This document shows positions 1 to 64,000 of a stretch of DNA of 64,000 bases, in pieces (positions within the stretch are counted from its first letter, which is position 1; the number at the start of each line of letters is the position of its first letter). This DNA is from Pelagibius sp. (GTDB taxonomy: Bacteria > Pseudomonadota > Alphaproteobacteria > Kiloniellales > Kiloniellaceae). The stretch is taken from the NCBI RefSeq assembly GCF_028281305.1, contig NZ_JANQKD010000003.1:88393-152392 (forward strand), in the 5' to 3' direction. The translations under genes were made by a program, and so were the position numbers. Below the pieces are notes generated by a model, which was not told the origin of the DNA, did not search any database, and saw nothing but the letters and a program-made list of their open reading frames with translations.

Positions 1-478
1 ACACGGCAGCATTGGCCAGCAGGATCTCCTGGGGCAGCAGGAACAGCAGCAACAGACCACCCAGCGCCGGACCCGCGACCTTGGAGGTCTGGTTGATGGC
101 ATGGCTTATGCCGTTCGCCGCCATCAGGTCCGGCGCCGGCACCAGCGCCTGGATCGCCGCCTGTTTGGCCGGCGTGTAGAAAGCATCGGCACAGCCGCGA
201 GCAAAGACGATCAGCAAAAGCACTGTGGCATCGGGTGCGAAGGCCGCGGCGAAGGTCGCCGCCGCGCGGCCGAGGTTGCTGAGCACCAGAACCCGCTGCA
301 GGTCGGCCCGGTCGGTGAGTGCCCCGGCGAGCGGGCCGATCAGCACGTAGGGCAGCCCCATCGCCGCCGCCAGCAGGGCAAAAGCCGTGGGCCCCTGCTG
401 CCAGGTGAAGGCCAGCAGAGCGCCGACAGCAACGAAATCAAGCCAGTCGGCGAAATCGGCCGGCACCTGCGCGCCCAA
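1..478 (-). CDS. MFS transporter, partial (C-terminus runs off the window; start uncertain)
   Basis: Reverse-strand translation is open to the window edge: ...DFVAVGALLAFTWQQGPTAFALLAAAMGLPYVLIGPLAGALTDRADLQRVLVLSNLGRAAATF..., with an MFS loop-like G-x-L-a-D-R motif and TM segments. Not in the ORF track because it is truncated. Confidence 0.75.
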   Translation of the reverse strand, partial: MGAQVPADFADWLDFVAVGALLAFTWQQGPTAFALLAAAMGLPYVLIGPLAGALTDRADLQRVLVLSNLGRAAATFAAAFAPDATVLLLIVFARGCADAFYTPAKQAAIQALVPAPDLMAANGISHAINQTSKVAGPALGGLLLLFLLPQEILLANAAV

Positions 479-560
479 CAGGCGCGGCAGGCCCGGGTGG
501 GCGGCAGCCGCCGAAAGGCTCCCGGCTCTAGCCGTACGGTTTCCCCGGGGCTTCACACCT

Positions 561-2165
561 CTAGGCCCGCGGAGCCGTCGTCCCCGCCCCCTCCGGCGCC
601 AGATCGAATGGGGCCGGTACCGCGGCACCGGCGGCCGGGGCCGAAGGATCGGCCGCACCCCAACAGGCGCCGGTCGCGGGGTCGCGGAGGACGCCGGAGG
701 GACAGGAGTAGAGTTTCGGGAAAACCATCAGTTGCGCCACTTCGATCTCAAAGACCTTTGCCAACTCCGCCAGCCCGGCCGCGCCCATGGCGGGATTGGC
801 GCGCACCGAGCCGCGGGCCGAGGCGTCGATGCGCGGGCTGTGGAAGGCGTCTTCCAGGCTCATCCCGTAATCCAGGAGCAGGGCGGTGATCTGCGCGGTG
901 CAGGGCACGATGTGGTTGGCCCCGGAGGCCCCGACGGCAAAGAGCGCCTCGCCGTCGCGGGTGGCGATGGTCGGGCACATGTTGGAAGAGTTGATCCGCT
1001 TGCCGCCGGCCATGGAGACCGGGTTGCCAGGGCGCGGGTCGAAGTAGGAGACCGAGTTGTTCATCAGGATGCCGGTCTGGGGCAACACGACGCCGCTGCC
1101 GAAACGGTTCAGCAAGGTATAGGTCAGGGCCACCATGTTGCCCTGCGCATCGACGGCGGACATGTGGGAGGTGCAGCCGCCCTCTTCCGCCCCCGCGGCG
1201 GCGAGGCCGACCTTGCGCTTGTGGGTGGCGAAAGACTGATCGAGACCGCGGGCGTAGGCGATCCAGGTGTCAGGCCCCACCGCTTTGCCCGGCGTGAACT
1301 CCGCGCCCAGATAGGCCAGCATGTCGAGCAGCCGGGCCCCGCCGGAGGTCTCCCCCGCGGTATGCACCGCGGCACCCCTATGGATGCCGCTGAGCGGCGC
1401 GTGCTGCTCGACCGTGTAGCCCGCCAGATCATCAGCCGTGATGCGCGAGCCCCCGGCCTGGAGGTCGGCGGCGATCTTCTTGGCGAGCGAACCCTGGTAG
1501 AAGCTCTGCGGCCCCTCCTCCGCCAGGGTCCGAAGCGTGGCCGTCAGCGCCGGTAGGGGCCGGTAGGTTTCCGGCAGCAGTGGAACGCCGTCCGGCAGGT
1601 AGATCTCGGAAGCCGCAGGGTCCCAGCGGATCAGGTCCATCGCCAGGGCAATCTGCAGGGTGGTGTGCCAGTCCACCGGCAGGCCCCGCTCCGCCAGGGC
1701 GATGCTCGGCGCCAGCACCTCGGCCCAGGACAGCCGGCCGTGGGCGGCGAGCGCTGTCGACAGGCCCGCAACGGCACCCGGCAGCGTGATCGCCCCGTAG
1801 CCGCGCACGTTCGCCTGGTCCCGGACTCCCGGATAGCCCATGAGGGAAGCTGGCTCATCCGGGTCCAGCGGGTAGTCCGCCGGGTCGATGGCCTGGGCTA
1901 GTGTCCCCTGGAAATTGAAAACCCGGGCCGCCTTGTCCTCGGCCAGCCAGACAACCAGGAAGCCGCTTCCGCCGAGCCCGCACATCCAGGGCTCGACCAC
2001 ATTGAGCGCCATGGCGCAGGCGACCGCGGCATCCACCGCGTTGCCGCCCTGCGCCAGCATGGCGGCACCGGCGCGCGCGGCCTGCCAGTGCTGAGCCGCC
2101 ACCGCGCCCTCCGGCGAGGAGACCGCGGGCTTGCGGACCTGCCACTGTTCGACGTTTTCGTTCAC
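561..2165 (-). CDS. ggt: Gamma-glutamyltransferase family protein (Ntn hydrolase)
   Basis: 534 aa; N-term GGNAVDAAVACAMALNVVEPWMCGLGGSGFLVVW and TSHMSAVDAQGNMVALTYTLLNRFGSGVVLPQTGILMNNSVSYFDPRPGNP are GGT family motifs. Confidence 0.9.
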   Translation of the reverse strand: MNENVEQWQVRKPAVSSPEGAVAAQHWQAARAGAAMLAQGGNAVDAAVACAMALNVVEPWMCGLGGSGFLVVWLAEDKAARVFNFQGTLAQAIDPADYPLDPDEPASLMGYPGVRDQANVRGYGAITLPGAVAGLSTALAAHGRLSWAEVLAPSIALAERGLPVDWHTTLQIALAMDLIRWDPAASEIYLPDGVPLLPETYRPLPALTATLRTLAEEGPQSFYQGSLAKKIAADLQAGGSRITADDLAGYTVEQHAPLSGIHRGAAVHTAGETSGGARLLDMLAYLGAEFTPGKAVGPDTWIAYARGLDQSFATHKRKVGLAAAGAEEGGCTSHMSAVDAQGNMVALTYTLLNRFGSGVVLPQTGILMNNSVSYFDPRPGNPVSMAGGKRINSSNMCPTIATRDGEALFAVGASGANHIVPCTAQITALLLDYGMSLEDAFHSPRIDASARGSVRANPAMGAAGLAELAKVFEIEVAQLMVFPKLYSCPSGVLRDPATGACWGAADPSAPAAGAAVPAPFDLAPEGAGTTAPRA

Positions 2166-2183
2166 GCGGGCTAAGCTCCCTAT

Positions 2184-2228
2184 CTTGTCGTTGCGGGTCT
2201 TGTTGCTGCGGGTCTTGTCGTTGCGGGC
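2184..2228. repeat. 3 x 15-bp tandem repeat (cttgtcgttgcgggt)
   Basis: Read directly: cttgtcgttgcgggt / cttgttgctgcgggt / cttgtcgttgcgggc, between the divergent ggt and RraA-like genes. Confidence 0.9.
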
Positions 2229-2253
2229 TCGGCAATGCCGGGGGAGAGAGTCG

Positions 2254-2937
2254 ATGAGCTATGATATCAGAGAGATGCCACCGCAGGTGAACGCGGGATT
2301 GCTGGCCAAGGCTGCGCGGGCGGAAACCGCCACCATCGGCCATCGCCGCCATATGGGTTTCGCCGACCGGGCCATCCAGGGCGTGCTCTCCGAAAGCGCC
2401 TTTCCGGCCCAGCGCGTCGCCGGCACCGCGGTGACTCTCGCCCTCCCCGGTCAGGACTCAACACTGCTCCACCACGTGATCCAGTTTCTGAGAGCGGGAG
2501 ACGTTCTGGTCGTCGACCGTCTGGGCGATCACAAGCACGCTTGCCTGGGCGGCGGCGTGGCCGCGGCCATCAAGGCCACAGGCTGCGCGGGTGTCGTCAT
2601 CGACGGGCCCTGCACGGACCTGCCGGAGATCGAAGACCTGGGCCTGCCGGTCTGGTCCCGCGGGGCCGCGCCGATCACCACCCGGCTTTACGACATCGGC
2701 GGCAGCTTCAACGTCGCGGTCTGCTGCGGCGGTGCCGTGGCGAACCCAGGCGACCTCGTCATCGCCGACTTTTCCGGTGTGCTGATCCTGCCGCCCGCAG
2801 AGGCGGAAGCCGACATCGACTGGGCGCTCGGCAAGCAGGAAGGGGAATTGGAGGGGCACAAGCGCCTGCTGGCCGGCGAGAAGCTCGGCGAGCGGACCGG
2901 CGCCAGCGCCATGGTGCAGGCAAAGCGCGGGCTTTAG
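2254..2937 (+). CDS. RraA family protein (4-hydroxy-4-methyl-2-oxoglutarate aldolase-like)
   Basis: GTAVTLALPGQDSTLLHHVIQFLRAGDVLVVDRLGDHKHACLGGGVAAAIKATGCAGVVIDGPCTDLPEIEDLGLPVWSRG matches the RraA/MenG-like fold signature (GD.lvvD..G......G......A...G..G.v.dG...D). Confidence 0.88.
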   Translation: MSYDIREMPPQVNAGLLAKAARAETATIGHRRHMGFADRAIQGVLSESAFPAQRVAGTAVTLALPGQDSTLLHHVIQFLRAGDVLVVDRLGDHKHACLGGGVAAAIKATGCAGVVIDGPCTDLPEIEDLGLPVWSRGAAPITTRLYDIGGSFNVAVCCGGAVANPGDLVIADFSGVLILPPAEAEADIDWALGKQEGELEGHKRLLAGEKLGERTGASAMVQAKRGL

Positions 2938-3920
2938 GGCCGCGCCCTCCGCTGTTCGCAGCCCTGCCTTTCAAGTGCCTTGTCCAACCGGGGCCTCGGC
3001 TTTGGCAGGACCAGGAGCCCGGCGGTGAAGATCACAGCCATGCCCGCCAGCGTTTCCGCATCCGGAAGTTCTGAGAACAGCAGTGCACTCCAGAGGATGG
3101 CGAAGACCAGGTAGGAGTAGTCGAAGGTCGCAACGATGACCGGCGGTCCGGACTGATAGGCCTTGGCCGCTGCAGCCGCCGCCCCGACGATCAGGGCGGC
3201 CAGGACGGCCATGAGCGCCCAGTCCTGCCCGCTCAGCGAGACCCAGGGTCCGAGCACGAAAGGGTTCGCCGCCGCGGCCTGTGGGGTTAGATCCAGAAGC
3301 GCGACGGCCCCGCTTGCGACCATTCCTGAAAAGAACAGCATCGCGTTCAGGCAAAGCGCCAGGACAAAGGGGTCTTCATCCCGGCACCTGCCGCGGGTGA
3401 TGATCATCGCCAGCGCATAGCAGACTGCCGAGAGTAGCGGCAGCAGGGTGGCATAGGAGAACGCATCGCTGCCGGGCTTGACGATGATCAGAACGCCGAC
3501 GAAGCCAAAGGCAATGGCAAAGCCGCGTCTGGGCCCGACCGGCTCCCCGATCAGCAAGGCCGAGAAGAACGCAATGAACAGCGGCGCCGTGTACATCGCC
3601 GCTGCGGCGACCGGCAGACTGAGAAGCGGCAGGGAAACGTAGAGTGTCACCCACATGGTCATCTGCAGCAGGCAACGCAGGAAGACCCAGCCGCCGTTTC
3701 CCGGACCGATCGCAACAGGCTGGCGAAGCCCTCGCAACACGAGCAGGCAGAGGGGGATCGCCAGAAGGGAGCGGACGACGAAGATCTGCCAGAGCGTCAG
3801 GTCGCCGCTGATCCATTTCACAACGGCGTCGCCGAAGGAGATCATCAGCACTGAGGCAACGATCATGGTCACGCCGACGAGGGTCGCATCGGGGCGGCTG
3901 GCAGGGCTGGGCGCCATCAT
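2934..3920 (-). CDS. DMT family transporter (EamA)
   Basis: 328 aa, about 10 TM segments; SFGDAVVKWISGDLTLWQIFVVRSLLAIPLCL and ...MYTAPLFIAFFSALLIGEPVGPRRGFAIAFGFVGVLIIVKPG. Confidence 0.9.
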   Translation of the reverse strand: MMAPSPASRPDATLVGVTMIVASVLMISFGDAVVKWISGDLTLWQIFVVRSLLAIPLCLLVLRGLRQPVAIGPGNGGWVFLRCLLQMTMWVTLYVSLPLLSLPVAAAAMYTAPLFIAFFSALLIGEPVGPRRGFAIAFGFVGVLIIVKPGSDAFSYATLLPLLSAVCYALAMIITRGRCRDEDPFVLALCLNAMLFFSGMVASGAVALLDLTPQAAAANPFVLGPWVSLSGQDWALMAVLAALIVGAAAAAAKAYQSGPPVIVATFDYSYLVFAILWSALLFSELPDAETLAGMAVIFTAGLLVLPKPRPRLDKALERQGCEQRRARP

Positions 3921-4021
3921 TCTGCTCCGGACTCAGTAGAATTATCAGTTCTGGTAAAGAATGGGTTCTGCTATCCTCCTCTTTCAAATGAGTTCTCGGC
4001 ATTTTCACATTACACAGGATT

Positions 4022-4924
4022 ATGAATAAGCTTGGAAAGGCGCTTCCCCCGCTCGCCAGTCTTCTGCCCTTTGAGGCGGCTGCCAGGCTGGAGAGCTTCA
4101 CCCGTGCCGCCGAGGAACTGCATCTGACCCAGGCCGCCGTCAGCCGGCAGATCCGCGCCTTGGAGGAGAATCTCGGAGTCCGGCTTTTCGAGCGCCGGCA
4201 CCGTGCGGTTTTCCTCACCCCGGCGGGCCAGGATCTCAGCCGCATCGTCTCGGAGAGCCTGGAGAGCCTGGCCGCCGGTGCCGGCGAGCTGCGCGGCAAG
4301 CGGCGCGATGGCGAGGTCGTTCTCTTCGCCGAGCTCTGCTACGCCTTCTACTGGCTGATGCCGCACATCTCCGCCTTCCACCAGCAGCACCCGCGGATCG
4401 ATGTCCGTATCACCGCCTCGACGCGGCCGGTTGCATTGGCGGAGGACGACTTCGACGTGGCCATTCAGACCGCCGAGCGGGCTTGCGGCCCGCACCGGCT
4501 GGTCTTCACGGCGGTCGACGAGGTCTTTCCGGTCTGCAGCCCGGGTTATCTGGAAGGCAAGACGGCACCGCTACCCCTGTCGGACCTGTCGGCACAGCGC
4601 TTGCTCCACCACTCTGTCGATCCGCAGGACTGGATGGAGTGGGATGACTGGCTGCAAGAGGTTGGCGCCAACCACCGCGTCGGTCATGAGGGCAGCGTTT
4701 TCGACAGCTATCCGGTGATGATTCAGGCCGCGGTGGAAGGGCATGGAATCGGGCTTGGCTGGCAGCGCGCCGTGGGTAAGCTGTTGCAGTCCGGCCAGTT
4801 GGTCAGACCCTTCGACCAGTCTGTGGTGCGGGCCGAGGAAATCGCGGTCTACCGCCACCACAAACGCCCACTAAGGCCTGAAATGAAGGCGTTGCTGTCC
4901 TGGCTGGAGGCCGAACTCGCGTAG
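4022..4924 (+). CDS. LysR family transcriptional regulator (GcvA-like)
   Basis: LPPLASLLPFEAAARLESFTRAAEELHLTQAAVSRQIRALEENLGVRLFERRHRAVFLTPAG: canonical LysR HTH. Confidence 0.95.
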   Translation: MNKLGKALPPLASLLPFEAAARLESFTRAAEELHLTQAAVSRQIRALEENLGVRLFERRHRAVFLTPAGQDLSRIVSESLESLAAGAGELRGKRRDGEVVLFAELCYAFYWLMPHISAFHQQHPRIDVRITASTRPVALAEDDFDVAIQTAERACGPHRLVFTAVDEVFPVCSPGYLEGKTAPLPLSDLSAQRLLHHSVDPQDWMEWDDWLQEVGANHRVGHEGSVFDSYPVMIQAAVEGHGIGLGWQRAVGKLLQSGQLVRPFDQSVVRAEEIAVYRHHKRPLRPEMKALLSWLEAELA

Positions 4925-4972
4925 ATGACGGATTGGGGTCATGGATTGGGATTTCAAGATGCCTGAAAGTCG

Positions 4973-5977
4973 ATGAAGGCCCTCATCACCGGCAGCAGCG
5001 GCCATCTGGGCGAAGCCCTTGTCCGCACGCTCAAGGACATAGGGCACGACGTTCTGGGTCTCGACATCCTGCCATCGCGCTTTACGGACCGGGTGGCCTC
5101 CGTCACCGACCGGGAGGCCGTCCGCCAAAGCATGGCTGGCGTGGAGGTCCTCTTTCATGCCGCCACGCTGCACAAGCCGCACATCGTCACCCACAGCCGG
5201 CAGGACTTCGTCGACACCAATGTCACGGGCACCCTGACCCTGTTGGAGGAGGCAGTGACCGCTGGCGTAAAGGCCTTCATCTTCACCAGCACGACCAGCG
5301 TCTTTGGCGACGCGCTGGTGCCGGCACCCGGAGAGCCGGCGGCCTGGATCACCGAAGACGTCGCTCCCAGGCCAAAGAACATCTACGGCGTCACCAAGGC
5401 CGCGGCGGAGGATCTCTGCCAGCTCTTCCACCGCAACCAAGGCCTGGCCTGCCTGGTGCTGAGGACGTCGCGCTTCTTTCCGGAAGAAGACGACAACGCG
5501 TCGGTCCGCACCGCCTATGCGGACGAAAACGTCAAGACCAACGAGCTGCTCTACCGCCGCGCGGACCTCGCGGACATGGTCGGCGCGCACCTGCTGGCGG
5601 CCGAACGTGCGCCGGAGATCGGCTTCGCTCGCTACATCGTCTCGGCAACGACGCCTTTCACGCAGCGCGACCTTGGGCCCTTGCGCAGCGACGCCGCCGC
5701 CGTGGTTCGCCGCTACTTCCCCGAGGCCGAGACGGTCTACCGGCAGCTTGGCTGGCGGCTCCCGGAAACGGTCGACCGGGTCTACGTGAATGCGCGCGCA
5801 CGCCAGGACCTTGGATGGCAACCGCAGTACGACTTCGCCCGGGCTGTCGCGGCGCTTCGCTCCGGGCAGGACCCGCGCAGCCCCCTCGCCCGGCTGGTCG
5901 GGTCCAAGGGATATCATGCCGAGACTTTCGAGCAGGGACCCTACCCGGTGGAGGAGAATCAGCGACGGCAGGGTTGA
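4973..5977 (+). CDS. NAD-dependent epimerase/dehydratase family protein
   Basis: MKALITGSSGHLGEALVRTLKD Rossmann motif; FTSTTSVFG...IYGVTKAAAED (YxxxK). Confidence 0.9.
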   Translation: MKALITGSSGHLGEALVRTLKDIGHDVLGLDILPSRFTDRVASVTDREAVRQSMAGVEVLFHAATLHKPHIVTHSRQDFVDTNVTGTLTLLEEAVTAGVKAFIFTSTTSVFGDALVPAPGEPAAWITEDVAPRPKNIYGVTKAAAEDLCQLFHRNQGLACLVLRTSRFFPEEDDNASVRTAYADENVKTNELLYRRADLADMVGAHLLAAERAPEIGFARYIVSATTPFTQRDLGPLRSDAAAVVRRYFPEAETVYRQLGWRLPETVDRVYVNARARQDLGWQPQYDFARAVAALRSGQDPRSPLARLVGSKGYHAETFEQGPYPVEENQRRQG

Positions 5978-6086
5978 ACCGAAAAGCATCCTGGGATATT
6001 CGTTTATGTCATAAACAATCTTGGCCGCCGTGGCGGACCGGACATCAAGCGACCGAACCAGCGGTCGCCCAGACTGGGAGGAACCG

Positions 6087-7136
6087 ATGAAGCGATTGAC
6101 CACCCTTGCCTTCGCGGCCTTTGCCCTGACCGCTCTGTTCAGCGCGGTCGTGCCTGGCCTGGCCACGGCGCAGGAGGTGACCTTGAGGGTTCACCACTTC
6201 CTGCCGGCGCCGGCACCCGTGCCGAAGAATTTCATTACCCCCTGGGCCGAGAAGGTCGAGGTGGAGTCCGGCGGCCGCATCAAGGTGGAGGTCTATCCCG
6301 CCATGCAGTTGGGCGGCAAACCGCCGGCGCTTTTCGATCAGGCCAAGGACGGCGTGGTCGACATCGTGTGGACGCTGCCCGGCTACACCTCCGGGCGTTT
6401 CCCGGGCACCGAGGCCTTCGAGCTGCCGTTCATGCCGGCATCCGCCGAGAACACCAGCAAGGCGGCCTGGGATTTCTTCGAGAAATACCTGAAGCCGGAG
6501 TTCTCAACCGTGCAGGTCCTCGCGGTCCACGTCCACAGCCCCGGCCTGCTACACGTGAAGGGCGACGGTGTCTCCAGGCTGGAAGACATGGACGGCCTGA
6601 AGCTGCGCGGCCCGACCCGCCAGGTGAATGCCCTGCTCTCCGCCCTCGGCGCTACGCCGGTGGGCATGCCGGTGCCGGCGATGCCGGAGGCGCTTTCCAA
6701 GGGCGTCATCGACGGAACCGTCATTCCCTGGGAGGTCACCACGCCGCTGAAGGTGGCGGAGTTGGTCAACAGCCACACGGACTTCGACTCCGCGCGCGGC
6801 TTCTACACCGCTTTCTTCGTCTTCGTTATGAACAAGGCCCGCTACGAGGGACTGCCGGACGATCTGCGCGCGATCATCGATGCCAACTCGGGCCGCGAAA
6901 CCTCGGCCTGGGTCGGCCGGGTCATGGACGAAGGCGATGCGCCCGGCATCAAGGCTGCCGAGGCGGCGGGCAACGCCATCCGCAGACTCGCACCGGAAGA
7001 GGTCGCACGTTGGAAGGCCGTCGCCGCGCCTCTCGCCGAGGCCTGGATCGCGGAGATGAACGGCAAAGGCTACGACGGCGCGGCCATGGTGGCCGATGCC
7101 AAGGCCTTGATCGCCAAGTACGCCGGCGAAGAGTGA
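6087..7136 (+). CDS. TRAP transporter substrate-binding protein (DctP family)
   Basis: Signal peptide MKRLTTLAFAAFALTALFSAVVPGLATAQ, then EVTLRVHHFLPAPAPVPKNFITPWAEKVEVESGGRIKVEVYPAMQLGG. Start set at the signal peptide Met. Confidence 0.93.
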   Translation: MKRLTTLAFAAFALTALFSAVVPGLATAQEVTLRVHHFLPAPAPVPKNFITPWAEKVEVESGGRIKVEVYPAMQLGGKPPALFDQAKDGVVDIVWTLPGYTSGRFPGTEAFELPFMPASAENTSKAAWDFFEKYLKPEFSTVQVLAVHVHSPGLLHVKGDGVSRLEDMDGLKLRGPTRQVNALLSALGATPVGMPVPAMPEALSKGVIDGTVIPWEVTTPLKVAELVNSHTDFDSARGFYTAFFVFVMNKARYEGLPDDLRAIIDANSGRETSAWVGRVMDEGDAPGIKAAEAAGNAIRRLAPEEVARWKAVAAPLAEAWIAEMNGKGYDGAAMVADAKALIAKYAGEE

Positions 7137-7167
7137 GGCCGAGGCGCATCGTCACAGCTCCGTGGCG

Positions 7168-7274
7168 CATCCTTCGAGGCTTCGCTGCGCTCCGCACCTC
7201 AGGATGAGGTTGGTCTTGGATCTCAAGACACGACCTCATGCTGAGGAGGGCCGAAAGGCCCGTCTCGAAGCATG
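7168..7274. repeat. Paired palindromic intergenic repeat (REP/BIME-like)
   Basis: catccttcgaggcttcgctgcgctccgcacctcaggatgagg (7168-7209) faces cctcatgctgaggagggccgaaaggcccgtctcgaagcatg (7234-7274); each resembles the common alphaproteobacterial cctcaggatgagg / catccttcgag palindromic element. Confidence 0.8.
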
Positions 7275-7367
7275 CTGCACCAGTCTCCGCCGCTGCGTTT
7301 TGGAATAGAGCCCTGAAGCTCGTGGTGCGGCAACAGGCTGCCAGCACTCACGTGAGGAGACTTTGTC

Positions 7368-8618
7368 ATGACCGTTCTTGTTTCCGGGGCCGGCATCGGC
7401 GGCCTCACCCTGGCGCTCAGCCTCGATCAGGCCGGCATCCCCGTAAAGGTCTTCGAAGCGGTCCGGGAACTGAAGCCGCTGGGCGTCGGTATCAACCTGC
7501 AACCCCATGCAGTGCGCGAGTTGACCGAGCTCGGCCTGCTGGAGGATCTCGACCGGATCGCGCTGCGGACCCGCGAGGTGGCCTACTTCTCCACCGGCGG
7601 CAAGCTGATCTGGAAGGAGCCGCGGGGCCAGAGCGCCGGCTACGACTGGCCGCAGTTCTCCATTCATCGCGGCAAGCTGCAGATGATGCTGCTGGAGACG
7701 GCGCAGGCACGGCTGGGGCCGGAAGCGATCCGCAGCGGAACGGCCGTCGAGGCCTGGCGCGAAACAGCAGAGGGCGTGGAGGTCGATCTTTCCGAGCGGG
7801 AGACCGGCAGGTCTCTGGGGACCGAACGCGGCAGCCTTTTCGTCGCGGCCGACGGCATCCACTCGACCGCCCGGGCAGAGCTCTATCCCGACGAGGGCCT
7901 GCCGGTCTGGGGCGGGATCATGATGTGGCGCGGCGTCACCCGCGGCCCGCGCTTCCTGGGCGGGGCCGCCATGGCCATGGCCGGCTGCAAGGCGCGCAAG
8001 TTCGTCTGCTACCCGCTCTCCGAGGACGCGGACGGCGCCGTCATCAACTGGATCGCCGATCTGGCGATGCCGCCGGACACCCTCTGGAAGCGGGAGGACT
8101 GGAACCGCAAGAGCGCGCTCGATGACTTCCTGCCGCGCTTTGCCGACTGGCACTTCGACTGGCTGGACGTCCCGACGATCATCCGCCAGGCCGAAAGCGT
8201 CTACGAATACCCCATGGTCGACCGCGACCCCCTGCCCCGCTGGACCCATGGCCGCATGACCCTGCTGGGCGACGCGGCCCATGCGATGTATCCGATCGGC
8301 TCCAACGGGGCGACCCAGGCCATCATCGATGCCCGGGTGCTGACCCGCGAACTGCTTCAAAGGGGGCTTTCGGCGGAGGCGCTCTCCGCCTACGATGACG
8401 AGCGCCGCCCGGCCACGGCGAAGATCGTCACGGCCAACCGCGGCGACGGGCCGGACAGGGTCCTCGACATCGTCGAGGAACGGGCACCAGGGGGATTCGA
8501 GAAGATTGAGGACGTGCTCAGCTATGAAGAGCTGGATCGCACCGCGAAAGCCTACAAGCACATCGCCGGCTTCGATGTGGAAACGCTGAACGCCCGCCCA
8601 TCGATCGTCGCCGTCTGA
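7368..8618 (+). CDS. FAD-dependent aromatic-ring monooxygenase (salicylate hydroxylase-like)
   Basis: MTVLVSGAGIGGLTLALSLDQAGIPVKVFE (GxGxxG), LFVAADGIHSTAR (DG motif), GRMTLLGDAAHAMYPIGSNGATQAIIDA (GD motif). Confidence 0.92.
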   Translation: MTVLVSGAGIGGLTLALSLDQAGIPVKVFEAVRELKPLGVGINLQPHAVRELTELGLLEDLDRIALRTREVAYFSTGGKLIWKEPRGQSAGYDWPQFSIHRGKLQMMLLETAQARLGPEAIRSGTAVEAWRETAEGVEVDLSERETGRSLGTERGSLFVAADGIHSTARAELYPDEGLPVWGGIMMWRGVTRGPRFLGGAAMAMAGCKARKFVCYPLSEDADGAVINWIADLAMPPDTLWKREDWNRKSALDDFLPRFADWHFDWLDVPTIIRQAESVYEYPMVDRDPLPRWTHGRMTLLGDAAHAMYPIGSNGATQAIIDARVLTRELLQRGLSAEALSAYDDERRPATAKIVTANRGDGPDRVLDIVEERAPGGFEKIEDVLSYEELDRTAKAYKHIAGFDVETLNARPSIVAV

Positions 8619-8621
8619 TCC

Positions 8622-9170
8622 GTGACCAGCGCAGAGGCAGCGGGGGTCGCCCCCCAACTGGAAGCCCGCGTCGGGCGCGCGCTCGGCGCGGTCTGCCGCA
8701 TCCTTGCCCTGGCCGGCGGCGTGGTGCTGACCGCCATCGCGCTGATGACCGTGGTCTCGATCATCGGACGCGGTTTTTCCTTTGCCGGATTGGGACCCGT
8801 ACCAGGCGACTTCGAGCTGGTGGAGGCGGGCTGTGCGATCGCGGTCTTTGCCTTTCTGCCCTGGTGTCAGTACCGCCGCGGCCATGTCACCGTGGATATC
8901 TTCATCTCCCGCCTGCCGGTGAGGGCCCAGGCGACGCTGGCGATGGTCGGCAACATCGCCCTCACCGCCGCCGCCGGGCTGATCGCCTGGCGGCTCTGGT
9001 TCGGCATGCTCGACAAGTTCTCCTACGGCGAAACGACCATGATCCTGGGCTTCAAGCTGGGCTATGCCTACGCGGCAGCCTTTCCCGGGGCGGTTTTCTT
9101 CGCGCTCGTCTGCCTCTACACCGTCTGGCGCAGCCTCAATGAGGCGATCCGCAGGCAGGAGATACGATGA
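8622..9170 (+). CDS. TRAP transporter small permease (DctQ family)
   Basis: 4-TM, 182 aa; SIIGRGFSFAGLGPVPGDFELVEAGCAIAVFAFLPWCQYRRGHVTVDIF; GTG start, overlaps dctM by 4 bp. Confidence 0.9.
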   Translation: MTSAEAAGVAPQLEARVGRALGAVCRILALAGGVVLTAIALMTVVSIIGRGFSFAGLGPVPGDFELVEAGCAIAVFAFLPWCQYRRGHVTVDIFISRLPVRAQATLAMVGNIALTAAAGLIAWRLWFGMLDKFSYGETTMILGFKLGYAYAAAFPGAVFFALVCLYTVWRSLNEAIRRQEIR

Positions 9171-10489
9171 GCGGCCTTGCCCTCTCCGCCCTCGCCTTTG
9201 CAGTGATGCTTGGGCTGATCTTCCTGCGCATGCCCATCGGCGCGGCCATGCTGCTGACCGGCCTGGCCGGCACCTGGATCGTCACCGGCACGCCGGTGCC
9301 GGTTCTCGCCCAGATGAAATCGCTGACCTACGACACCTTCTCCAGCTACTCGCTCTCCATCGTGCCGCTGTTCCTGCTGATGGGGCAGTTCGCGGCCAAG
9401 TCCGGCATGTCGGAAAGCCTGTTCCGTGCCGCCGCCGACTGGCTGGGCCACCGCCGCGGCGGCGTCGCCATGGCCGCCGTCGGGGCCTGCGGCGGCTTCG
9501 GCGCGGTCTGCGGCTCCTCGCTGGCCACCGCCGCCACCATGGGGCAGGTCGCCCTGCCGGAGATGCGGCGCCTGCGCTTCTCCGATGCGCTCTCCACCGG
9601 CGTGCTGGCGGCCGGCGGCACACTCGGAATCCTGATCCCACCCTCGGTCATCCTGGTGATCTACGCCATCCTGACCGAACAGAACATCATCAAGATGTTC
9701 GTTGCTGCGCTGGTGCCCGGCATCCTGGCGGCACTGGGATACATGGCCACGGTCGCAATCTATGCCCGCGTAAGGCCCGAAGCAGCCCAGACCGCCCCCC
9801 GCGTCCCCTATCGGGAGCGCTTCCGGGCCCTGGCCGCCATCTGGCCGGTGGTCTTCATTTTCGCCCTCGTCATCGGCGGCATCTATCTCGGCTGGTTCAC
9901 GCCGACCGAGGCGGCGGCCATCGGCGCCGTCGCCACCGGCGCCTATGCCCTTGCGGTCGGCCGGCTCAGCCGCCGGGACTTCGTCGACTGCGTCCTGGGC
10001 GCGGCCTCAGCCACCGCCATGATCTTTTTCATCGTGCTGGGCGCCCAGGCGCTGAACACCTTTCTCGCCCTGACCCAGACGCCCCAGGCCGCCGCCGACT
10101 GGGTCTCGGCCTCCGGGCTCTCGCCCTGGGTGGTGCTGACCCTGATCCTGGCCTGCTACCTGGTCTTCGGCTGCGTCATGGACTCGCTCTCCATGATCCT
10201 GCTCACCATCCCGATCTTCTTCCCCATCGTCATGGCTCTGGACTTCGGCCTGACGCCGGAGGAAACGGCCATCTGGTTCGGCATCCTCGCGCTGATGGTG
10301 GTGGAGGTCGGCCTGATCACGCCCCCTGTGGGCCTGAATCTGTTCATCATTCATTCCCTGGCGCGCGACATTCCTTTGAGCGTCACCTATCGCGGGGTGG
10401 CGCCCTTCGTGCTCAGCGACATCCTGCGCATTGTGGTGCTGGCGGCTTTTCCAGGGATCACGCTGTGGCTGATGCGGGCGATGTTCTGA
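9167..10489 (+). CDS. TRAP transporter large permease (DctM family)
   Basis: 440 aa; FLRMPIGAAMLLTGLAGTW..., FGAVCGSSLATAATMGQVALPEMRR, GGTLGILIPPSVILVIYAILTEQNI. Confidence 0.93.
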   Translation: MSGLALSALAFAVMLGLIFLRMPIGAAMLLTGLAGTWIVTGTPVPVLAQMKSLTYDTFSSYSLSIVPLFLLMGQFAAKSGMSESLFRAAADWLGHRRGGVAMAAVGACGGFGAVCGSSLATAATMGQVALPEMRRLRFSDALSTGVLAAGGTLGILIPPSVILVIYAILTEQNIIKMFVAALVPGILAALGYMATVAIYARVRPEAAQTAPRVPYRERFRALAAIWPVVFIFALVIGGIYLGWFTPTEAAAIGAVATGAYALAVGRLSRRDFVDCVLGAASATAMIFFIVLGAQALNTFLALTQTPQAAADWVSASGLSPWVVLTLILACYLVFGCVMDSLSMILLTIPIFFPIVMALDFGLTPEETAIWFGILALMVVEVGLITPPVGLNLFIIHSLARDIPLSVTYRGVAPFVLSDILRIVVLAAFPGITLWLMRAMF

Positions 10490-10490
10490 A

Positions 10491-10982
10491 ATGACGCGCC
10501 CACCGCAACACCTGGACTACGGCCTGCTGAACGGCCTGGGCGGACATCTCTTCCGCCATGCCTTCCTGCGCGGACAGCAGGTGTTCTCCGAGGTCTTCGC
10601 CGATCAGGCCATCACCCCGCTGCAGTTCATGACACTGGAACTGGTGATGCTGAACCCCGGGGTCAGCCACAAGGACATCTGCGCTGCCATGGCTTCCGCC
10701 CCCTCGGTCATGACGACTTCGCTGAAGCCACTGATCCGCGACGGCGTCCTGCTCCGCGAGCGGAAATCCGGCGACGGCCGGTCCATCGGCTATCGGCTTT
10801 CCGCCAAGGGCGAAACCTGGTTCAGGGCCATCCGCCCGCAGATCGATCTGGCGGAGGACAAGCTCTTCGCCGGTCTCAGTGCCGCGCAGCGCCGCGCGCT
10901 GCTGGAGGCCATCCGCCAGCTTACGGAGCGCGATGCTTTGAGCGGATACACAGAACCCGAAGGCCGTCGCGCCCGGCGCTGA
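10491..10982 (+). CDS. MarR family transcriptional regulator
   Basis: 163 aa winged-helix: ITPLQFMTLELVMLNPGVSHKDICAAMASAPSVMTTSLKPLIRDGVLLRERKSGDGRSIGYRLSAKG. Confidence 0.88.
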   Translation: MTRPPQHLDYGLLNGLGGHLFRHAFLRGQQVFSEVFADQAITPLQFMTLELVMLNPGVSHKDICAAMASAPSVMTTSLKPLIRDGVLLRERKSGDGRSIGYRLSAKGETWFRAIRPQIDLAEDKLFAGLSAAQRRALLEAIRQLTERDALSGYTEPEGRRARR

Positions 10983-11015
10983 CCCGCGCGGCTGCGGCCT
11001 CAGGGTTTGTAAGGC

Positions 11016-11627
11016 TCAGCGCTCGGCGAGAGCCAGGCGCAGGCCGAGCAGGCCGAAGGCCCCGGCAAAGCCGCGCCGCAACCACAGCATGACCCTGGGC
11101 TTCGAGATCACGTAGCGCCGGGTCGCCGAGGCGAAAGCGCCGTAGCCGACGAAGACGATGAAGGTCAGCGCCATGAAGGTGGCCGCCAGCACCAGCATCG
11201 AAGCGGTGGCGTTGGGCGCCGCCGCCGGCACGAACTGGGGCAGAAAGGCCAGGAAGAAAAGCGACAGCTTCGGATTCAGGATGTTCAGCAGGAAGCCGTT
11301 GACGATGACCTTGATGCCGGAGACCGACGCGCTGCGCTCCGAAACCTCCAGGCTGCCGCCTTCCCGCAGAATGCCCCAGGCCATGTAGAGCAGATAGGCC
11401 ACACCGAGATACTTCACAATCTGGAACGCCAGGGCGGAGGTGTGCAGGAGGGCCGCCAGCCCGGCGATACTGGCCGCGATATGCGGCAGAATCCCAAGAG
11501 TGCAGCCGAAAGCCGCCAGAACGCTGGCCTGCCAGCCTTTGCTGAGCCCGTAGGCAAGGGTGTAGATGACCCCGGTTCCGGGCAGCAGGATGACCACGAT
11601 GGAGGTCAGCAGATATTCGGCGGACAT
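11016..11627 (-). CDS. LysE family translocator
   Basis: MSAEYLLTSIVVILLPGTGVIYTLAYGLSKGWQASVLAAFGCTLGILPHIAASIAGLAALL; start trimmed to MSAEYL. Confidence 0.9.
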   Translation of the reverse strand: MSAEYLLTSIVVILLPGTGVIYTLAYGLSKGWQASVLAAFGCTLGILPHIAASIAGLAALLHTSALAFQIVKYLGVAYLLYMAWGILREGGSLEVSERSASVSGIKVIVNGFLLNILNPKLSLFFLAFLPQFVPAAAPNATASMLVLAATFMALTFIVFVGYGAFASATRRYVISKPRVMLWLRRGFAGAFGLLGLRLALAER

Positions 11628-11711
11628 CGGAAACCCTTTCGAAGGCAGGCAGCGTGACAGCACAAAAGACCAGAGATCCAACGGCTTTTCAAGCCGGCCG
11701 GAAGGGCGCTG

Positions 11712-13013
11712 TCAGTTGAAGATGACCGCCGTGTCCGGGCCGAGGACCAGGTCCGGTAGCCAGAGGGTCAGCGCCGGCACGTAGGTGATGAGGATCAGGA
11801 CCACGATCAGCGGGACCAGGAACGGGATGACTGCCATGGTGACCTTTTCGAAGGGCACCTTCCCCACCTCCACCATGATGTAGAGGCCGATCCCCATGGG
11901 CGGCGTGGCGATGCCGATGAGCAGTGCCAACTGCAGGACAATGCCGAAGTGGACGCGGTCGACCCCGAAGCTGTCGATCACCGGCAGCAGCATGGGAACC
12001 AGCATGAGCTTCGCCGGCACCCCCTCCACGACGCAGCCGATAAGCAGGACGAAGACGATCATCAGCGCCAGGAAGACGGCGCGGCTCTCGGTCAGCGCGA
12101 AGATCGCGTCCCCCAGCTTCTGCGGCACCTGCTCGATGGCCAGCAGCCAGCCCATGGCGATGGAAAAGCCGATGATGATCATGATCACCGAGGTCATCAG
12201 CATGGTGTCGGTGAGCGCCTTCCACAGCCGTGCCCAGGTCAGCGAGCGGTAGACGACGCCGAGCACCAGGCAGTAGAGGCAGGCCAGCACCCCAGCCTCG
12301 GTCGCGGTCACGATGCCGCCGAGGATCGAGCCCAGGATGATCCCCGGCGCGACGAGGGCCAGCACGCCGTCGATGCCGGTGCTCAGCACTTCCCGATGGC
12401 CGGCTCTCTCCTGCGTGGGGAAGTTGTGGCGAATGGCCAGGATGCGGTTGAAGGTCATCAGCGAGAGGCCGACGATCAGGCCGGGAACGACGCCGGCCAG
12501 AAACATCCGCTCGATAGACTGCTGAGCCAGAAAGGCATAGACGACGAGGCCGATGGAGGGCGGAATGATCGGCCCGACCACAGCCGAGCAGACCGTGACG
12601 GCCGCAGCGAACTCCGCCTTGTAGCCGCGCTCCTTCATCGCCTTGATCTCGATGGTACCGAGCCCGGCGCAGTCCGCCACGGCGGCGCCCGAAACCCCCG
12701 CGAAGATCATTGACGAGAGAACGTTGACCTGCGCCAGCCCGGCCTTGAAGTGCCCCACCAGGGCATTGGCGAAGTTGAAGATGCGGTCGGTCATGCCGAC
12801 CACGTTCATCAGGTTGCCGGCCATGATGAAGAAAGGCACGGCAGCGAGGGAGGGTTTGTTCACCCCCTCCAGGATCTGCTGCGGGACGATGTAAAGGGCA
12901 TCGGAAAACTCAGAGGTCGCGAAGGCCAGGAGAACCGCCGCGCCGATGGCCATGGACACCGGCACCCGCAGCAGGATCAGCGCGATGAAGGCGATGAAGA
13001 GGACGGCGGCCAC
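11712..13013 (-). CDS. TRAP transporter large permease (DctM family)
   Basis: 433 aa; MIFAGVSGAAVADCAGLGTIEIKAMKERGYKAEFAAAVTVCSAVVGPIIPPSIGLVVYAF. Confidence 0.93.
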   Translation of the reverse strand: MAAVLFIAFIALILLRVPVSMAIGAAVLLAFATSEFSDALYIVPQQILEGVNKPSLAAVPFFIMAGNLMNVVGMTDRIFNFANALVGHFKAGLAQVNVLSSMIFAGVSGAAVADCAGLGTIEIKAMKERGYKAEFAAAVTVCSAVVGPIIPPSIGLVVYAFLAQQSIERMFLAGVVPGLIVGLSLMTFNRILAIRHNFPTQERAGHREVLSTGIDGVLALVAPGIILGSILGGIVTATEAGVLACLYCLVLGVVYRSLTWARLWKALTDTMLMTSVIMIIIGFSIAMGWLLAIEQVPQKLGDAIFALTESRAVFLALMIVFVLLIGCVVEGVPAKLMLVPMLLPVIDSFGVDRVHFGIVLQLALLIGIATPPMGIGLYIMVEVGKVPFEKVTMAVIPFLVPLIVVLILITYVPALTLWLPDLVLGPDTAVIFN

Positions 13014-13032
13014 GCTCTCTCTGTCCCCTTTT

Positions 13033-13593
13033 CTAGCTGTCCACGGCCGGCAGCGTGTGCGGCTCCGGCCAGTCGAACCAGGCCTTCACGAAGTCCAGCA
13101 GGGCGTTCATGAAGATCAGAAGGCAGGAGATTCCCAGCGGGATCGAAAGGGTGTAGCGCTCCAGTTCGCCCCAGGGCGTCACCACAGCGTCGATCACCCC
13201 GACCTGGGATGCGATGATGGTGGGCATCTGCAGTAGGATCACGCCGGTCACCGTCATCACCACGAGGGCGACGAAGTAGCGCGTGCCGCGCATCGCGCCG
13301 TCCCCCAGGCGCAACACCACAAAGTCGACGGCAATATCCTTGCGGAAGCGGTAAACGGCATAGAAGCCGAAAAACGACATCCAGACGAAGAACTGCATCG
13401 TCCAGGGCCAGATCCAATAGAACGAGAGGTTCAGCGGACGCAGCAGGATGGTCGCCGCCGTGCCGATCAGCATCAGCAGAAGACAGAGGTTGGCGATTAC
13501 CAGAAAGACCCGGCCCAGGGCCTCCAGCAGACCGTCGAGGCGGAAGGCGAGCCGCGCCAGCGGCCCGCCTTCAAGGTGTTGTCCCCCCGACAC
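13033..13593 (-). CDS. TRAP transporter small permease (DctQ family)
   Basis: 186 aa; four hydrophobic segments, PWTMQFFVWMSFFGFYAVYRFRKDIAVDFVV; between dctM and dctP. Confidence 0.88.
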   Translation of the reverse strand: MSGGQHLEGGPLARLAFRLDGLLEALGRVFLVIANLCLLLMLIGTAATILLRPLNLSFYWIWPWTMQFFVWMSFFGFYAVYRFRKDIAVDFVVLRLGDGAMRGTRYFVALVVMTVTGVILLQMPTIIASQVGVIDAVVTPWGELERYTLSIPLGISCLLIFMNALLDFVKAWFDWPEPHTLPAVDS

Positions 13594-13596
13594 CGC

Positions 13597-14607
13597 TTAC
13601 TGCGGGGTCCGTGTCGCCTCGACCATCGCCAGGAAACCCTTGGGCAGTTCCCCTTGGGACTCCAGGTCCTGATAGAACTGCGCCATGGACTCGACGAAAG
13701 GCTTACGATCGATATTCACGAAGGTCACGCCCTGTTCTTTCATGCGGGCAATCGACTCCTCCGCTGCCGTACCCATGATGTCATGGCTGTAGGCACCGGC
13801 ATCGACGTAAGCGCGGTTGACGGCATCCTGCAGTTCCGGGGCGAGCTTGTCGTAAGCCGCCTGGTTCGTCATGAAGCCAATCGATTGGTAGTACTCGTCA
13901 TGGCGGACCACGTGGGGTGCCACCTCGTAGAACCGCATGGACTCGACCAGGGCGATGGGGCTGTTCACCGCGCCGACAATCTTCTTGTCGATGGCCTGAT
14001 AGACATCGGTCCAGGCCAGGGTCTTCACGTCCGCGCCGAGATGGGTCCAGGTCGCAATCGCGGTCTTGTTGGGATGCATGCGCAGCTTCAGACCTTTCAT
14101 GTCCTCGTAGCTGCGCACGTCTTCATTCGTCACCATGACCCGGTAAGGCCCGCGGATGATCGCTGTCGGGTCGCCCAGCACGCCGACACCCGCCTGCTCC
14201 GAGGCATTCTTGAACCAGCCCTTGGCCATATCGCTGTTCATGAACCGCACCCAGTGGTCGCGGTCGTCGAAGAGGAAGGCAGCGCTGATCCAGGTGATTT
14301 CGGGCACCCACTTCTTCATGTAGGTGGAGCCCTCGGCATAGAGATGCACGGTGCCCAGCTTGAGCTGCTCCATCACCGCGTTGGTCTTGCCGAGCTGCTC
14401 GTTCGGATACATTTTGATCTTCAGCTTGCCGCCGCTGTATTCCTCGGTCAGGTCGGCGAAGCGCTGGAAAACTTTTCCTTCCGGGCTGTCGGGCGGCATC
14501 TTATGCGCCATCCGCCATTCCTCGGCTGCCTGCGCGGCAGAGAGTCCGGCGCCGACGGCCACGACAGCCCCCAGCAAAGCGGACATACAGGTTCTCAAGA
14601 GTGTCAT
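13597..14607 (-). CDS. TRAP transporter substrate-binding protein (DctP family)
   Basis: 336 aa; signal peptide then AHKMPPDSPEGKVFQRFADLTEEYSGGKLKIKMYPNEQLG. Confidence 0.93.
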   Translation of the reverse strand: MTLLRTCMSALLGAVVAVGAGLSAAQAAEEWRMAHKMPPDSPEGKVFQRFADLTEEYSGGKLKIKMYPNEQLGKTNAVMEQLKLGTVHLYAEGSTYMKKWVPEITWISAAFLFDDRDHWVRFMNSDMAKGWFKNASEQAGVGVLGDPTAIIRGPYRVMVTNEDVRSYEDMKGLKLRMHPNKTAIATWTHLGADVKTLAWTDVYQAIDKKIVGAVNSPIALVESMRFYEVAPHVVRHDEYYQSIGFMTNQAAYDKLAPELQDAVNRAYVDAGAYSHDIMGTAAEESIARMKEQGVTFVNIDRKPFVESMAQFYQDLESQGELPKGFLAMVEATRTPQ

Positions 14608-14953
14608 CGCTACCCCCTCTGATTACCGGCAGGGCCGGGCGCGGCCTGGCCGCAGAATGCGGCGCGTGATCCGGGATTGGCCGGCTGGTCTCCGGCCGCA
14701 AGAGGTGGGTCGCGCCGTCTTTCGCCTTTTGCGATACTCCCGGCATTAGATCGCATGCTGCGTTCGGCGGTCAATAGGGCCACCGGCGGCACTTACCGGG
14801 GGTAGTGCGGCATACCGGCGCTTCGGCTGACGCTTGCGCAGACCCAGGACTTGACGGTTACATCCTGGAACAGAAGTTTGCGCACAAACGGCGCAAAGAT
14901 ACGGGGTCACGCCGAGAAGCGGGCCCGGCAGACAGTGAGGAGAGGACGGCAGG

Positions 14954-15910
14954 ATGGCGGGCAAGGCCTTCGCATCCCAGGGCGACCTGGAGGAAAAGAC
15001 GATCACCTTCGAGGAACTGGGCGATGGACTCTATGCCTATACGGCGGAGGGTGATCCCAATTCCGGCATCATCATCGGCGATGACTCCGTCATGGTGGTC
15101 GACACGCAGGCGACCCCGGTCATGGCCCAGGGGGTGATCGACCGCATCCGCGAAGTGACCGACAAACCCATCGACTATGTCGTACTCAGTCACTATCACG
15201 CCGTGCGCGTGCTCGGCGCTTCGGCCTACGGCGCCAGGCAGATCATCGCCAGCCGTGACACCCACGACCTGATCGTCGAACGTGGCCAGCAGGACTACGA
15301 CTCCGAAGTCGGGCGCTTCCCGCGGCTCTTCCAGTCGGTGGAAACGGTGCCGGGCCTCACCTGGCCGAACGTGATTTTCGAAAGATCCCTCACCCTCCAT
15401 CTGGGCCAGCGCGAGGTGCAGATCCTGCAGCTCGGCCGCGGCCACACCAAGGGCGACACCGTGGTCTGGCTGCCGAAGGAAAAAGTCCTCTTCGCCGGCG
15501 ACCTGGTGGAGTTCGGTGCTACGCCCTATACCGGCGATGCCTATCTGAAGGACTGGCCCGAGACGCTGGGCCGCCTGCGTGACCTCGGGGCAGAGAAACT
15601 GGTGCCCGGGCGCGGCGCCGCCCTGAAGACCCCTGAAGCGGTGGAGGACGGCATCGCCGGCACGCAGGCTTTCCTGACCGAGATGTATCAGTCGGTGGCC
15701 AAAGGCGTGGCGGAAGGTAAGGCGCTGAAGGACATTTACGGCGAGACCTTCGAGCGGCTGGAACCCAAGTTCGGCGGCTGGGTGATCTTCGAGCACTGCA
15801 TGCCCTTCGACGTCGCGCGGGCCTACGACGAGGCCTCCGGCATCACCGACCCCAGGATCTGGACTGCCGAGCGCGACGTGGAGATGTGGCGGGCCCTGGA
15901 ACAGGACTAG
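14954..15910 (+). CDS. MBL-fold metallo-hydrolase-like protein with altered HxHxDH motif
   Basis: SGIIIGDDSVMVVDTQATP..., VVLSHYHAVRVLGASAYGA, LGRGHTKGDTVVWLPKEKVLFAGDLVEFG. MBL architecture, but HxHxDH reads HYHAVR. Confidence 0.85.
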   Translation: MAGKAFASQGDLEEKTITFEELGDGLYAYTAEGDPNSGIIIGDDSVMVVDTQATPVMAQGVIDRIREVTDKPIDYVVLSHYHAVRVLGASAYGARQIIASRDTHDLIVERGQQDYDSEVGRFPRLFQSVETVPGLTWPNVIFERSLTLHLGQREVQILQLGRGHTKGDTVVWLPKEKVLFAGDLVEFGATPYTGDAYLKDWPETLGRLRDLGAEKLVPGRGAALKTPEAVEDGIAGTQAFLTEMYQSVAKGVAEGKALKDIYGETFERLEPKFGGWVIFEHCMPFDVARAYDEASGITDPRIWTAERDVEMWRALEQD

Positions 15911-15932
15911 TCGAAGACGAAACGCCGCGGGC

Positions 15933-17603
15933 ATGCCCAAGACCTACAAGAACCCACGCTATCCCTATCGCCGCAGTGCCGATCAAGGTGCCGGCGCGGG
16001 CGCCGCCCACCATCCCGTGGTCATTGTCGGTGCCGGCCTCGTGGGCCTCGCGGCAGCGGTGGATCTGGCGCAGCAGGGGATCGCCACGGTGGTCCTGGAC
16101 GACGACGACACCGTCAGTTTCGGCTCCCGCGCCATCTGCTTTGCCAAACGCAGCCTGGAAATCCTCGACCGTCTGGGTCTGGGTGCACAGATCCAGACCA
16201 AGGGCGTGACCTGGAACAAGGGCAAGGTCTTCTGGCGCCACAGCTTGATCTATGACTTCGATCTGCTGCCCGAGGGGGGACACCGCTGGCCCGCGTTCAT
16301 CAATCTGCAGCAGTACTACGCCGAAGAGTGGCTTGTGGAGCGGGCCATGGCGACGGGGCTTGTGGATCTGCGCTGGAAGAACCGCGTCGTCGCCGTGGAC
16401 CAAGACGCCGCTGACCCGGCTCTGGAGATCGACACGCCCGACGGCCCCTACAACCTGACCTGCGATTATCTGCTGGCGGCGGACGGGGCCAGGAGCACGG
16501 TACGCCGGGCCTTGGGCCTCGACTTCACCGGCCAGGTCTTCCGCGACCGCTTTCTGATCTGCGACGTGGTCATGAAGGCAGACTTTCCCAGCGAACGCTG
16601 GTTCTGGTTCGATCCGCCCTTTCATCCCGGTCAGTCGGCGCTGCTGCACCGCCAGCCGGACAACGTCTGGCGGATTGACCTGCAGCTCGGCTGGGACGCC
16701 GACCCGGAAGAGGAGAAGCGGCCGGAAAGGGTGATCCCTCGCCTGAAGGCCATGCTCGGCGACGACGTCGACTTCGAGATCGACTGGGTGTCCGTCTACA
16801 CCTTCCAGTGCCGCCGGCTGGAGCGCTTCCGTCACGGCCGCATCTTCTTCATCGGCGACTCCGCCCACCAGGTCTCGCCCTTTGGCGCCCGCGGCGGCAA
16901 CGGCGGCCTGCAGGACGGTGACAATCTGTGCTGGAAACTCGCTGCCGTTCTGAAAGGCGAAGCGCCGGAGCGGCTGCTGGACAGCTACGACGCCGAGCGC
17001 ATACCGGCGGCCGACGAGAACATCCTGAACTCCACCCGCAGCACCGACTTCATCACACCGAAGACTGCGATCAGCCAGCTCTTCCGCGACGCAACCCTGG
17101 AGCTGGCGGCAGAGCACCCCTTTGCCCGCCCCTTGGTCAACTCCGGCCGCCTGTCGCGCCCGGCAATCCTGGAAGGATCGCCCCTCCTCACCGCCTCAGA
17201 GGGCCGGCAGCCCCCGGGCCTTCCGGTCGGCGCGCCCTGCGCCGATGCACCGCTCATCCGGGGGAACGAGAAAGCCTGGCTGCTGCAACTGCTGGCCGGC
17301 GGTTTCGTTGGCCTACACTACCAGGATGGCGATGATGCTGCGGCGGGCAGCTCTTCAGAGAGTGACCGACTGGCGGAGGCCTGGCCGCAGCTTCGAGTAC
17401 TGGCGATCCGCGCACCAGGTGCCGCCGTGGCAGGGTCCGAGGCCGCCTGGGTGGACAGCGAGGGCCTTTTCGCCGAACGTTACGGCGCCAGGCCCGGCGC
17501 CTTTTATCTGGTCCGTCCGGACCAGCATCTGGCCGGGCGCTGGTCCGCGCTTCGGGCCGACAGCGTCGGCAAAGCCATGGCCAAGTCTCTTTCCCTTGCG
17601 TGA
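15933..17603 (+). CDS. FAD-dependent oxidoreductase (MhpA/3-HPP hydroxylase-like)
   Basis: 556 aa; PVVIVGAGLVGLAAAVDLAQQGIATVVLDDD, YLLAADGARSTVRRALGL, GRIFFIGDSAHQVSPFGARGGNGGLQDGDNLCWKLAAVLKG. Confidence 0.93.
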   Translation: MPKTYKNPRYPYRRSADQGAGAGAAHHPVVIVGAGLVGLAAAVDLAQQGIATVVLDDDDTVSFGSRAICFAKRSLEILDRLGLGAQIQTKGVTWNKGKVFWRHSLIYDFDLLPEGGHRWPAFINLQQYYAEEWLVERAMATGLVDLRWKNRVVAVDQDAADPALEIDTPDGPYNLTCDYLLAADGARSTVRRALGLDFTGQVFRDRFLICDVVMKADFPSERWFWFDPPFHPGQSALLHRQPDNVWRIDLQLGWDADPEEEKRPERVIPRLKAMLGDDVDFEIDWVSVYTFQCRRLERFRHGRIFFIGDSAHQVSPFGARGGNGGLQDGDNLCWKLAAVLKGEAPERLLDSYDAERIPAADENILNSTRSTDFITPKTAISQLFRDATLELAAEHPFARPLVNSGRLSRPAILEGSPLLTASEGRQPPGLPVGAPCADAPLIRGNEKAWLLQLLAGGFVGLHYQDGDDAAAGSSSESDRLAEAWPQLRVLAIRAPGAAVAGSEAAWVDSEGLFAERYGARPGAFYLVRPDQHLAGRWSALRADSVGKAMAKSLSLA

Positions 17604-17610
17604 GTCTTTT

Positions 17611-17808
17611 ATGCCGGAACATCTGAGAACGGACCCGGGCCTTGCCGCCCCCGACGACTTCTATGCGGCCTTGATGGAACTGCACCGGGATCTCGCCCCG
17701 GAGGACAGCACCAAGGTCAACGCGAAGCTGGTGCTGCTCCTCGCCAACCACATCGGCGACATGCGGGTTCTGCGCGAGGCCATCGACGCTGCCCGGCCGA
17801 AGCCGTGA
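17611..17808 (+). CDS. DUF2783-like small protein
   Basis: 65 aa MPEHLRTDPGLAAPDDFYAALMELHRDLAPEDSTKVNAKLVLLLANHIGDMRVLREAIDAARPKP, directly after the FAD monooxygenase and overlapping the next CDS by 4 bp. Confidence 0.8.
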   Translation: MPEHLRTDPGLAAPDDFYAALMELHRDLAPEDSTKVNAKLVLLLANHIGDMRVLREAIDAARPKP

Positions 17809-19220
17809 CAGCCCCCTTTCCGACGACACCACCACCCGCGCCGCGGGCGGTTCTGGGCGACCTGCTGGCCCTCGCCGGATTGAACGGCGAGCTGGCCGAC
17901 GCGGCTGTGCTCACCGGCAGCGAGCCGGTTCTCCCCTCCTCCTTCGCAGTCGGTACGGTCGCCCAGACCACGATTGCGGCAACCGCACTGGCTGCGGCGG
18001 CCTTCTGGCGCCTGCGCGGCGGGAGTGCCCAGGAGGTTGCCGTCGACATGCGGCACGCGGCCTGCGAGTTCCGCAGCGAGCGGCTGTTCCGGGTCGACGG
18101 TGAGGCACCGAAGCGCCTTTGGGACCCCATTGCGGGCGTCTACCGTACGGGTGATGGCCGCTGGGTGCGCCTGCACACGAACTTCCCGCACCACTGCGAC
18201 GGCACTCTGGCCCTGCTCGGCTGCGCCTACGAGCGGGACGCGGTGCAGCAGGCCCTGAACGGCTGGCAGGCGGCGGATTTCGAGGACGCGGTCGCCGAGC
18301 GCGGCCTGGTGGCGACGATGATGCGCAGCGCAAAAGACTGGCTGGACAGCCCCCAGGGGGCAGCCCTTGCCGCACAACCCGTCCTGTCGATAGAACGCAT
18401 CGGCGAGAGTGCGCCGGAACCGCCAAATGCTGCACCCCGTCCTCTCGCCGGCATCCGCGTTCTCGACCTCACCCGTATCATCGCCGGGCCTGTCGCCGGC
18501 CGCGCCCTCGCCGCCCACGGTGCGGAGGTGATGCGGATCGCCGGCCCGCACCTGCCTTTCATCGAACCTCTGGTGATCGACAGCGGCCGCGGCAAGCTTT
18601 CAGCGCACCTGGATCTGCGCCAAGCGGAAGGCCGCGCAGGCCTGACCCGCCTCCTGCGTGATGCCGACGTCTTCGTCCAGGGCTACCGTCCCGGCGCGGT
18701 GGCCGGCCATGGCTTCGGCCCGGCCGAGGCCGCCGCCCTGCGGCCCGGCATCGTCTATGTCTCCCTCAACGCCTATGGCTACGACGGGCCGTGGGCCGGA
18801 CGGCGCGGCTTCGATTCCCTGGTCCAGACCGCCAGCGGGATCAATCATGCGGAAGCGCAGGCAGCCGGGGTCGAGGGCCCGAAGGAACTGCCCTGCCAAG
18901 CGCTCGACCACGCATCCGGATACCTTATGGCCTTCGGGGCCATTGCCGCCCTGATCCGACGAGCCGAAGAGGGCGGTAGCTGGCATGTCAGGGTTTCCCT
19001 GGCGCGCAGCGGCCGCTGGCTGCAGAGTCTTGGCCGGGTTGCCGGCGGCCACGACTGCGCGGAACCGGAAGAGCGCTACCTGGAAAGCCTGATGGAAACC
19101 CTGGCCTCCGGTTTCGGGCGCCTCAGCGCCATCAGGCATGCGGCGCAGATGTCAGAAACGCCGCCCGCCTTTGCGCGCCCGAGCGTTCCTCTGGGCAGCC
19201 ACCCGCCGGCGTGGCCCTAA
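17805..19220 (+). CDS. CoA transferase, CaiB/BaiF family (class III)
   Basis: PLAGIRVLDLTRIIAGPVAGRALAAHGAEVMRI, DVFVQGYRPGAVAGHGFGPAEAAALRPGIVYVSLNAYGYDGPWAGRRGFDSLVQTASGI, CQALDHASGYL retaining the catalytic Asp; extended N-terminal region. Confidence 0.9.
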   Translation: MTAPFPTTPPPAPRAVLGDLLALAGLNGELADAAVLTGSEPVLPSSFAVGTVAQTTIAATALAAAAFWRLRGGSAQEVAVDMRHAACEFRSERLFRVDGEAPKRLWDPIAGVYRTGDGRWVRLHTNFPHHCDGTLALLGCAYERDAVQQALNGWQAADFEDAVAERGLVATMMRSAKDWLDSPQGAALAAQPVLSIERIGESAPEPPNAAPRPLAGIRVLDLTRIIAGPVAGRALAAHGAEVMRIAGPHLPFIEPLVIDSGRGKLSAHLDLRQAEGRAGLTRLLRDADVFVQGYRPGAVAGHGFGPAEAAALRPGIVYVSLNAYGYDGPWAGRRGFDSLVQTASGINHAEAQAAGVEGPKELPCQALDHASGYLMAFGAIAALIRRAEEGGSWHVRVSLARSGRWLQSLGRVAGGHDCAEPEERYLESLMETLASGFGRLSAIRHAAQMSETPPAFARPSVPLGSHPPAWP

Positions 19221-19244
19221 GCGCCCCGAGCCTGGGGCTGCTTC

Positions 19245-20525
19245 CTAGAACTTGGTGCGCAGCCCGAGCGTCACGAGGTTGCGGGAGAAATCCCTGTCCT
19301 CGTCATCCGACCAGCGTTGCACATAGCGGTAGTCCGCCCCGATCGAGACGTAGCGGTTGATCAAGTACTCGCCGCCGACGGAAAAGATGGCGCGGTCGTC
19401 GACACGGTCCACCTCGCGAAAATCGTCCTGGACGTAACGCGCCTCGGCCACCAACAGAACATTGCGCATCAGCTCGTGCTGGACCTCGCCGGAAACCGTC
19501 GACTGGGTCTTTGACGAAGACCCGGGCGTGTTGGTCGCATTGTCCCGCCGCGCCAGGCGCCCCTTCACGGTTGTCAGCTCGGTGACGTACCAGGTGAAAT
19601 CCCCGTCGACGATGAAGTCGACATCGTCATTGAAGTCGGGGTCCTCGAAGTCATTGGCAATGAACCCCACATCCAGGGCGATATGCACGAGGCGGCTCAG
19701 CTCGGTTTCAATACCGATGGTGGCGCCGCCCGCCCGCGCGTCGCGGTCCGCGCCTGTTTCGTCCAGTTCATCGAACTCCCGGATGCGGAAAAAGGGCTCC
19801 AAAGTCACGTCAGTGATTTCGGAGATCTCATAGCCGATCGGCAGGCCGAAACGATACTCGATGCGGTCGCGGTCGTCATCGCCGGTGGAAACGTAGTCGT
19901 CCCGGCGCACCTGCACCTGCCCGCCCACGAAAACCCTGTTGAAACGGTGGGTATAGCCGCTATTCACCTGAAAACGGTCGAACTCCGTCGGGTCCTCTTC
20001 ACCGGTATCCTCCGGGTCGTCGCGGCCGATGACCTGCCGGCTGTACTCGGCGCTGAGATCAGCCTGGTTCCGCTCCGCCAGATCCAGCCGAAGCTGCGGA
20101 CGAACCAGGTATTCGGTGCGGTCCTGGCTCGAGTTGTCCAGGAAGGTCTGATCCCGGATCTGGCCGACAACGCGCAGGCTGTGGCGCGACCATTCGCTCC
20201 GGGCAACCAAGGATGCCGCGACCGAGGTGATGAAATCGTCTTCCTCGCCGCTTTCGTCGGCGAAGATATTGTCGTCATAGGTCTCGCTGACGCTGAGGCT
20301 TGGGAACAGGCGAAACCCACCCAGGTCGAGCCCTTTTGCATCAAAGGCCTCGCGCGGCCGTTCAAAGACGGCCACCGGCTCGCCACTTTCCTGCGCCGCC
20401 GCCGGAGCGGCCGCCAGGGAAACTGCCAGTCCTCCTGCCAGCCCCCCTGCCAGCACGGCACAGGCCATCCGCCGCACAGCGAGCAACCCCGGGGCCGAAG
20501 AGTCAGGGCGTGGCAAAGCGGTCAT
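19245..20525 (-). CDS. Outer membrane beta-barrel protein (EPS-locus type)
   Basis: Signal peptide; alternating amphipathic strands; C-terminal ...SRNLVTLGLRTKF ending in Phe as in OM barrels; downstream of the Wza-like gene. Confidence 0.82.
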   Translation of the reverse strand: MTALPRPDSSAPGLLAVRRMACAVLAGGLAGGLAVSLAAAPAAAQESGEPVAVFERPREAFDAKGLDLGGFRLFPSLSVSETYDDNIFADESGEEDDFITSVAASLVARSEWSRHSLRVVGQIRDQTFLDNSSQDRTEYLVRPQLRLDLAERNQADLSAEYSRQVIGRDDPEDTGEEDPTEFDRFQVNSGYTHRFNRVFVGGQVQVRRDDYVSTGDDDRDRIEYRFGLPIGYEISEITDVTLEPFFRIREFDELDETGADRDARAGGATIGIETELSRLVHIALDVGFIANDFEDPDFNDDVDFIVDGDFTWYVTELTTVKGRLARRDNATNTPGSSSKTQSTVSGEVQHELMRNVLLVAEARYVQDDFREVDRVDDRAIFSVGGEYLINRYVSIGADYRYVQRWSDDEDRDFSRNLVTLGLRTKF

Positions 20526-20573
20526 CGGCGGCGGAACCGCGACAGGATCAACGGAATCAGAAATGGGAACCGC

Positions 20574-21146
20574 CTAGAAGTAGCGTTCGTAAACGTTGAT
20601 CACGTCGCCCGGCTGCACGAGCGCCAGCGGATCGGCCCTGAACTCCGCAAGCCCGCCATCAACTTCTCGGGTGATCGAAACGGTGTCCTGATCCGCCCGG
20701 AAGGTGAACCCTCCGCTGATCGAGACCGCGGTGAGCACCGTCATCCGCGGCACATAGGCGTATTGTCCCGGCGCTCTGGTCTCGCCCAGAATATAGAATG
20801 GCCGGTAGGTCGCAATCTCGACCGTTGTGTTCGGAGAGACCAGGATTCCCTGCGCGAGTTTCTCGGCAACGGCATCCTCGAGCTGCTGAACGCTCATGCC
20901 TTCCGCATCGACCGCCCCGATCAAGGGCACCGTCACGAACCCGGAATCGCTGACAAGGTATTCTCCGGTCAGTTCCTCCTGCCCGAAGACCACCAGGCGG
21001 ACCCGATCGCCGGCACCCAACTTGTATGGTCCTTCCGCCTTGGCCGGAAGCGGCGGCAGAGACCCTGCCCCGGTGCATCCGGCAACGAGAATCGAAAGCA
21101 TGGCCGCCGCCAGAGACCTGACGGCAAAGCTTCCCCCGACGTGCAT
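20574..21146 (-). CDS. Polysaccharide export lipoprotein (Wza/ExoF family)
   Basis: Lipobox-like LVAGC; PYKLGAGDRVRLVVFGQEELTGEYLVSDSGFVTVPLIGAVDAEGMSVQQLEDAVAEKLAQGILVSPNTTVEIATYRPFYILGETRAPGQYAYVPRMTVLTAVSISGGF. Confidence 0.93.
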   Translation of the reverse strand: MHVGGSFAVRSLAAAMLSILVAGCTGAGSLPPLPAKAEGPYKLGAGDRVRLVVFGQEELTGEYLVSDSGFVTVPLIGAVDAEGMSVQQLEDAVAEKLAQGILVSPNTTVEIATYRPFYILGETRAPGQYAYVPRMTVLTAVSISGGFTFRADQDTVSITREVDGGLAEFRADPLALVQPGDVINVYERYF

Positions 21147-21214
21147 CTCCTCCTCCTTTACTCACCTTACAAACACCGCCTGCCGCTCCCCGGTCGGCAG
21201 TGCGTCGATCACGA

Positions 21215-21958
21215 TCAGTCGCCGGCCTCGGACAAGCGGCTGCCCGCCCAGACCTCCGCTGGTTGGCGCAGCCGATCGGCACGATTCTGTCCGGGTTCCG
21301 GTTCAATGCGCATGGCAACCACGCTCAGAGGCCAAGCCTCGGCGGTTGAGAGAACGGCTGCATGAAGGTCAGGAACGGCCTGACTCTCAAGCGCCTCGAA
21401 GACTTGCGGCTGCAGGATGTAGCGGCCCAAGGACGCCGCCGTGACCGCGGCGAAGCAGCCATCCCGCTCTCTCAGACCGTCATCCAGCACGGCAACCGCA
21501 TTCCCGCCTGCCTGCCGATAGCGTGCCGCCAGGCGCAGCATCGCCATGGCACCACCGGTCTGTGGCTGGGCCGGCACGAGCACGGCCACCGGCTCCTGGC
21601 CAACGACCTTGCGAGCGGCGAGCAGCGCGGTCGCAAGGCTGCGCTGGCCGCTCTGACGCCCGACCCTGATCTGGCGCGGCCGGGGCGCGTCGCTGCCCTC
21701 CGGGTCCGCTGCGGAAGGCCAACCCAAAACGTGGATGTGGCGTCCGCCGCGGCGGTCGTCCACGACGGTCACCCCATCTTCCGTCACCAGGACCAACTCG
21801 CTCAATCCGCAGGCACGCGCTTCTTCCACGACCGCACGCAGATCGCGGTCTTCTCCGGCAAAGGAAGGCGCCTGTCCCGGCACTCCGGCGATCGGCTGGA
21901 GCCCGAGAGGCCTCACACCCAGAGGGATAATGGCCTTGCGCAGAGGGGGAACCTTCAT
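21215..21958 (-). CDS. Degenerate GalU/ExoN-like nucleotidyltransferase homolog (probable pseudoenzyme)
   Basis: MKVPPLRKAIIPLGVRPLGLQPIAGVP...AVVEEARACGLSELVLVTEDG...RSLATALLAARKVVGQEPVAVLVPAQPQTGG...SLGRYILQPQVFEALE is collinear with GalU ([27 protein letters not shown] / VVNECIAAGITEIVLVT / [27 protein letters not shown] / IVGRYVLSADIWPLL), but the GLGTR loop, PKEMLP, PD and EKP motifs are missing. GalU residues recalled, not searched. Confidence 0.7.
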   Translation of the reverse strand: MKVPPLRKAIIPLGVRPLGLQPIAGVPGQAPSFAGEDRDLRAVVEEARACGLSELVLVTEDGVTVVDDRRGGRHIHVLGWPSAADPEGSDAPRPRQIRVGRQSGQRSLATALLAARKVVGQEPVAVLVPAQPQTGGAMAMLRLAARYRQAGGNAVAVLDDGLRERDGCFAAVTAASLGRYILQPQVFEALESQAVPDLHAAVLSTAEAWPLSVVAMRIEPEPGQNRADRLRQPAEVWAGSRLSEAGD

Positions 21959-21986
21959 GGTGTCCGGCAAGATGTCAGGCTCCCTT

Positions 21987-23444
21987 CTAATAGGCTTCGC
22001 GATCGCCGAGAACGACGAAGGCGGTTCTGATGAGGATCTGCAGGTCGAAGGCCAGCGACCAGTTCTCGATGTAGAAGAGATCGTGCTCGACCCGACGCTC
22101 AATCTTTTCGACCGTGTCGGTCTCCCCGCGCCAGCCGTTCACCTGGGCCCAGCCGGTGATGCCCGGTTTGACGCGGTGACGCGCGGCATAGGCATCGACC
22201 GCATCTTCATAAAGATGACCGCCGGCCTTGGCGGAGGTGGCATGGGGCCGCGGCCCAACCAGGGACATGTCGCCCTTCAGGACGTTAATGAGCTGCGGCA
22301 ATTCGTCGAGGCTGGTCTTGCGCAGAAAGCGGCCGACGCGCGTCACGCGCCCGTCATTGCGGCGCGTCAGGACCTCTGCATTGGCGTCGGTCATGTGGTG
22401 GTGCATGGTCCGGAACTTCCAGCAATCGAAGAGATTGTGATTGAAGCCGTAGCGCTTCTGCCGAAAGAAGACCGGCCCGGGCGAATCGAACTTGATCGCA
22501 AGAGCAACAAGCAGAAACAGGGGCGAGAGCAGAAACAGCAGCAGGGCCGCGATGCCGCGGTCCTCAATCGTTTTGAGGATGAAGGACCAGCCGGAGATTG
22601 GCCGGTCGAAGAGCTGCATCACGGGCAACCTGGCCAGCCGGGTAAAGGTGCGGTCGGGAAAGCTGAAGGCCGCAAGATCCGGTGCCAGCCTGACCGGAAC
22701 CGGTGTGCGCTCAAGCTGGCCAACGACCTCCCTCAGCCTCTGGTCGGCGGTCCAGGGCAACGCGACAACAACCTGATCCACCTCGTCCCGGCGGATCATC
22801 CCAATCAGGTCTCCCACCGTGCCCAGGAGCGGCACGCCATTGCTTTCCCGCAGCACCCGGGAACGCCGGTCATCCGCAAAACCGACAATCTTGGTGCTCA
22901 GATCGCCGTGGGTTTGGAGGTAGGCAGCCAATCGGCGCCCCTGTTCCCCGGCCCCGACGATAACCGTGCGATTGGCGAAGCGACCGGCCGCAGCTAGCCC
23001 GCGCACCCAGCGCCGCAGCAGCAGTCGGCCGGCAACCAGGCCCGCACAACTGCCCAAGAACCACGAAAGCGCCCAGATGCGTGAGTAGGTGTCAGACACC
23101 TTCATAAGAAAGGCCAGGGCCAGCAAGACGCAGAAGGTGACCGTCCAGGCGGTGACGATGTTTCCGTAAGGGATGCGCTTGGCGAAGAGAAAGTCGTCCC
23201 GGTACACGTCGAAACGGTGGAGCATCATCGTGGCGACCACCATGGCAACGACGATCGCGCCGAGGTACTTGGGGTAGTACAGACTTGGATCTTCTGCCTG
23301 CCGGAGGAAAAACACTGCCAGGCCCAGGAGGCCGATAATCATCAGATCGCAAACGCGAAAAACGATGTCGACGGCGATGCGCGAGATCGGCCTGACGTCC
23401 CGACTAGCCCGTTTTCCGTCCACTGCCGCCAGCGCAGCATCCAT
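21987..23444 (-). CDS. Exopolysaccharide polyprenyl glycosylphosphotransferase (WcaJ/ExoY-type)
   Basis: 485 aa; N-term TM plus Rossmann-like domain, C-term [32 protein letters not shown]...[27 protein letters not shown]...[24 protein letters not shown]. Confidence 0.96.
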
Positions 23445-23612
23445 TACACAATCCCCCTGTCAGACTCAGCGGCACTGCGTTCCTAGGCATACCCGTCGCG
23501 TCTGTGATCGTTCTGTCGCGCGATCCTGTTTAACGACGCAGGTCTCGAACACCGAAGCCGAACGAGACACCCCTCTCTACTGCACCGCAAAACAATAGCC
23601 ATTTCCGAACAT

Positions 23613-23630
23613 GCGAAAGTGTGATTTCGC
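23613..23630. promoter_or_regulatory. Inverted repeat GCGAAA-N6-TTTCGC, candidate operator
   Basis: atGCGAAAgtgtgaTTTCGCgt lies in the ~390-bp divergent region between the WcaJ-like (-) and sulfotransferase (+) genes. Confidence 0.4.
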
Positions 23631-23832
23631 GTGGTCTAACTGTGGGCTTTGTTGTGACTTCCCTCTCTGTCATAGGAAAATCACTGGCATCTTTCAGGCC
23701 TTTGTGCGACCGCGAAAAGACGGCCACAGAATTGGCCGATCGCAGGAGCCGAGAGCCCCTTGGCGTCTTCGTGATCGCAGGGCTGAAACCTAAAGACGGA
23801 ACCACGTTCACGACGACCGCTAGCGGGAAGCC

Positions 23833-24666
23833 ATGATGGCGCCGGATTTCATCATCATTGGTGCCATGAAGTGCGGTACCACCAGCCTGTACCGCTACCT
23901 CGGAGCACATCCGGATATCGGGCTTTCGCGTGAAAAGGAAACCGACTTCTTCCTGGCCAAGCAGAATTTTGCGCAGGGACTGGACTGGTATCGAGCGCAG
24001 TTCGCCAGCGGCGCCCGGATCAACGGCGAGGCCTCGCCCAACTACACCAAGCACACGGAGTTTCCGGGCGTGCCGGAGCGCATCTTCGACACGGCGCCGG
24101 GCGTGAGGCTGATTTACATCGTGCGCGATCCGGTCGACCGCTTTCTGTCCCAGTATCACCATCACGCCATTGCAGGCGAAGCGAACCCGGACCCCCGGCA
24201 TGTCCTGAGCACCAGGGCCGGACGCAATTACCTTGAGTGCAGCCGCTATTTCAAGCAACTCAGCCGTTACCTGGACTTTTTCCCGCGCGACCAGATCTTC
24301 GTGGCCAGTTTCGACGAGTTGCGTGAGCGCCCGCACAGCCTCGTGCGCCAGGTCTTCGATTTCCTTGAGGTCGACAGCGCGGTCGCGGTCGATGGACTCG
24401 ATCGGGCCCACAACCAACGCAGCAGTCTGCAGGGGCTGCCGCAGTGGTACTTCCGGGCCCGGCGATCCCCATTGCTGAAGGCCATAAAAGGACGCCTCCC
24501 CCAACCGCTCTACGAAGCTATGCTGAACCGGCTTCGGCGCGCGCCACAGGGTGAGTTGCCGCGAATCGACGAGGATTTGCGCGCCGAACTGAAGAATTTG
24601 CTAAAGGACGACGCCATGCGCTTCCGCGACTTCACCGGCATGCCGTTCGCGAACTGGTCGCTGTAG
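23833..24666 (+). CDS. Sulfotransferase domain-containing protein
   Basis: FIIIGAMKCGTTSLYRYLGAHPDIG (5'-PSB loop) and RLIYIVRDPVDRFLSQYHHH (3'-PB motif). Confidence 0.93.
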   Translation: MMAPDFIIIGAMKCGTTSLYRYLGAHPDIGLSREKETDFFLAKQNFAQGLDWYRAQFASGARINGEASPNYTKHTEFPGVPERIFDTAPGVRLIYIVRDPVDRFLSQYHHHAIAGEANPDPRHVLSTRAGRNYLECSRYFKQLSRYLDFFPRDQIFVASFDELRERPHSLVRQVFDFLEVDSAVAVDGLDRAHNQRSSLQGLPQWYFRARRSPLLKAIKGRLPQPLYEAMLNRLRRAPQGELPRIDEDLRAELKNLLKDDAMRFRDFTGMPFANWSL

Positions 24667-24673
24667 AGGCCCC

Positions 24674-26032
24674 ATGTCCGCCGAACCGCAACCACAGACC
24701 AGCCCGGCAAGCGGACCCATGCCAGAGCGCCAGGCGCCGCCGCAGGCTATGGACAGCGAGCCTCTGACCCTGATGCGGGCGCTGGAGTGGGCGTTCATGC
24801 TGTTCGCAATGCTGGCAGCGTCCTACGCATTTGCGCTGCAGCGCCCGGTCGAAACACTGAGCTGGTATCTCATCTACCTGACCGCCCTCGGCCTCTTCGT
24901 CCTGCGGTACGGGACCTTTCTCTCGGCGGTCTGGCTCGCCGGGCCGCTGTTGCTCTGGCCGGTCCTGGCCGCAACGTCCTACTTCTGGTCGGAGACGCCA
25001 AGTCAGACCCTGCGGGCAACCATTCAGCTCACGATGACGGTGCTGATCGCATCCTACATCGGCGGACGGTTCTCGATCTTTGACATCTGCCGCGGCCTGT
25101 TTTGGGTGACGCTCGCCTGCGGGCTGGTCTCGCTGCTGGCGATCCTCGCAAAGCTGGGAATTGCCTACGATCACAATGGAATCGCACGCGGTATCTTTCC
25201 GCACAAGAACGTGCTTGGCGGCCGCATGGTGCTCCTGCTGATCTGCTCGATTCTGCTGTTCGCCTTGGGCTGGAACCGGCCGCTTGTCCTGTTCGCCGCG
25301 GGGCTATGCCTGGTTCTGACCGCTCTCAGCCGTTCGGCAACCTCCATCGTCATGATGTTCGGCCTCTGCGCGCTTGCACCGGTGCTGCTGTCCTGGCGGT
25401 CGCCCGGCCCCATGCGCCTGCTGGCCTACCTCGTTGCAGCAATGGTGGCTGCGTCCGGCGCCTGGTTTGTGCTGTCCTACGGTATCGACCCCACCGGCCT
25501 GGCGCTGGACGCCCTGGGCAAGGAGCGCACCCTGACAGGCCGCTCCGTGCTGTGGGACTTCGCTACCGGACTGATCGCGCAGCGCCCTGTGCTGGGCGTT
25601 GGCTACAACGCCTTTTGGGACGGCAATGCCGGCTCGTTCAGCAGCTACATCCAGTATGTGATGCAGCAGAACCTGGTGAACTTCCACAACTCCTACCTGG
25701 ACATCACTGTTCAGATGGGCTTCGTGGGCCTCTCCGTGACCCTTGCGACCGGCGTCTGGTTTGGAATCGTCGCCTTGAAGGTGCTGCGCCACGGCGGCGA
25801 TGCGACGGCTGCCCTGCCTGCCTTCTTCCTTGCCTTCGTCGCGGTCTACTCGCTCAGTGAATACGCACTGTTCCGCCAGCATTCACTGATACAGATCCTG
25901 CTCGGGGCAATTCTGGTCGCCAGCATCCGGCAGGCAGCGGAGCTTTCCGAAGCTAGGCTGGAGTCGACCCTAACCGCCCTTGGCAGAGGCGCCGCCAGAT
26001 CTCCGCAATCAACTGGCTGGAGACATAGCTGA
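24674..26032 (+). CDS. O-antigen ligase/polymerase family membrane protein (WaaL/Wzy/ExoQ-like)
   Basis: 452 aa polytopic; GIFPHKNVLGGRMVLLLICSILLF, LTALSRSATSIVMMFG, GRSVLWDFATGLIAQRPVLGVGYNAFW...NFHNSYLDITVQMGFVGL. Confidence 0.92.
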   Translation: MSAEPQPQTSPASGPMPERQAPPQAMDSEPLTLMRALEWAFMLFAMLAASYAFALQRPVETLSWYLIYLTALGLFVLRYGTFLSAVWLAGPLLLWPVLAATSYFWSETPSQTLRATIQLTMTVLIASYIGGRFSIFDICRGLFWVTLACGLVSLLAILAKLGIAYDHNGIARGIFPHKNVLGGRMVLLLICSILLFALGWNRPLVLFAAGLCLVLTALSRSATSIVMMFGLCALAPVLLSWRSPGPMRLLAYLVAAMVAASGAWFVLSYGIDPTGLALDALGKERTLTGRSVLWDFATGLIAQRPVLGVGYNAFWDGNAGSFSSYIQYVMQQNLVNFHNSYLDITVQMGFVGLSVTLATGVWFGIVALKVLRHGGDATAALPAFFLAFVAVYSLSEYALFRQHSLIQILLGAILVASIRQAAELSEARLESTLTALGRGAARSPQSTGWRHS

Positions 26033-26951
26033 AGACGTGCCAGCCCTTGAGACTGGCCAGGGCCGCCCGGTGCCAGCTACGCTCGCGGGCCTCGTCGACG
26101 AAGACACGCCACTGCAGTCGTTGCTCCAGGCTTCGACAAAGATCCTGCATTGCCGAGCGAAATCCGGGAGAGGCCAGCGCCGGGTGCTCCAGGAAGCGAA
26201 GGTTGACCGCAAGAAACTGCCGCAGATCCTCAGTGCTGTGGCGTGCGGTCAAGGAGTCCGAGCGCAAGCGGTAGCGGTAGAGCGCCTCCTGACAGAGGAA
26301 GAAGCGCGCACCGGCGGCGAAGCAGGCCATGTAGAAGGCGAAGTCCTCTGCAAAGCGCAGGTTCTCTTCGTAGCGCAGACCCTGACTTTGGAGAAACCGC
26401 CGGGAAATCAGCGGCTTCAGGAAGCCGTAGCTGCGCCGGGGGCGTTGCGGATCCGGTAGGTTGCCACGCAAAAAGTCCGCTGCGGTGATGGGTGCGCAGC
26501 TCGCCACCTCCCCGGCCGGCAGCATGGGCTCACGGTCACCCGCTTCATCCTCCAAGAGCAGATTGTCCGCCAGAAGATCGGCATTGCAGTCGCGCGCCAA
26601 TGCGGTCAGGCGGGCAAGACGCCCGGGCTCAAAGGCGTCATCCGCATCGAGCAGCGCGATCCACTCACCTCTTGCATGGTCAAGCCCGAGATTGCGCGCC
26701 GCAGCGGGTCCCCCGTTGCACTCCGCCGCGATCACACGGACACGGTCGTCGGTCGCGGCAAGGGACCGGGCAATCGCAAGCGTAGAGTCCCGCGAACAAT
26801 CGTCGATGATGAGGATCTCGAAGTCTGAAAGACTCTGCGCCTGGACCGAAGCAACCGTGCGCTCCAGGAACTCCGCCGCGTTGTAGGCAGGCACAACTAC
26901 AGAGACGCGGGGCGGCCGCTTCTCGATATCGCCGCGCGGCGTCTCTGGCAT
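25953..26951 (-). CDS. Glycosyltransferase family 2
   Basis: PPRVSVVVPAYNAAEFLERTVASVQAQSLSDFEILIIDDCSRDSTLAIARSL...WIALLDADDAFEPGRL; start trimmed to MPETPRGD. Confidence 0.92.
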   Translation of the reverse strand: MPETPRGDIEKRPPRVSVVVPAYNAAEFLERTVASVQAQSLSDFEILIIDDCSRDSTLAIARSLAATDDRVRVIAAECNGGPAAARNLGLDHARGEWIALLDADDAFEPGRLARLTALARDCNADLLADNLLLEDEAGDREPMLPAGEVASCAPITAADFLRGNLPDPQRPRRSYGFLKPLISRRFLQSQGLRYEENLRFAEDFAFYMACFAAGARFFLCQEALYRYRLRSDSLTARHSTEDLRQFLAVNLRFLEHPALASPGFRSAMQDLCRSLEQRLQWRVFVDEARERSWHRAALASLKGWHVFSYVSSQLIAEIWRRLCQGRLGSTPA

Positions 26952-27266
26952 TGACGTTTCTGACAACTGGTCTGCGGGCCTTTGTCGTAAGTGAGCGAAC
27001 GACAGGGTCGTTGCGCGGCAGAGTAGCCTTCCTCGGAGCCGTCCTGGCTGGAACAACTTTGTGGCATGCTTGCCTTCGTCATTCCGACCATACTATTGGG
27101 AAACAAGGGTAAAGTGGATCGCACCCCAACGTCCGTTCCTGGCCTCTTCATCTAGGTGTCGGCCAGGGTTCGGATGCGGCGGAAGTCCCGGAAAGAGGCA
27201 CCGCCGCCGGCCCTGGAGGGAATGCGCCGACACTTGGCTTTAGATGACACTGGGAAGCGCTGCACC

Positions 27267-28640
27267 ATGTCCGAGACGCCGAAGTCCCTGATCGTTCTGG
27301 AGTTCAACGAACTCTGCCCGCCAATTCTGAACCGCCTGATGGGCAAGGGTGTGCTGCCGAACTTCCGGCGCCTGCACGACCGTTCGGAGGTATTCGTTTC
27401 CACCACCAACGACGAGAGCCTGGAGCCCTGGGTTCAGTGGGTGAGCTATCACACCGGCCAGCCGCAGACGGTGCACGGAATCACCGAGCTCGACCAGGGG
27501 CATTGCATCACGCTGCACCAGCTCTGGGACCGCTTCGCCGAAGAGGGCAAGAGCGCTCTTGTCTTCGGCTCCATGAATGTGAGCCCGTCGAAAAGCGACC
27601 GGGTCACTGTGGTGCCCGATCCCTGGTCGCGGCAGGTGCCGCCCTCCGATGACGCCTTCCAGGTGTTCCATCGTTTCGTGGCCCACAAGGTGACCGAGCA
27701 CGCGAACCCGGATGCCGATGGCGGGGCGCGTGACGCACTGGCCTTCGGGAAGTTCCTGCTCGGCCATGGGCTCAGCCTCGGAACCGCTGGGCGCGCCGCC
27801 TCACAACTGCTGGCCGAGCGTTTCGGCAAGCGCGACCGGCGCTGGCATCGCGCGACGATCCTCGATCAGCTCTCCTGGGACGTCTTCAAGCACAGCTACC
27901 GCAAGCGCCGCCCCGACGTCGCCTTCTTCTTCGCCAACTCCGTGGCCTTCTACCAGCACCGCTATTGGCGGCACATGGCCGCCGAGGAGTACAGCGCGAA
28001 ACCCAGCGGCGCGGAACTCGCGTCCTACGGCGACGCGATCGAGACCGGCTACCGCGGCCTCGATCTGCTGGTCGGAGACGCCCTGCGGCTGGTGGGCAAC
28101 GATGGCGCCGTCGTCCTCGTGACCGCGTTGAGCCAGGAGGCGAACCTGAAGTACGAGGACATCGGCGGCAAGTTCGTGCACCGCCCGCGCGACTTCCGCA
28201 AGCTGTTGGATTGGCTGGACGCCCCGGCGAGCGCCACGGTGGAGCCGGTGATGACGCATCAGGCCTGGGCAAGCTTCGAAGACGAAGCGGGGGCCCGCCG
28301 CTTCGAAACCGCTCTTGGGCAGGTGACAGCCGCCGGCGAGCCGGTCTTCGCCTGGCGCCGCGACGGCGCGCGGGTGATGTTCTGGTGCAACTTCATACAG
28401 CCGCTCGATGAAGCTGCTCAGATGCACCGCGGCAACGGTGCGAAGGTGCCCTTCTCCGCCTTCTTCGCACCGGTCGGCTACGTCAACAACAGCCAGCACC
28501 ACCGGGACGGCGCGTTCTGGGTCATGAGCCCGGGCAGGCCGCATCGCGTGGCAACCGGCAAACTGCCGCTGGAAACGGCGGCGGAGATGACGATGAACAT
28601 CCTGCCCGGGCGACGGCAGCCGCTCCGCAAGGTAGCCTGA
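27267..28640 (+). CDS. Alkaline phosphatase/type I phosphodiesterase superfamily-like protein, atypical metal sites
   Basis: KSLIVLEFNELCPPILNRLMGKGVLPNFRRLHDRS...LEPWVQWVSYHTGQPQTVHGI...DVAFFFANSVAFYQHRYWRHM...QHHRDGAFWVMSPGRPHRVATGKLPLETAAEMTMNILPG: order of elements resembles PF01663-like proteins. Confidence 0.55.
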   Translation: MSETPKSLIVLEFNELCPPILNRLMGKGVLPNFRRLHDRSEVFVSTTNDESLEPWVQWVSYHTGQPQTVHGITELDQGHCITLHQLWDRFAEEGKSALVFGSMNVSPSKSDRVTVVPDPWSRQVPPSDDAFQVFHRFVAHKVTEHANPDADGGARDALAFGKFLLGHGLSLGTAGRAASQLLAERFGKRDRRWHRATILDQLSWDVFKHSYRKRRPDVAFFFANSVAFYQHRYWRHMAAEEYSAKPSGAELASYGDAIETGYRGLDLLVGDALRLVGNDGAVVLVTALSQEANLKYEDIGGKFVHRPRDFRKLLDWLDAPASATVEPVMTHQAWASFEDEAGARRFETALGQVTAAGEPVFAWRRDGARVMFWCNFIQPLDEAAQMHRGNGAKVPFSAFFAPVGYVNNSQHHRDGAFWVMSPGRPHRVATGKLPLETAAEMTMNILPGRRQPLRKVA

Positions 28641-28660
28641 ACCAAACAGAGAGGCGCGTT

Positions 28661-29611
28661 TCAGCCGCTGGCCGCCGGCTTGGTCGTCTTGAGTGCGCGC
28701 GCCAGACCGTCGCTCCAGCGCGACGGCAGGACAAACTGGCTGAGCAGGCGGAGCACATAGCGCCAGGAGATGTAGCCTTCGCGCCAGCAGCGCCAGAGGC
28801 CCATCAGCACGGCGCCCGGGTTCCGCCAGACATGCGCCGGCATCTTAGACGCAAGCTGGGCAGCGAACTTGCGGCGCGTCTCCAGCGGCATCAGGTCATG
28901 GGTCGTTGCCAGCCAGTCCAGGGACAGCAGGAATTTCGGGCGGTAGCTCATGCGGTCCTTCCGATCCTCGGCATGCCAGCGGCTGAGCGGCTCCGGATGA
29001 TACCGGAACACAGCCCCCGCCTGCTGGAGCCGCAGACAAAAGTCCACATCCTGATGGATTCTCAGATCGTCTGTGAAGCGGACTCTGCGGGCCAGGTCCC
29101 GGCTCATGAACAACGATGAGGTATGGATGAGATTGCCCCGCCAGGGAAAGAGATAGTCACCGACACTCTCGCCCTCTGCGAGGCCCCGTTCCGGCAGGGT
29201 CAGGCGTTCCACGCCCCGGTCGAGCACCACCTGGCTGTAGTAGACGGAGTCCTGCGGCCGTCCGTCCTCGAGATAGGTTGCGACCTGGCGCGACAGTTTG
29301 TCGGAGGTCCAGACGTCGTCGGAATCGAGCAGCGCGACAACCTCTCCGCCGGCCGCGTCAAGGCCTGTATTGCGGGCGGTCGCACCGCCGCGGTTGCGCT
29401 CCAGCGTGATCCAGCGCAACAGGCCTTCCGCCGTCTTCGGCAGCGCAAGGGAGACATCGATTGTCGAGGCATCGTCAACGATGATGATTTCGTAGGGCTC
29501 GTAGTCCTGCGCCAAAACAGAATCGATGGCGCGCTGCAGCTCGGCGCGGCGGTTGTAGGTCGGGATCACGACACTCACCAGGGGCCCGGTCATTGCCGGC
29601 TTCTCCGTCAT
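28661..29611 (-). CDS. Glycosyltransferase family 2
   Basis: GPLVSVVIPTYNRRAELQRAIDSVLAQDYEPYEIIIVDDAS...GEVVALLDSDDVWTSDKL; start trimmed to MTEKPAM. Confidence 0.92.
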   Translation of the reverse strand: MTEKPAMTGPLVSVVIPTYNRRAELQRAIDSVLAQDYEPYEIIIVDDASTIDVSLALPKTAEGLLRWITLERNRGGATARNTGLDAAGGEVVALLDSDDVWTSDKLSRQVATYLEDGRPQDSVYYSQVVLDRGVERLTLPERGLAEGESVGDYLFPWRGNLIHTSSLFMSRDLARRVRFTDDLRIHQDVDFCLRLQQAGAVFRYHPEPLSRWHAEDRKDRMSYRPKFLLSLDWLATTHDLMPLETRRKFAAQLASKMPAHVWRNPGAVLMGLWRCWREGYISWRYVLRLLSQFVLPSRWSDGLARALKTTKPAASG

Positions 29612-30588
29612 GGCCTGCTTTCCTGGGCCGTCAACGCCAGACGCCCGCCCTTCAGCTGACGAAAGGCCCTGCGTGTCGGATAGTACGCAGCGGGAAGCCG
29701 GTCGCGGAACGCCACCAGCGGCCACCGCGCGACCCGCCGCAGCACGCTGCCGAGGGACACGTCCCGGGGCCGGAATCCGTGGTAAGGTGTCTTCGCAAGA
29801 TATTGATAATAGATGTCTTTATGAGGGTGTGTGTTCAGGAAGTGCCAGGGCTTAGACGGCGTCGTGTAGTGGATAATGCCGGGGTTCAGCAACAGGTTCC
29901 GGAACGCGCGGTAGCTCATCGAAAGGCCCTCCGGCTCGCACCACAGCATCGAGGTCTGGAAGTTCCAATGCGGCGGCAACTCGGTGATGTCGCCCTCGAA
30001 GATCGCGTTCAAGGCGTCCTGATCATGCGCGTAGAGATGTGCGTGATGGGCTTCGATGAAGCGGATCAGGTGCTCGGTGGCGTTGAGCTGCCGCCAGCGC
30101 CCGAGATCCAGCAGAAGAACGCCCGCATTAAAGTAGTCTGCGCCGGGCGACATCTGGAGGTCGCCGTGGCGGACGAAAAACGGATTGTGCACCGCGCCGA
30201 TGGTCCGGCCCGCAAGGTCGCTCGCCCAGAGCGGGGCCAAGTCAGTCTGGACCACCATATCGCAATCCAGATAAAGCACCCGCTCCACATCTTCCAGGAT
30301 CTCGGGAATGAAGATCCTGAGGTACGACGCATGGGAGATGTGGTTGTCGGTGCGGAAATGGCTGTAGCGATCAATGTTGAAGGGCTGAAACCTGAGGCTG
30401 ACCCTCGGATTGCCTTCAGCGATGCCGCGCAGCTTCGCCTGATCCTCAGCACCCATGTTCAAGGTGATCGCCACAATATCGAAGACGTTGTCCGGGTTGT
30501 TCTCCAGCAGGGAGACAAGCGTAACCGCGAGATGCTGGCTGTAGCTGCCGTCGACACCGAAGACGAGCTTGATGGGCGCGGTCGTCAT
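29608..30588 (-). CDS. Glycosyltransferase family 8
   Basis: IKLVFGVDGSYSQHLAVTLVSLLENNPDNVFDIVAI...ASYLRIFIPEILEDVERVLYLDCDMVVQTDLAPLW (DxD in LDCD). Confidence 0.94.
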   Translation of the reverse strand: MTTAPIKLVFGVDGSYSQHLAVTLVSLLENNPDNVFDIVAITLNMGAEDQAKLRGIAEGNPRVSLRFQPFNIDRYSHFRTDNHISHASYLRIFIPEILEDVERVLYLDCDMVVQTDLAPLWASDLAGRTIGAVHNPFFVRHGDLQMSPGADYFNAGVLLLDLGRWRQLNATEHLIRFIEAHHAHLYAHDQDALNAIFEGDITELPPHWNFQTSMLWCEPEGLSMSYRAFRNLLLNPGIIHYTTPSKPWHFLNTHPHKDIYYQYLAKTPYHGFRPRDVSLGSVLRRVARWPLVAFRDRLPAAYYPTRRAFRQLKGGRLALTAQESRP

Positions 30589-31760
30589 AGAGCGCCGCTC
30601 CTGCCCGCATCGCTTTGTGCCCCGGGCTGCACGTCAGGTTGCGCGCCCGCCAGAAAGCGGTTCTCCTTCGCCGCTGACATCGCCTGACCTGCCATCTGGC
30701 GGGCGGTGACAAAGGCGTTCAGCGTCATGATCAGGCTCTCAATCTGTTTCTGCGGGTCGATCTCGGGCCGCTTCCCGTAGCTCCAGGCAGCCTCCGAGGC
30801 TGCTTTATAGACCGGGGAATCGGCCCAGAATTCCCGGACCGCATCCGCCCAGACTTCGGCGGGCGCATCGTGCGGGAGGACCCGGCCGGCCGGGCCGATC
30901 GCTTCCGGCAGCCCGCCCCGATTGCTGCCAATGGCCGGGATACCGCTGAACTGCGCCTCGGTCACCACGCGCCCCCAGGCCTCCTCCCATTGGCTCGGCA
31001 CCAAAAGGCAGCGGGTGGCGCCATAGACGCTGCGCATGTCGTGGGTCCGCGGCTGCAGGCGAATATTCGGATGGGTCGCGACCCGCGCCTCGAGGGCGTT
31101 CTTCTCCTGCGCGTTCATCGGCCAGCCTTCCACGAAGCAGAAGGGGATCTCCGGGCACAGCCTGGCGACTTCAAAGGCCAGGTCGGCCCCTTTGACGGGA
31201 TGCGGATTGATGAAGGTGACCTGCCTCGGTTCGACTTCGGTCCGGTAGCGGGCGGCGCGAAACAGCGGCCGGATCACCGTCGCCTTGGGCCCGTAGACCG
31301 TCTCGAAACGATCCGCCACAAACTGCGAATTCGCAATATAGCCGAGTGACGGCAGCGCAGCCGGGTCCCCGCCCAGTTCATGGAACTCGACATCGCGCAG
31401 ATAAACGACCGTGGGGACACCTGCCCGCACAAAGCCCTGGGCCATGCGCAGGGACTCGCCGGACTGGACCAGCACCACATCGGGGCACCAGCGATCAAGC
31501 AGGCGGTCCACCTGTGCGGCCGGCATCCAGGCACGAAACACCCGATATCCCGGCGTGGCGTCCGCCAGCAAAGGCCGGCGGGTCAGCTTCATCACAACCC
31601 GATTGCGGAACGCCAGCCAGCCGTTTCCTTGAAGCTGCGCCAGCACTTCGCTGTGGTGGCCCGCCTCGCGCAACGCCAGGATCAGCTCATGGCTGCTGGA
31701 CTCCGACCCGCCGACGCGTTGGGGCAGATATCCATGGCCGGTCGCGAAGAGGATCTTCAT
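30585..31760 (-). CDS. Glycosyltransferase family 4
   Basis: MKILFATGHGYLPQRVGGSESSSHELILALREAGHHSEVLAQL...LLVPSQWEEAWGRVVTEAQFSGIPAIGSNRGGLPEAIGPAGRVL. Confidence 0.93.
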   Translation of the reverse strand: MKILFATGHGYLPQRVGGSESSSHELILALREAGHHSEVLAQLQGNGWLAFRNRVVMKLTRRPLLADATPGYRVFRAWMPAAQVDRLLDRWCPDVVLVQSGESLRMAQGFVRAGVPTVVYLRDVEFHELGGDPAALPSLGYIANSQFVADRFETVYGPKATVIRPLFRAARYRTEVEPRQVTFINPHPVKGADLAFEVARLCPEIPFCFVEGWPMNAQEKNALEARVATHPNIRLQPRTHDMRSVYGATRCLLVPSQWEEAWGRVVTEAQFSGIPAIGSNRGGLPEAIGPAGRVLPHDAPAEVWADAVREFWADSPVYKAASEAAWSYGKRPEIDPQKQIESLIMTLNAFVTARQMAGQAMSAAKENRFLAGAQPDVQPGAQSDAGRSGAL

Positions 31761-31913
31761 GCTCCAGCCTCCCGGGTGCGGGCAGGAAGCAGAGCATCCG
31801 ATTTCTTGTGTCCTTGCCACAATCTGTCCAAAATTCCGCCGCAGTGTGGAGTGGCAGAAGGCTGCAGGGCAGCCCGCCGGTTCGGGCGCGCCGCGCCTGG
31901 TTCACCGGGAATC

Positions 31914-31943
31914 GATCCACAGGGGGTCGATCCACAGGGGGTC
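31914..31943. repeat. 2 x 15-bp perfect tandem repeat (gatccacagggggtc), plus a partial third
   Basis: Read directly: gatccacagggggtc gatccacagggggtc gatcgattgggg, upstream of the cyclase. Confidence 0.9.
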
Positions 31944-31981
31944 GATCGATTGGGGAAAGCAAAGATCTGCGAGGGAAGAGC

Positions 31982-33415
31982 ATGAGCCTGACGTCGAGCG
32001 TTACCTCGATGGTATGGGATGAAACGACGCAGGCGCGGGTCCGCCATGCGCTGCGCGGCGAGGAGGATGCGGGGCTGGTCTTCGCCCTGGGCGCACGTAC
32101 GCTGGCGCTGATCGTGGTCGGCGCCTGGCTCATCATCGAAGTGCCGATGCCGCGGGCCAGCTACTACCTGGGCATCATCGGCCTGTTTCTGCTCCTGGGT
32201 GCTGCACACTATGTTACTCGCACGCGCACGGAACATCCGACCGCCTGGACCGCACTCTTCATCGCGTTGGACTCGGCACTTCTGGCCGTCGCTCTGATCT
32301 TTCCAAATCCGCTCTCCGACGCCCCCTGGCCGATCCAGGGCAACCTGAAAATCCACAATGACCTCTATCTCTACATCTGGCTGGCACTGGCAGCGATCAG
32401 CTACTCGCCGATCCTGGTGATCTGGACCGGCATCACGACGATGGTCGCCTGGAGCCTGGCGGTCTGGTGGGTGATTTCGCTGCCCAGCACGATCACCGAG
32501 ACCAACCAGCACCTTGCAACCGCCGCCGATCCGCTTTGGGTCGATCAGAACTTCGGCCTGATCTTCGACCCCTTTTTCGTCAGCATCACCGGATGGGCAA
32601 ACCAGGTGGTGCTTTTCCTGATTGCCACCGGGCTGGTGGCGGCAGCCGTCTGGCGATCGCGCAAACTGCTGATCCGCCAGGCCCGCGCCGAGCGGGCGCG
32701 CGGCAACCTGGCACGCTTCTTCTCGCCCAATGTCGTCGAGCAGCTGGCTGACAGCGACGATGCGCTGGCCGAGGTGCGAACCCAGGAGGTTGCGGTCCTC
32801 TTCATCGATCTCGTCGGCTTTACGCGCTTTGCAGAGACCTTGGAGCCCGTGGCGGTCATCGAGTTGCTGCGCACTTTTCACCAGAGAACCGCGAAGGTCA
32901 TCTTCGAACACGGGGGCACCATCGACAAGTACCTGGGCGACGGCATCATGGCGACCTTCGGAACCCCGACCCCCGGCGCCAAGGACGCGCTCGCCGCCCT
33001 GCACTGCGCCTGCGCCCTGCGCGATACTCTCGATGCCTGGAACCGGGAACGGGAAGCAGCCGGAGAACCGGCCCTGCGGGCCGGTATGGGCCTCCACTTC
33101 GGGCCGGTGGTTGTCGGCGCGGTCGGCGATTCCCGCTGCCTGGAGTTCACGGTCATCGGTGACTCGGTGAATGTGGCCAGCCGGCTGGAGCGGCTGACGC
33201 GGCAGAGGAACCGGTCCATCATTGTTAGCGGAGCGGCAATTGAAATGGCCGAGGCGCAGGCGGAAAGCGACACCGAAAGAGCCCTCGTAAACCGCTTCGA
33301 CCGCATCGAAGACGCCGAGTTGCGTGGCCGCAGCGCCCGCATGCCCATCTGGTCGCCACGCGCTGCCGGAGAAGCGGCCTTGCCCGCGACAGCACCAACG
33401 ACCACGACGGACTGA
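31982..33415 (+). CDS. Membrane-anchored class III adenylate/guanylate cyclase
   Basis: N-terminal TM helices; RFFSPNVVEQLADSDDALAEVRTQEVAVLFIDLVGFTRFAETLEPVAVIELLRTFHQRTAKVIFEHGGTIDKYLGDGIMATFG...CLEFTVIGDSVNVASRLERLT: both metal Asp, Lys and Arg present. Start at 31982 with gaggga RBS. Confidence 0.94.
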   Translation: MSLTSSVTSMVWDETTQARVRHALRGEEDAGLVFALGARTLALIVVGAWLIIEVPMPRASYYLGIIGLFLLLGAAHYVTRTRTEHPTAWTALFIALDSALLAVALIFPNPLSDAPWPIQGNLKIHNDLYLYIWLALAAISYSPILVIWTGITTMVAWSLAVWWVISLPSTITETNQHLATAADPLWVDQNFGLIFDPFFVSITGWANQVVLFLIATGLVAAAVWRSRKLLIRQARAERARGNLARFFSPNVVEQLADSDDALAEVRTQEVAVLFIDLVGFTRFAETLEPVAVIELLRTFHQRTAKVIFEHGGTIDKYLGDGIMATFGTPTPGAKDALAALHCACALRDTLDAWNREREAAGEPALRAGMGLHFGPVVVGAVGDSRCLEFTVIGDSVNVASRLERLTRQRNRSIIVSGAAIEMAEAQAESDTERALVNRFDRIEDAELRGRSARMPIWSPRAAGEAALPATAPTTTTD

Positions 33416-33440
33416 AGCCGCCGCCGGCCAAGGCCCGCCC

Positions 33441-33530
33441 CGAACCCCAGCGCCCCGAACCTCGGCGTCCCCAACCTCGGCGTCCCGGACTTCGGCGTCC
33501 CGGACTTCGGCATCCTGGACTTCCGCGCCG
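33441..33530. repeat. 6 x 15-bp degenerate tandem repeat (cggacttcggcgtcc-type)
   Basis: Units read directly: cgaaccccagcgccc / cgaacctcggcgtcc / ccaacctcggcgtcc / cggacttcggcgtcc / cggacttcggcatcc / tggacttccgcgccg; fills the gap between the convergent cyclase and GT2 genes. Confidence 0.92.
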
Positions 33531-33533
33531 CCT

Positions 33534-34493
33534 TCAAACAATGCGATTGCCCCCTGGCAGGCGCTTGCGAAGGCTTTGTAGCCCGTAAAACGCAAGGTAA
33601 GGCGTCAGGTCCGGGTTGCTGGCGAAGATCGCGCCTGCGTCCCCCACCCGCCTGCCCTTGACGGCCTCAATGAACTGCACGAACTTCACGTTCAGATCGA
33701 CGGAGATCTGGCGCTTGCTCAACGCGGCACGCAGATCGGCGCCGCCCTGGGGCGTGGCTCTGAGAAGATCGAGCCGGTTGGCCGTGCTCAACTGCCGCAG
33801 GTCTTCGAGGGTCAAACTGCGGGACAGCGAACCCGGCCGCTGCGTGTAGAGGTAGCCGGCCGCCGCGAGCACCAGGAAGCGCGCGCCGCAGAGCAGGGCG
33901 TCGAGGCAGAAGTGATAGTCTTCGGCGATTCGCAGCGTCTCGTTCTGCCGCAGGCCATGCCGCTCAAGAAAGCGCCTGCGAAATATCGGCTTCAGGTAAC
34001 CAAGCTTGAACCCGCGGGTGAGGAAGAGGTTGCCTTGCACGTAAGCCGCGGCGGAAATCGGCTTCTGAAACAGGGAATGTCCTGCCGGCAGGACCGGGCG
34101 CTGCGCCGTCTCGCCAAGATGGCTGACAAAGCGCAGGTTGTCGGCAACGATATCGGCCTCGCCGCTCTCACCGAGTTCGACCAGAGTTTCAAGGCGCTCC
34201 GGCGTGTAGGCGTCGTCCGCATCCAGCAAAGCGACCCACTTCCCCTTCGCCTGGGCGAAGCCCAGGTTCCGGGCCGCAGCGGCGCCGGCGTTATCCGCGC
34301 GCCGGAGAAGCGCGACCCGGGAATCGATCCGCGCATAGCTGCCAACCCGGTCGACGGTGGCATCGGTGGAGGCATCATCCACCACCACGACCTCGAAGGA
34401 CCGCAGACTCTGCACCAGCAAGGAATCGAGAGCGCGCGGAATGGTCTCTGCCGCGTTGTATGCGGGAAGAATGACCGAGACGGTCGGCGTCAT
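33534..34493 (-). CDS. Glycosyltransferase family 2 (paralog of the 25953-26951 gene)
   Basis: TPTVSVILPAYNAAETIPRALDSLLVQSLRSFEVVVVDDASTDATVDRV...WVALLDADDAYTPERL; collinear with the other GT2. Confidence 0.92.
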   Translation of the reverse strand: MTPTVSVILPAYNAAETIPRALDSLLVQSLRSFEVVVVDDASTDATVDRVGSYARIDSRVALLRRADNAGAAAARNLGFAQAKGKWVALLDADDAYTPERLETLVELGESGEADIVADNLRFVSHLGETAQRPVLPAGHSLFQKPISAAAYVQGNLFLTRGFKLGYLKPIFRRRFLERHGLRQNETLRIAEDYHFCLDALLCGARFLVLAAAGYLYTQRPGSLSRSLTLEDLRQLSTANRLDLLRATPQGGADLRAALSKRQISVDLNVKFVQFIEAVKGRRVGDAGAIFASNPDLTPYLAFYGLQSLRKRLPGGNRIV

Positions 34494-34515
34494 GCGACTG
34501 TCGTCCCCTCGAAGG

Positions 34516-36765
34516 CTAGTAGTACTTGCGGAAGCTGCGGTCGGCATAGCCGACTGTATAGGGATTGAGCTTCGCGCTGCGCGAGAGCTGCGCCTGGGTC
34601 ATGACGGTCCCGGCGACATGGGCTTTGCACTTGCGCAGCCGCTCCAGCGCCGCCTGGACGAACTGCTTCGGCGTCCGGCTCCACCGCACCACCATGACCA
34701 CCTGATCGGCAAGCTCCGCCAGGGTTGCGGCATCCGAAACCGCCAGCGTCGGCGGCGCGTCGATACAGACGAGGTCGTACTGCTCGCCTGCGGCCCGCAC
34801 GAAGCGCGTCAGCTTCGGGGAGCGCAGCACCATCAGCGGATCCACCGTCTGGGTACCGGGCGGAATGACGGACAGCGTGGAGCCTTCGTCGATCTCGATT
34901 GCCTGTTCAAGCGGGCAGTCTGTAAGGACGAAGTCCGAAAGGCCCAACCGGGGTTCCTGCTCGGAAGCCCGGAGATCGGCGTCGATCAGCAGCACGTTCA
35001 TTCCGGCCCGCGCAAGCGACGCGGTGAGCGTGCGCGAAAAGACCGACTTGCCTTCGTTCGGCACCGAGGATGTTACCAGCAGAACGTTGCCGAGATTGAG
35101 GACACGGCGGTCGACCCGCAAGGCGGCATAGACGCTCTTATGGGCCTCAGCGAAAGCCGAGTTGGGCTCGGCGTTCAAGAAACGGTCCAACCCCTTGCCA
35201 GCCAAACTGCGCCCGCGAATCCTCGGTATGACCGCCAAAACCGGCAAACCCAGCGCCGTCTGAACTTCCTCCGCATCACGGTAGCCGCGTACGGAAAGCT
35301 CAAGCAGCAGAATGATGAGGGCGCCCAACCCACAGCCGAGGACCACGGCAAGAGCGTAGTTCAGGCGCGTCCGGGGAAAGGACGGGCTGGTCGGGATGCT
35401 GGCGAGCGCCAGAACCCGCGACTGCGCCTGATCATAGTCGATCTGCTCGGTTTCCTTGTAGCGGTTCAGGAAAGATTCGAAGACCTCGCGTGTCGCCTCG
35501 GCTTCCCGCTGCAGCGCCCGCAGTTCGATCTGCGCCGAGTTCAAGGTATCCGAGTCGCCCTGCAGCCTGCGCAGCGAGGCCTGGATGGAGCCCACGCGCT
35601 GTTGGGCGAGGTCCTTCTCGTTCCGCAGACTCGATACCAGGCTCCGCGCCTCCTCGACCATCTGTTGGCGCCGCTTGTCGAGCTGGGACCGCACGGCAAT
35701 CACGGAGGGGTGTTTCTCACCCAGGGTGGTGAGCAGCTCGGACTCCTCCTGGCGCAGCCGCATCTCCTCCAGCCGCAGCGAGTTGATGACCGTCGATTCC
35801 ACCCCCTCGAAAGCTGCCATCTGGCCGCGGCTGGCCACAGCCAGGCGTACGCGGTCCAGGCGCTCGTTCACCGTGTCGAGCTCAAGCTGTGCATCCAGTT
35901 CCTGGCGGCTGAGGGAAAAGATCTGCTCGGCCATCAACTCGCCGTCGCGTTCCGAGATGATCGGCGTTGTGGCGCGGAACTCTTCGACGGCGTTCTCGGC
36001 CTTCTGAACATCGGCGCGGAGCGCTGCGATGCGCCCGCTGAGAAAGGTGTTCGCACCCGCCAGGGCATCGGTCTTCAAACGCACCTGGTCACGAATGTAC
36101 TCCTCCGCGACGGCATTGGCGATCTGCTGCGAGAGGGCCGGGTCGCCGGTGGTGTAGGAAATGGAGATCACACGCGAAGAGCCCTGAATCGCAAGGTTGA
36201 GCCTGCCGAGAAAGCGGTTGACGATGCGTGTTTGTCCCCAGTCCTGCTGAACCTGCTCGGTGTTGAGGTCCCAGGTACCCGGCGCCTCGGCAAGCTCCAC
36301 CGCCCGGGGCTGTGCAGGCTCCTCCTTCAACCAAGCGATGATCGGTCGGAAGACCCCTTTGATCCCGGATTTCACCTCGTCGACGACACTGCGCTCCCTG
36401 GGCAGGAGCGCCGGGTTGAACTCCGTCAGAGCGGCCAACCCCAGGCCATCGATCACCTGACGCGCCAAGGTCGGCGACTGGATGATCTGCACCTCGCTCT
36501 GCATCGTCTCCAGACTGACCGGGAGACTGGACATCACCGACTCGATCTCGATCACGTTTTGCTGGCGCGGCTCGACGATCACCGATGCAGTGGCGGTGTA
36601 ACGCGGCGTGATCACCCCGTTGGCGATTACGGCGATGCAGAGCGCAATAAAGAGCGTCGCCCCGATGATCCACTTGCGGCGCCAGAACACACCGATGAGC
36701 TGGGGGATCGTCAGACTCATAAAATCCCCCTGGGTACGGCTCAACTGATGTCGAAGGGTGGTCAT
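34516..36765 (-). CDS. Polysaccharide biosynthesis tyrosine autokinase (Wzc/ExoP family)
   Basis: Wzz domain (IPQLIGVFWRRKWIIGATLF); Walker A VTSSVPNEGKSVFSR, A' VLLIDADLR, B YDLVCIDAPP; C-terminal Tyr-rich tail NPYTVGYADRSFRKYY. Confidence 0.95.
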   Translation of the reverse strand: MTTLRHQLSRTQGDFMSLTIPQLIGVFWRRKWIIGATLFIALCIAVIANGVITPRYTATASVIVEPRQQNVIEIESVMSSLPVSLETMQSEVQIIQSPTLARQVIDGLGLAALTEFNPALLPRERSVVDEVKSGIKGVFRPIIAWLKEEPAQPRAVELAEAPGTWDLNTEQVQQDWGQTRIVNRFLGRLNLAIQGSSRVISISYTTGDPALSQQIANAVAEEYIRDQVRLKTDALAGANTFLSGRIAALRADVQKAENAVEEFRATTPIISERDGELMAEQIFSLSRQELDAQLELDTVNERLDRVRLAVASRGQMAAFEGVESTVINSLRLEEMRLRQEESELLTTLGEKHPSVIAVRSQLDKRRQQMVEEARSLVSSLRNEKDLAQQRVGSIQASLRRLQGDSDTLNSAQIELRALQREAEATREVFESFLNRYKETEQIDYDQAQSRVLALASIPTSPSFPRTRLNYALAVVLGCGLGALIILLLELSVRGYRDAEEVQTALGLPVLAVIPRIRGRSLAGKGLDRFLNAEPNSAFAEAHKSVYAALRVDRRVLNLGNVLLVTSSVPNEGKSVFSRTLTASLARAGMNVLLIDADLRASEQEPRLGLSDFVLTDCPLEQAIEIDEGSTLSVIPPGTQTVDPLMVLRSPKLTRFVRAAGEQYDLVCIDAPPTLAVSDAATLAELADQVVMVVRWSRTPKQFVQAALERLRKCKAHVAGTVMTQAQLSRSAKLNPYTVGYADRSFRKYY

Positions 36766-37006
36766 GGCTTCCCCTTGCCCCGGGTTCTGCATACTGCGTA
36801 CCTACCTCGGCCCCATGGCCCGATGCCCCTCGGCGGCGCTGGACGGAAATCGAATTCGCTGGCGCCGCCCAACGCTGTTGCGACCGCGGCGAACAGCAAT
36901 TCCGGAAAGCTTATCAGAGGGCTGTCGGGGTTTTCTCGGCCCCTGGTCAATGTCCGACAAAAGACACAGTGAACTCTTCCGGCCGCCATTGAGAGCGGAA
37001 AGATCG

Positions 37007-37951
37007 TCATGCCCCATGGACCTTCCGGTACTCCAAATAATTCCAGCCCAGGGTACTGGCGAGAATGCCGCAGCCTCGGCAAAGCGTGAACAGCGGCCGG
37101 ACAATCCTCTCACGCCGACCCAGTCCCAGGACCGCCAGATTTGCAGCGAACAGGGCACTGCCGGCAGCAATCCGCAGGGTGCCGCGGCAAAGGTTGCCCA
37201 GCGGGCGCCAGGACGCGGAGCGCCGACCGCGCAGAAACAGCGCGGCGTCGATATTGCCGGTGCGGTACCAACGCCGCATCAACCAGCCAAGGCGCGCGCG
37301 GCTCTCGGGCACGGTTTCGAAGACCACGGCATCGGCGGCATAGACTATGCGCTCGCCGGCCTCCAGCAGCTGCCGGAAGAAGATGGTGTCCTCACCACCG
37401 CTCAGTGCGTAGCGATGATCGAAGCTGAGGCCGAGACGACGAACCTTTGCCATGTCGATCAGCACGTTGCCGGTATGCGCATCGTCCAGTTCGGCACCGT
37501 CGGGGGCGTTTTGGGTGTCGAAGAAACCTCCGTCGATAATCCAATCCGGCGTGCCGGCCGGGAAAACCGAGAGAACGGCGCCCTGCACCGCAGCCGCCAC
37601 GCTGCTCCTCTGCCGTGCCAAGAGACGGTTCAGCCAACTGGCAGCGGGATACTCGTCATCGTCAATAAAGACGACAAGATCCGTACCGAGCGCTTCCGCT
37701 TTGCAGAGAGCGGCGTTTCGGGCATAGGTGATGCCGCGCCGCGGCTCGCTCTCGTAATGCAGCGGCCAGCGATAGGACTTGCCGAAATCCTCGACAGTCG
37801 TGCGCGCATTCGCCTCCGGGCTGTTGTCGACGATAACGACGTGGAGAGTCGTTCCCTCCCCATCGAGGGGGTCCAGCGCGGCGACAGCCGTCAGCAGGCG
37901 CTCCAGCCCCTGCGGGCGGTTATAGGTGGCGGCACAGAGCGTTACACGCAT
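37007..37951 (-). CDS. Glycosyltransferase family 2 (ExoM-like)
   Basis: MRVTLCAATYNRPQGLERLLTAVAALDPLDGEGTTLHVVIVDNSPEANA...GITYARNAAL...LVVFIDDDEYPAASWL. Confidence 0.9.
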   Translation of the reverse strand: MRVTLCAATYNRPQGLERLLTAVAALDPLDGEGTTLHVVIVDNSPEANARTTVEDFGKSYRWPLHYESEPRRGITYARNAALCKAEALGTDLVVFIDDDEYPAASWLNRLLARQRSSVAAAVQGAVLSVFPAGTPDWIIDGGFFDTQNAPDGAELDDAHTGNVLIDMAKVRRLGLSFDHRYALSGGEDTIFFRQLLEAGERIVYAADAVVFETVPESRARLGWLMRRWYRTGNIDAALFLRGRRSASWRPLGNLCRGTLRIAAGSALFAANLAVLGLGRRERIVRPLFTLCRGCGILASTLGWNYLEYRKVHGA

Positions 37952-38016
37952 GACACAGCGCCTCCCGGGTCCGGCGGGTAAGCTGCTCCCCCGGCAACGG
38001 CAATCGGAGCTTCCGC

Positions 38017-38841
38017 ATGGTGGAAACCTCGACTCTGTTCAACAAAAACGCATCCGACAAAGGGAATCGCTCCAGGCAACTCCTCCTCGCCGGAAGCGCA
38101 ATCGGCATCGCTGTTTCGGCCAGCGTTGTTGCCGCTGGGCTGGGCTATGCCGCGGGCGCGGCGTTCATCGATCCGCTGGGCACACACAACAAGTCCCATT
38201 GGATCAAGTCGCACAACTGGAAGAACGGATACGAGAAGAACAACACCGGGTGGCGCCGGGAGAACGTCCGCTTCACCGGCGGCATAATGAACCTCGATCT
38301 CACCAGCCGGCCGACCGCCGGAACGCCCTACGCCGGCGGCGAGTACCAGTCCCGCGCCTTCTATCACTACGGCCGCTTCGAGGCGCGGATCCGCGCCGTT
38401 TCCTATCCGGGCGTCGTCACCGCCTTCTTCACCTACACCGGGCCGACCTTCAATGGCGATCCCCATCACGAGATCGACTTCGAGTTCCTCGGCGACAAGC
38501 CGCGGCAGGTCCAGCTGAACTACTTCACCGACGGTGTCGGTGACCACGAGACCCTCATCGACCTCGGCTTCGACTCCTCCCAGGACTTCAACACCTATGC
38601 CTTCGAGTGGCGGCCGGATTCCATCCGGTGGTTCGTGAACGGAGTACAGGTCCACGAGGAAACCGGCGCGCGCGGTCCGCTGCCAGCCGTGCCCGGCAAG
38701 ATCTACTTCCATCTCTGGGCCGGGAAGGATCTGACCGAGTGGCTCGGAGACTTCGTCTATCCCGGAAGGCCGCTGACGGCGCAGGTGTCCTGCGTCGCCT
38801 TCCGGCCACTGGACAGCGACGGCCCGACCTGCGAGGAGTGA
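38017..38841 (+). CDS. Glycoside hydrolase family 16 (ExoK-like endo-glycanase)
   Basis: N-terminal TM/signal; YHYGRFEARIRAVSYPGVVTAFFTYTGPTFNGDPHHEIDFEFLGDKPRQVQLNYF: GH16 ExDxxE catalytic motif (EIDFEF). Confidence 0.93.
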   Translation: MVETSTLFNKNASDKGNRSRQLLLAGSAIGIAVSASVVAAGLGYAAGAAFIDPLGTHNKSHWIKSHNWKNGYEKNNTGWRRENVRFTGGIMNLDLTSRPTAGTPYAGGEYQSRAFYHYGRFEARIRAVSYPGVVTAFFTYTGPTFNGDPHHEIDFEFLGDKPRQVQLNYFTDGVGDHETLIDLGFDSSQDFNTYAFEWRPDSIRWFVNGVQVHEETGARGPLPAVPGKIYFHLWAGKDLTEWLGDFVYPGRPLTAQVSCVAFRPLDSDGPTCEE

Positions 38842-38909
38842 CCGGGGGAGGAGCGACCCGGCCCGGCATTGCCGGGACCTCTGCCGCAGCAAGCAATACT
38901 GTCGTTTGC

Positions 38910-40073
38910 TCATCCTGTCTTCCGGCTGCTCTGGGGCAGCTCCCAGGTCTGGAAACGCTCGCCCTGCCGGGACTTCAGGAGGCCAATCCCCGTGGCCGCC
39001 ATCGCGCGAAGAATCTCGACAACCTGTGCCAGAGGACCGCTCTCCGCGCGCCGGCCCAGCCAATAGAAGAGTCCAAGCGCAATGGGCAGGCCTGCAGCGG
39101 CAGGCCCAAGGCCCAGTCCCCAGAGTGCAACCACCGCCGCGACGACGCCAAGCAGGACGAAGTAGATCCCAAACCAGCGCAGCAGCTTGTGCGAGACATA
39201 CTTGAAGACATCGAGGCGCGAGAGCCGCCGCAACCGCGGCCAAAGCAGGCGATGGCAGTTGAAGGCCTGGCAGGCGATCCGCACCTTGCGACGGAACTCG
39301 TCTCCGCTGTCTGTGGCCGAGCGCTCGAACGCCAGAAGTTCGGGGTCTCGGATGACCCGGTGCCCATCGCAAAGGATCGACAGGGAAACGAACATATCGT
39401 CGATGATGTCGGGAGGCACCATCGGATAGAGCCTGCGCCTGACGGCGAAAAGCGCGCCGTCGGCCCCCATGGTGGAGCCGGTCCTGCTCTCAAGCGCTTT
39501 GATCCACTCTTCCAGGCGCCAATAGAGCGCTCCCGTCGATGCCGTCGCGCCCTCCTCCGGATTGGTGTAGACGAGGCGCCCGCAGACGCAGCCGACCGCG
39601 GGGTCGCCGAAACTCTGACGCACGGCCTGCAGGGCGGCAGGTTCGACCAGCACGTTGGCGTCGGTGAACATGATCAGATCGCCGCGCGCTGCCTGAACGA
39701 GGGTGTTCATGCCATGGCTCTTGCCCAGCCGCTGGTCCGACGCGAAGACACGGATCCAGTCACCCTCCGTTTCAAGCAACCCTGCCGTGTCGTCAGAGCT
39801 GCCGTCGGAGTACGCCAGGACCTCCAGGTCGGGCACTGCTTCGCGCAGGCGCCGCAGGTTCTCGATCTTCGCGGGCAGCGTCGCAACTTCGTTGTACGCG
39901 CAGAACGCAATCGACAAAGCGGCGCTGCCGCCGTCACCCGCAGGATCTGTCTGGGTGATCCCGCGCCGCGGTAGCAGGCTCAGCAAAAAGGGGTAAATCA
40001 GGTAAGGATACACAACCGCCAGCACGCAGGCCCCCAGCACCGCCAGCGCCCAAAGGGACAGGCTATCCAGCAC
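38910..40073 (-). CDS. Glycosyltransferase family 2, membrane-associated
   Basis: LSIAFCAYNEVATLPAKIENLRRLREAVPDLEVLAYSDGSSDDTAGLLE...LIMFTDANVLVEPAALQAV, flanked by TM segments. Confidence 0.9.
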   Translation of the reverse strand: MLDSLSLWALAVLGACVLAVVYPYLIYPFLLSLLPRRGITQTDPAGDGGSAALSIAFCAYNEVATLPAKIENLRRLREAVPDLEVLAYSDGSSDDTAGLLETEGDWIRVFASDQRLGKSHGMNTLVQAARGDLIMFTDANVLVEPAALQAVRQSFGDPAVGCVCGRLVYTNPEEGATASTGALYWRLEEWIKALESRTGSTMGADGALFAVRRRLYPMVPPDIIDDMFVSLSILCDGHRVIRDPELLAFERSATDSGDEFRRKVRIACQAFNCHRLLWPRLRRLSRLDVFKYVSHKLLRWFGIYFVLLGVVAAVVALWGLGLGPAAAGLPIALGLFYWLGRRAESGPLAQVVEILRAMAATGIGLLKSRQGERFQTWELPQSSRKTG

Positions 40074-40075
40074 GC

Positions 40076-41401
40076 TCAGTCCCCGCCGCTCTCTTTTGCT
40101 CCCGCTCCGAGCGGAGGACCAGCGGTACGACTGACGCGGCGCTGGCGGCCGAGGCCGCGCTTCTGCTTGCCGATGCCGGCCACGGTGTCGCAGAGGTCAT
40201 GCGTGTCGTGGAGATCGCAGAACTCATGCAGGGGAATCGAAAGGATGTGGGCACGGCGCGCCAGGTGCTCGTCCCAGGAGTACCACTTCAGGAAAGCCGC
40301 GAGGTTCTCCAGGAGGGGTCCGTCGAAGGTGTAGCCGAGACCCAGTTCGCGAACCTTCTGCCCCGTCTGCGTGTCCTTGCTCGCCAAGGCAACGCTGCCG
40401 AAGTAGCCGCCTTCGTAAACGCGATTCGGCAGCAACCATTCGGAGTTGGTGCCTTCGTCCAGGAAGTCGAAGGCCCAGGTCAGGTGAACCCTGCCGTAGA
40501 TGTCGGCCATGTCCTCCGGGTTGCGGTACTCGCCTTCGTAAGTGATGTTGGGGTGCTTGGCGATGGCCTCCTCGAAGTACTCCAGGCCGGTCTCCGTGGG
40601 GTAGCCGCGCATGTAGATCTCCACCCGCTCCGGCAGGCTTTCCGCCAGCCGGCAGAGGATGTCGAGGCTCTTCGGACAGCGCAGCGTTCCGAACCAGCCA
40701 ATGACCCAGCGGCCGCCGGCGCGCAGAGGGTCTTCGGCCGCCGGCGCGCATTTGGCCTTCAGCGCCGGCCGCTGAACCTGGCTGGCCTGGGCGAAGCTGA
40801 TCTTGTTCTCCAGCAGAAACACGCGGCCGCGGTAGCCCTGAACCGGTTTGAAGTATTCGCTCACAAAACCCGGTGAAGAAACCACCAGCAGGTCGCAGCG
40901 ATTGAGCAGCCGGCGTTCGAGCCAGCGGAAGGCTACGCCGACCGGACCCCGGTTTGTAAACACGCGCTGAACGTCCAACACCTCATAGACAAGCGGTGCC
41001 GATGACCCCGACAGCAGGCGGCCCAGCCAGGCAAGGGCGCACATATCGATATTGCGTGCGTAAAAGAAACCTGCGTCGCGCAGGCTCACGCGCTGACGAC
41101 ACAACACCGGAACCGCGGCCAGCAGCTTTATCAGTCGCTTTGCGTAGGAGCGGTCCTCCGTCGTCCCCAGGTGATGGTTCTCCCAGAACGGAACGAAGGA
41201 CTGATTGAACTTCTCGCGGCGAAAGCAGAAGCCGGTCACCTTGAGGCCAAGGGCAGTGAAGGCACGGGCGCGTTTGATGACAGTGCTTTCAGCCCAGTCG
41301 TGCCCGAAGAACGCTACGCCACCCGTCAGTCCGAGGTCATGAGGCGACTCGGCCGCAAGGCTCTCGCTTTGGTGGTTGGAGATGGGGTGATGATCAGGCA
41401 T
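40076..41401 (-). CDS. Glycosyltransferase (ExoL-like, GT-B fold)
   Basis: GGVAFFGHDWAESTVIKRARAFTALGLKVTGFCFRR...FFYARNIDMCALAWLGRLL...WVIGWFGTLRCPKSLDILCRLAESLPERVEIYMRGYPT. Confidence 0.85.
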   Translation of the reverse strand: MPDHHPISNHQSESLAAESPHDLGLTGGVAFFGHDWAESTVIKRARAFTALGLKVTGFCFRREKFNQSFVPFWENHHLGTTEDRSYAKRLIKLLAAVPVLCRQRVSLRDAGFFYARNIDMCALAWLGRLLSGSSAPLVYEVLDVQRVFTNRGPVGVAFRWLERRLLNRCDLLVVSSPGFVSEYFKPVQGYRGRVFLLENKISFAQASQVQRPALKAKCAPAAEDPLRAGGRWVIGWFGTLRCPKSLDILCRLAESLPERVEIYMRGYPTETGLEYFEEAIAKHPNITYEGEYRNPEDMADIYGRVHLTWAFDFLDEGTNSEWLLPNRVYEGGYFGSVALASKDTQTGQKVRELGLGYTFDGPLLENLAAFLKWYSWDEHLARRAHILSIPLHEFCDLHDTHDLCDTVAGIGKQKRGLGRQRRVSRTAGPPLGAGAKESGGD

Positions 41402-42416
41402 GGGCGCGCACCCCGCCGGCGGTTGTGCCGCGGCTTATGGAGAGCTCCCAGTCGATCGCGGAACTGATGATCTTGTCGATATCGTCATAGCGCGGCCGCC
41501 AGGTCAGGGTCTGCTGCAGGGCACTGGTATCGGCGACGAGGATCGGTGGGTCGCCGGGGCGCCGCGGCGCCTTGCCCGGATTGAGCGGCCGCCCGGCGCA
41601 GCGCTCGACGGCCTGAAGAACCTCGCGCACGGAGTAGCCGTGTCCATAGCCACAGTTGAGAATCTGACTTTCGCCACCCGCATCGAGATAATCCAGCGCT
41701 GCCATATGGGCCGAAGCGAGATCTGATACATGGATGTAATCCCGCACACAGGTGCCGTCGGGCGTGTCGTAGTCGTCGCCGAAAATGGCGATGGAGTCCC
41801 GCGTGCCTGCGACCACCTGGCTGGCGATCTTCACAAGGTGCGTGGCGACAGGTCCCAGTTGCCCGCTGCGTCCCTCCGGATCGGCCCCTGCGACATTGAA
41901 ATAACGCAAGGCAACGAAACGAAGCCCGGCCGCGGCCGCCAGATCGCGCAGCATCCACTCTGTCACCAGCTTGGAGGAACCGTAGGGATTGATCGGCCGG
42001 GTTTCCGTGTGCTCGGGGATCGGCGAGACCTCAACGGCGCCGTAGACGGCAGCGGTGGATGAAAAAATGAAGCGATCGACCCTGTGGGCAACGCAGGCCT
42101 CGAGGAGATTGCGGCTCACCGCGACGTTGTTTTCGTAGTAGGCAAGCGGCTCGCTCACCGAGCGCTCGACCAGGATGCTGCCGGCAAAATGGATCACCGC
42201 ATCGACATCGAAGTCTTCCAGGACGCTGCCGACCAGCCCTCGGTCGCCGGCATTGCCCTGGACGAAGGGAACGCCCTCGGGAACCACCGTGCGGTTGCCG
42301 GCTGAAAGGTCGTCAAGCACCACCAACCGCCGCCCGGCCTGCAGCAAGGCAAGGACGGTATGACTGCCGATGTAACCGGCCCCGCCGGTAATCAGAGTTG
42401 CCTTTTCGGATGCCAT
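41394..42416 (-). CDS. galE: UDP-glucose 4-epimerase
   Basis: TLITGGAGYIGSHTVLALLQAGRRLVVLDDLSAGN...FSSTAAVYG...NPYGSSKLVTEWML...RYFNVAGADPEGRSGQ...DGTCVRDYIHVSDLA. Confidence 0.96.
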   Translation of the reverse strand: MASEKATLITGGAGYIGSHTVLALLQAGRRLVVLDDLSAGNRTVVPEGVPFVQGNAGDRGLVGSVLEDFDVDAVIHFAGSILVERSVSEPLAYYENNVAVSRNLLEACVAHRVDRFIFSSTAAVYGAVEVSPIPEHTETRPINPYGSSKLVTEWMLRDLAAAAGLRFVALRYFNVAGADPEGRSGQLGPVATHLVKIASQVVAGTRDSIAIFGDDYDTPDGTCVRDYIHVSDLASAHMAALDYLDAGGESQILNCGYGHGYSVREVLQAVERCAGRPLNPGKAPRRPGDPPILVADTSALQQTLTWRPRYDDIDKIISSAIDWELSISRGTTAGGVRAHA

Positions 42417-42880
42417 CGCCGGACCACTCCACCATGGTGCAACAGATCGGACAAAAGACGGCGACCGCCGTCATGGACGCTTCACCCCTCCCCCCGATTT
42501 GCCGATTTGCGGTGTGACGACGGACGCCGCGCTTGCTTCTTGGCCGCCTGGATCGCCAGGACTCAGCCGCCAGAGCCGCACCACGCCACCGCACCAATCG
42601 CGGCCCAGTTTACCCAGGCGCTTGTAGTTCCAGTTCCAATGGCAGGTCATTCTTAGTCCGCCGCATCGGCCAGCGCATGTAGCAAATATCGGTCACAATT
42701 GGGGCCGCCGGCATCGGCAGATTCACCGTCCGCGCCTGAGACCGCGGCACCGCTCCCATGGCCGTGTCGCGAAAAACATGAGATAGTCATCAATCAGCAG
42801 GCAAGCGACAGGATGAATGTGTGCATCCAAAGTACCCGCGGCGGACAAGACGTTCGCGACCGGGCCGGAGACACAGGGGC

Positions 42881-43333
42881 ATGAACATCGAAGAGCGCTT
42901 CCGCTCAGACGCTATAAGAGAGCTCTACAGCTACTGGCTGACGTTGCGCGGCGACAGGCCTGCCCCTGCGCGCAGCCAAGTCAATCCGACGGCGATGACG
43001 CAGATTCTGCCGCACCTCGGCCTTTTCGATGTCGTGAACAATCCCAGACGCTACCGGGTTCGGATCATGGGGACGGAGGTTGTCGCGTGGTACGGCTGCG
43101 ACGTTACGGGGCGTTACCTGGACGAAATCGACCTCGGGCCCGATCCGGCTCCTGTCTTTGCTATCCTCGATCACGTGGTCGCCACCATGACGGCGGCCCA
43201 CATGATGGGCGAGTACATGAAGCAGGACGGGCGCCAGATTCGTTATGAGCGCCTTGTGCTTCCACTGTCGAGCAACGGCCAGGAAACAGACATGCTGCTT
43301 GGTGCCAGCGTCCGAACCGAACCGACGCCCTGA
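42881..43333 (+). CDS. PAS_5-like domain protein
   Basis: MNIEERFRSDAIRELYSYWLTLRGDRPAPARSQVNPTAMTQILPHLGLFDVVNNPRRYRVRIMGTEVVAWYGCDVTGRYLDEI...YERLVLPLSSNGQETDMLLGA: layout of PAS_5 (PF07310) proteins. Confidence 0.85.
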   Translation: MNIEERFRSDAIRELYSYWLTLRGDRPAPARSQVNPTAMTQILPHLGLFDVVNNPRRYRVRIMGTEVVAWYGCDVTGRYLDEIDLGPDPAPVFAILDHVVATMTAAHMMGEYMKQDGRQIRYERLVLPLSSNGQETDMLLGASVRTEPTP

Positions 43334-43401
43334 CCCTGCCACACAGGAGAATCCCTGGCCTGAAAGGCGCGGAAGCGCCCGCATCCGGCTGGCGTCATAT
43401 C

Positions 43402-43417
43402 CTAACGATTTGTTAAC
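43402..43417. promoter_or_regulatory. Candidate CtrA binding site CTAA-N7-TTAAC
   Basis: cCTAAcgatttgTTAACatt, one mismatch to TTAA-N7-TTAAC, ~80 bp upstream of the PilZ start; AT-rich cttatat just downstream. Confidence 0.6.
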
Positions 43418-43495
43418 ATTCGACCGTCACGCTTATATCGATGGCGATTCTCCCCGCGAAGCGGGCAGGGTCGAAACAGAGAAAAGGCGGCGGAC

Positions 43496-43876
43496 TTGGC
43501 CCAAACGGCAACAGCAGGTTCACGGAGTGTCGTTTCCGCGACCCGGGTGCACGAGCACCGCGAATGGCCGCGCTATTGTGCCGACCGCGTCCTTACGCTC
43601 TCGGTCAGCCTGGACGGCAAAGCCTACCTCTGCACCGTCGCGGACGTTTCCCTCGGCGGTGCCCGGCTGATCTTTGAAGAGGATCTGCCTGCCGTAACAG
43701 GTAGCGACGGCCGCGTCGAGCTTCGGCACCCCGAGGCAGAGGCGGTGATCTGCGAGACCATTTGGCGGGCCCCGCGCGAACTCGGGATTCAGTTCGACTT
43801 TTCCGAAGAGTCGCTCGGGCTGATCTCAATCTGCGTACGTAACATCGTCGATCACGACACGCAGCCCGATACCTGA
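43496..43876 (+). CDS. PilZ domain protein (c-di-GMP receptor)
   Basis: HREWPRYCADRVLTLSVSLDGKAYLCTVADVSLGGARLIFEEDLP: RxxxR plus DxSxxG signature. Confidence 0.88.
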   Translation: MAQTATAGSRSVVSATRVHEHREWPRYCADRVLTLSVSLDGKAYLCTVADVSLGGARLIFEEDLPAVTGSDGRVELRHPEAEAVICETIWRAPRELGIQFDFSEESLGLISICVRNIVDHDTQPDT

Positions 43877-43963
43877 TCGCTGTCCGCACCGGGCCGCCGC
43901 GTTTCTGACGGACTCTGAAACATCAGTCCGTGCGTGAAACTGCTTCTGCGTGAGTCTGAGAGT

Positions 43964-44002
43964 GGGTTTGGCGAAACCCGACGGGGTGCCTCGCAGGCAC
44001 CC
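43964..44002. terminator. Two short perfect hairpins downstream of the PilZ gene (possible terminator)
   Basis: gggttt-ggcg-aaaccc (43964-43979) and gggtgcc-tcgca-ggcaccc (43984-44002). No U-tract follows, so the terminator role is uncertain. Confidence 0.4.
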
Positions 44003-44217
44003 TGTACCACGCCTACTTCGGCAATGACGCCCGCTTGGACTTGCCCGACCACCTCGCCGGTTCGACAACAACACGCTCGGTCAGGAAATCGTTCGCTGGC
44101 GCGCTGTGCGCCGGCGCGAGCGATTCCTGCTCACGGTCGCTCAGCACCGTTTTCAGCGGCCGGATAGGCCGCCGAAGATAAGGGCTGATGAAGGTAGCAC
44201 GGTTTCCGGCGCCAGGT

Positions 44218-44250
44218 TTATCCACAGGGTTATTCCCGGATTTGTCCACA
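44218..44250. promoter_or_regulatory. Pair of DnaA-box-like sequences
   Basis: TTATCCACA at 44218-44226 (exact consensus) and TTGTCCACA at 44242-44250, same orientation, in a ~550-bp gap without a recognisable gene. Confidence 0.55.
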
Positions 44251-44427
44251 AGATCTGGTGGTTGCGAGCGATGCTCGCACCAGACCCGGACCCTGTCAAT
44301 CGAGCCGCCTGTGGAACTTGGGGGTAACTCAAATTCCCCTTTATGGCTCAATAGCCAAGGAAGTCATTTCTATCTTCGGTTCCCCACCACCATGGTATTC
44401 CCGGTCCTGGGCGCGGGACCGCCGGGG

Positions 44428-44778
44428 TCATCCCAGAGCTTTCAGACGGCCTTTCGTGATGGCGAGAAGCGCATCGTGAAGGGCGGCATCTCCGTCCCTC
44501 AGCCCTTGGCGGATCTCCGATTGGATCTGCCGCTCGATACCTTTGGGCTCGGATCCTTCGGCCTTTGCCTCAAATGTTGAGAGTTCCGAAAGCCGTCGGC
44601 CGGCTTCCCCATCCGGCCGGCCATCATGCCGAAGCTCCGCCTCGGCGAGTGTCAAAGCGTTCAGGACCAGCCGCGCCCTGTAGCGAGCGTCGCCCGAGAG
44701 CAGCGGCAGAACCTGTTCTTCGATCTCACGGCGTGCAAGGCTCAGCAGGTGCGCTCCATCGGCTTCACCCCCATTCAT
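44428..44778 (-). CDS. DUF6285/LvaB-like small protein
   Basis: 116 aa from MNGGEADGAHLLSLARREIEEQVLPLLSGDARYRARLVLNALTLAEAELRHDGRP; start overlaps the upstream stop as TGATG. Confidence 0.75.
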   Translation of the reverse strand: MNGGEADGAHLLSLARREIEEQVLPLLSGDARYRARLVLNALTLAEAELRHDGRPDGEAGRRLSELSTFEAKAEGSEPKGIERQIQSEIRQGLRDGDAALHDALLAITKGRLKALG

Positions 44779-45830
44779 CAAACCGCCCTCCAAAACGCCG
44801 GCGCAGTGCAGCTCAGAATCTCCCGCTCCAGCCGGGGTGGATGAATGCGCCCTGTCAGCGCCAGCTCCAGCGAAGCCTGATCGCCTGACAGCGTTCGCTC
44901 CCCCTGTTGCAGCGCGATCACCGCCCAGCGCAGATGCGCCATAACCTCCCAGTAAGCCACCGCCTCGGGATCGATTGCCTGTCCCCAGATCTCTTCGTAG
45001 CCACTGTAGAAAGCGCGCCGCGAGCCGATTCCCCCGGCCTCCAGTTCCGGATGCCCATAGCGCCAGCACTTCGCACAGAACCAGCCTATGTCACTGAGGC
45101 GGTCGCCCCAGTCGCAGAACTCCCAGTCCAGCACCGCCGTGAGCCCCTGTGAGTCGACCATATAGTTGCCGGTCCGGAAGTCCTGATGAACCAGTACCGC
45201 TGCGGTGCCCGAAGGCACGTGCCGTTCACACCATCGCAGCCCCCACTCCAACGCCAGCGAGAGTGCTCCCAGACTGTCCAGATAGTCTCGGTAGCGCGCC
45301 ACGGCCGCAAGAGCAGGCTGCGCGGCCGGCTCGCCCAGGAAAGCCAGGTCGCGGCGCGGCGGTGCAATGCTGTGGATCTTCGCAAGCTCACGCCCGAGAT
45401 CGGCGGCCAGCCGCTCACGGTCCCCGCCCAGTCCGGGTTCCTTCATCAAGCGATGCGGCGTCGCCGTCCCTTCAGCACAGGCCATGATGTAAAAGCTCTT
45501 GCCCAGGACAGCGGAGTCCTCGCAGAGCCAGAGCGGCTCCGGCACCTTAACGCCGGCATCCCGGGCCGCCTGCAGCAAGGCGAACTCCTCCACCCGGCTG
45601 CGGCTGACGGCCACACCGGAGGAGGCATCGGTGCGCAGCACCAGTTGGCGCTGGCCCGGCTGCGGACCGCCATGCACGCGGACATCCAGCCGCCAGTTCT
45701 CCTGGATCGCACCACCGGTCAGCGGCACCACGTCGTCAAGGTCAACAGCATCGGCGCCGGCTGCAGCCGCAAGGAAAGCCTCCAAAGCCTCTTTGCGGAC
45801 CGCCAAGGCGTTTTCAGCGGGGCTGATCAC
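44778..45830 (-). CDS. APH-fold phosphotransferase (LvaA/ACAD10-like kinase)
   Basis: VPLTGGAIQENWRLDV...LVLRTDASSGVAVSRSRVEEFALLQAARDAGVKVPEPLWLCED...VLVHQDFRTGNYMVDSQGLTAVLDWEFCDWGDRLSDIGWFC (HxDxxxxN, DWE). GTG start overlapping the ACAD stop. Confidence 0.88.
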   Translation of the reverse strand: MISPAENALAVRKEALEAFLAAAAGADAVDLDDVVPLTGGAIQENWRLDVRVHGGPQPGQRQLVLRTDASSGVAVSRSRVEEFALLQAARDAGVKVPEPLWLCEDSAVLGKSFYIMACAEGTATPHRLMKEPGLGGDRERLAADLGRELAKIHSIAPPRRDLAFLGEPAAQPALAAVARYRDYLDSLGALSLALEWGLRWCERHVPSGTAAVLVHQDFRTGNYMVDSQGLTAVLDWEFCDWGDRLSDIGWFCAKCWRYGHPELEAGGIGSRRAFYSGYEEIWGQAIDPEAVAYWEVMAHLRWAVIALQQGERTLSGDQASLELALTGRIHPPRLEREILSCTAPAFWRAV

Positions 45831-47026
45831 CGCTCCCAACTCCAGAAGTCGACACCGTCCTTCAGGAAGCTTCGTGCCAGGACCATCTTGTGCACCTCGG
45901 ACGCACCGTCGACCAGGCGCGCCTGGCGTGCGTAGCGGTACATCCACTCCAGCGGCGTGTCCTTGGAGTATCCCCGGGCACCCAGCAATTGAATCGCCGT
46001 GTCGATGGCCTTGTGCAACGTTTCAGAGACCTGGATCTTGGCCATCGAGATCTCCTTGCGGGCAAAGTCGCCGCTGTCCAGCTTGACCGCCGCACGCATG
46101 GTCAGGAGACGCCCGACCTCGATCGCCATGGCCGCTTCGCCCAGCAGCCACTGGACCCCTTCATGCTCCGCCAAGGGCTGTCCGAAACTCTGGCGCTCCG
46201 CGACATGGGGCGCGGCAATCTCCAGCGCGCGCCTGGACATGCCAAGCCAGCGCATGCAATGGGTCAGCCGCGCAGTCCCCAGGCGGATCTGGGTCACCTT
46301 GAGGCCGTCGCCGACCTCCATCAGGCGGTCGTCGTCCGGCACCTGGAGGTTCTCCAGAAGCACCTCGCAGTGGCCGCCGTGCTCCTCCGGCCCCATGATC
46401 CGAATGCGGCGATGGATCGTCAGCCCCGGTGAGTCGCGATGGACAAGGAAGGCGGTCAGGCCCTTTCGCTGGTCCTCGGAGGTGCGGGCAACGATGATGA
46501 AGTGCTCGGCGACGCCGGCGCCGGTGATGAACCACTTGTGGCCGTTCAGGATCCAGGCATTGCCCTGCCGTTCGGCCCGGCTCAGCATCAGCCCCGGGTC
46601 CGATCCGGCGCCGGGGGCAGGCTCGGTCATGGCGAAGGCCGAGCGCACCTTGCCGTCAACGATCGGCTGCAGCCAGCGTGTCTTCTGTGCCTCCGTCGCC
46701 ACCTTTTCCAGAACGATCATGTTGCCGTCGTCCGGGGCCGCCGAATTGAAGACGACGGGCCCGAAGATCGAGCGGCCCATCTCCTCATAGCAGGCGGCCA
46801 TGGCCGCCACCGGCAGGCCCTGCCCGCCCCTTTCCTTCGGCATCTGCAACGCCCAGAGGCCGGCATCCCGCGCCTTCGCGCGCAGCGGCTCCAGAACCGA
46901 AAGACTGATGTTCTCGTGGTCGTCGAAGTTTGCCGGGTCGGCTTCCAGCGGCATGATCTCGGCCTCGACAAAGGCCCGTATGCGCTGCCGGAGGGCCTCC
47001 ACCTCAGGGGAAAGCGAGAAGTCCAT
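45827..47026 (-). CDS. Acyl-CoA dehydrogenase family protein (LvaC-like)
   Basis: 399 aa; FAMTEPAPGAGSDPGLMLSRAERQGNAWILNGHKWFITGAGVAEHFIIVARTS; QLLGARGYSKDTPLEWMYRYARQARLVDGASEVHKMVLAR. Confidence 0.92.
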   Translation of the reverse strand: MDFSLSPEVEALRQRIRAFVEAEIMPLEADPANFDDHENISLSVLEPLRAKARDAGLWALQMPKERGGQGLPVAAMAACYEEMGRSIFGPVVFNSAAPDDGNMIVLEKVATEAQKTRWLQPIVDGKVRSAFAMTEPAPGAGSDPGLMLSRAERQGNAWILNGHKWFITGAGVAEHFIIVARTSEDQRKGLTAFLVHRDSPGLTIHRRIRIMGPEEHGGHCEVLLENLQVPDDDRLMEVGDGLKVTQIRLGTARLTHCMRWLGMSRRALEIAAPHVAERQSFGQPLAEHEGVQWLLGEAAMAIEVGRLLTMRAAVKLDSGDFARKEISMAKIQVSETLHKAIDTAIQLLGARGYSKDTPLEWMYRYARQARLVDGASEVHKMVLARSFLKDGVDFWSWER

Positions 47027-47047
47027 ACCTGATCCTTTTGCGGCGGC

Positions 47048-47821
47048 TCAAAGCGTTACTGATTGGGCGCCATCGACGACAATCACCGTGCCGGAGATGT
47101 AGCGCGCGCTGTCCGATGCCAGAAGCAGGAGCGCACCGTCGAGGTCCTCCGGTCGCCCGAAGCGCCGCAGGGGGATGCGCTTGCGCAGACGCTCGCCCGC
47201 CTCGCTCGCCAGAAAGTCGCGGTTGATGTCGGTTTCGATGTACCCCGGCGCCAGCGCGTTTACCCGGATGTCGTGGCGCGCCCATTCTGCCGCCAAGGCC
47301 TTGGTCAGGGCAATGAGCCCGCCTTTCGAGGCGACATAGGCGGGAACCTGCTGCCCGGCGACCAGGCCCAGGACCGAGGCCATGTTCACGATGCTGCCGC
47401 CATGGCCCAGGTTTGCCATGTGCTGCGCGACTTCCTGTGCGACCAGCCAGGCACCCTTGAGGTTGGTGTCGACGACCCGGTCCCAATCCTCCTCGCTCAC
47501 CTCGAAAGCAGGCTTGGTCTCGGCGACGCCGGCGTTGTTGATCAGGATCGAGATGGGACCGAGCTCGGTCTCCGCCGTGCTGACGCAGTCGGCCACCGAA
47601 GCCGGGTCGGTCACGTCCAGGCGCAGCGGGATGGCGCGGCCGTCCTTAGCCTCGATCTGGCGTTCCAGTTCGACCAGAGGTTCCAGGCGCCGTGCCGCGA
47701 GGCCGACCTTGGCACCGGCGGCCGAAAGCAGCAGTGCGGCATGGCGGCCGAGGCCGCTGGACGCGCCAGTGACCAGGGCCGCCTTGCCGGCGAGGCTGAA
47801 GGGATCTGCCGCCGCGCTCAC
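47048..47821 (-). CDS. SDR family oxidoreductase (LvaD-like)
   Basis: FSLAGKAALVTGASSGLGRHAALLLSAAGAKVGLAARR...ILINNAGVAE...VPAYVASKGGLIALTKALAAEW; GTG start overlapping the ACS stop. Confidence 0.92.
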   Translation of the reverse strand: MSAAADPFSLAGKAALVTGASSGLGRHAALLLSAAGAKVGLAARRLEPLVELERQIEAKDGRAIPLRLDVTDPASVADCVSTAETELGPISILINNAGVAETKPAFEVSEEDWDRVVDTNLKGAWLVAQEVAQHMANLGHGGSIVNMASVLGLVAGQQVPAYVASKGGLIALTKALAAEWARHDIRVNALAPGYIETDINRDFLASEAGERLRKRIPLRRFGRPEDLDGALLLLASDSARYISGTVIVVDGAQSVTL

Positions 47822-49464
47822 AACGCCACGGCCCGCTCGCGCAGGACATACTTCTGGATCTTGCCGGTGGAGGTCTTCGGCAGGGGCCCGAAGACGACCG
47901 TCCTGGGCACCTTGAAGCCGGCCAGCATCTCCCGGCAGAAGGTGACGATCTCTTCGCTCTCCGCCTCCATTCCCTCTTTCAGAGTCACAAAGGCGCAAGG
48001 GTGCTCGCCCCACTTCTCGTCGGGCCGCGCGACGACGGCGGCCTCCATCACCTTCGGATGGCGGTAGAGCGCCTCCTCCACCTCTAGACTGGAGATGTTC
48101 TCGCCGCCGGAAATGATGATGTCCTTGGAGCGGTCCTTGACCTCGATGTAGCCGTCGGGATGGGCGACGGCCAGGTCACCGGTATGAAACCAGTCGCCGT
48201 CGAAGGCCGCAGCGGTAGCGCTCGGGTTCTTGAGATACCCCTTCATCACCGTGTTGCCGCGCAGCATGATCTCACCCATGGTCTCTCCGTCCTGCGGAAC
48301 GGGTACCATGGTATCGGGGTTCATCACCACGGCCCCTTCCAGGGTCAGGTAGCTCACGCCCTGGCGGGCCATCTTGGCCGAGCGCGCCTGCAGATCCAGC
48401 GCGGCCCAATCGTCCTGCCAGGCACAGACCGTGGCGGGGCCGTAGCTTTCGGTCAGGCCGTAAAGGTGGATGATGCGGAACCCCAAGGCCTCCATGGCCT
48501 CGATGACGGCGCTGGGCGGCGCCGCGCCGCCGGTCGCGCAGTCCACGACATGGTCAAAGCGCAGTTTCACACTGTCCGGCGCGTGGGCCAGCAGGGTAAG
48601 CACGATGGGGGCACCGCACATGTGGGTCACGCCCTCGTCGCGGATCAGCGGAAAGATCACGGCCGGATCGACGCGGCGCAGGCAGACATGGGTTCCGCAG
48701 GCCGCCGTCACCGCCCAGGTGAAGGTCCAGCCGTCACAGTGGAACATCGGCAGGGTCCAGAGATAGACCGAGTCGCGGCCCAGCCCGAAGGTGATCATGT
48801 TCCCCAGGGCGTTCAGGTAGGCGCCGCGGTGGTGGTAGACCACGCCCTTGGGATTGCCGGTCGTGCCCGAAGTGTAGAGCAGCGACAGCGACTGCCACTC
48901 GTCTTCCGGCTCGCTGAAGACATCCTCGGGGCTGCCCTCGGCCAGCAGAGCCTCATAGTCCAGGCTGCCAAGCAGCTCGCCGCCTTCGGCCAGGGGATCG
49001 TCGATGTCGATCACCACGGGGCTGCGGCTGCTGAGCGCCAGGGCCTCCTTGATCACCGGCGAAAACTCCCGGTCTGTGATCAAGATTTTCGCCTCGCCGT
49101 GTTCCAGAATGAAGGCGATGGCCCGCGCGTCCAGGCGCACGTTGAGGGAATTCAGCACACCCCCCATCATCGGCACAGCGTAGTGGGCCTCCAGCATCGG
49201 CGGCGTGTTCGCGGCCATGATCGCAATGCAGTCGCCGCGCCCCAGCCCGCGCCCGCGCAAGGCCGAAGCCAGGCGGCAGGCGCGGCGGTAGAACTCCCTG
49301 TAGGTGAGGCGCTGGTCACCATAGACCACGGCGGTCTTGTCCGGGTAGACGGCGGCGGCCCGCCGCAGAAAGCTGACCGGCGTCAGCGGCGCCGTATTGG
49401 CCGCATTGCGGTCCAACCCCAGCTCGAAGGCCCCAGGCTGCACGCCGGAGTCGGCCATCGGCAT
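47818..49464 (-). CDS. Acyl-CoA synthetase, AMP-binding (LvaE-like)
   Basis: LSLLYTSGTTGNPKGVVYHHRGAYLNAL, YGLTESYGPATVC, HTGDLAVAHPDGYIEVKDRSKDIIISGGENISSLEVEEAL. Confidence 0.94.
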   Translation of the reverse strand: MPMADSGVQPGAFELGLDRNAANTAPLTPVSFLRRAAAVYPDKTAVVYGDQRLTYREFYRRACRLASALRGRGLGRGDCIAIMAANTPPMLEAHYAVPMMGGVLNSLNVRLDARAIAFILEHGEAKILITDREFSPVIKEALALSSRSPVVIDIDDPLAEGGELLGSLDYEALLAEGSPEDVFSEPEDEWQSLSLLYTSGTTGNPKGVVYHHRGAYLNALGNMITFGLGRDSVYLWTLPMFHCDGWTFTWAVTAACGTHVCLRRVDPAVIFPLIRDEGVTHMCGAPIVLTLLAHAPDSVKLRFDHVVDCATGGAAPPSAVIEAMEALGFRIIHLYGLTESYGPATVCAWQDDWAALDLQARSAKMARQGVSYLTLEGAVVMNPDTMVPVPQDGETMGEIMLRGNTVMKGYLKNPSATAAAFDGDWFHTGDLAVAHPDGYIEVKDRSKDIIISGGENISSLEVEEALYRHPKVMEAAVVARPDEKWGEHPCAFVTLKEGMEAESEEIVTFCREMLAGFKVPRTVVFGPLPKTSTGKIQKYVLRERAVAL

Positions 49465-49631
49465 TCTCCCTGCCCCAATAAGATCGCGCCCCTTCTTTGG
49501 ATGTCGGGCGCACTTACGTTATGGTGGAAGCTCCGCAGCCCCTCGGTCAAGCCCAGAACCTCCGGCTTGAACCTCTGGGCCGCGGGAAGACCGCACAGAG
49601 AGCCGAGGCAGAGAGCGACGGGAGTTGGGCC

Positions 49632-50282
49632 ATGATCCAGATCGACATCTTCTCCGACACCATCTGCCCCTGGTGCCTGATCGGCAAGCGCCGGCTCGAA
49701 GCCGCCCTGAAGCTGCGCCCGGAGCTGCCGGTGCGGATTCGCTGGCGCGCCTTCCAGCTCAATCCCAACATGCCCGCCGAGGGCATGGAGCGGCAGGCCT
49801 ATCTTAGCTTGAAGTTCGGCGGAGCCGACAACGCCACCATGATCTATGACCGCATCCGCGCCGCCGGGGCCGGCGATGGCATCGACTTCGCCTTCGAGGC
49901 CATCCAACACACGCCCAATACCCTGGAGTCACACCGACTGATCCGCTGGGCGACCGACGCGGGCCGCCAGACCGAGGTCGTCGAGGCCCTGTTCCAGGCC
50001 TATTTCTTCCGCGGCGAGAACATCGGTACGCGGGCCGTGCTGGTCGAAGCCGCCGTCGCCGCCGGCCTGGACCGGGGGGAGAGCGAGCAGTTCCTGTCCG
50101 GGGACGCTTACCGCGCCGAGGTCAGCGACGAGGACCGCCAGGCACGCGCGCTGGGCATCGACGGTGTGCCCTGTTTCATCTTCAACGGCCGCCATGCCCT
50201 CGCCGGCGCCCAGCCGCCCAAGGCCCTGGCCGAGATGCTGGACCTCGCCCAGCAGGACGCCGCAGCCGCGCCGGCAGAGTAG
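49632..50282 (+). CDS. DsbA family oxidoreductase (FrnE-like)
   Basis: MIQIDIFSDTICPWCLIGKRRLEAALKLRPELPVRIRWRAFQLNPNMPAEG (CPWC active site). Confidence 0.93.
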   Translation: MIQIDIFSDTICPWCLIGKRRLEAALKLRPELPVRIRWRAFQLNPNMPAEGMERQAYLSLKFGGADNATMIYDRIRAAGAGDGIDFAFEAIQHTPNTLESHRLIRWATDAGRQTEVVEALFQAYFFRGENIGTRAVLVEAAVAAGLDRGESEQFLSGDAYRAEVSDEDRQARALGIDGVPCFIFNGRHALAGAQPPKALAEMLDLAQQDAAAAPAE

Positions 50283-50283
50283 G

Positions 50284-50418
50284 CCCCTCACCCTCCCGCT
50301 CGCGCGGGACGTCTTTCCCCCTCACCCTCCCGCTCGCGCGGGCCCCTCCCTCTCCCCCAAGGGGAGAGGGTTGCGAAGCCTTGGCGAGGCACGAGCCTAG
50401 GCGAAACTGGGTGAGGGG
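50284..50418. repeat. REP-like nested palindrome with internal 25-bp direct duplication
   Basis: cccctcaccctcccgctcgcgcggg at 50284-50308 and 50318-50342; inner ccctctcccccaaggggagaggg (50348-50370); outer arms cccctcaccc (50318-50327) / gggtgagggg (50409-50418). Between convergent genes. Confidence 0.88.
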
Positions 50419-50455
50419 GTCGCTCTTTCAGCACTGCAATCGCTGCACACCGGGC

Positions 50456-51265
50456 TCAACCGACGCTGCCGAAATCCTCGAAGCGGTCGATGGCGGCGCG
50501 GTCGTAGCCGAGGCTCGCGGTCACAAGCTGGCGCGTGTAGGGATGCTGGGGCTCGTGGCGCTTCAGGCGTTCGACATCCAGGCGTTCGACCACGGCGCCG
50601 TGGTTCATCACCGCCAGTTCGTTGCACATATGGGCCACCACGGCGAGGTTGTGGCTGACCAGAACGTAGGTCAGGCCTCGCTCCTGCTTCAGCCGCTGCA
50701 GCAGGTTCAGCACCTCCGCCTGCACCGAGACGTCGAGGGCCGAGGTCGGCTCGTCCAGCAGCAGGATGCGGGGCTCCAGGATCAGCGCGCGGCCGATGGC
50801 GACTCGCTGACGCTGGCCGCCGGAAAGTTGGTGCGGATAGCGGAAGCGGAACTGCGGACCCAGTCCGACCTCCTCCAGCACCTGCTCGATCCGCCGCTCC
50901 GGGTCGCTCAGGCCGTGAATGGCCAGCGGCTCCATGAGGATGCGGTCGACGGTGTGACGCGGGTGCAGGGAGCCGTAGGGGTCCTGAAAGACCATCTGGA
51001 CCAGCTTGTAGAAGGCCTTGCCGCGGCGCCGGGTCTGCGGCTGGCCGGCAATGGTGACCGTTCCGCTCCAATCCGGGTTCAGGCCGCTCAGCGCCCGCAG
51101 CACCGTGGACTTGCCGGAACCGGACTCGCCGACCAGGCCGTAGGTCGCCCCTTCGGCAACCGCGAAGGAGACGTCGCGGACGGCATGGACCCGGTCGGCA
51201 CCCTTGCCGAAGATCACGTTCAGGTCGCGGACATCGATCATGGCCTCGGCAGCGGGCCCACTCAC
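50456..51265 (-). CDS. ABC transporter ATP-binding protein (oligo/dipeptide type, DppF-like)
   Basis: YGLVGESGSGKSTVLRALSGLNP, QLSGGQRQRVAIGRALILEPRILLLDEPTSALDVSVQAEVL. Confidence 0.93.
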   Translation of the reverse strand: MSGPAAEAMIDVRDLNVIFGKGADRVHAVRDVSFAVAEGATYGLVGESGSGKSTVLRALSGLNPDWSGTVTIAGQPQTRRRGKAFYKLVQMVFQDPYGSLHPRHTVDRILMEPLAIHGLSDPERRIEQVLEEVGLGPQFRFRYPHQLSGGQRQRVAIGRALILEPRILLLDEPTSALDVSVQAEVLNLLQRLKQERGLTYVLVSHNLAVVAHMCNELAVMNHGAVVERLDVERLKRHEPQHPYTRQLVTASLGYDRAAIDRFEDFGSVG

Positions 51266-52107
51266 AAGCCATGCTCCAGCCACGCGGGGTCGCGGCGCAG
51301 CACCGGCAGATCGCTGCCGTCGCCGTCGATCTTGGGCAGGCAGCTCAAGAGGCCCCGCGTATAGGGGTGCTGGGCGGCGGCCAGGTTCTTCGCATCGCAG
51401 ATCTCCATGATCCGCCCAGCGTACATGATGACGACGCGGTCGCAGAAGGAGGCGACGAGATTGAGGTCGTGGCTGATAAAGATCAGCCCCATCCCGCGCT
51501 GTGTCACCAGATCGTCCAGGATCGCCAGCACCTGAAGCTGGACCGTCACATCGAGGGCCGAGGTCGGCTCGTCGGCGATCAGCAGATCGGGATCGGGGAT
51601 CAGCATCATCGCGATCATGATGCGCTGGCCCATACCGCCGGAGACCTCGTGCGGATAGGCGCGGTAGACCCGCTCCGGATCGCGGATCCGCACAGCAGCC
51701 AGCATATCGAGCGCACGCCGCCGGGCTTCGTCGCGCGGCACCTTCTGGTGGGTGCGGTAAGCCTCGGCGATCTGTTCGCCGACCCGCATCACCGGGTTCA
51801 GCGAGAACTTGGGGTCCTGCATCACCATGGAGATGCGCTCACCGCGGATATCGCGCATCTGGGCCTCGCTGGCCCGCTGCAGGTCGATGCCGTCGAACTC
51901 CAGGCGTTTGGCCGTGACTTGTCCGGGGGCCGAGACCAGACGCAGGATGGAGCGCCCGGTCATCGACTTGCCGGAACCAGACTCGCCGACGATCCCCAGC
52001 TTCTCTCGGCCCAGCGAAAAGCTGATGCCGCGCACCGCCTGCACCAGGCCCTTGCGGGTCGGAAAGTCGACCCGCAGGTCCTCCACCGTCAGCAGAGGGG
52101 CCGCCAT
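51262..52107 (-). CDS. ABC transporter ATP-binding protein (DppD-like)
   Basis: MAAPLLTVEDLRVDFPTRKGLVQAVRGISFSLGREKLGIVGESGSGKSMTGRSILRLV...EVSGGMGQRIMIAMMLIPDPDLLIADEPTSALDVTVQ; start trimmed from the longer ORF; ATGA overlap with the permease. Confidence 0.93.
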   Translation of the reverse strand: MAAPLLTVEDLRVDFPTRKGLVQAVRGISFSLGREKLGIVGESGSGKSMTGRSILRLVSAPGQVTAKRLEFDGIDLQRASEAQMRDIRGERISMVMQDPKFSLNPVMRVGEQIAEAYRTHQKVPRDEARRRALDMLAAVRIRDPERVYRAYPHEVSGGMGQRIMIAMMLIPDPDLLIADEPTSALDVTVQLQVLAILDDLVTQRGMGLIFISHDLNLVASFCDRVVIMYAGRIMEICDAKNLAAAQHPYTRGLLSCLPKIDGDGSDLPVLRRDPAWLEHGL

Positions 52108-53039
52108 CAGCCCTGCCCCCCGGACTTCGGGTCCAGCACGTCGCGCAGGCCGTCGCCCAGCAGGTTGAAGCCCAGGCTGACGATGAAGATGGCGATGCCG
52201 GGCACCGTGGCCACCCACCACTGGTCCAGCAGCACCTTGCGGCCGCTGGAGATCATGGCGCCCCATTCCGGCAGCGGCGGCTGGGCCCCGAGGCCGAGGA
52301 AGCCGAGGCCGGCGGCGATCAGGATGATCCCGGCCATATCCAGGGTCACCCGGACGATCAGCGAGGAGGTGCAGAGCGGCACGATGTGAGACCAGATGAT
52401 CCGCAGGCGCCCCGCCCCCTGCAGGCGCACGGCGGAGATGAAGTCCGAGTTGCGGATGGTGATGGTCTCCGCCCGGGCGATGCGCGCATAGGGCGGCCAG
52501 GAAGTGATGGCGATGGCGATAATGGCGTTCTCGATGCCCGGCCCGAGAGCGGAGACCAGGGCCAGGGCCAGCACCAGCTTGGGAAAGGCCAGGAAGATGT
52601 CGGTGATGCGCATGAGCACGGCGTCGACCCAGCCCCCGAGATAGCCGGCCGTCGTCCCCACCAGCAGCCCGATGGGCGCCGCGATCACCGCCACCAGGAC
52701 GACGATGTAGAGCGTCAGCCGGGCGCCGTGGATGATGCGCGAGAGAATGTCGCGGCCGAGCTCGTCGGTTCCGAACCAGTGCTGGGCGGAAAAGAACTGC
52801 AGGCGGTCGGCCAGGATCTGGGCATTGGGATCGTAGGGCGCAATCAGCGGCGCAAAGATGGCGACGACGACCAGGGTCACCACGATGCCCAGGCCGATCA
52901 TGGCCAGGGCGTTGGAGCGGAAGGCGAGCCAGCCGATGTAGGCCCGCCCCAGCCGCGCCTGGCCGCGAGACTTCGGCGAGCTGCTCAGCAGCCAGGGCCG
53001 CAGCCCCTCGCTTTCCGCCTGTTGGGCCTGACTGGTCAT
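52107..53039 (-). CDS. ABC transporter permease (DppC-like)
   Basis: PLIAPYDPNAQILADRLQFFSAQHWFGTDELGRDILSRIIHGARLTLYIVVLVAVIAAPIG. Confidence 0.94.
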   Translation of the reverse strand: MTSQAQQAESEGLRPWLLSSSPKSRGQARLGRAYIGWLAFRSNALAMIGLGIVVTLVVVAIFAPLIAPYDPNAQILADRLQFFSAQHWFGTDELGRDILSRIIHGARLTLYIVVLVAVIAAPIGLLVGTTAGYLGGWVDAVLMRITDIFLAFPKLVLALALVSALGPGIENAIIAIAITSWPPYARIARAETITIRNSDFISAVRLQGAGRLRIIWSHIVPLCTSSLIVRVTLDMAGIILIAAGLGFLGLGAQPPLPEWGAMISSGRKVLLDQWWVATVPGIAIFIVSLGFNLLGDGLRDVLDPKSGGQG

Positions 53040-54106
53040 CGCGCCCTTGGGTCCAGAACCCTGTAAAGCACGTCAGAGAGAAGATTGATGCCGATGAAGA
53101 CGGCGCCAACCACCATGGTGGCACCCAGTACGGCGTTCATGTCGGCGTTGAGAAGCGACTGGGTCAGATAGAAGCCGAGGCCCGGCCAGGCGAACACAAT
53201 CTCTGTCAGCACAGAACCTTCGAGAAGGTTGGCGTAGCTGAGGGCGATCACGGTCACCAGCGGCACCCGGACGTTGCCCAGAGCATGCACCCAGATCACC
53301 CGCCACTCCTTCACGCCCTTCACCCGCGCCGTGGTGATGTATTCCTGGCTGAGTTGTTCCAGCATGAAGGAACGGGTCATGCGGCTGATGTAGGCGAGGC
53401 TGAAGTAGCCGAGGATGGAGGCCGGCAGGATCAGGTGGCTGGCGGCATTCCAGAAGATGTCCCATTCTCCGGCCATGGCCGCGTCGATCAGCATCACGCC
53501 GGTCACCGGATCGATGAAGCCGTCATACACGAAGTTGAGGCGCCCCGGCCCGGGCACCCAGTCCAGCGTCGCGTAGAACAGCAACAACCCCATAAGGCCG
53601 AGCCAGAAGACCGGGATCGAATAGCCGAGCAGCCCGACCACGCGGATCACCTGGTCGGGCCAGCGCCCCTGATAGACAGCGGCCAGAACGCCCATGGGCA
53701 CACCGAGCAGCACACCCAGCAGCGTTGCCACGGTGGCCAGTTCCAGGGTCGCCGGGAACACCCGTTTGATGTCCTCGAGAACCGGATTGGCGGTCAGAAC
53801 CGAATTGCCCAGATCACCCTGGAGGACGTTCCAGACGTAAATGGCAAACTGCTCGTAGAGCGGCAGGTCGAGGCCGAGTTCCTGGCGCACCCGTTCGATC
53901 ACGTGTTCCGGCGCCCGGTCGCCGACGATGGCCAGCACCGGGTCGATGGGCACCACCCGTCCGATGATGAAGGTGACGAAGAGCAACCCCAGGAACGTCA
54001 GCCCCACCGTCACGATGACGCTGAGGATCACCCGCAAAGGACGCGGCAGGGACAAGCCGCTCAGGCCCGTCCCTGCCCCGCTTTCTCGATCGACTTTTAT
54101 GGTCAC
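53036..54106 (-). CDS. ABC transporter permease (DppB-like)
   Basis: FIIGRVVPIDPVLAIVGDRAPEHVIERVRQELGLDLPLYEQFAIYVWNVLQGDLGNSVLTANPV...AYISRMTRSFMLEQLSQEYITTARVKG. Confidence 0.94.
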   Translation of the reverse strand: MTIKVDRESGAGTGLSGLSLPRPLRVILSVIVTVGLTFLGLLFVTFIIGRVVPIDPVLAIVGDRAPEHVIERVRQELGLDLPLYEQFAIYVWNVLQGDLGNSVLTANPVLEDIKRVFPATLELATVATLLGVLLGVPMGVLAAVYQGRWPDQVIRVVGLLGYSIPVFWLGLMGLLLFYATLDWVPGPGRLNFVYDGFIDPVTGVMLIDAAMAGEWDIFWNAASHLILPASILGYFSLAYISRMTRSFMLEQLSQEYITTARVKGVKEWRVIWVHALGNVRVPLVTVIALSYANLLEGSVLTEIVFAWPGLGFYLTQSLLNADMNAVLGATMVVGAVFIGINLLSDVLYRVLDPRAR

Positions 54107-54133
54107 CTATTCCGTACTCAAACCGGCCCGGGC

Positions 54134-55720
54134 CTAGTTCTTTGTGACGTCATAGTACCTGTTGTCGTCAAAGGCCGGGCCGATGATGAAGCCCTTGGTG
54201 TCGGCGCGCACGCCCGCTACCTCGGCCTGCTGGAACATGATGACGAAGGGCGAAGTCGCCTGATGTGCCTTCTGGATATCCAGGTACATCTCGGCCCGCT
54301 TCGCAGGATCCCGCTCCAGGATCGCCGCATTGGCCACCTGGGTCATATCGGGAATGTCCCAGGAGTTCCGCCACGCCAGAGGCTTGGACTTGGCGTCGTC
54401 GGAATTGTCCGGGTTGCGCGCGAAGGTATCGGCGTTGGTGTGCGGATCCTGATAGTCCGGCCCCCAACGGCCGATGTAGATGTCGTGGTTGCGCGCCCGG
54501 TACTTGGTCAGGGTCTGCTTGCCGTCGCCCGGGATGATCTCGAGGTCGACCCCGCCCTGGGCGAAGGTGGCCTGGATGGACTGGGCCATATCCATGATCG
54601 GCGAGGTGTTGCGGGTGTCCATGGTCACCTTGAAACCGTCCGGATAACCGGCCTCGGCCAGCAACTGCTTGGCCTTGGATACATCCAGCGTGAAGGGCGT
54701 GTCCTCGAGCGCACCGAGGAAGCCACGCGGCAGAAAGGCCTGATGCACAGACATCAGGTCGCGGACGATTGTGCCTTCCATCCCCTTGTAGTCGACCAGG
54801 TACTTCAAGGCCTGGCGTACTTTGGGATTGGAGAGCGCCTCGTGCTTCTGGCTGAGGCCCAGATAGTAGATGGCACCCTTGACGCCCACCTGCACATAGA
54901 GATCGCCGTTGCTACGCACGCTGTCGAGCTGGTCCGGTCCCAGGTTTCGGGCAATGTCGATGTCGCCCTTCTCCAGCAGCAGTTGCTGGGCCGACGGCTC
55001 GACAATGTGACGGATGATCACCCGCTTCATGGCCGGAGCACCGCCCCAGTAGTCATCGTTGCGGTCGAGCAGCAGGGACTCGTTCGGCCTCCACTGGCGC
55101 AGCTTGAAGGGCCCGACGCCGGCATAGTTGGTGCGCAGCCACTCGTGGCCGAGATCGCCGTCCTTCTCGTTCGCCATCACCGTCTTCTTGTCGACAATGG
55201 AGCTGATGGTGGCGGTCAGGCAGTAAAGCAGAAAGGTCGGCGCGTAGGCCTGGTCGGTCTCGATGACCAAGGTCATCTCGTCGGTCGCGCGGATCTTGTC
55301 CGCCACATTGTCCGGCGTGAAGCCGAACTGGGTGAGGATGAAGGCCGGCGACTTGTCGAGGATGATGGCCCGCTGCAGCGAGAAGGCCGCGTCCTCAGCG
55401 GTCATCGGATTGCCGGAGGCGAACGTCACGCCCTCGCGCATCTTGAAGGTATAGGTCTTGCCGTCGTCCGAAATCGTCCAGGACTCGGCGGCGACGCCGA
55501 AGACGTTCGACACGTCCTTGGGGTCGTAGCCGATGAGCCGGTCATAGGTGTTGCCGGCATATTCAGCGCCGGAGAACTCGAAGATCTCGGCCGGATCCAG
55601 CGTGATGATGTCGTCAATCTGGAACGCCATGACAAGTGTGTCACGGGGCGTCTCCGCAACGGTCGGTGCCGCCGTCACGGCCATCGTGGCCGCCACGACA
55701 CAGGCGAATAGCTTCCTCAC
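54134..55720 (-). CDS. ABC transporter substrate-binding protein (peptide/SBP family 5)
   Basis: GTG start with signal peptide VRKLFACVVAATMAVTAAPTVAE; DTLVMAFQIDDIITLDPAEIFEFSGAEYAGNTYDRLIGYDPKDVSNVFGVAAESWTISDDGKTYTFKMREGVTFASG. Confidence 0.93.
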   Translation of the reverse strand: MRKLFACVVAATMAVTAAPTVAETPRDTLVMAFQIDDIITLDPAEIFEFSGAEYAGNTYDRLIGYDPKDVSNVFGVAAESWTISDDGKTYTFKMREGVTFASGNPMTAEDAAFSLQRAIILDKSPAFILTQFGFTPDNVADKIRATDEMTLVIETDQAYAPTFLLYCLTATISSIVDKKTVMANEKDGDLGHEWLRTNYAGVGPFKLRQWRPNESLLLDRNDDYWGGAPAMKRVIIRHIVEPSAQQLLLEKGDIDIARNLGPDQLDSVRSNGDLYVQVGVKGAIYYLGLSQKHEALSNPKVRQALKYLVDYKGMEGTIVRDLMSVHQAFLPRGFLGALEDTPFTLDVSKAKQLLAEAGYPDGFKVTMDTRNTSPIMDMAQSIQATFAQGGVDLEIIPGDGKQTLTKYRARNHDIYIGRWGPDYQDPHTNADTFARNPDNSDDAKSKPLAWRNSWDIPDMTQVANAAILERDPAKRAEMYLDIQKAHQATSPFVIMFQQAEVAGVRADTKGFIIGPAFDDNRYYDVTKN

Positions 55721-55896
55721 GATACGTCTCCCTAAATGATGCCCGCGCGGGCAACGGTGCTGCTTAGGGGCCCCCTTGAGCTCTCTCCAGCAGCGCCCGA
55801 TAATATTAACCACTGATTTACTGTGGTCCAGCGCTCATCTGGAAACGGAAAAGGTTTGCGATCTCAAGACGATGCGGTCTGCAAACAGCTTCAATC

Positions 55897-58800
55897 CTAA
55901 GCTGCAAGCTTGGCCAGTTCGTCGAGCATCAGGCGGACGCCCTTGACCCGTGCCGCCTCGCTGTCCCAGGCCCGGCGGTAGACCAGGGTGTGATCGGGAC
56001 GCAGCTTGACCTCACCGGCCTGCTTCTGGATGAAGGCGATCAAGCCCGCCGGGTTGCTGAAGTTGTCGTTGTGAAAGGCGACCGTCGCACCCTTCGGCCC
56101 GGCATCCAGCCGCGCCACCCCGGCCTCCCGGCACAGCCGCTTGATGGTCATGATCTGCAGCAGGTTCTCGACCTCCGCCGGCAGCGGACCGAAGCGGTCC
56201 ACCAGTTCGGCGGCGAAGGCATCCACCTCGGCGCGGTCGACCAGGGTCGACAGCCGCCGGTAGAGCCCCAGCCTCAGGTTCAGGTCGGTAACGTAGCTCT
56301 CCGGGATCAGCACCGGCATGCCGATGTTGATCTGCGGCGTGAAGCTCTCAGCGGCTTCGGCCTCCGCTGCCTTGCCGCCGGCCCGCGCCGTTGCCACCGC
56401 TTCCTCCAGCATCTGCTGGTAGAGCTCGACCCCGACCTCGCGGATATGCCCGGACTGCTCCTCGCCCAGCAGGTTGCCGGCGCCGCGGATGTCCAGGTCG
56501 TGGCTGGCCAACTGAAACCCGGCGCCCAGGCTGTCCAGGGTCTGCATGACGTTCAAACGTTTTTCCGCTGCGGCACTGAGAATGCGCCCCGGCGGCAGCG
56601 TCAGATAGGCATAGGCGCGCACCTTGGAGCGGCCGATCCGCCCGCGCAGTTGATAGAGCTGGGCGAGACCGAACATGTCGGCACGATGGATTACCATGGT
56701 GTTGGCGGTGGGGATGTCGAGGCCGGACTCGACAATGTTCGTAGACAACAGGATGTCGTACTTGCGGTCGTAGAAGTCGGTCATCACCGCTTCCAGCTGG
56801 GTCGGCGGCATCTGGCCGTGGGCGACCGCCACCTTCACCTCCGGAACCAGCTTCTCCAGCCGTTCGTAGAGTTCGGTCAGGTCCTTGACCCGCGGGCAGA
56901 CATAGAAGCTCTGGCCGCCGCGGTAGTGCTCGCGCAGAATCGCCTCGCGAATGATGACCGGGTCGTAGGGCAGCACGAAGGTGCGCACCGCCAGCCGGTC
57001 TACCGGTGGCGTGGCGATCAGGCTCATTTCCTTCACGCCGGACATGGCCATCTGCATGGTGCGGGGGATCGGCGTCGCCGTCAGCGTCAGAACGTGGACG
57101 TCTTCGCGCAGGGACTTCAACCGCTCCTTCTGCTTCACGCCGAAGTGCTGTTCCTCGTCGACGATCAGCAGGCCCAGGTCCTTGAAGGCGATGGACTTGG
57201 CCAGGACGGCGTGGGTCCCGACCACGATCTCCACCCGACCCTTGGCCAGGTCCGCCTTGGTCTCGTTCGCGTCCTTGGCGGCGACGAGGCGGGAGAGCTG
57301 GCGGATCTGCACCGGCAGTCCGGCGAAGCGCTCCTTGAAGGTGCGGTAGTGCTGGCGGCACAGCAGAGTGGTCGGCACCACCACCGCCACCTGCTTACCC
57401 GCCATGACGGCGAGGAAGGCGGCGCGCAGCGCCACCTCGGTCTTGCCGAAGCCGACGTCGCCGCAGACCAGCCGGTCCATGGGGCGGCCCGCCGCCATGT
57501 CGGCCAGCGTCTCCTCGATGGCGCGCAACTGGTCTTCCGTCTCCGGGAAGGGAAAGCGCGCGCAAAACTCGTCGTAGAGCCCTTCTGGCCTTTCCATGGC
57601 CTCGGCCCCCTTGAGAGCGCGGGCGGCGGCCAGCTTGATCAGCGCATCGGCCATGGCGGCGATGCGTTCCTTCACCCGCGCCTTGCGGGCCTGCCAGTTC
57701 ACCCCGCCCAGCCGGTCGAGTTCGACAGCGTCGTTCTCGGAGCCGAAGCGCGACAGCACCTCGATGTTCTCCACCGGCACGAAGAGCTTGTCGCCGCCGT
57801 GGTAGATCACCTTCAGGCAGTCGTGCGGCGCCCCGCCGACATCAAGGGTCTCCAGACCCTCGTAGCGGCCGATGCCGTGATCGACGTGGACAACGAGATC
57901 CTTTTCGTAGAGATCGGAGATCTCGGTGAGGAAGTTTTCCGCCCGCCGCTTGCGTCCGGCAGCCCGCGCGATGCGCTCGCCGAGGATGTCCTGCTCGGTC
58001 AGGAACAGAACGTCGTCGAGGCGGAACCCCCGTTCGATCCCCAGGACGGCAAGGCCGACGCTGGTACCGGACAAGGCACCGACGGCGGACCAGCCCTCAA
58101 CGCTTTCGGTTGCGAGCTCGGCGTGTTCCTTGACCAAGGCCGCCAGGCGATCGAGGGCACCGGCCGTAAAGGCGGTCAGAACGACTTTGCGCCCGGCCGC
58201 CTGCTGGCGCCGGATCTGCTGACCAACCGCGTCGTAGAGATTGCCCTGGCCGGCCGCGCGTTCCTCCGCGAAGTCAAGGCCTGGCCCAGCCCCAACATCG
58301 CGCACGGCCTCGCCTTCGGGGGTCGCAAAAGGCGTAAACTGACCGCCGGGCCGCGCCGCCAGCGCCGCGTCCCACTCCATGTCCTCGAGAAACAGCGATG
58401 GCGGCTCGACGGGCTTGTAGACCCAGCCGCCGGTCTCGCCCCCGCCCTCCAGGCTCTTGCGGGCGTTGTAGAAGTCCAGAATGGTTTCGCGCCGCACCGC
58501 CCGCGCTTCGTTTGCCTGGTGATCCAGGGTGACCCCCGCCCCCGGCAGATAGTCGAGCAGGGTGACCAGGCGCCCATGAAACAGCGGCAGCCAATGCTCC
58601 ATGCCCGGATGGGCCCGGGCCGCGCTCACGGCTTCATAGAGCGGATCGTCGCGCACCGCCCCGAAGCTGGAGCGGTAATCGGTGCGGAAGCGTTCGATCG
58701 CGGGCGGGTCGAGAATGACCTCGCTCACGGGCTTCAAAGTGACGCTCTCGATTTCCTCGGTCGTGCGCTGGGTCAGCGGGTCAAAGAGCCGCAGGGTCTC

Positions 58801-59388
58801 CAACTCGTCACCGAAGAAGTCCAGGCGCAGCGGCTGCGCCTGCCCCGGCGCGAAAACATCGATGATGCCGCCGCGCACGGCAAACTCGCCCGGCTCACCC
58901 ACGGTTTCGACCCGGTAGTAGCCGTTTTCGGCGAAGAAGGCATGCAGCCGGTCCGCCGGAACGCTGGACCCCGCCGCCAGTGTCAGGACTCGTCCCGCGA
59001 AGGCCTCGGGCGGCGGCACCCGCTGCATCAGGGCGTTGACCGTGGTGATCACCACCTGCCGTGCCCCCGCGGCGGGCTGCAACAGCCGCGTCAGCACGTC
59101 CAGGCGCCGGGCGATGATGTCGCGGTGGGGGCTTACCCGGTCATAGGGCAGACAGTCCCAGGCCGGGAAGACCATGGTTTCGACGCCGGGCGCGAAGAAG
59201 CGCAGCGAGTCCGCCATGCGCGCGGCCTGGGCATCGTCCAGCGCAACGTGGAGCCAGCGCTCACGCGCCGCCTCCGCCAGCAGAGTGGCCAGATGGAGCG
59301 CGTCCGCGCCGGGCGGGGCGGATGCAATTGTGTGCCGCGCCGAGGCAGACGCATCGGGCGTCGCAAGGGCGGAAGCGGGATCGCTCAT
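55897..59388 (-). CDS. mfd: Transcription-repair coupling factor Mfd
   Basis: 1163 aa; DLVVHDHGIGRYEGLETLDVGG-type RID, RLVCGDVGFGKTEVALRAAFLAVMAGKQVAVVVPTTLLCRQHY, LIVDEEQHFGVKQKERLK, GRIGRSKVRAYAYL. Confidence 0.98.
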   Translation of the reverse strand: MSDPASALATPDASASARHTIASAPPGADALHLATLLAEAARERWLHVALDDAQAARMADSLRFFAPGVETMVFPAWDCLPYDRVSPHRDIIARRLDVLTRLLQPAAGARQVVITTVNALMQRVPPPEAFAGRVLTLAAGSSVPADRLHAFFAENGYYRVETVGEPGEFAVRGGIIDVFAPGQAQPLRLDFFGDELETLRLFDPLTQRTTEEIESVTLKPVSEVILDPPAIERFRTDYRSSFGAVRDDPLYEAVSAARAHPGMEHWLPLFHGRLVTLLDYLPGAGVTLDHQANEARAVRRETILDFYNARKSLEGGGETGGWVYKPVEPPSLFLEDMEWDAALAARPGGQFTPFATPEGEAVRDVGAGPGLDFAEERAAGQGNLYDAVGQQIRRQQAAGRKVVLTAFTAGALDRLAALVKEHAELATESVEGWSAVGALSGTSVGLAVLGIERGFRLDDVLFLTEQDILGERIARAAGRKRRAENFLTEISDLYEKDLVVHVDHGIGRYEGLETLDVGGAPHDCLKVIYHGGDKLFVPVENIEVLSRFGSENDAVELDRLGGVNWQARKARVKERIAAMADALIKLAAARALKGAEAMERPEGLYDEFCARFPFPETEDQLRAIEETLADMAAGRPMDRLVCGDVGFGKTEVALRAAFLAVMAGKQVAVVVPTTLLCRQHYRTFKERFAGLPVQIRQLSRLVAAKDANETKADLAKGRVEIVVGTHAVLAKSIAFKDLGLLIVDEEQHFGVKQKERLKSLREDVHVLTLTATPIPRTMQMAMSGVKEMSLIATPPVDRLAVRTFVLPYDPVIIREAILREHYRGGQSFYVCPRVKDLTELYERLEKLVPEVKVAVAHGQMPPTQLEAVMTDFYDRKYDILLSTNIVESGLDIPTANTMVIHRADMFGLAQLYQLRGRIGRSKVRAYAYLTLPPGRILSAAAEKRLNVMQTLDSLGAGFQLASHDLDIRGAGNLLGEEQSGHIREVGVELYQQMLEEAVATARAGGKAAEAEAAESFTPQINIGMPVLIPESYVTDLNLRLGLYRRLSTLVDRAEVDAFAAELVDRFGPLPAEVENLLQIMTIKRLCREAGVARLDAGPKGATVAFHNDNFSNPAGLIAFIQKQAGEVKLRPDHTLVYRRAWDSEAARVKGVRLMLDELAKLAA

Positions 59389-59409
59389 CGGGAGCCTGTC
59401 GTTTCGGTT

Positions 59410-59457
59410 TTCTGCTCGGGCTTCTGCTCGGGCTTCTGCTCGGTGTTTTGCCCGGGC
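59410..59457. repeat. 4 x 12-bp tandem repeat (ttctgctcgggc)
   Basis: ttctgctcgggc / ttctgctcgggc / ttctgctcggtg / ttttgcccgggc, between the sdhE stop and mfd start. Confidence 0.9.
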
Positions 59458-59489
59458 CTTTGCGCTGTCGCCTGCCGCGCGGCACCGGG

Positions 59490-59777
59490 CTAACGCGTGG
59501 GGGGCTTGTACTCGAAGTCCAGAAGCAGCCGCAAGACGTCGTGATCGAATTCTGCGGGCGGCTGGCTACGACCGAGAATCCAGTCATAGACGACGGGTTC
59601 GGGCACGTCCAGCAAGGCCTCGAAACGGCCCAGTTGGGCGGCATCGAAGCTGTTGAGATGGGCATCGGCGAAGCTGCCGATCAGCAGGTCCATCTCCTGA
59701 GTGCCGCGATGCCAGCTGCGGAACCGCAGCCGCTTGCGGCGGTTTTCAAGGGTTTCGGTCATGGTGCTTTCTGTCAT
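59490..59777 (-). CDS. sdhE: FAD assembly factor SdhE
   Basis: TLENRRKRLRFRSWHRGTQEMDLLIGSFADAHLNSFDAAQLGRFEALLDVPEPVVYDWILGRSQPP: RGxxE motif of the family. Confidence 0.95.
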   Translation of the reverse strand: MTESTMTETLENRRKRLRFRSWHRGTQEMDLLIGSFADAHLNSFDAAQLGRFEALLDVPEPVVYDWILGRSQPPAEFDHDVLRLLLDFEYKPPTR

Positions 59778-59841
59778 GGCGTGGCCCGGGAATTGGCATA
59801 GGATATAGAGCGATCCCGCCGCTTTGTCAGGCTTCCCCTGT

Positions 59842-59877
59842 TCAAACCGCTCCCGTCACTCAGACCGCTTCCATCAC
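59842..59877. repeat. 2 x 18-bp imperfect tandem repeat just before recG
   Basis: tcaaaccgctcccgtcac / tcagaccgcttccatcac (3 mismatches), in the sdhE-recG divergent region. Confidence 0.85.
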
Positions 59878-59880
59878 CCC

Positions 59881-61965
59881 GTGCGCCCCGAGATCCTCTT
59901 TCCCCTTTTCGCCCCCGCCACAAGCCTGTCGGGCGTCGGCCCGCGCTTCGCCGCGCTTTTCGAAGGCCTGGTGGGAGGGCCGGCGGTGATCGACCTCTGC
60001 TGGCACCTGCCCAGCGGCATCATCGACCGGCGCTACGGCCCGCCCCTGGCGGAGGTCCAGCCCGGGCGCATCGCCACCCTGACAGTCCAGGTCGGCGAGC
60101 ACCGCGCACCGCCCAACCGCCGCCAGCCCTACCGCGTGTTCTGCCACGACGATAGCGGCGAACTGGAGCTGGTCTTCTTCCACGCGCACCGCGACTACCT
60201 GACAAAGGTCCTGCCGACCGGTCAGACCCGGCTGGTCAGCGGCAAGGTGGAAGTCTTCAACGACCGCCTGCAGATGACCCATCCGGACCACATCGCCGAA
60301 CCGGCCGAGGCCGAGCGCGTAAAGGCCGTGGAGCCGGTCTATCCCCTGACCGCCGGCCTCAGCCTCAAGGTTGTCAGCAAGGCGGTCCATGCGGCCCTTG
60401 AGCGCCTGCCGACCCTGCCGGACTGGCTCGACCCGGCACAGCGTCAGCGGGAAGCCTGGCCCGCCTGGGACGGCGCGCTGCGCCAGGCCCACGCCCCCCG
60501 GGACGAGGCCGACCTCTCCCCGCTCAGCCTCCCGCGGCGCCGTCTGGCCTACGACGAACTCCTGGCCAACCAACTGGCCATCGCGCTGGTGCGCGACCGC
60601 CAGCAGCGGCAGAAGGGCCGATCGCTAAAGGGCAGCGGACACCTGCAGCAGCGCGTCCTGGACAGCCTGCCCTTTGCTCTGACCGGCTCCCAGCGCAATG
60701 CGGTGGCCGAGATCACAGCCGATATGGCCGCACCCCACCGCATGCTTCGGCTGCTGCAGGGCGACGTCGGCAGCGGCAAGACGGTGGTCGCCCTGCTGGC
60801 CATGCTGGCGGCCGTGGAAAGCGGCAGCCAGGCAGCGCTGATGGCGCCGACGGAGATCCTCGCCCGCCAGCACCATCAGACCATTGCACCGCTGGCCGAG
60901 TCGGCGGGGGTGAAGCTGACGATCCTCACCGGCCGCGACAAGGGCAAAGCCCGCCAAGCGCTGCTCGCCGGCCTCGCCGAGGGCACCACCGACATCGTTG
61001 TCGGAACCCATGCGCTGTTTCAGGACGACGTAGCCTTCCGCGATCTCGCCATGGCGGTGATCGACGAGCAGCACCGTTTCGGCGTCCATCAGCGCCTCAC
61101 CCTGACCGGCAAGGGCCAGGCCGTGGACGTGCTGGTGATGACCGCGACGCCGATCCCGCGCACGCTAATGCTGACCGCCTACGGCGACATGGACTCCTCC
61201 CGCCTGACGGAGCGGCCGCCGGGCCGGCAGCCGATCGAGACGGTGGCGCTTTCCCTCGACCGCCTGCCGCAGGTGATTGCCGCAGTCGAACGGGCACTCG
61301 CCAAGGGTGCCCAGGTCTACTGGATCTGTCCGCTGGTGGAGGAGTCCGAGCACAGCGATCTGGCGGCGGCCGAGGCGCGCTACGGCGCCCTCGCGGAGCA
61401 CTTCGGCGCGCAGGTCGGCCTGGTCCACGGTCGCATGAAGGCCGCGGAGAAGGACGCCGTCATGGAGCGCTTCGCTGCCGGCGATCTCGGCGTCCTGGTC
61501 GCGACCACGGTGGTCGAGGTCGGCGTCGACGTGCCCAAGGCCACGGTCATGGTGATCGAGCATGCCGAGCGCTTCGGCCTCGCCCAGCTGCACCAACTGC
61601 GCGGGCGGGTCGGGCGCGGCGCAGGCAAGTCGACCTGCCTGCTGCTGTGGCAGGGCCCACTGGGCGAAACGGCCCGGGCACGCCTGAAGATCCTGCGGGA
61701 AACCGACGACGGTTTCCGTATTGCCGAGGAAGACCTGCGGCTGCGCGGCGCAGGCGAACTGCTGGGAACGCGGCAGAGCGGCCTGCCCGCATTCCGGCTC
61801 GCCGACCTGGCGCTGCATGGCGATCTCCTGGCAACGGCCCGCGACGATGCCCGCCTGATTCTGGACAAAGATCCGGAGCTCTCCGGCGAACGCGGGCAGG
61901 CCCTGCGCATCCTGCTCTATCTCTTCGAGCGGGACGCGGCGGTCCGGTACCTGCGGTCAGGCTAA
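59881..61965 (+). CDS. recG: ATP-dependent DNA helicase RecG
   Basis: RLLQGDVGSGKTVVALLAMLAAVESGSQAALMAPTEILARQHHQTI, VIDEQHRFGVHQRL, GRVGRGAGKSTCLLLW; GTG start VRPEILFPLFAPATSLSGVGPR. Confidence 0.97.
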   Translation: MRPEILFPLFAPATSLSGVGPRFAALFEGLVGGPAVIDLCWHLPSGIIDRRYGPPLAEVQPGRIATLTVQVGEHRAPPNRRQPYRVFCHDDSGELELVFFHAHRDYLTKVLPTGQTRLVSGKVEVFNDRLQMTHPDHIAEPAEAERVKAVEPVYPLTAGLSLKVVSKAVHAALERLPTLPDWLDPAQRQREAWPAWDGALRQAHAPRDEADLSPLSLPRRRLAYDELLANQLAIALVRDRQQRQKGRSLKGSGHLQQRVLDSLPFALTGSQRNAVAEITADMAAPHRMLRLLQGDVGSGKTVVALLAMLAAVESGSQAALMAPTEILARQHHQTIAPLAESAGVKLTILTGRDKGKARQALLAGLAEGTTDIVVGTHALFQDDVAFRDLAMAVIDEQHRFGVHQRLTLTGKGQAVDVLVMTATPIPRTLMLTAYGDMDSSRLTERPPGRQPIETVALSLDRLPQVIAAVERALAKGAQVYWICPLVEESEHSDLAAAEARYGALAEHFGAQVGLVHGRMKAAEKDAVMERFAAGDLGVLVATTVVEVGVDVPKATVMVIEHAERFGLAQLHQLRGRVGRGAGKSTCLLLWQGPLGETARARLKILRETDDGFRIAEEDLRLRGAGELLGTRQSGLPAFRLADLALHGDLLATARDDARLILDKDPELSGERGQALRILLYLFERDAAVRYLRSG

Positions 61966-61989
61966 AGACTGGCGGTTCAGCCGCAAGGT

Positions 61990-63414
61990 TCAGCCACTGT
62001 GGGCAATCGGCGGATGCTGGCTGTCCGCCGGGCCCGCTTCTGCAACGTCGGGGCTCCGGTCCGGCGGCGTGACGATCCCGCCGGAGACCACCATCTTGAT
62101 CCCCTCCTCCACCGTCATGGTGAGGGCCCTGACCTCCCCGCGCGGCAGGAACAGCAGGAAACCCGAGGTGGGATTGGGTGTGGTCGGCAGGAAAATGTTG
62201 ACCGTATCGTCCGGCGTGAGTTCCTGGATGCCGACCTCGGCGGGCCCGGTGATGAACCCCAGGGCCCAACAGTCGGGACGCGGATACTCCAGCAGCACCA
62301 CTTCGCGGAACGCCTGGGACTGCTCCTTGAAGACCGTCTCGAGAATCTGTTTCACGCCGCTGTAGAGACTGCGGATCACCGGCATGCGCGCCAGCAACCG
62401 TTCGCTGCTCGCCACCAGGGACCGGCCGACGAAGCCGGCGGTCAGGAAGCCGACCAGAATGAGCCCGACCACGACCACCAGCACGCCCAGGCCCGGCAGG
62501 CTGAAGGGCAGATAGGTTTCCGGGTTCCAGCGCGCCGGAATGTAGCGCACCACGTTGCTGTCGACGAAGGAAACAAACTCCGACGCAAGCCAGACCGTGA
62601 TGGCGAGCGGCGCGGTAACCAGAATGCCGGCAAAGAAGTAGTTCCGCAGCCGGGTGACAAAGCCGGCACGGGTCTTCTGGGGCGCTTCCTTGCGCCGCCT
62701 CCGGATCGTCTTCTTGGCATAGGCCTCGACCTGGGCCTTGGCGGCCTCGGCGCCGCTCGGCTGCCCTTCTTCAGTGGTCTCAAGATCGTGATCGGGCACG
62801 ACGATGCCGCCCGAGATGACGAGCTTGATCCCCTCCTCCACCGTCAGGTCCAGGTGGTAGACCTCCTCGCGTGGCAGGAACAGCAGGAAGCCGGTCGTCG
62901 GGTTCGGCGTCGCCGGGACGAAGACGTTGTAGACGGTGTCCGCCGTCAGGTTCTGCACCTCGCCCACGGTCTCGCCGGTGATGAAACCCACCGCCCAGCA
63001 GCCGCGGCGCGGATACTCGATCAGCACCACCTCGCGGAACGCCGAGGACGACTGCGACAGTACGGTCTCGAAGACCTGTTTGGTCCAGCTGTAGACCGAA
63101 CGGACGACCGGCACCTGGCCGACCAGCCGTTCGCCCATCCCCATGACCAGACGCCCGACGTATCCGGCCGCCAGGAACCCGACGAGCACCAGGAAGAGAA
63201 CGGCAACGATCAGGCCCAGGCCCGGGATGCCGAACGGCAGATAGCTTTCCGGGTTCCAGCCCGGCGGGATCATCGGGGTGATGCGGTCGTCGATGAAGGT
63301 GATGACGCGCCAGGTCAGCCAAAAGGTGATCCCGGCAGGCGCCGTCACCAGGATACCGGCCAGAAAGTAGTTGCGCAGGCGCGTGCCCAGGCTGTGCGGC
63401 GTCTTATCGGACAT
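61990..63414 (-). CDS. Tandem-fused double DUF502 membrane protein
   Basis: Two collinear copies: LRNYFLAGILVTAPAGITFWLTWRVITFID...FREVVLIEYPRRGCWAVGFITGE...FVPATPNPTTGFLLFLPREEV and LRNYFFAGILVTAPLAITVWLASEFVSFVD...FREVVLLEYPRPDCWALGFITGP...FLPTTPNPTSGFLLFLPRGEV. Confidence 0.93.
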   Translation of the reverse strand: MSDKTPHSLGTRLRNYFLAGILVTAPAGITFWLTWRVITFIDDRITPMIPPGWNPESYLPFGIPGLGLIVAVLFLVLVGFLAAGYVGRLVMGMGERLVGQVPVVRSVYSWTKQVFETVLSQSSSAFREVVLIEYPRRGCWAVGFITGETVGEVQNLTADTVYNVFVPATPNPTTGFLLFLPREEVYHLDLTVEEGIKLVISGGIVVPDHDLETTEEGQPSGAEAAKAQVEAYAKKTIRRRRKEAPQKTRAGFVTRLRNYFFAGILVTAPLAITVWLASEFVSFVDSNVVRYIPARWNPETYLPFSLPGLGVLVVVVGLILVGFLTAGFVGRSLVASSERLLARMPVIRSLYSGVKQILETVFKEQSQAFREVVLLEYPRPDCWALGFITGPAEVGIQELTPDDTVNIFLPTTPNPTSGFLLFLPRGEVRALTMTVEEGIKMVVSGGIVTPPDRSPDVAEAGPADSQHPPIAHSG

Positions 63415-63776
63415 GGCAAAAATCCTTGGACCGGCTTGGACCAAGGCGCTGATCGGACACCGCAAAGCCGCACCGCGAAGCGGCGCCGGCACCTGTGTTC
63501 CTTGTCATCTGAATGCTTGCAAACAACCTCATGACCCACATCCCCACCTGGCTCATGATATGGGCATTGTCGGTGGAAGTACCAGAGAGACCGTTTCCGG
63601 TCGGATTCACGGGGCCTCTTGGGCCTCTTAGGGGCCAACTTGCAGGGAATGCCCTAAGGAAGGGCTAATGCCGGCGCCGGGGATGCGGCGGCCCGCCCAT
63701 GGACTCCGCGCAGGACCAAGGCTGGCGCCTGGCCCCGGATCCGGGCCCGCAATCGCAGAATCATCCTGTTGAGGCT

Positions 63777-63863
63777 TGGTGCGGCTGAGAGGACTCGAAC
63801 CTCCACTTCCGTACGGAAACTAGCACCTGAAGCTAGCGCGTCTACCAATTCCGCCACAGCCGC
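63777..63863 (-). tRNA. tRNA-Leu (anticodon CAG)
   Basis: Revcomp GCGGCTGTGGCGGAATTGGTAGACGCGCTAGCTTCAGGTGCTAGTTTCCGTACGGAAGTGGAGGTTCGAGTCCTCTCAGCCGCACCA; loop TTCAGGT; long variable arm; encoded CCA. Confidence 0.95.
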
Positions 63864-63913
63864 GACGCTGATGAAGGGACTTCCCTTCGCATGAACCGAG
63901 CCTGGAAACGGGT

Positions 63914-64000
63914 TGGTGCGGCTGAGAGGACTTGAACCTCCACGGGGTTTCCCCCACAGCGCCCTCAACGCTGCGCGTCTACCGATTCCGCCACAGCCGC
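63914..64000 (-). tRNA. tRNA-Leu (anticodon GAG)
   Basis: Revcomp GCGGCTGTGGCGGAATCGGTAGACGCGCAGCGTTGAGGGCGCTGTGGGGGAAACCCCGTGGAGGTTCAAGTCCTCTCAGCCGCACCA; loop TTGAGGG; 5' end coincides with the window edge. Confidence 0.95.

Follow-up and report, generated by a model that had tools for sequence, protein, structure and literature searches.

What does a protein that resembles UTP-glucose-1-phosphate uridylyltransferase (GalU), and carries none of its recognizable catalytic elements, do in an EPS gene cluster? The gene in question, termed psGalU here as a catalytically disabled GalU paralog, is located at 21215-21970 on the minus strand of the window, the 64,000-nucleotide stretch of a Pelagibius sp. 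contig that was analyzed. A sequence-only reading had described its product as a GalU-derived probable pseudoenzyme in an EPS operon, and this description is now backed by four lines of evidence that agree: fold and profile homology, the simultaneous loss of catalytic residues, conservation across the genus and purifying selection. Judged from these comparisons, a GalU copy in an EPS cluster has most likely lost its chemistry and been kept throughout a genus because it assists polysaccharide assembly without acting as an enzyme.

The psGalU gene and its neighborhood

The open reading frame and the motifs quoted in the sequence-only reading were both present, and the gene call stood except for its start. 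The ATG at 21958 that had been taken as the start codon is ATA in an ortholog of 92% identity, while a TTG located 12 nt upstream, itself preceded by GGGAG, is common to both genes, and the start was therefore moved to this TTG at 21970, giving a protein of 251 aa. Most of the genomes compared were draft or metagenome assemblies. Sequencing or assembly error was ruled out by identical losses in seven independent genomes, and chance similarity or a wrong frame by the profile matches and the orthologs.

psGalU belongs to a four-gene unit on the minus strand. Upstream is a WcaJ-type polyprenyl-phosphate glycosylphosphotransferase (PGT, 21987-23444) with the Pfam domains Bac_transf and CoA_binding_3, whose stop codon lies 16 nt from the psGalU start in the window. 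Downstream are a Wza-like polysaccharide export protein (20574-21146; Poly_export and SLBB) at a distance of 68 nt and an outer-membrane beta-barrel protein (19245-20525; BBP2_2), the last gene of the conserved unit. These domain assignments agree with the earlier placement of the gene between a WcaJ-type PGT and a Wza-like exporter. The expectation that an ExoN-type enzyme would be encoded here was not borne out, as outside the genus no GalU occurs at this position in homologous Wza loci (none at the 15 outgroup loci inspected). The same EPS cluster includes a Wzz/Wzc-like chain-length determinant with a P-loop domain (34516-36792, minus strand), a Wzy_C/O-antigen ligase-like polymerase (24674-26032, plus strand) and glycosyltransferase genes.

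Other genes of interest in the cluster included 27156-28640 on the plus strand, encoding a product of 494 aa that is shared by EPS clusters of the genus at 69-96% identity, had no Pfam match at 1e-3 and by eye resembles the alkaline-phosphatase/phosphodiesterase superfamily. A plus-strand sulfotransferase gene (23833-24666) is located divergently beside the PGT in genomes G000, G005, G001 and G006, with none detected at that place in G002, G004 and G007, and EPS sulfation may therefore vary within the genus. The plus-strand gene 31346-33415, located among glycosyltransferase genes and conserved in G002 (66%), encodes a membrane protein that by eye resembles a class III adenylate/guanylate cyclase. 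In a related genus of the same family, an EPS-like contig (locus L180, G011:C314, 1160-2050 and 12251-12598) features the only GalU detected in that genome, which is intact and located approximately 10 kb downstream of, and not adjacent to, a PGT fragment that shares 72% identity with the window PGT. Two proteins that by eye resemble the product of 27156-28640 adjoin this intact galU. This genome has a completeness of 87% and a contamination of 8%, and its arrangement may reflect the ancestral one that gave rise to psGalU.

Homology to GalU and predicted fold

psGalU matched the galU profile TIGR01099 at an E-value of 3.8e-8 and 33.2 bits, without reaching the curated equivalog cut-off of 326.8 bits, and the GalF profile TIGR01105 at 12 bits, again without reaching the curated cut-off (659.2 bits). 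A Pfam search with psGalU gave no match. The best match in the PDB was 2ux8, the GalU of Sphingomonas elodea (E 3.5e-11), and a profile built from the seven psGalU orthologs found the same structure at E 9.7e-41. The homology to GalU thus exceeds chance, and psGalU is collinear with GalU, as had been read from the letters.

An AlphaFold monomer model of psGalU had a mean pLDDT of 62 and a pTM of 0.69, with a confident core and low confidence at residues 18-39 (the old active-site loop), 86-107, 164-177 and the C-terminus. The model had been suggested earlier as a means of comparison with GalU, and in Foldseek its top matches were exclusively GalU structures (E 1.4e-9 for the best, TM approximately 0.5), a likeness that is partly built in because the input alignment consisted mostly of GalU. 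With low-confidence loops and this GalU-biased alignment, the model predicts that psGalU keeps the nucleotidyltransferase (Rossmann-like) core fold.

Loss of the active site

Residue loss was scored against 69 GalUs, among which 85 alignment columns were at least 95% invariant. The GalU encoded elsewhere in the same genome keeps all 85 of these positions, E. coli GalU keeps 76 and E. coli GalF 65, while the psGalUs keep 30 to 44. G17, G19, T20, K27, K31, D137, E201 and K202 (E. coli numbering) were lost in all seven psGalUs and R21 in all but one. In the window protein the changes are G17 to V, R21 to G, K31 to Q, E32 to A, G114 to S and D137 to A, with E201 and K202 deleted, so that the GLGTR loop, the PKEM lysine, the Mg-binding D137 and E201-K202-P are all missing. 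The EKP hairpin was deleted together with its segment of about 25-35 residues, in keeping with the EKP motif having been called absent, and most of the GAGGEIQLTD segment was deleted or replaced. The replacement of catalytic motifs noted from the single sequence is therefore a loss common to the seven orthologs, in columns that are near-invariant across the 69 GalUs, none of which exhibited the same residue loss. None of the residues that form the metal, triphosphate and sugar-phosphate sites is kept across all seven orthologs, and no conserved cluster of Asp, Glu, Lys or His has taken their place in the old active-site loop (conservation 0.20).

Alanine mutants of Klebsiella GalU indicate what such changes cost: the activity left was 0.56% for G17A, 0.45% for K31A, 1.4% for E32A, 0.19% for D137A, 0.67% for E201A and 6% for K202A, and single alanine mutants at R21 and G114 retained 4.6% and 1.5% (PMC11796359). 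Since residues critical in the Klebsiella enzyme have all been lost at once, we infer that the window psGalU is catalytically dead. The intact galU that the sequence-only reading proposed to look for was found: a single GalU in the genome exceeds the TIGR01099 cut-off (C89:27293-28078, 339 bits), followed by UDP-glucose dehydrogenase and phosphoglucomutase in a galU-ugd-pgm operon whose context is conserved across the genus.

Distribution and origin

Orthologs with the same motif loss beside the PGT were found in related genomes, psGalU being present in seven of the eight genomes of the genus (G000, G001, G002, G004, G005, G006 and G007). The order PGT-psGalU-Wza-barrel is fixed in all seven, with 16-84 nt between the PGT and psGalU and a 1-nt overlap in G007. 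In the eighth genome, G003, there was no match to PGT, Wza or psGalU and the GalU is kept. This GalU is the sister of the G007 GalU (support 100/99), nested inside the genus, and G003 has therefore most simply lost the locus. A search of 61 genomes of the order separated psGalUs, at 250 bits or more, from ordinary GalUs, at 156 bits or less. No member was found beyond the genus in these 61 genomes or in samples of 385 genomes of the class and 398 of the phylum, plasmids yielded ordinary GalU only, and a search of the literature on alphaproteobacterial GalF-like proteins returned nothing relevant. On this distribution psGalU is judged to be a GalU pseudoenzyme confined to the genus and linked to a single EPS locus.

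The psGalUs form one clade (support 100/100) with the same topology as a tree of PGT, Wza, barrel and GalU, which argues for vertical descent. The AU test rejected a clade uniting psGalU with E. coli GalF (p-AU 0.0011) and was compatible with one uniting it with the genus's own GalU (p-AU 0.476). Duplication from that GalU is a candidate origin, which the long psGalU stem leaves neither favored nor disfavored. Derivation from a GalU is evident from the homology, and an alphaproteobacterial GalU is the best explanation for the source of the protein. Among ordinary GalUs, an order-level sequence (L034 in G029) has intact motifs although its branch (1.49) is among the longest in the GalU tree.

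Selection and rate of evolution

psGalU has evolved rapidly: its summed branch lengths exceed those of the PGT about 5-fold and those of GalU about 12-fold. Relative to its closest relative, in G005, dN/dS was 0.22 (neighboring genes, 0.05-0.21), third positions accounting for 32 of the 51 differences, and it was 0.16 for the G001-G006 pair and 0.35 for the G004-G007 pair. All seven frames are open across a divergence at which synonymous sites are saturated, while in a neutral simulation 0.7 substitutions per site left about 2% of frames or fewer open in each lineage.

Conservation was lowest at residues 21-40, the old active-site loop (0.20), and highest at 41-60 (0.58) and 181-200 (0.60). 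Derived residues invariant in all seven proteins include R168, G170, A174, E210 and W212, in the REGxFAAI and AEAW region, and the overall pattern fits selection for something other than catalysis. The C-terminal helices are lost or unrecognizable in four of the seven psGalUs, including that of the window, after separate erosion in two lineages, and this end is poorly conserved. The G001 and G006 proteins keep these helices, E32 and 44 of the 85 GalU-invariant positions, with about 30 kept in the others. A plain pseudogene was ruled out by the dN/dS values, the open frames and the conserved derived residues. Taken together, the comparative data show psGalU as a gene kept by purifying selection, inherited vertically in a fixed PGT-psGalU-Wza-barrel unit and missing where the unit is missing.

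Proposed role of psGalU

That psGalU is catalytically dead and selected for an accessory role is highly probable. The preferred reading in full, a GalU-derived, non-enzymatic accessory protein of this particular EPS pathway, is a probable one, held with less assurance. psGalU would be translated together with the PGT, stay in the cytoplasm and act by touching another protein with the remaining parts of its fold, among which the first strand, the VEEA..GL.ELVFVT helix-strand and the new REGxFAAI...GRYILQP...AEAWP region are the candidates for contact. The likeliest contact would be the cytosolic part of the PGT, the starter of repeat-unit synthesis, where psGalU may tune or dock the UDP-sugar-dependent first step; GalU would be the second candidate. 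The PGT is placed before GalU because it is the immediate upstream gene and in most genomes the most closely spaced, because psGalU vanishes with the locus instead of staying with GalU, and because the helices of the GalU dimer are lost in four of the seven proteins. The PGT as direct partner is nevertheless a tentative assignment, as conserved gene order alone is no proof of an interaction between the two. A further reading, in which psGalU is the first of a new class of pseudoenzyme subunits that serve the initiating PGT of an EPS assembly line (or its export partner), is doubtful, if conceivable. Such a subunit would have been recruited from GalU independently of enterobacterial GalF, shed its entire ligand site and come to work by contact only.

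The main rival is a GalF-like regulator, in which non-catalytic psGalU would bind intact GalU and adjust the supply of UDP-glucose to EPS synthesis. There is precedent in E. coli GalF, a protein of a polysaccharide locus whose activity has been lost and for which an interaction with GalU was reported (Marolda & Valvano 1996, as cited in PMC11796359), and, in the same superfamily, in non-catalytic GMPPA, which regulates GMPPB (PMC11228364); an intact GalU is moreover present in every psGalU-bearing genome. Yet the tight dimer of GalU is made by the two C-terminal helices (PMC4643126) that four of the psGalUs, the window's included, no longer recognizably have, which speaks against use of the canonical GalU interface, and G003 dispenses with psGalU and the EPS locus while its GalU remains. 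Nor is any nucleotide or sugar site left with which UDP-glucose could be sensed. This regulator is considered unlikely.

The rapid evolution and parallel C-terminal erosion could also reflect a weak or fading function, and at the extreme psGalU would be a relict, a redundant EPS-associated duplicate of GalU on its way out that has been retained by short time or by polar effects on the downstream wza. An intact GalU elsewhere and a dN/dS of 0.22, above that of PGT, Wza and barrel (0.05-0.08), would suit such a relict, which is improbable because all seven frames have stayed open although synonymous sites are saturated, every measurable close pair has a dN/dS well below 1, and derived residues such as the five named above are invariant throughout. 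Very improbable, and the least likely of these readings, is an enzyme or nucleotide-sugar binder with another substrate or chemistry in the old pocket: the predicted Rossmann-like core and conserved new residues that, by alignment, would lie beside the former sugar pocket are compatible with it, but the site residues for metal, triphosphate and sugar-phosphate are gone in the whole family and the old loop holds no alternative conserved cluster of acidic or basic residues.

As an accessory protein, psGalU would be a second GalU pseudoenzyme besides GalF, independent and far more eroded, and again in a surface-polysaccharide cluster. Such a recurrence suggests that a GalU fold without catalysis has repeatedly proved useful in EPS/CPS pathways. 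Erosion among the seven proteins is graded, and the series can be used to locate the surface still under selection and hence the partner served. They are also a warning, as annotation by weak GalU similarity would miscall proteins of this type as enzymes.

Comparison with known systems

ExoN, a rhizobial GalU homolog encoded with EPS genes, is regarded as an active uridylyltransferase. An enzyme of this type requires an intact catalytic site, and by residue content psGalU would not be one. Ordinary GalU (TIGR01099) is collinear with psGalU and shares its predicted core fold, with 2ux8 the closest solved relative, but psGalU is without the catalytic and most of the substrate residues and scores 33 bits against a cut-off of 327. 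GMPPA likewise belongs to the sugar nucleotidyltransferase superfamily, is non-catalytic and has an active paralog, GMPPB. It differs in being eukaryotic and distant in sequence and in that it can bind GDP-mannose and interacts with GMPPB (PMC11228364), whereas psGalU has no recognizable ligand site.

The closest likeness is to GalF of E. coli and Klebsiella (TIGR01105, NF007516), a protein that PMC11796359 describes as restricted to enterobacteria and as still disputed in its role. Like psGalU, GalF is a GalU paralog encoded in a surface-polysaccharide cluster, with the GLGTR motif lost, an intact galU elsewhere and a proposed regulatory role. Unlike psGalU, it keeps D137, K31, E201, K202 and the EKP hairpin, and with them 65 of the 85 invariant positions compared with 30 to 44, and it has measurable residual activity (0.004-0.06%). 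The two arose separately, as the rejected joint clade indicates, and in different lineages, with the deeper erosion in psGalU. By its anatomy psGalU would therefore appear to work like GalF without being a GalF, and we regard it as an analog of independent origin.
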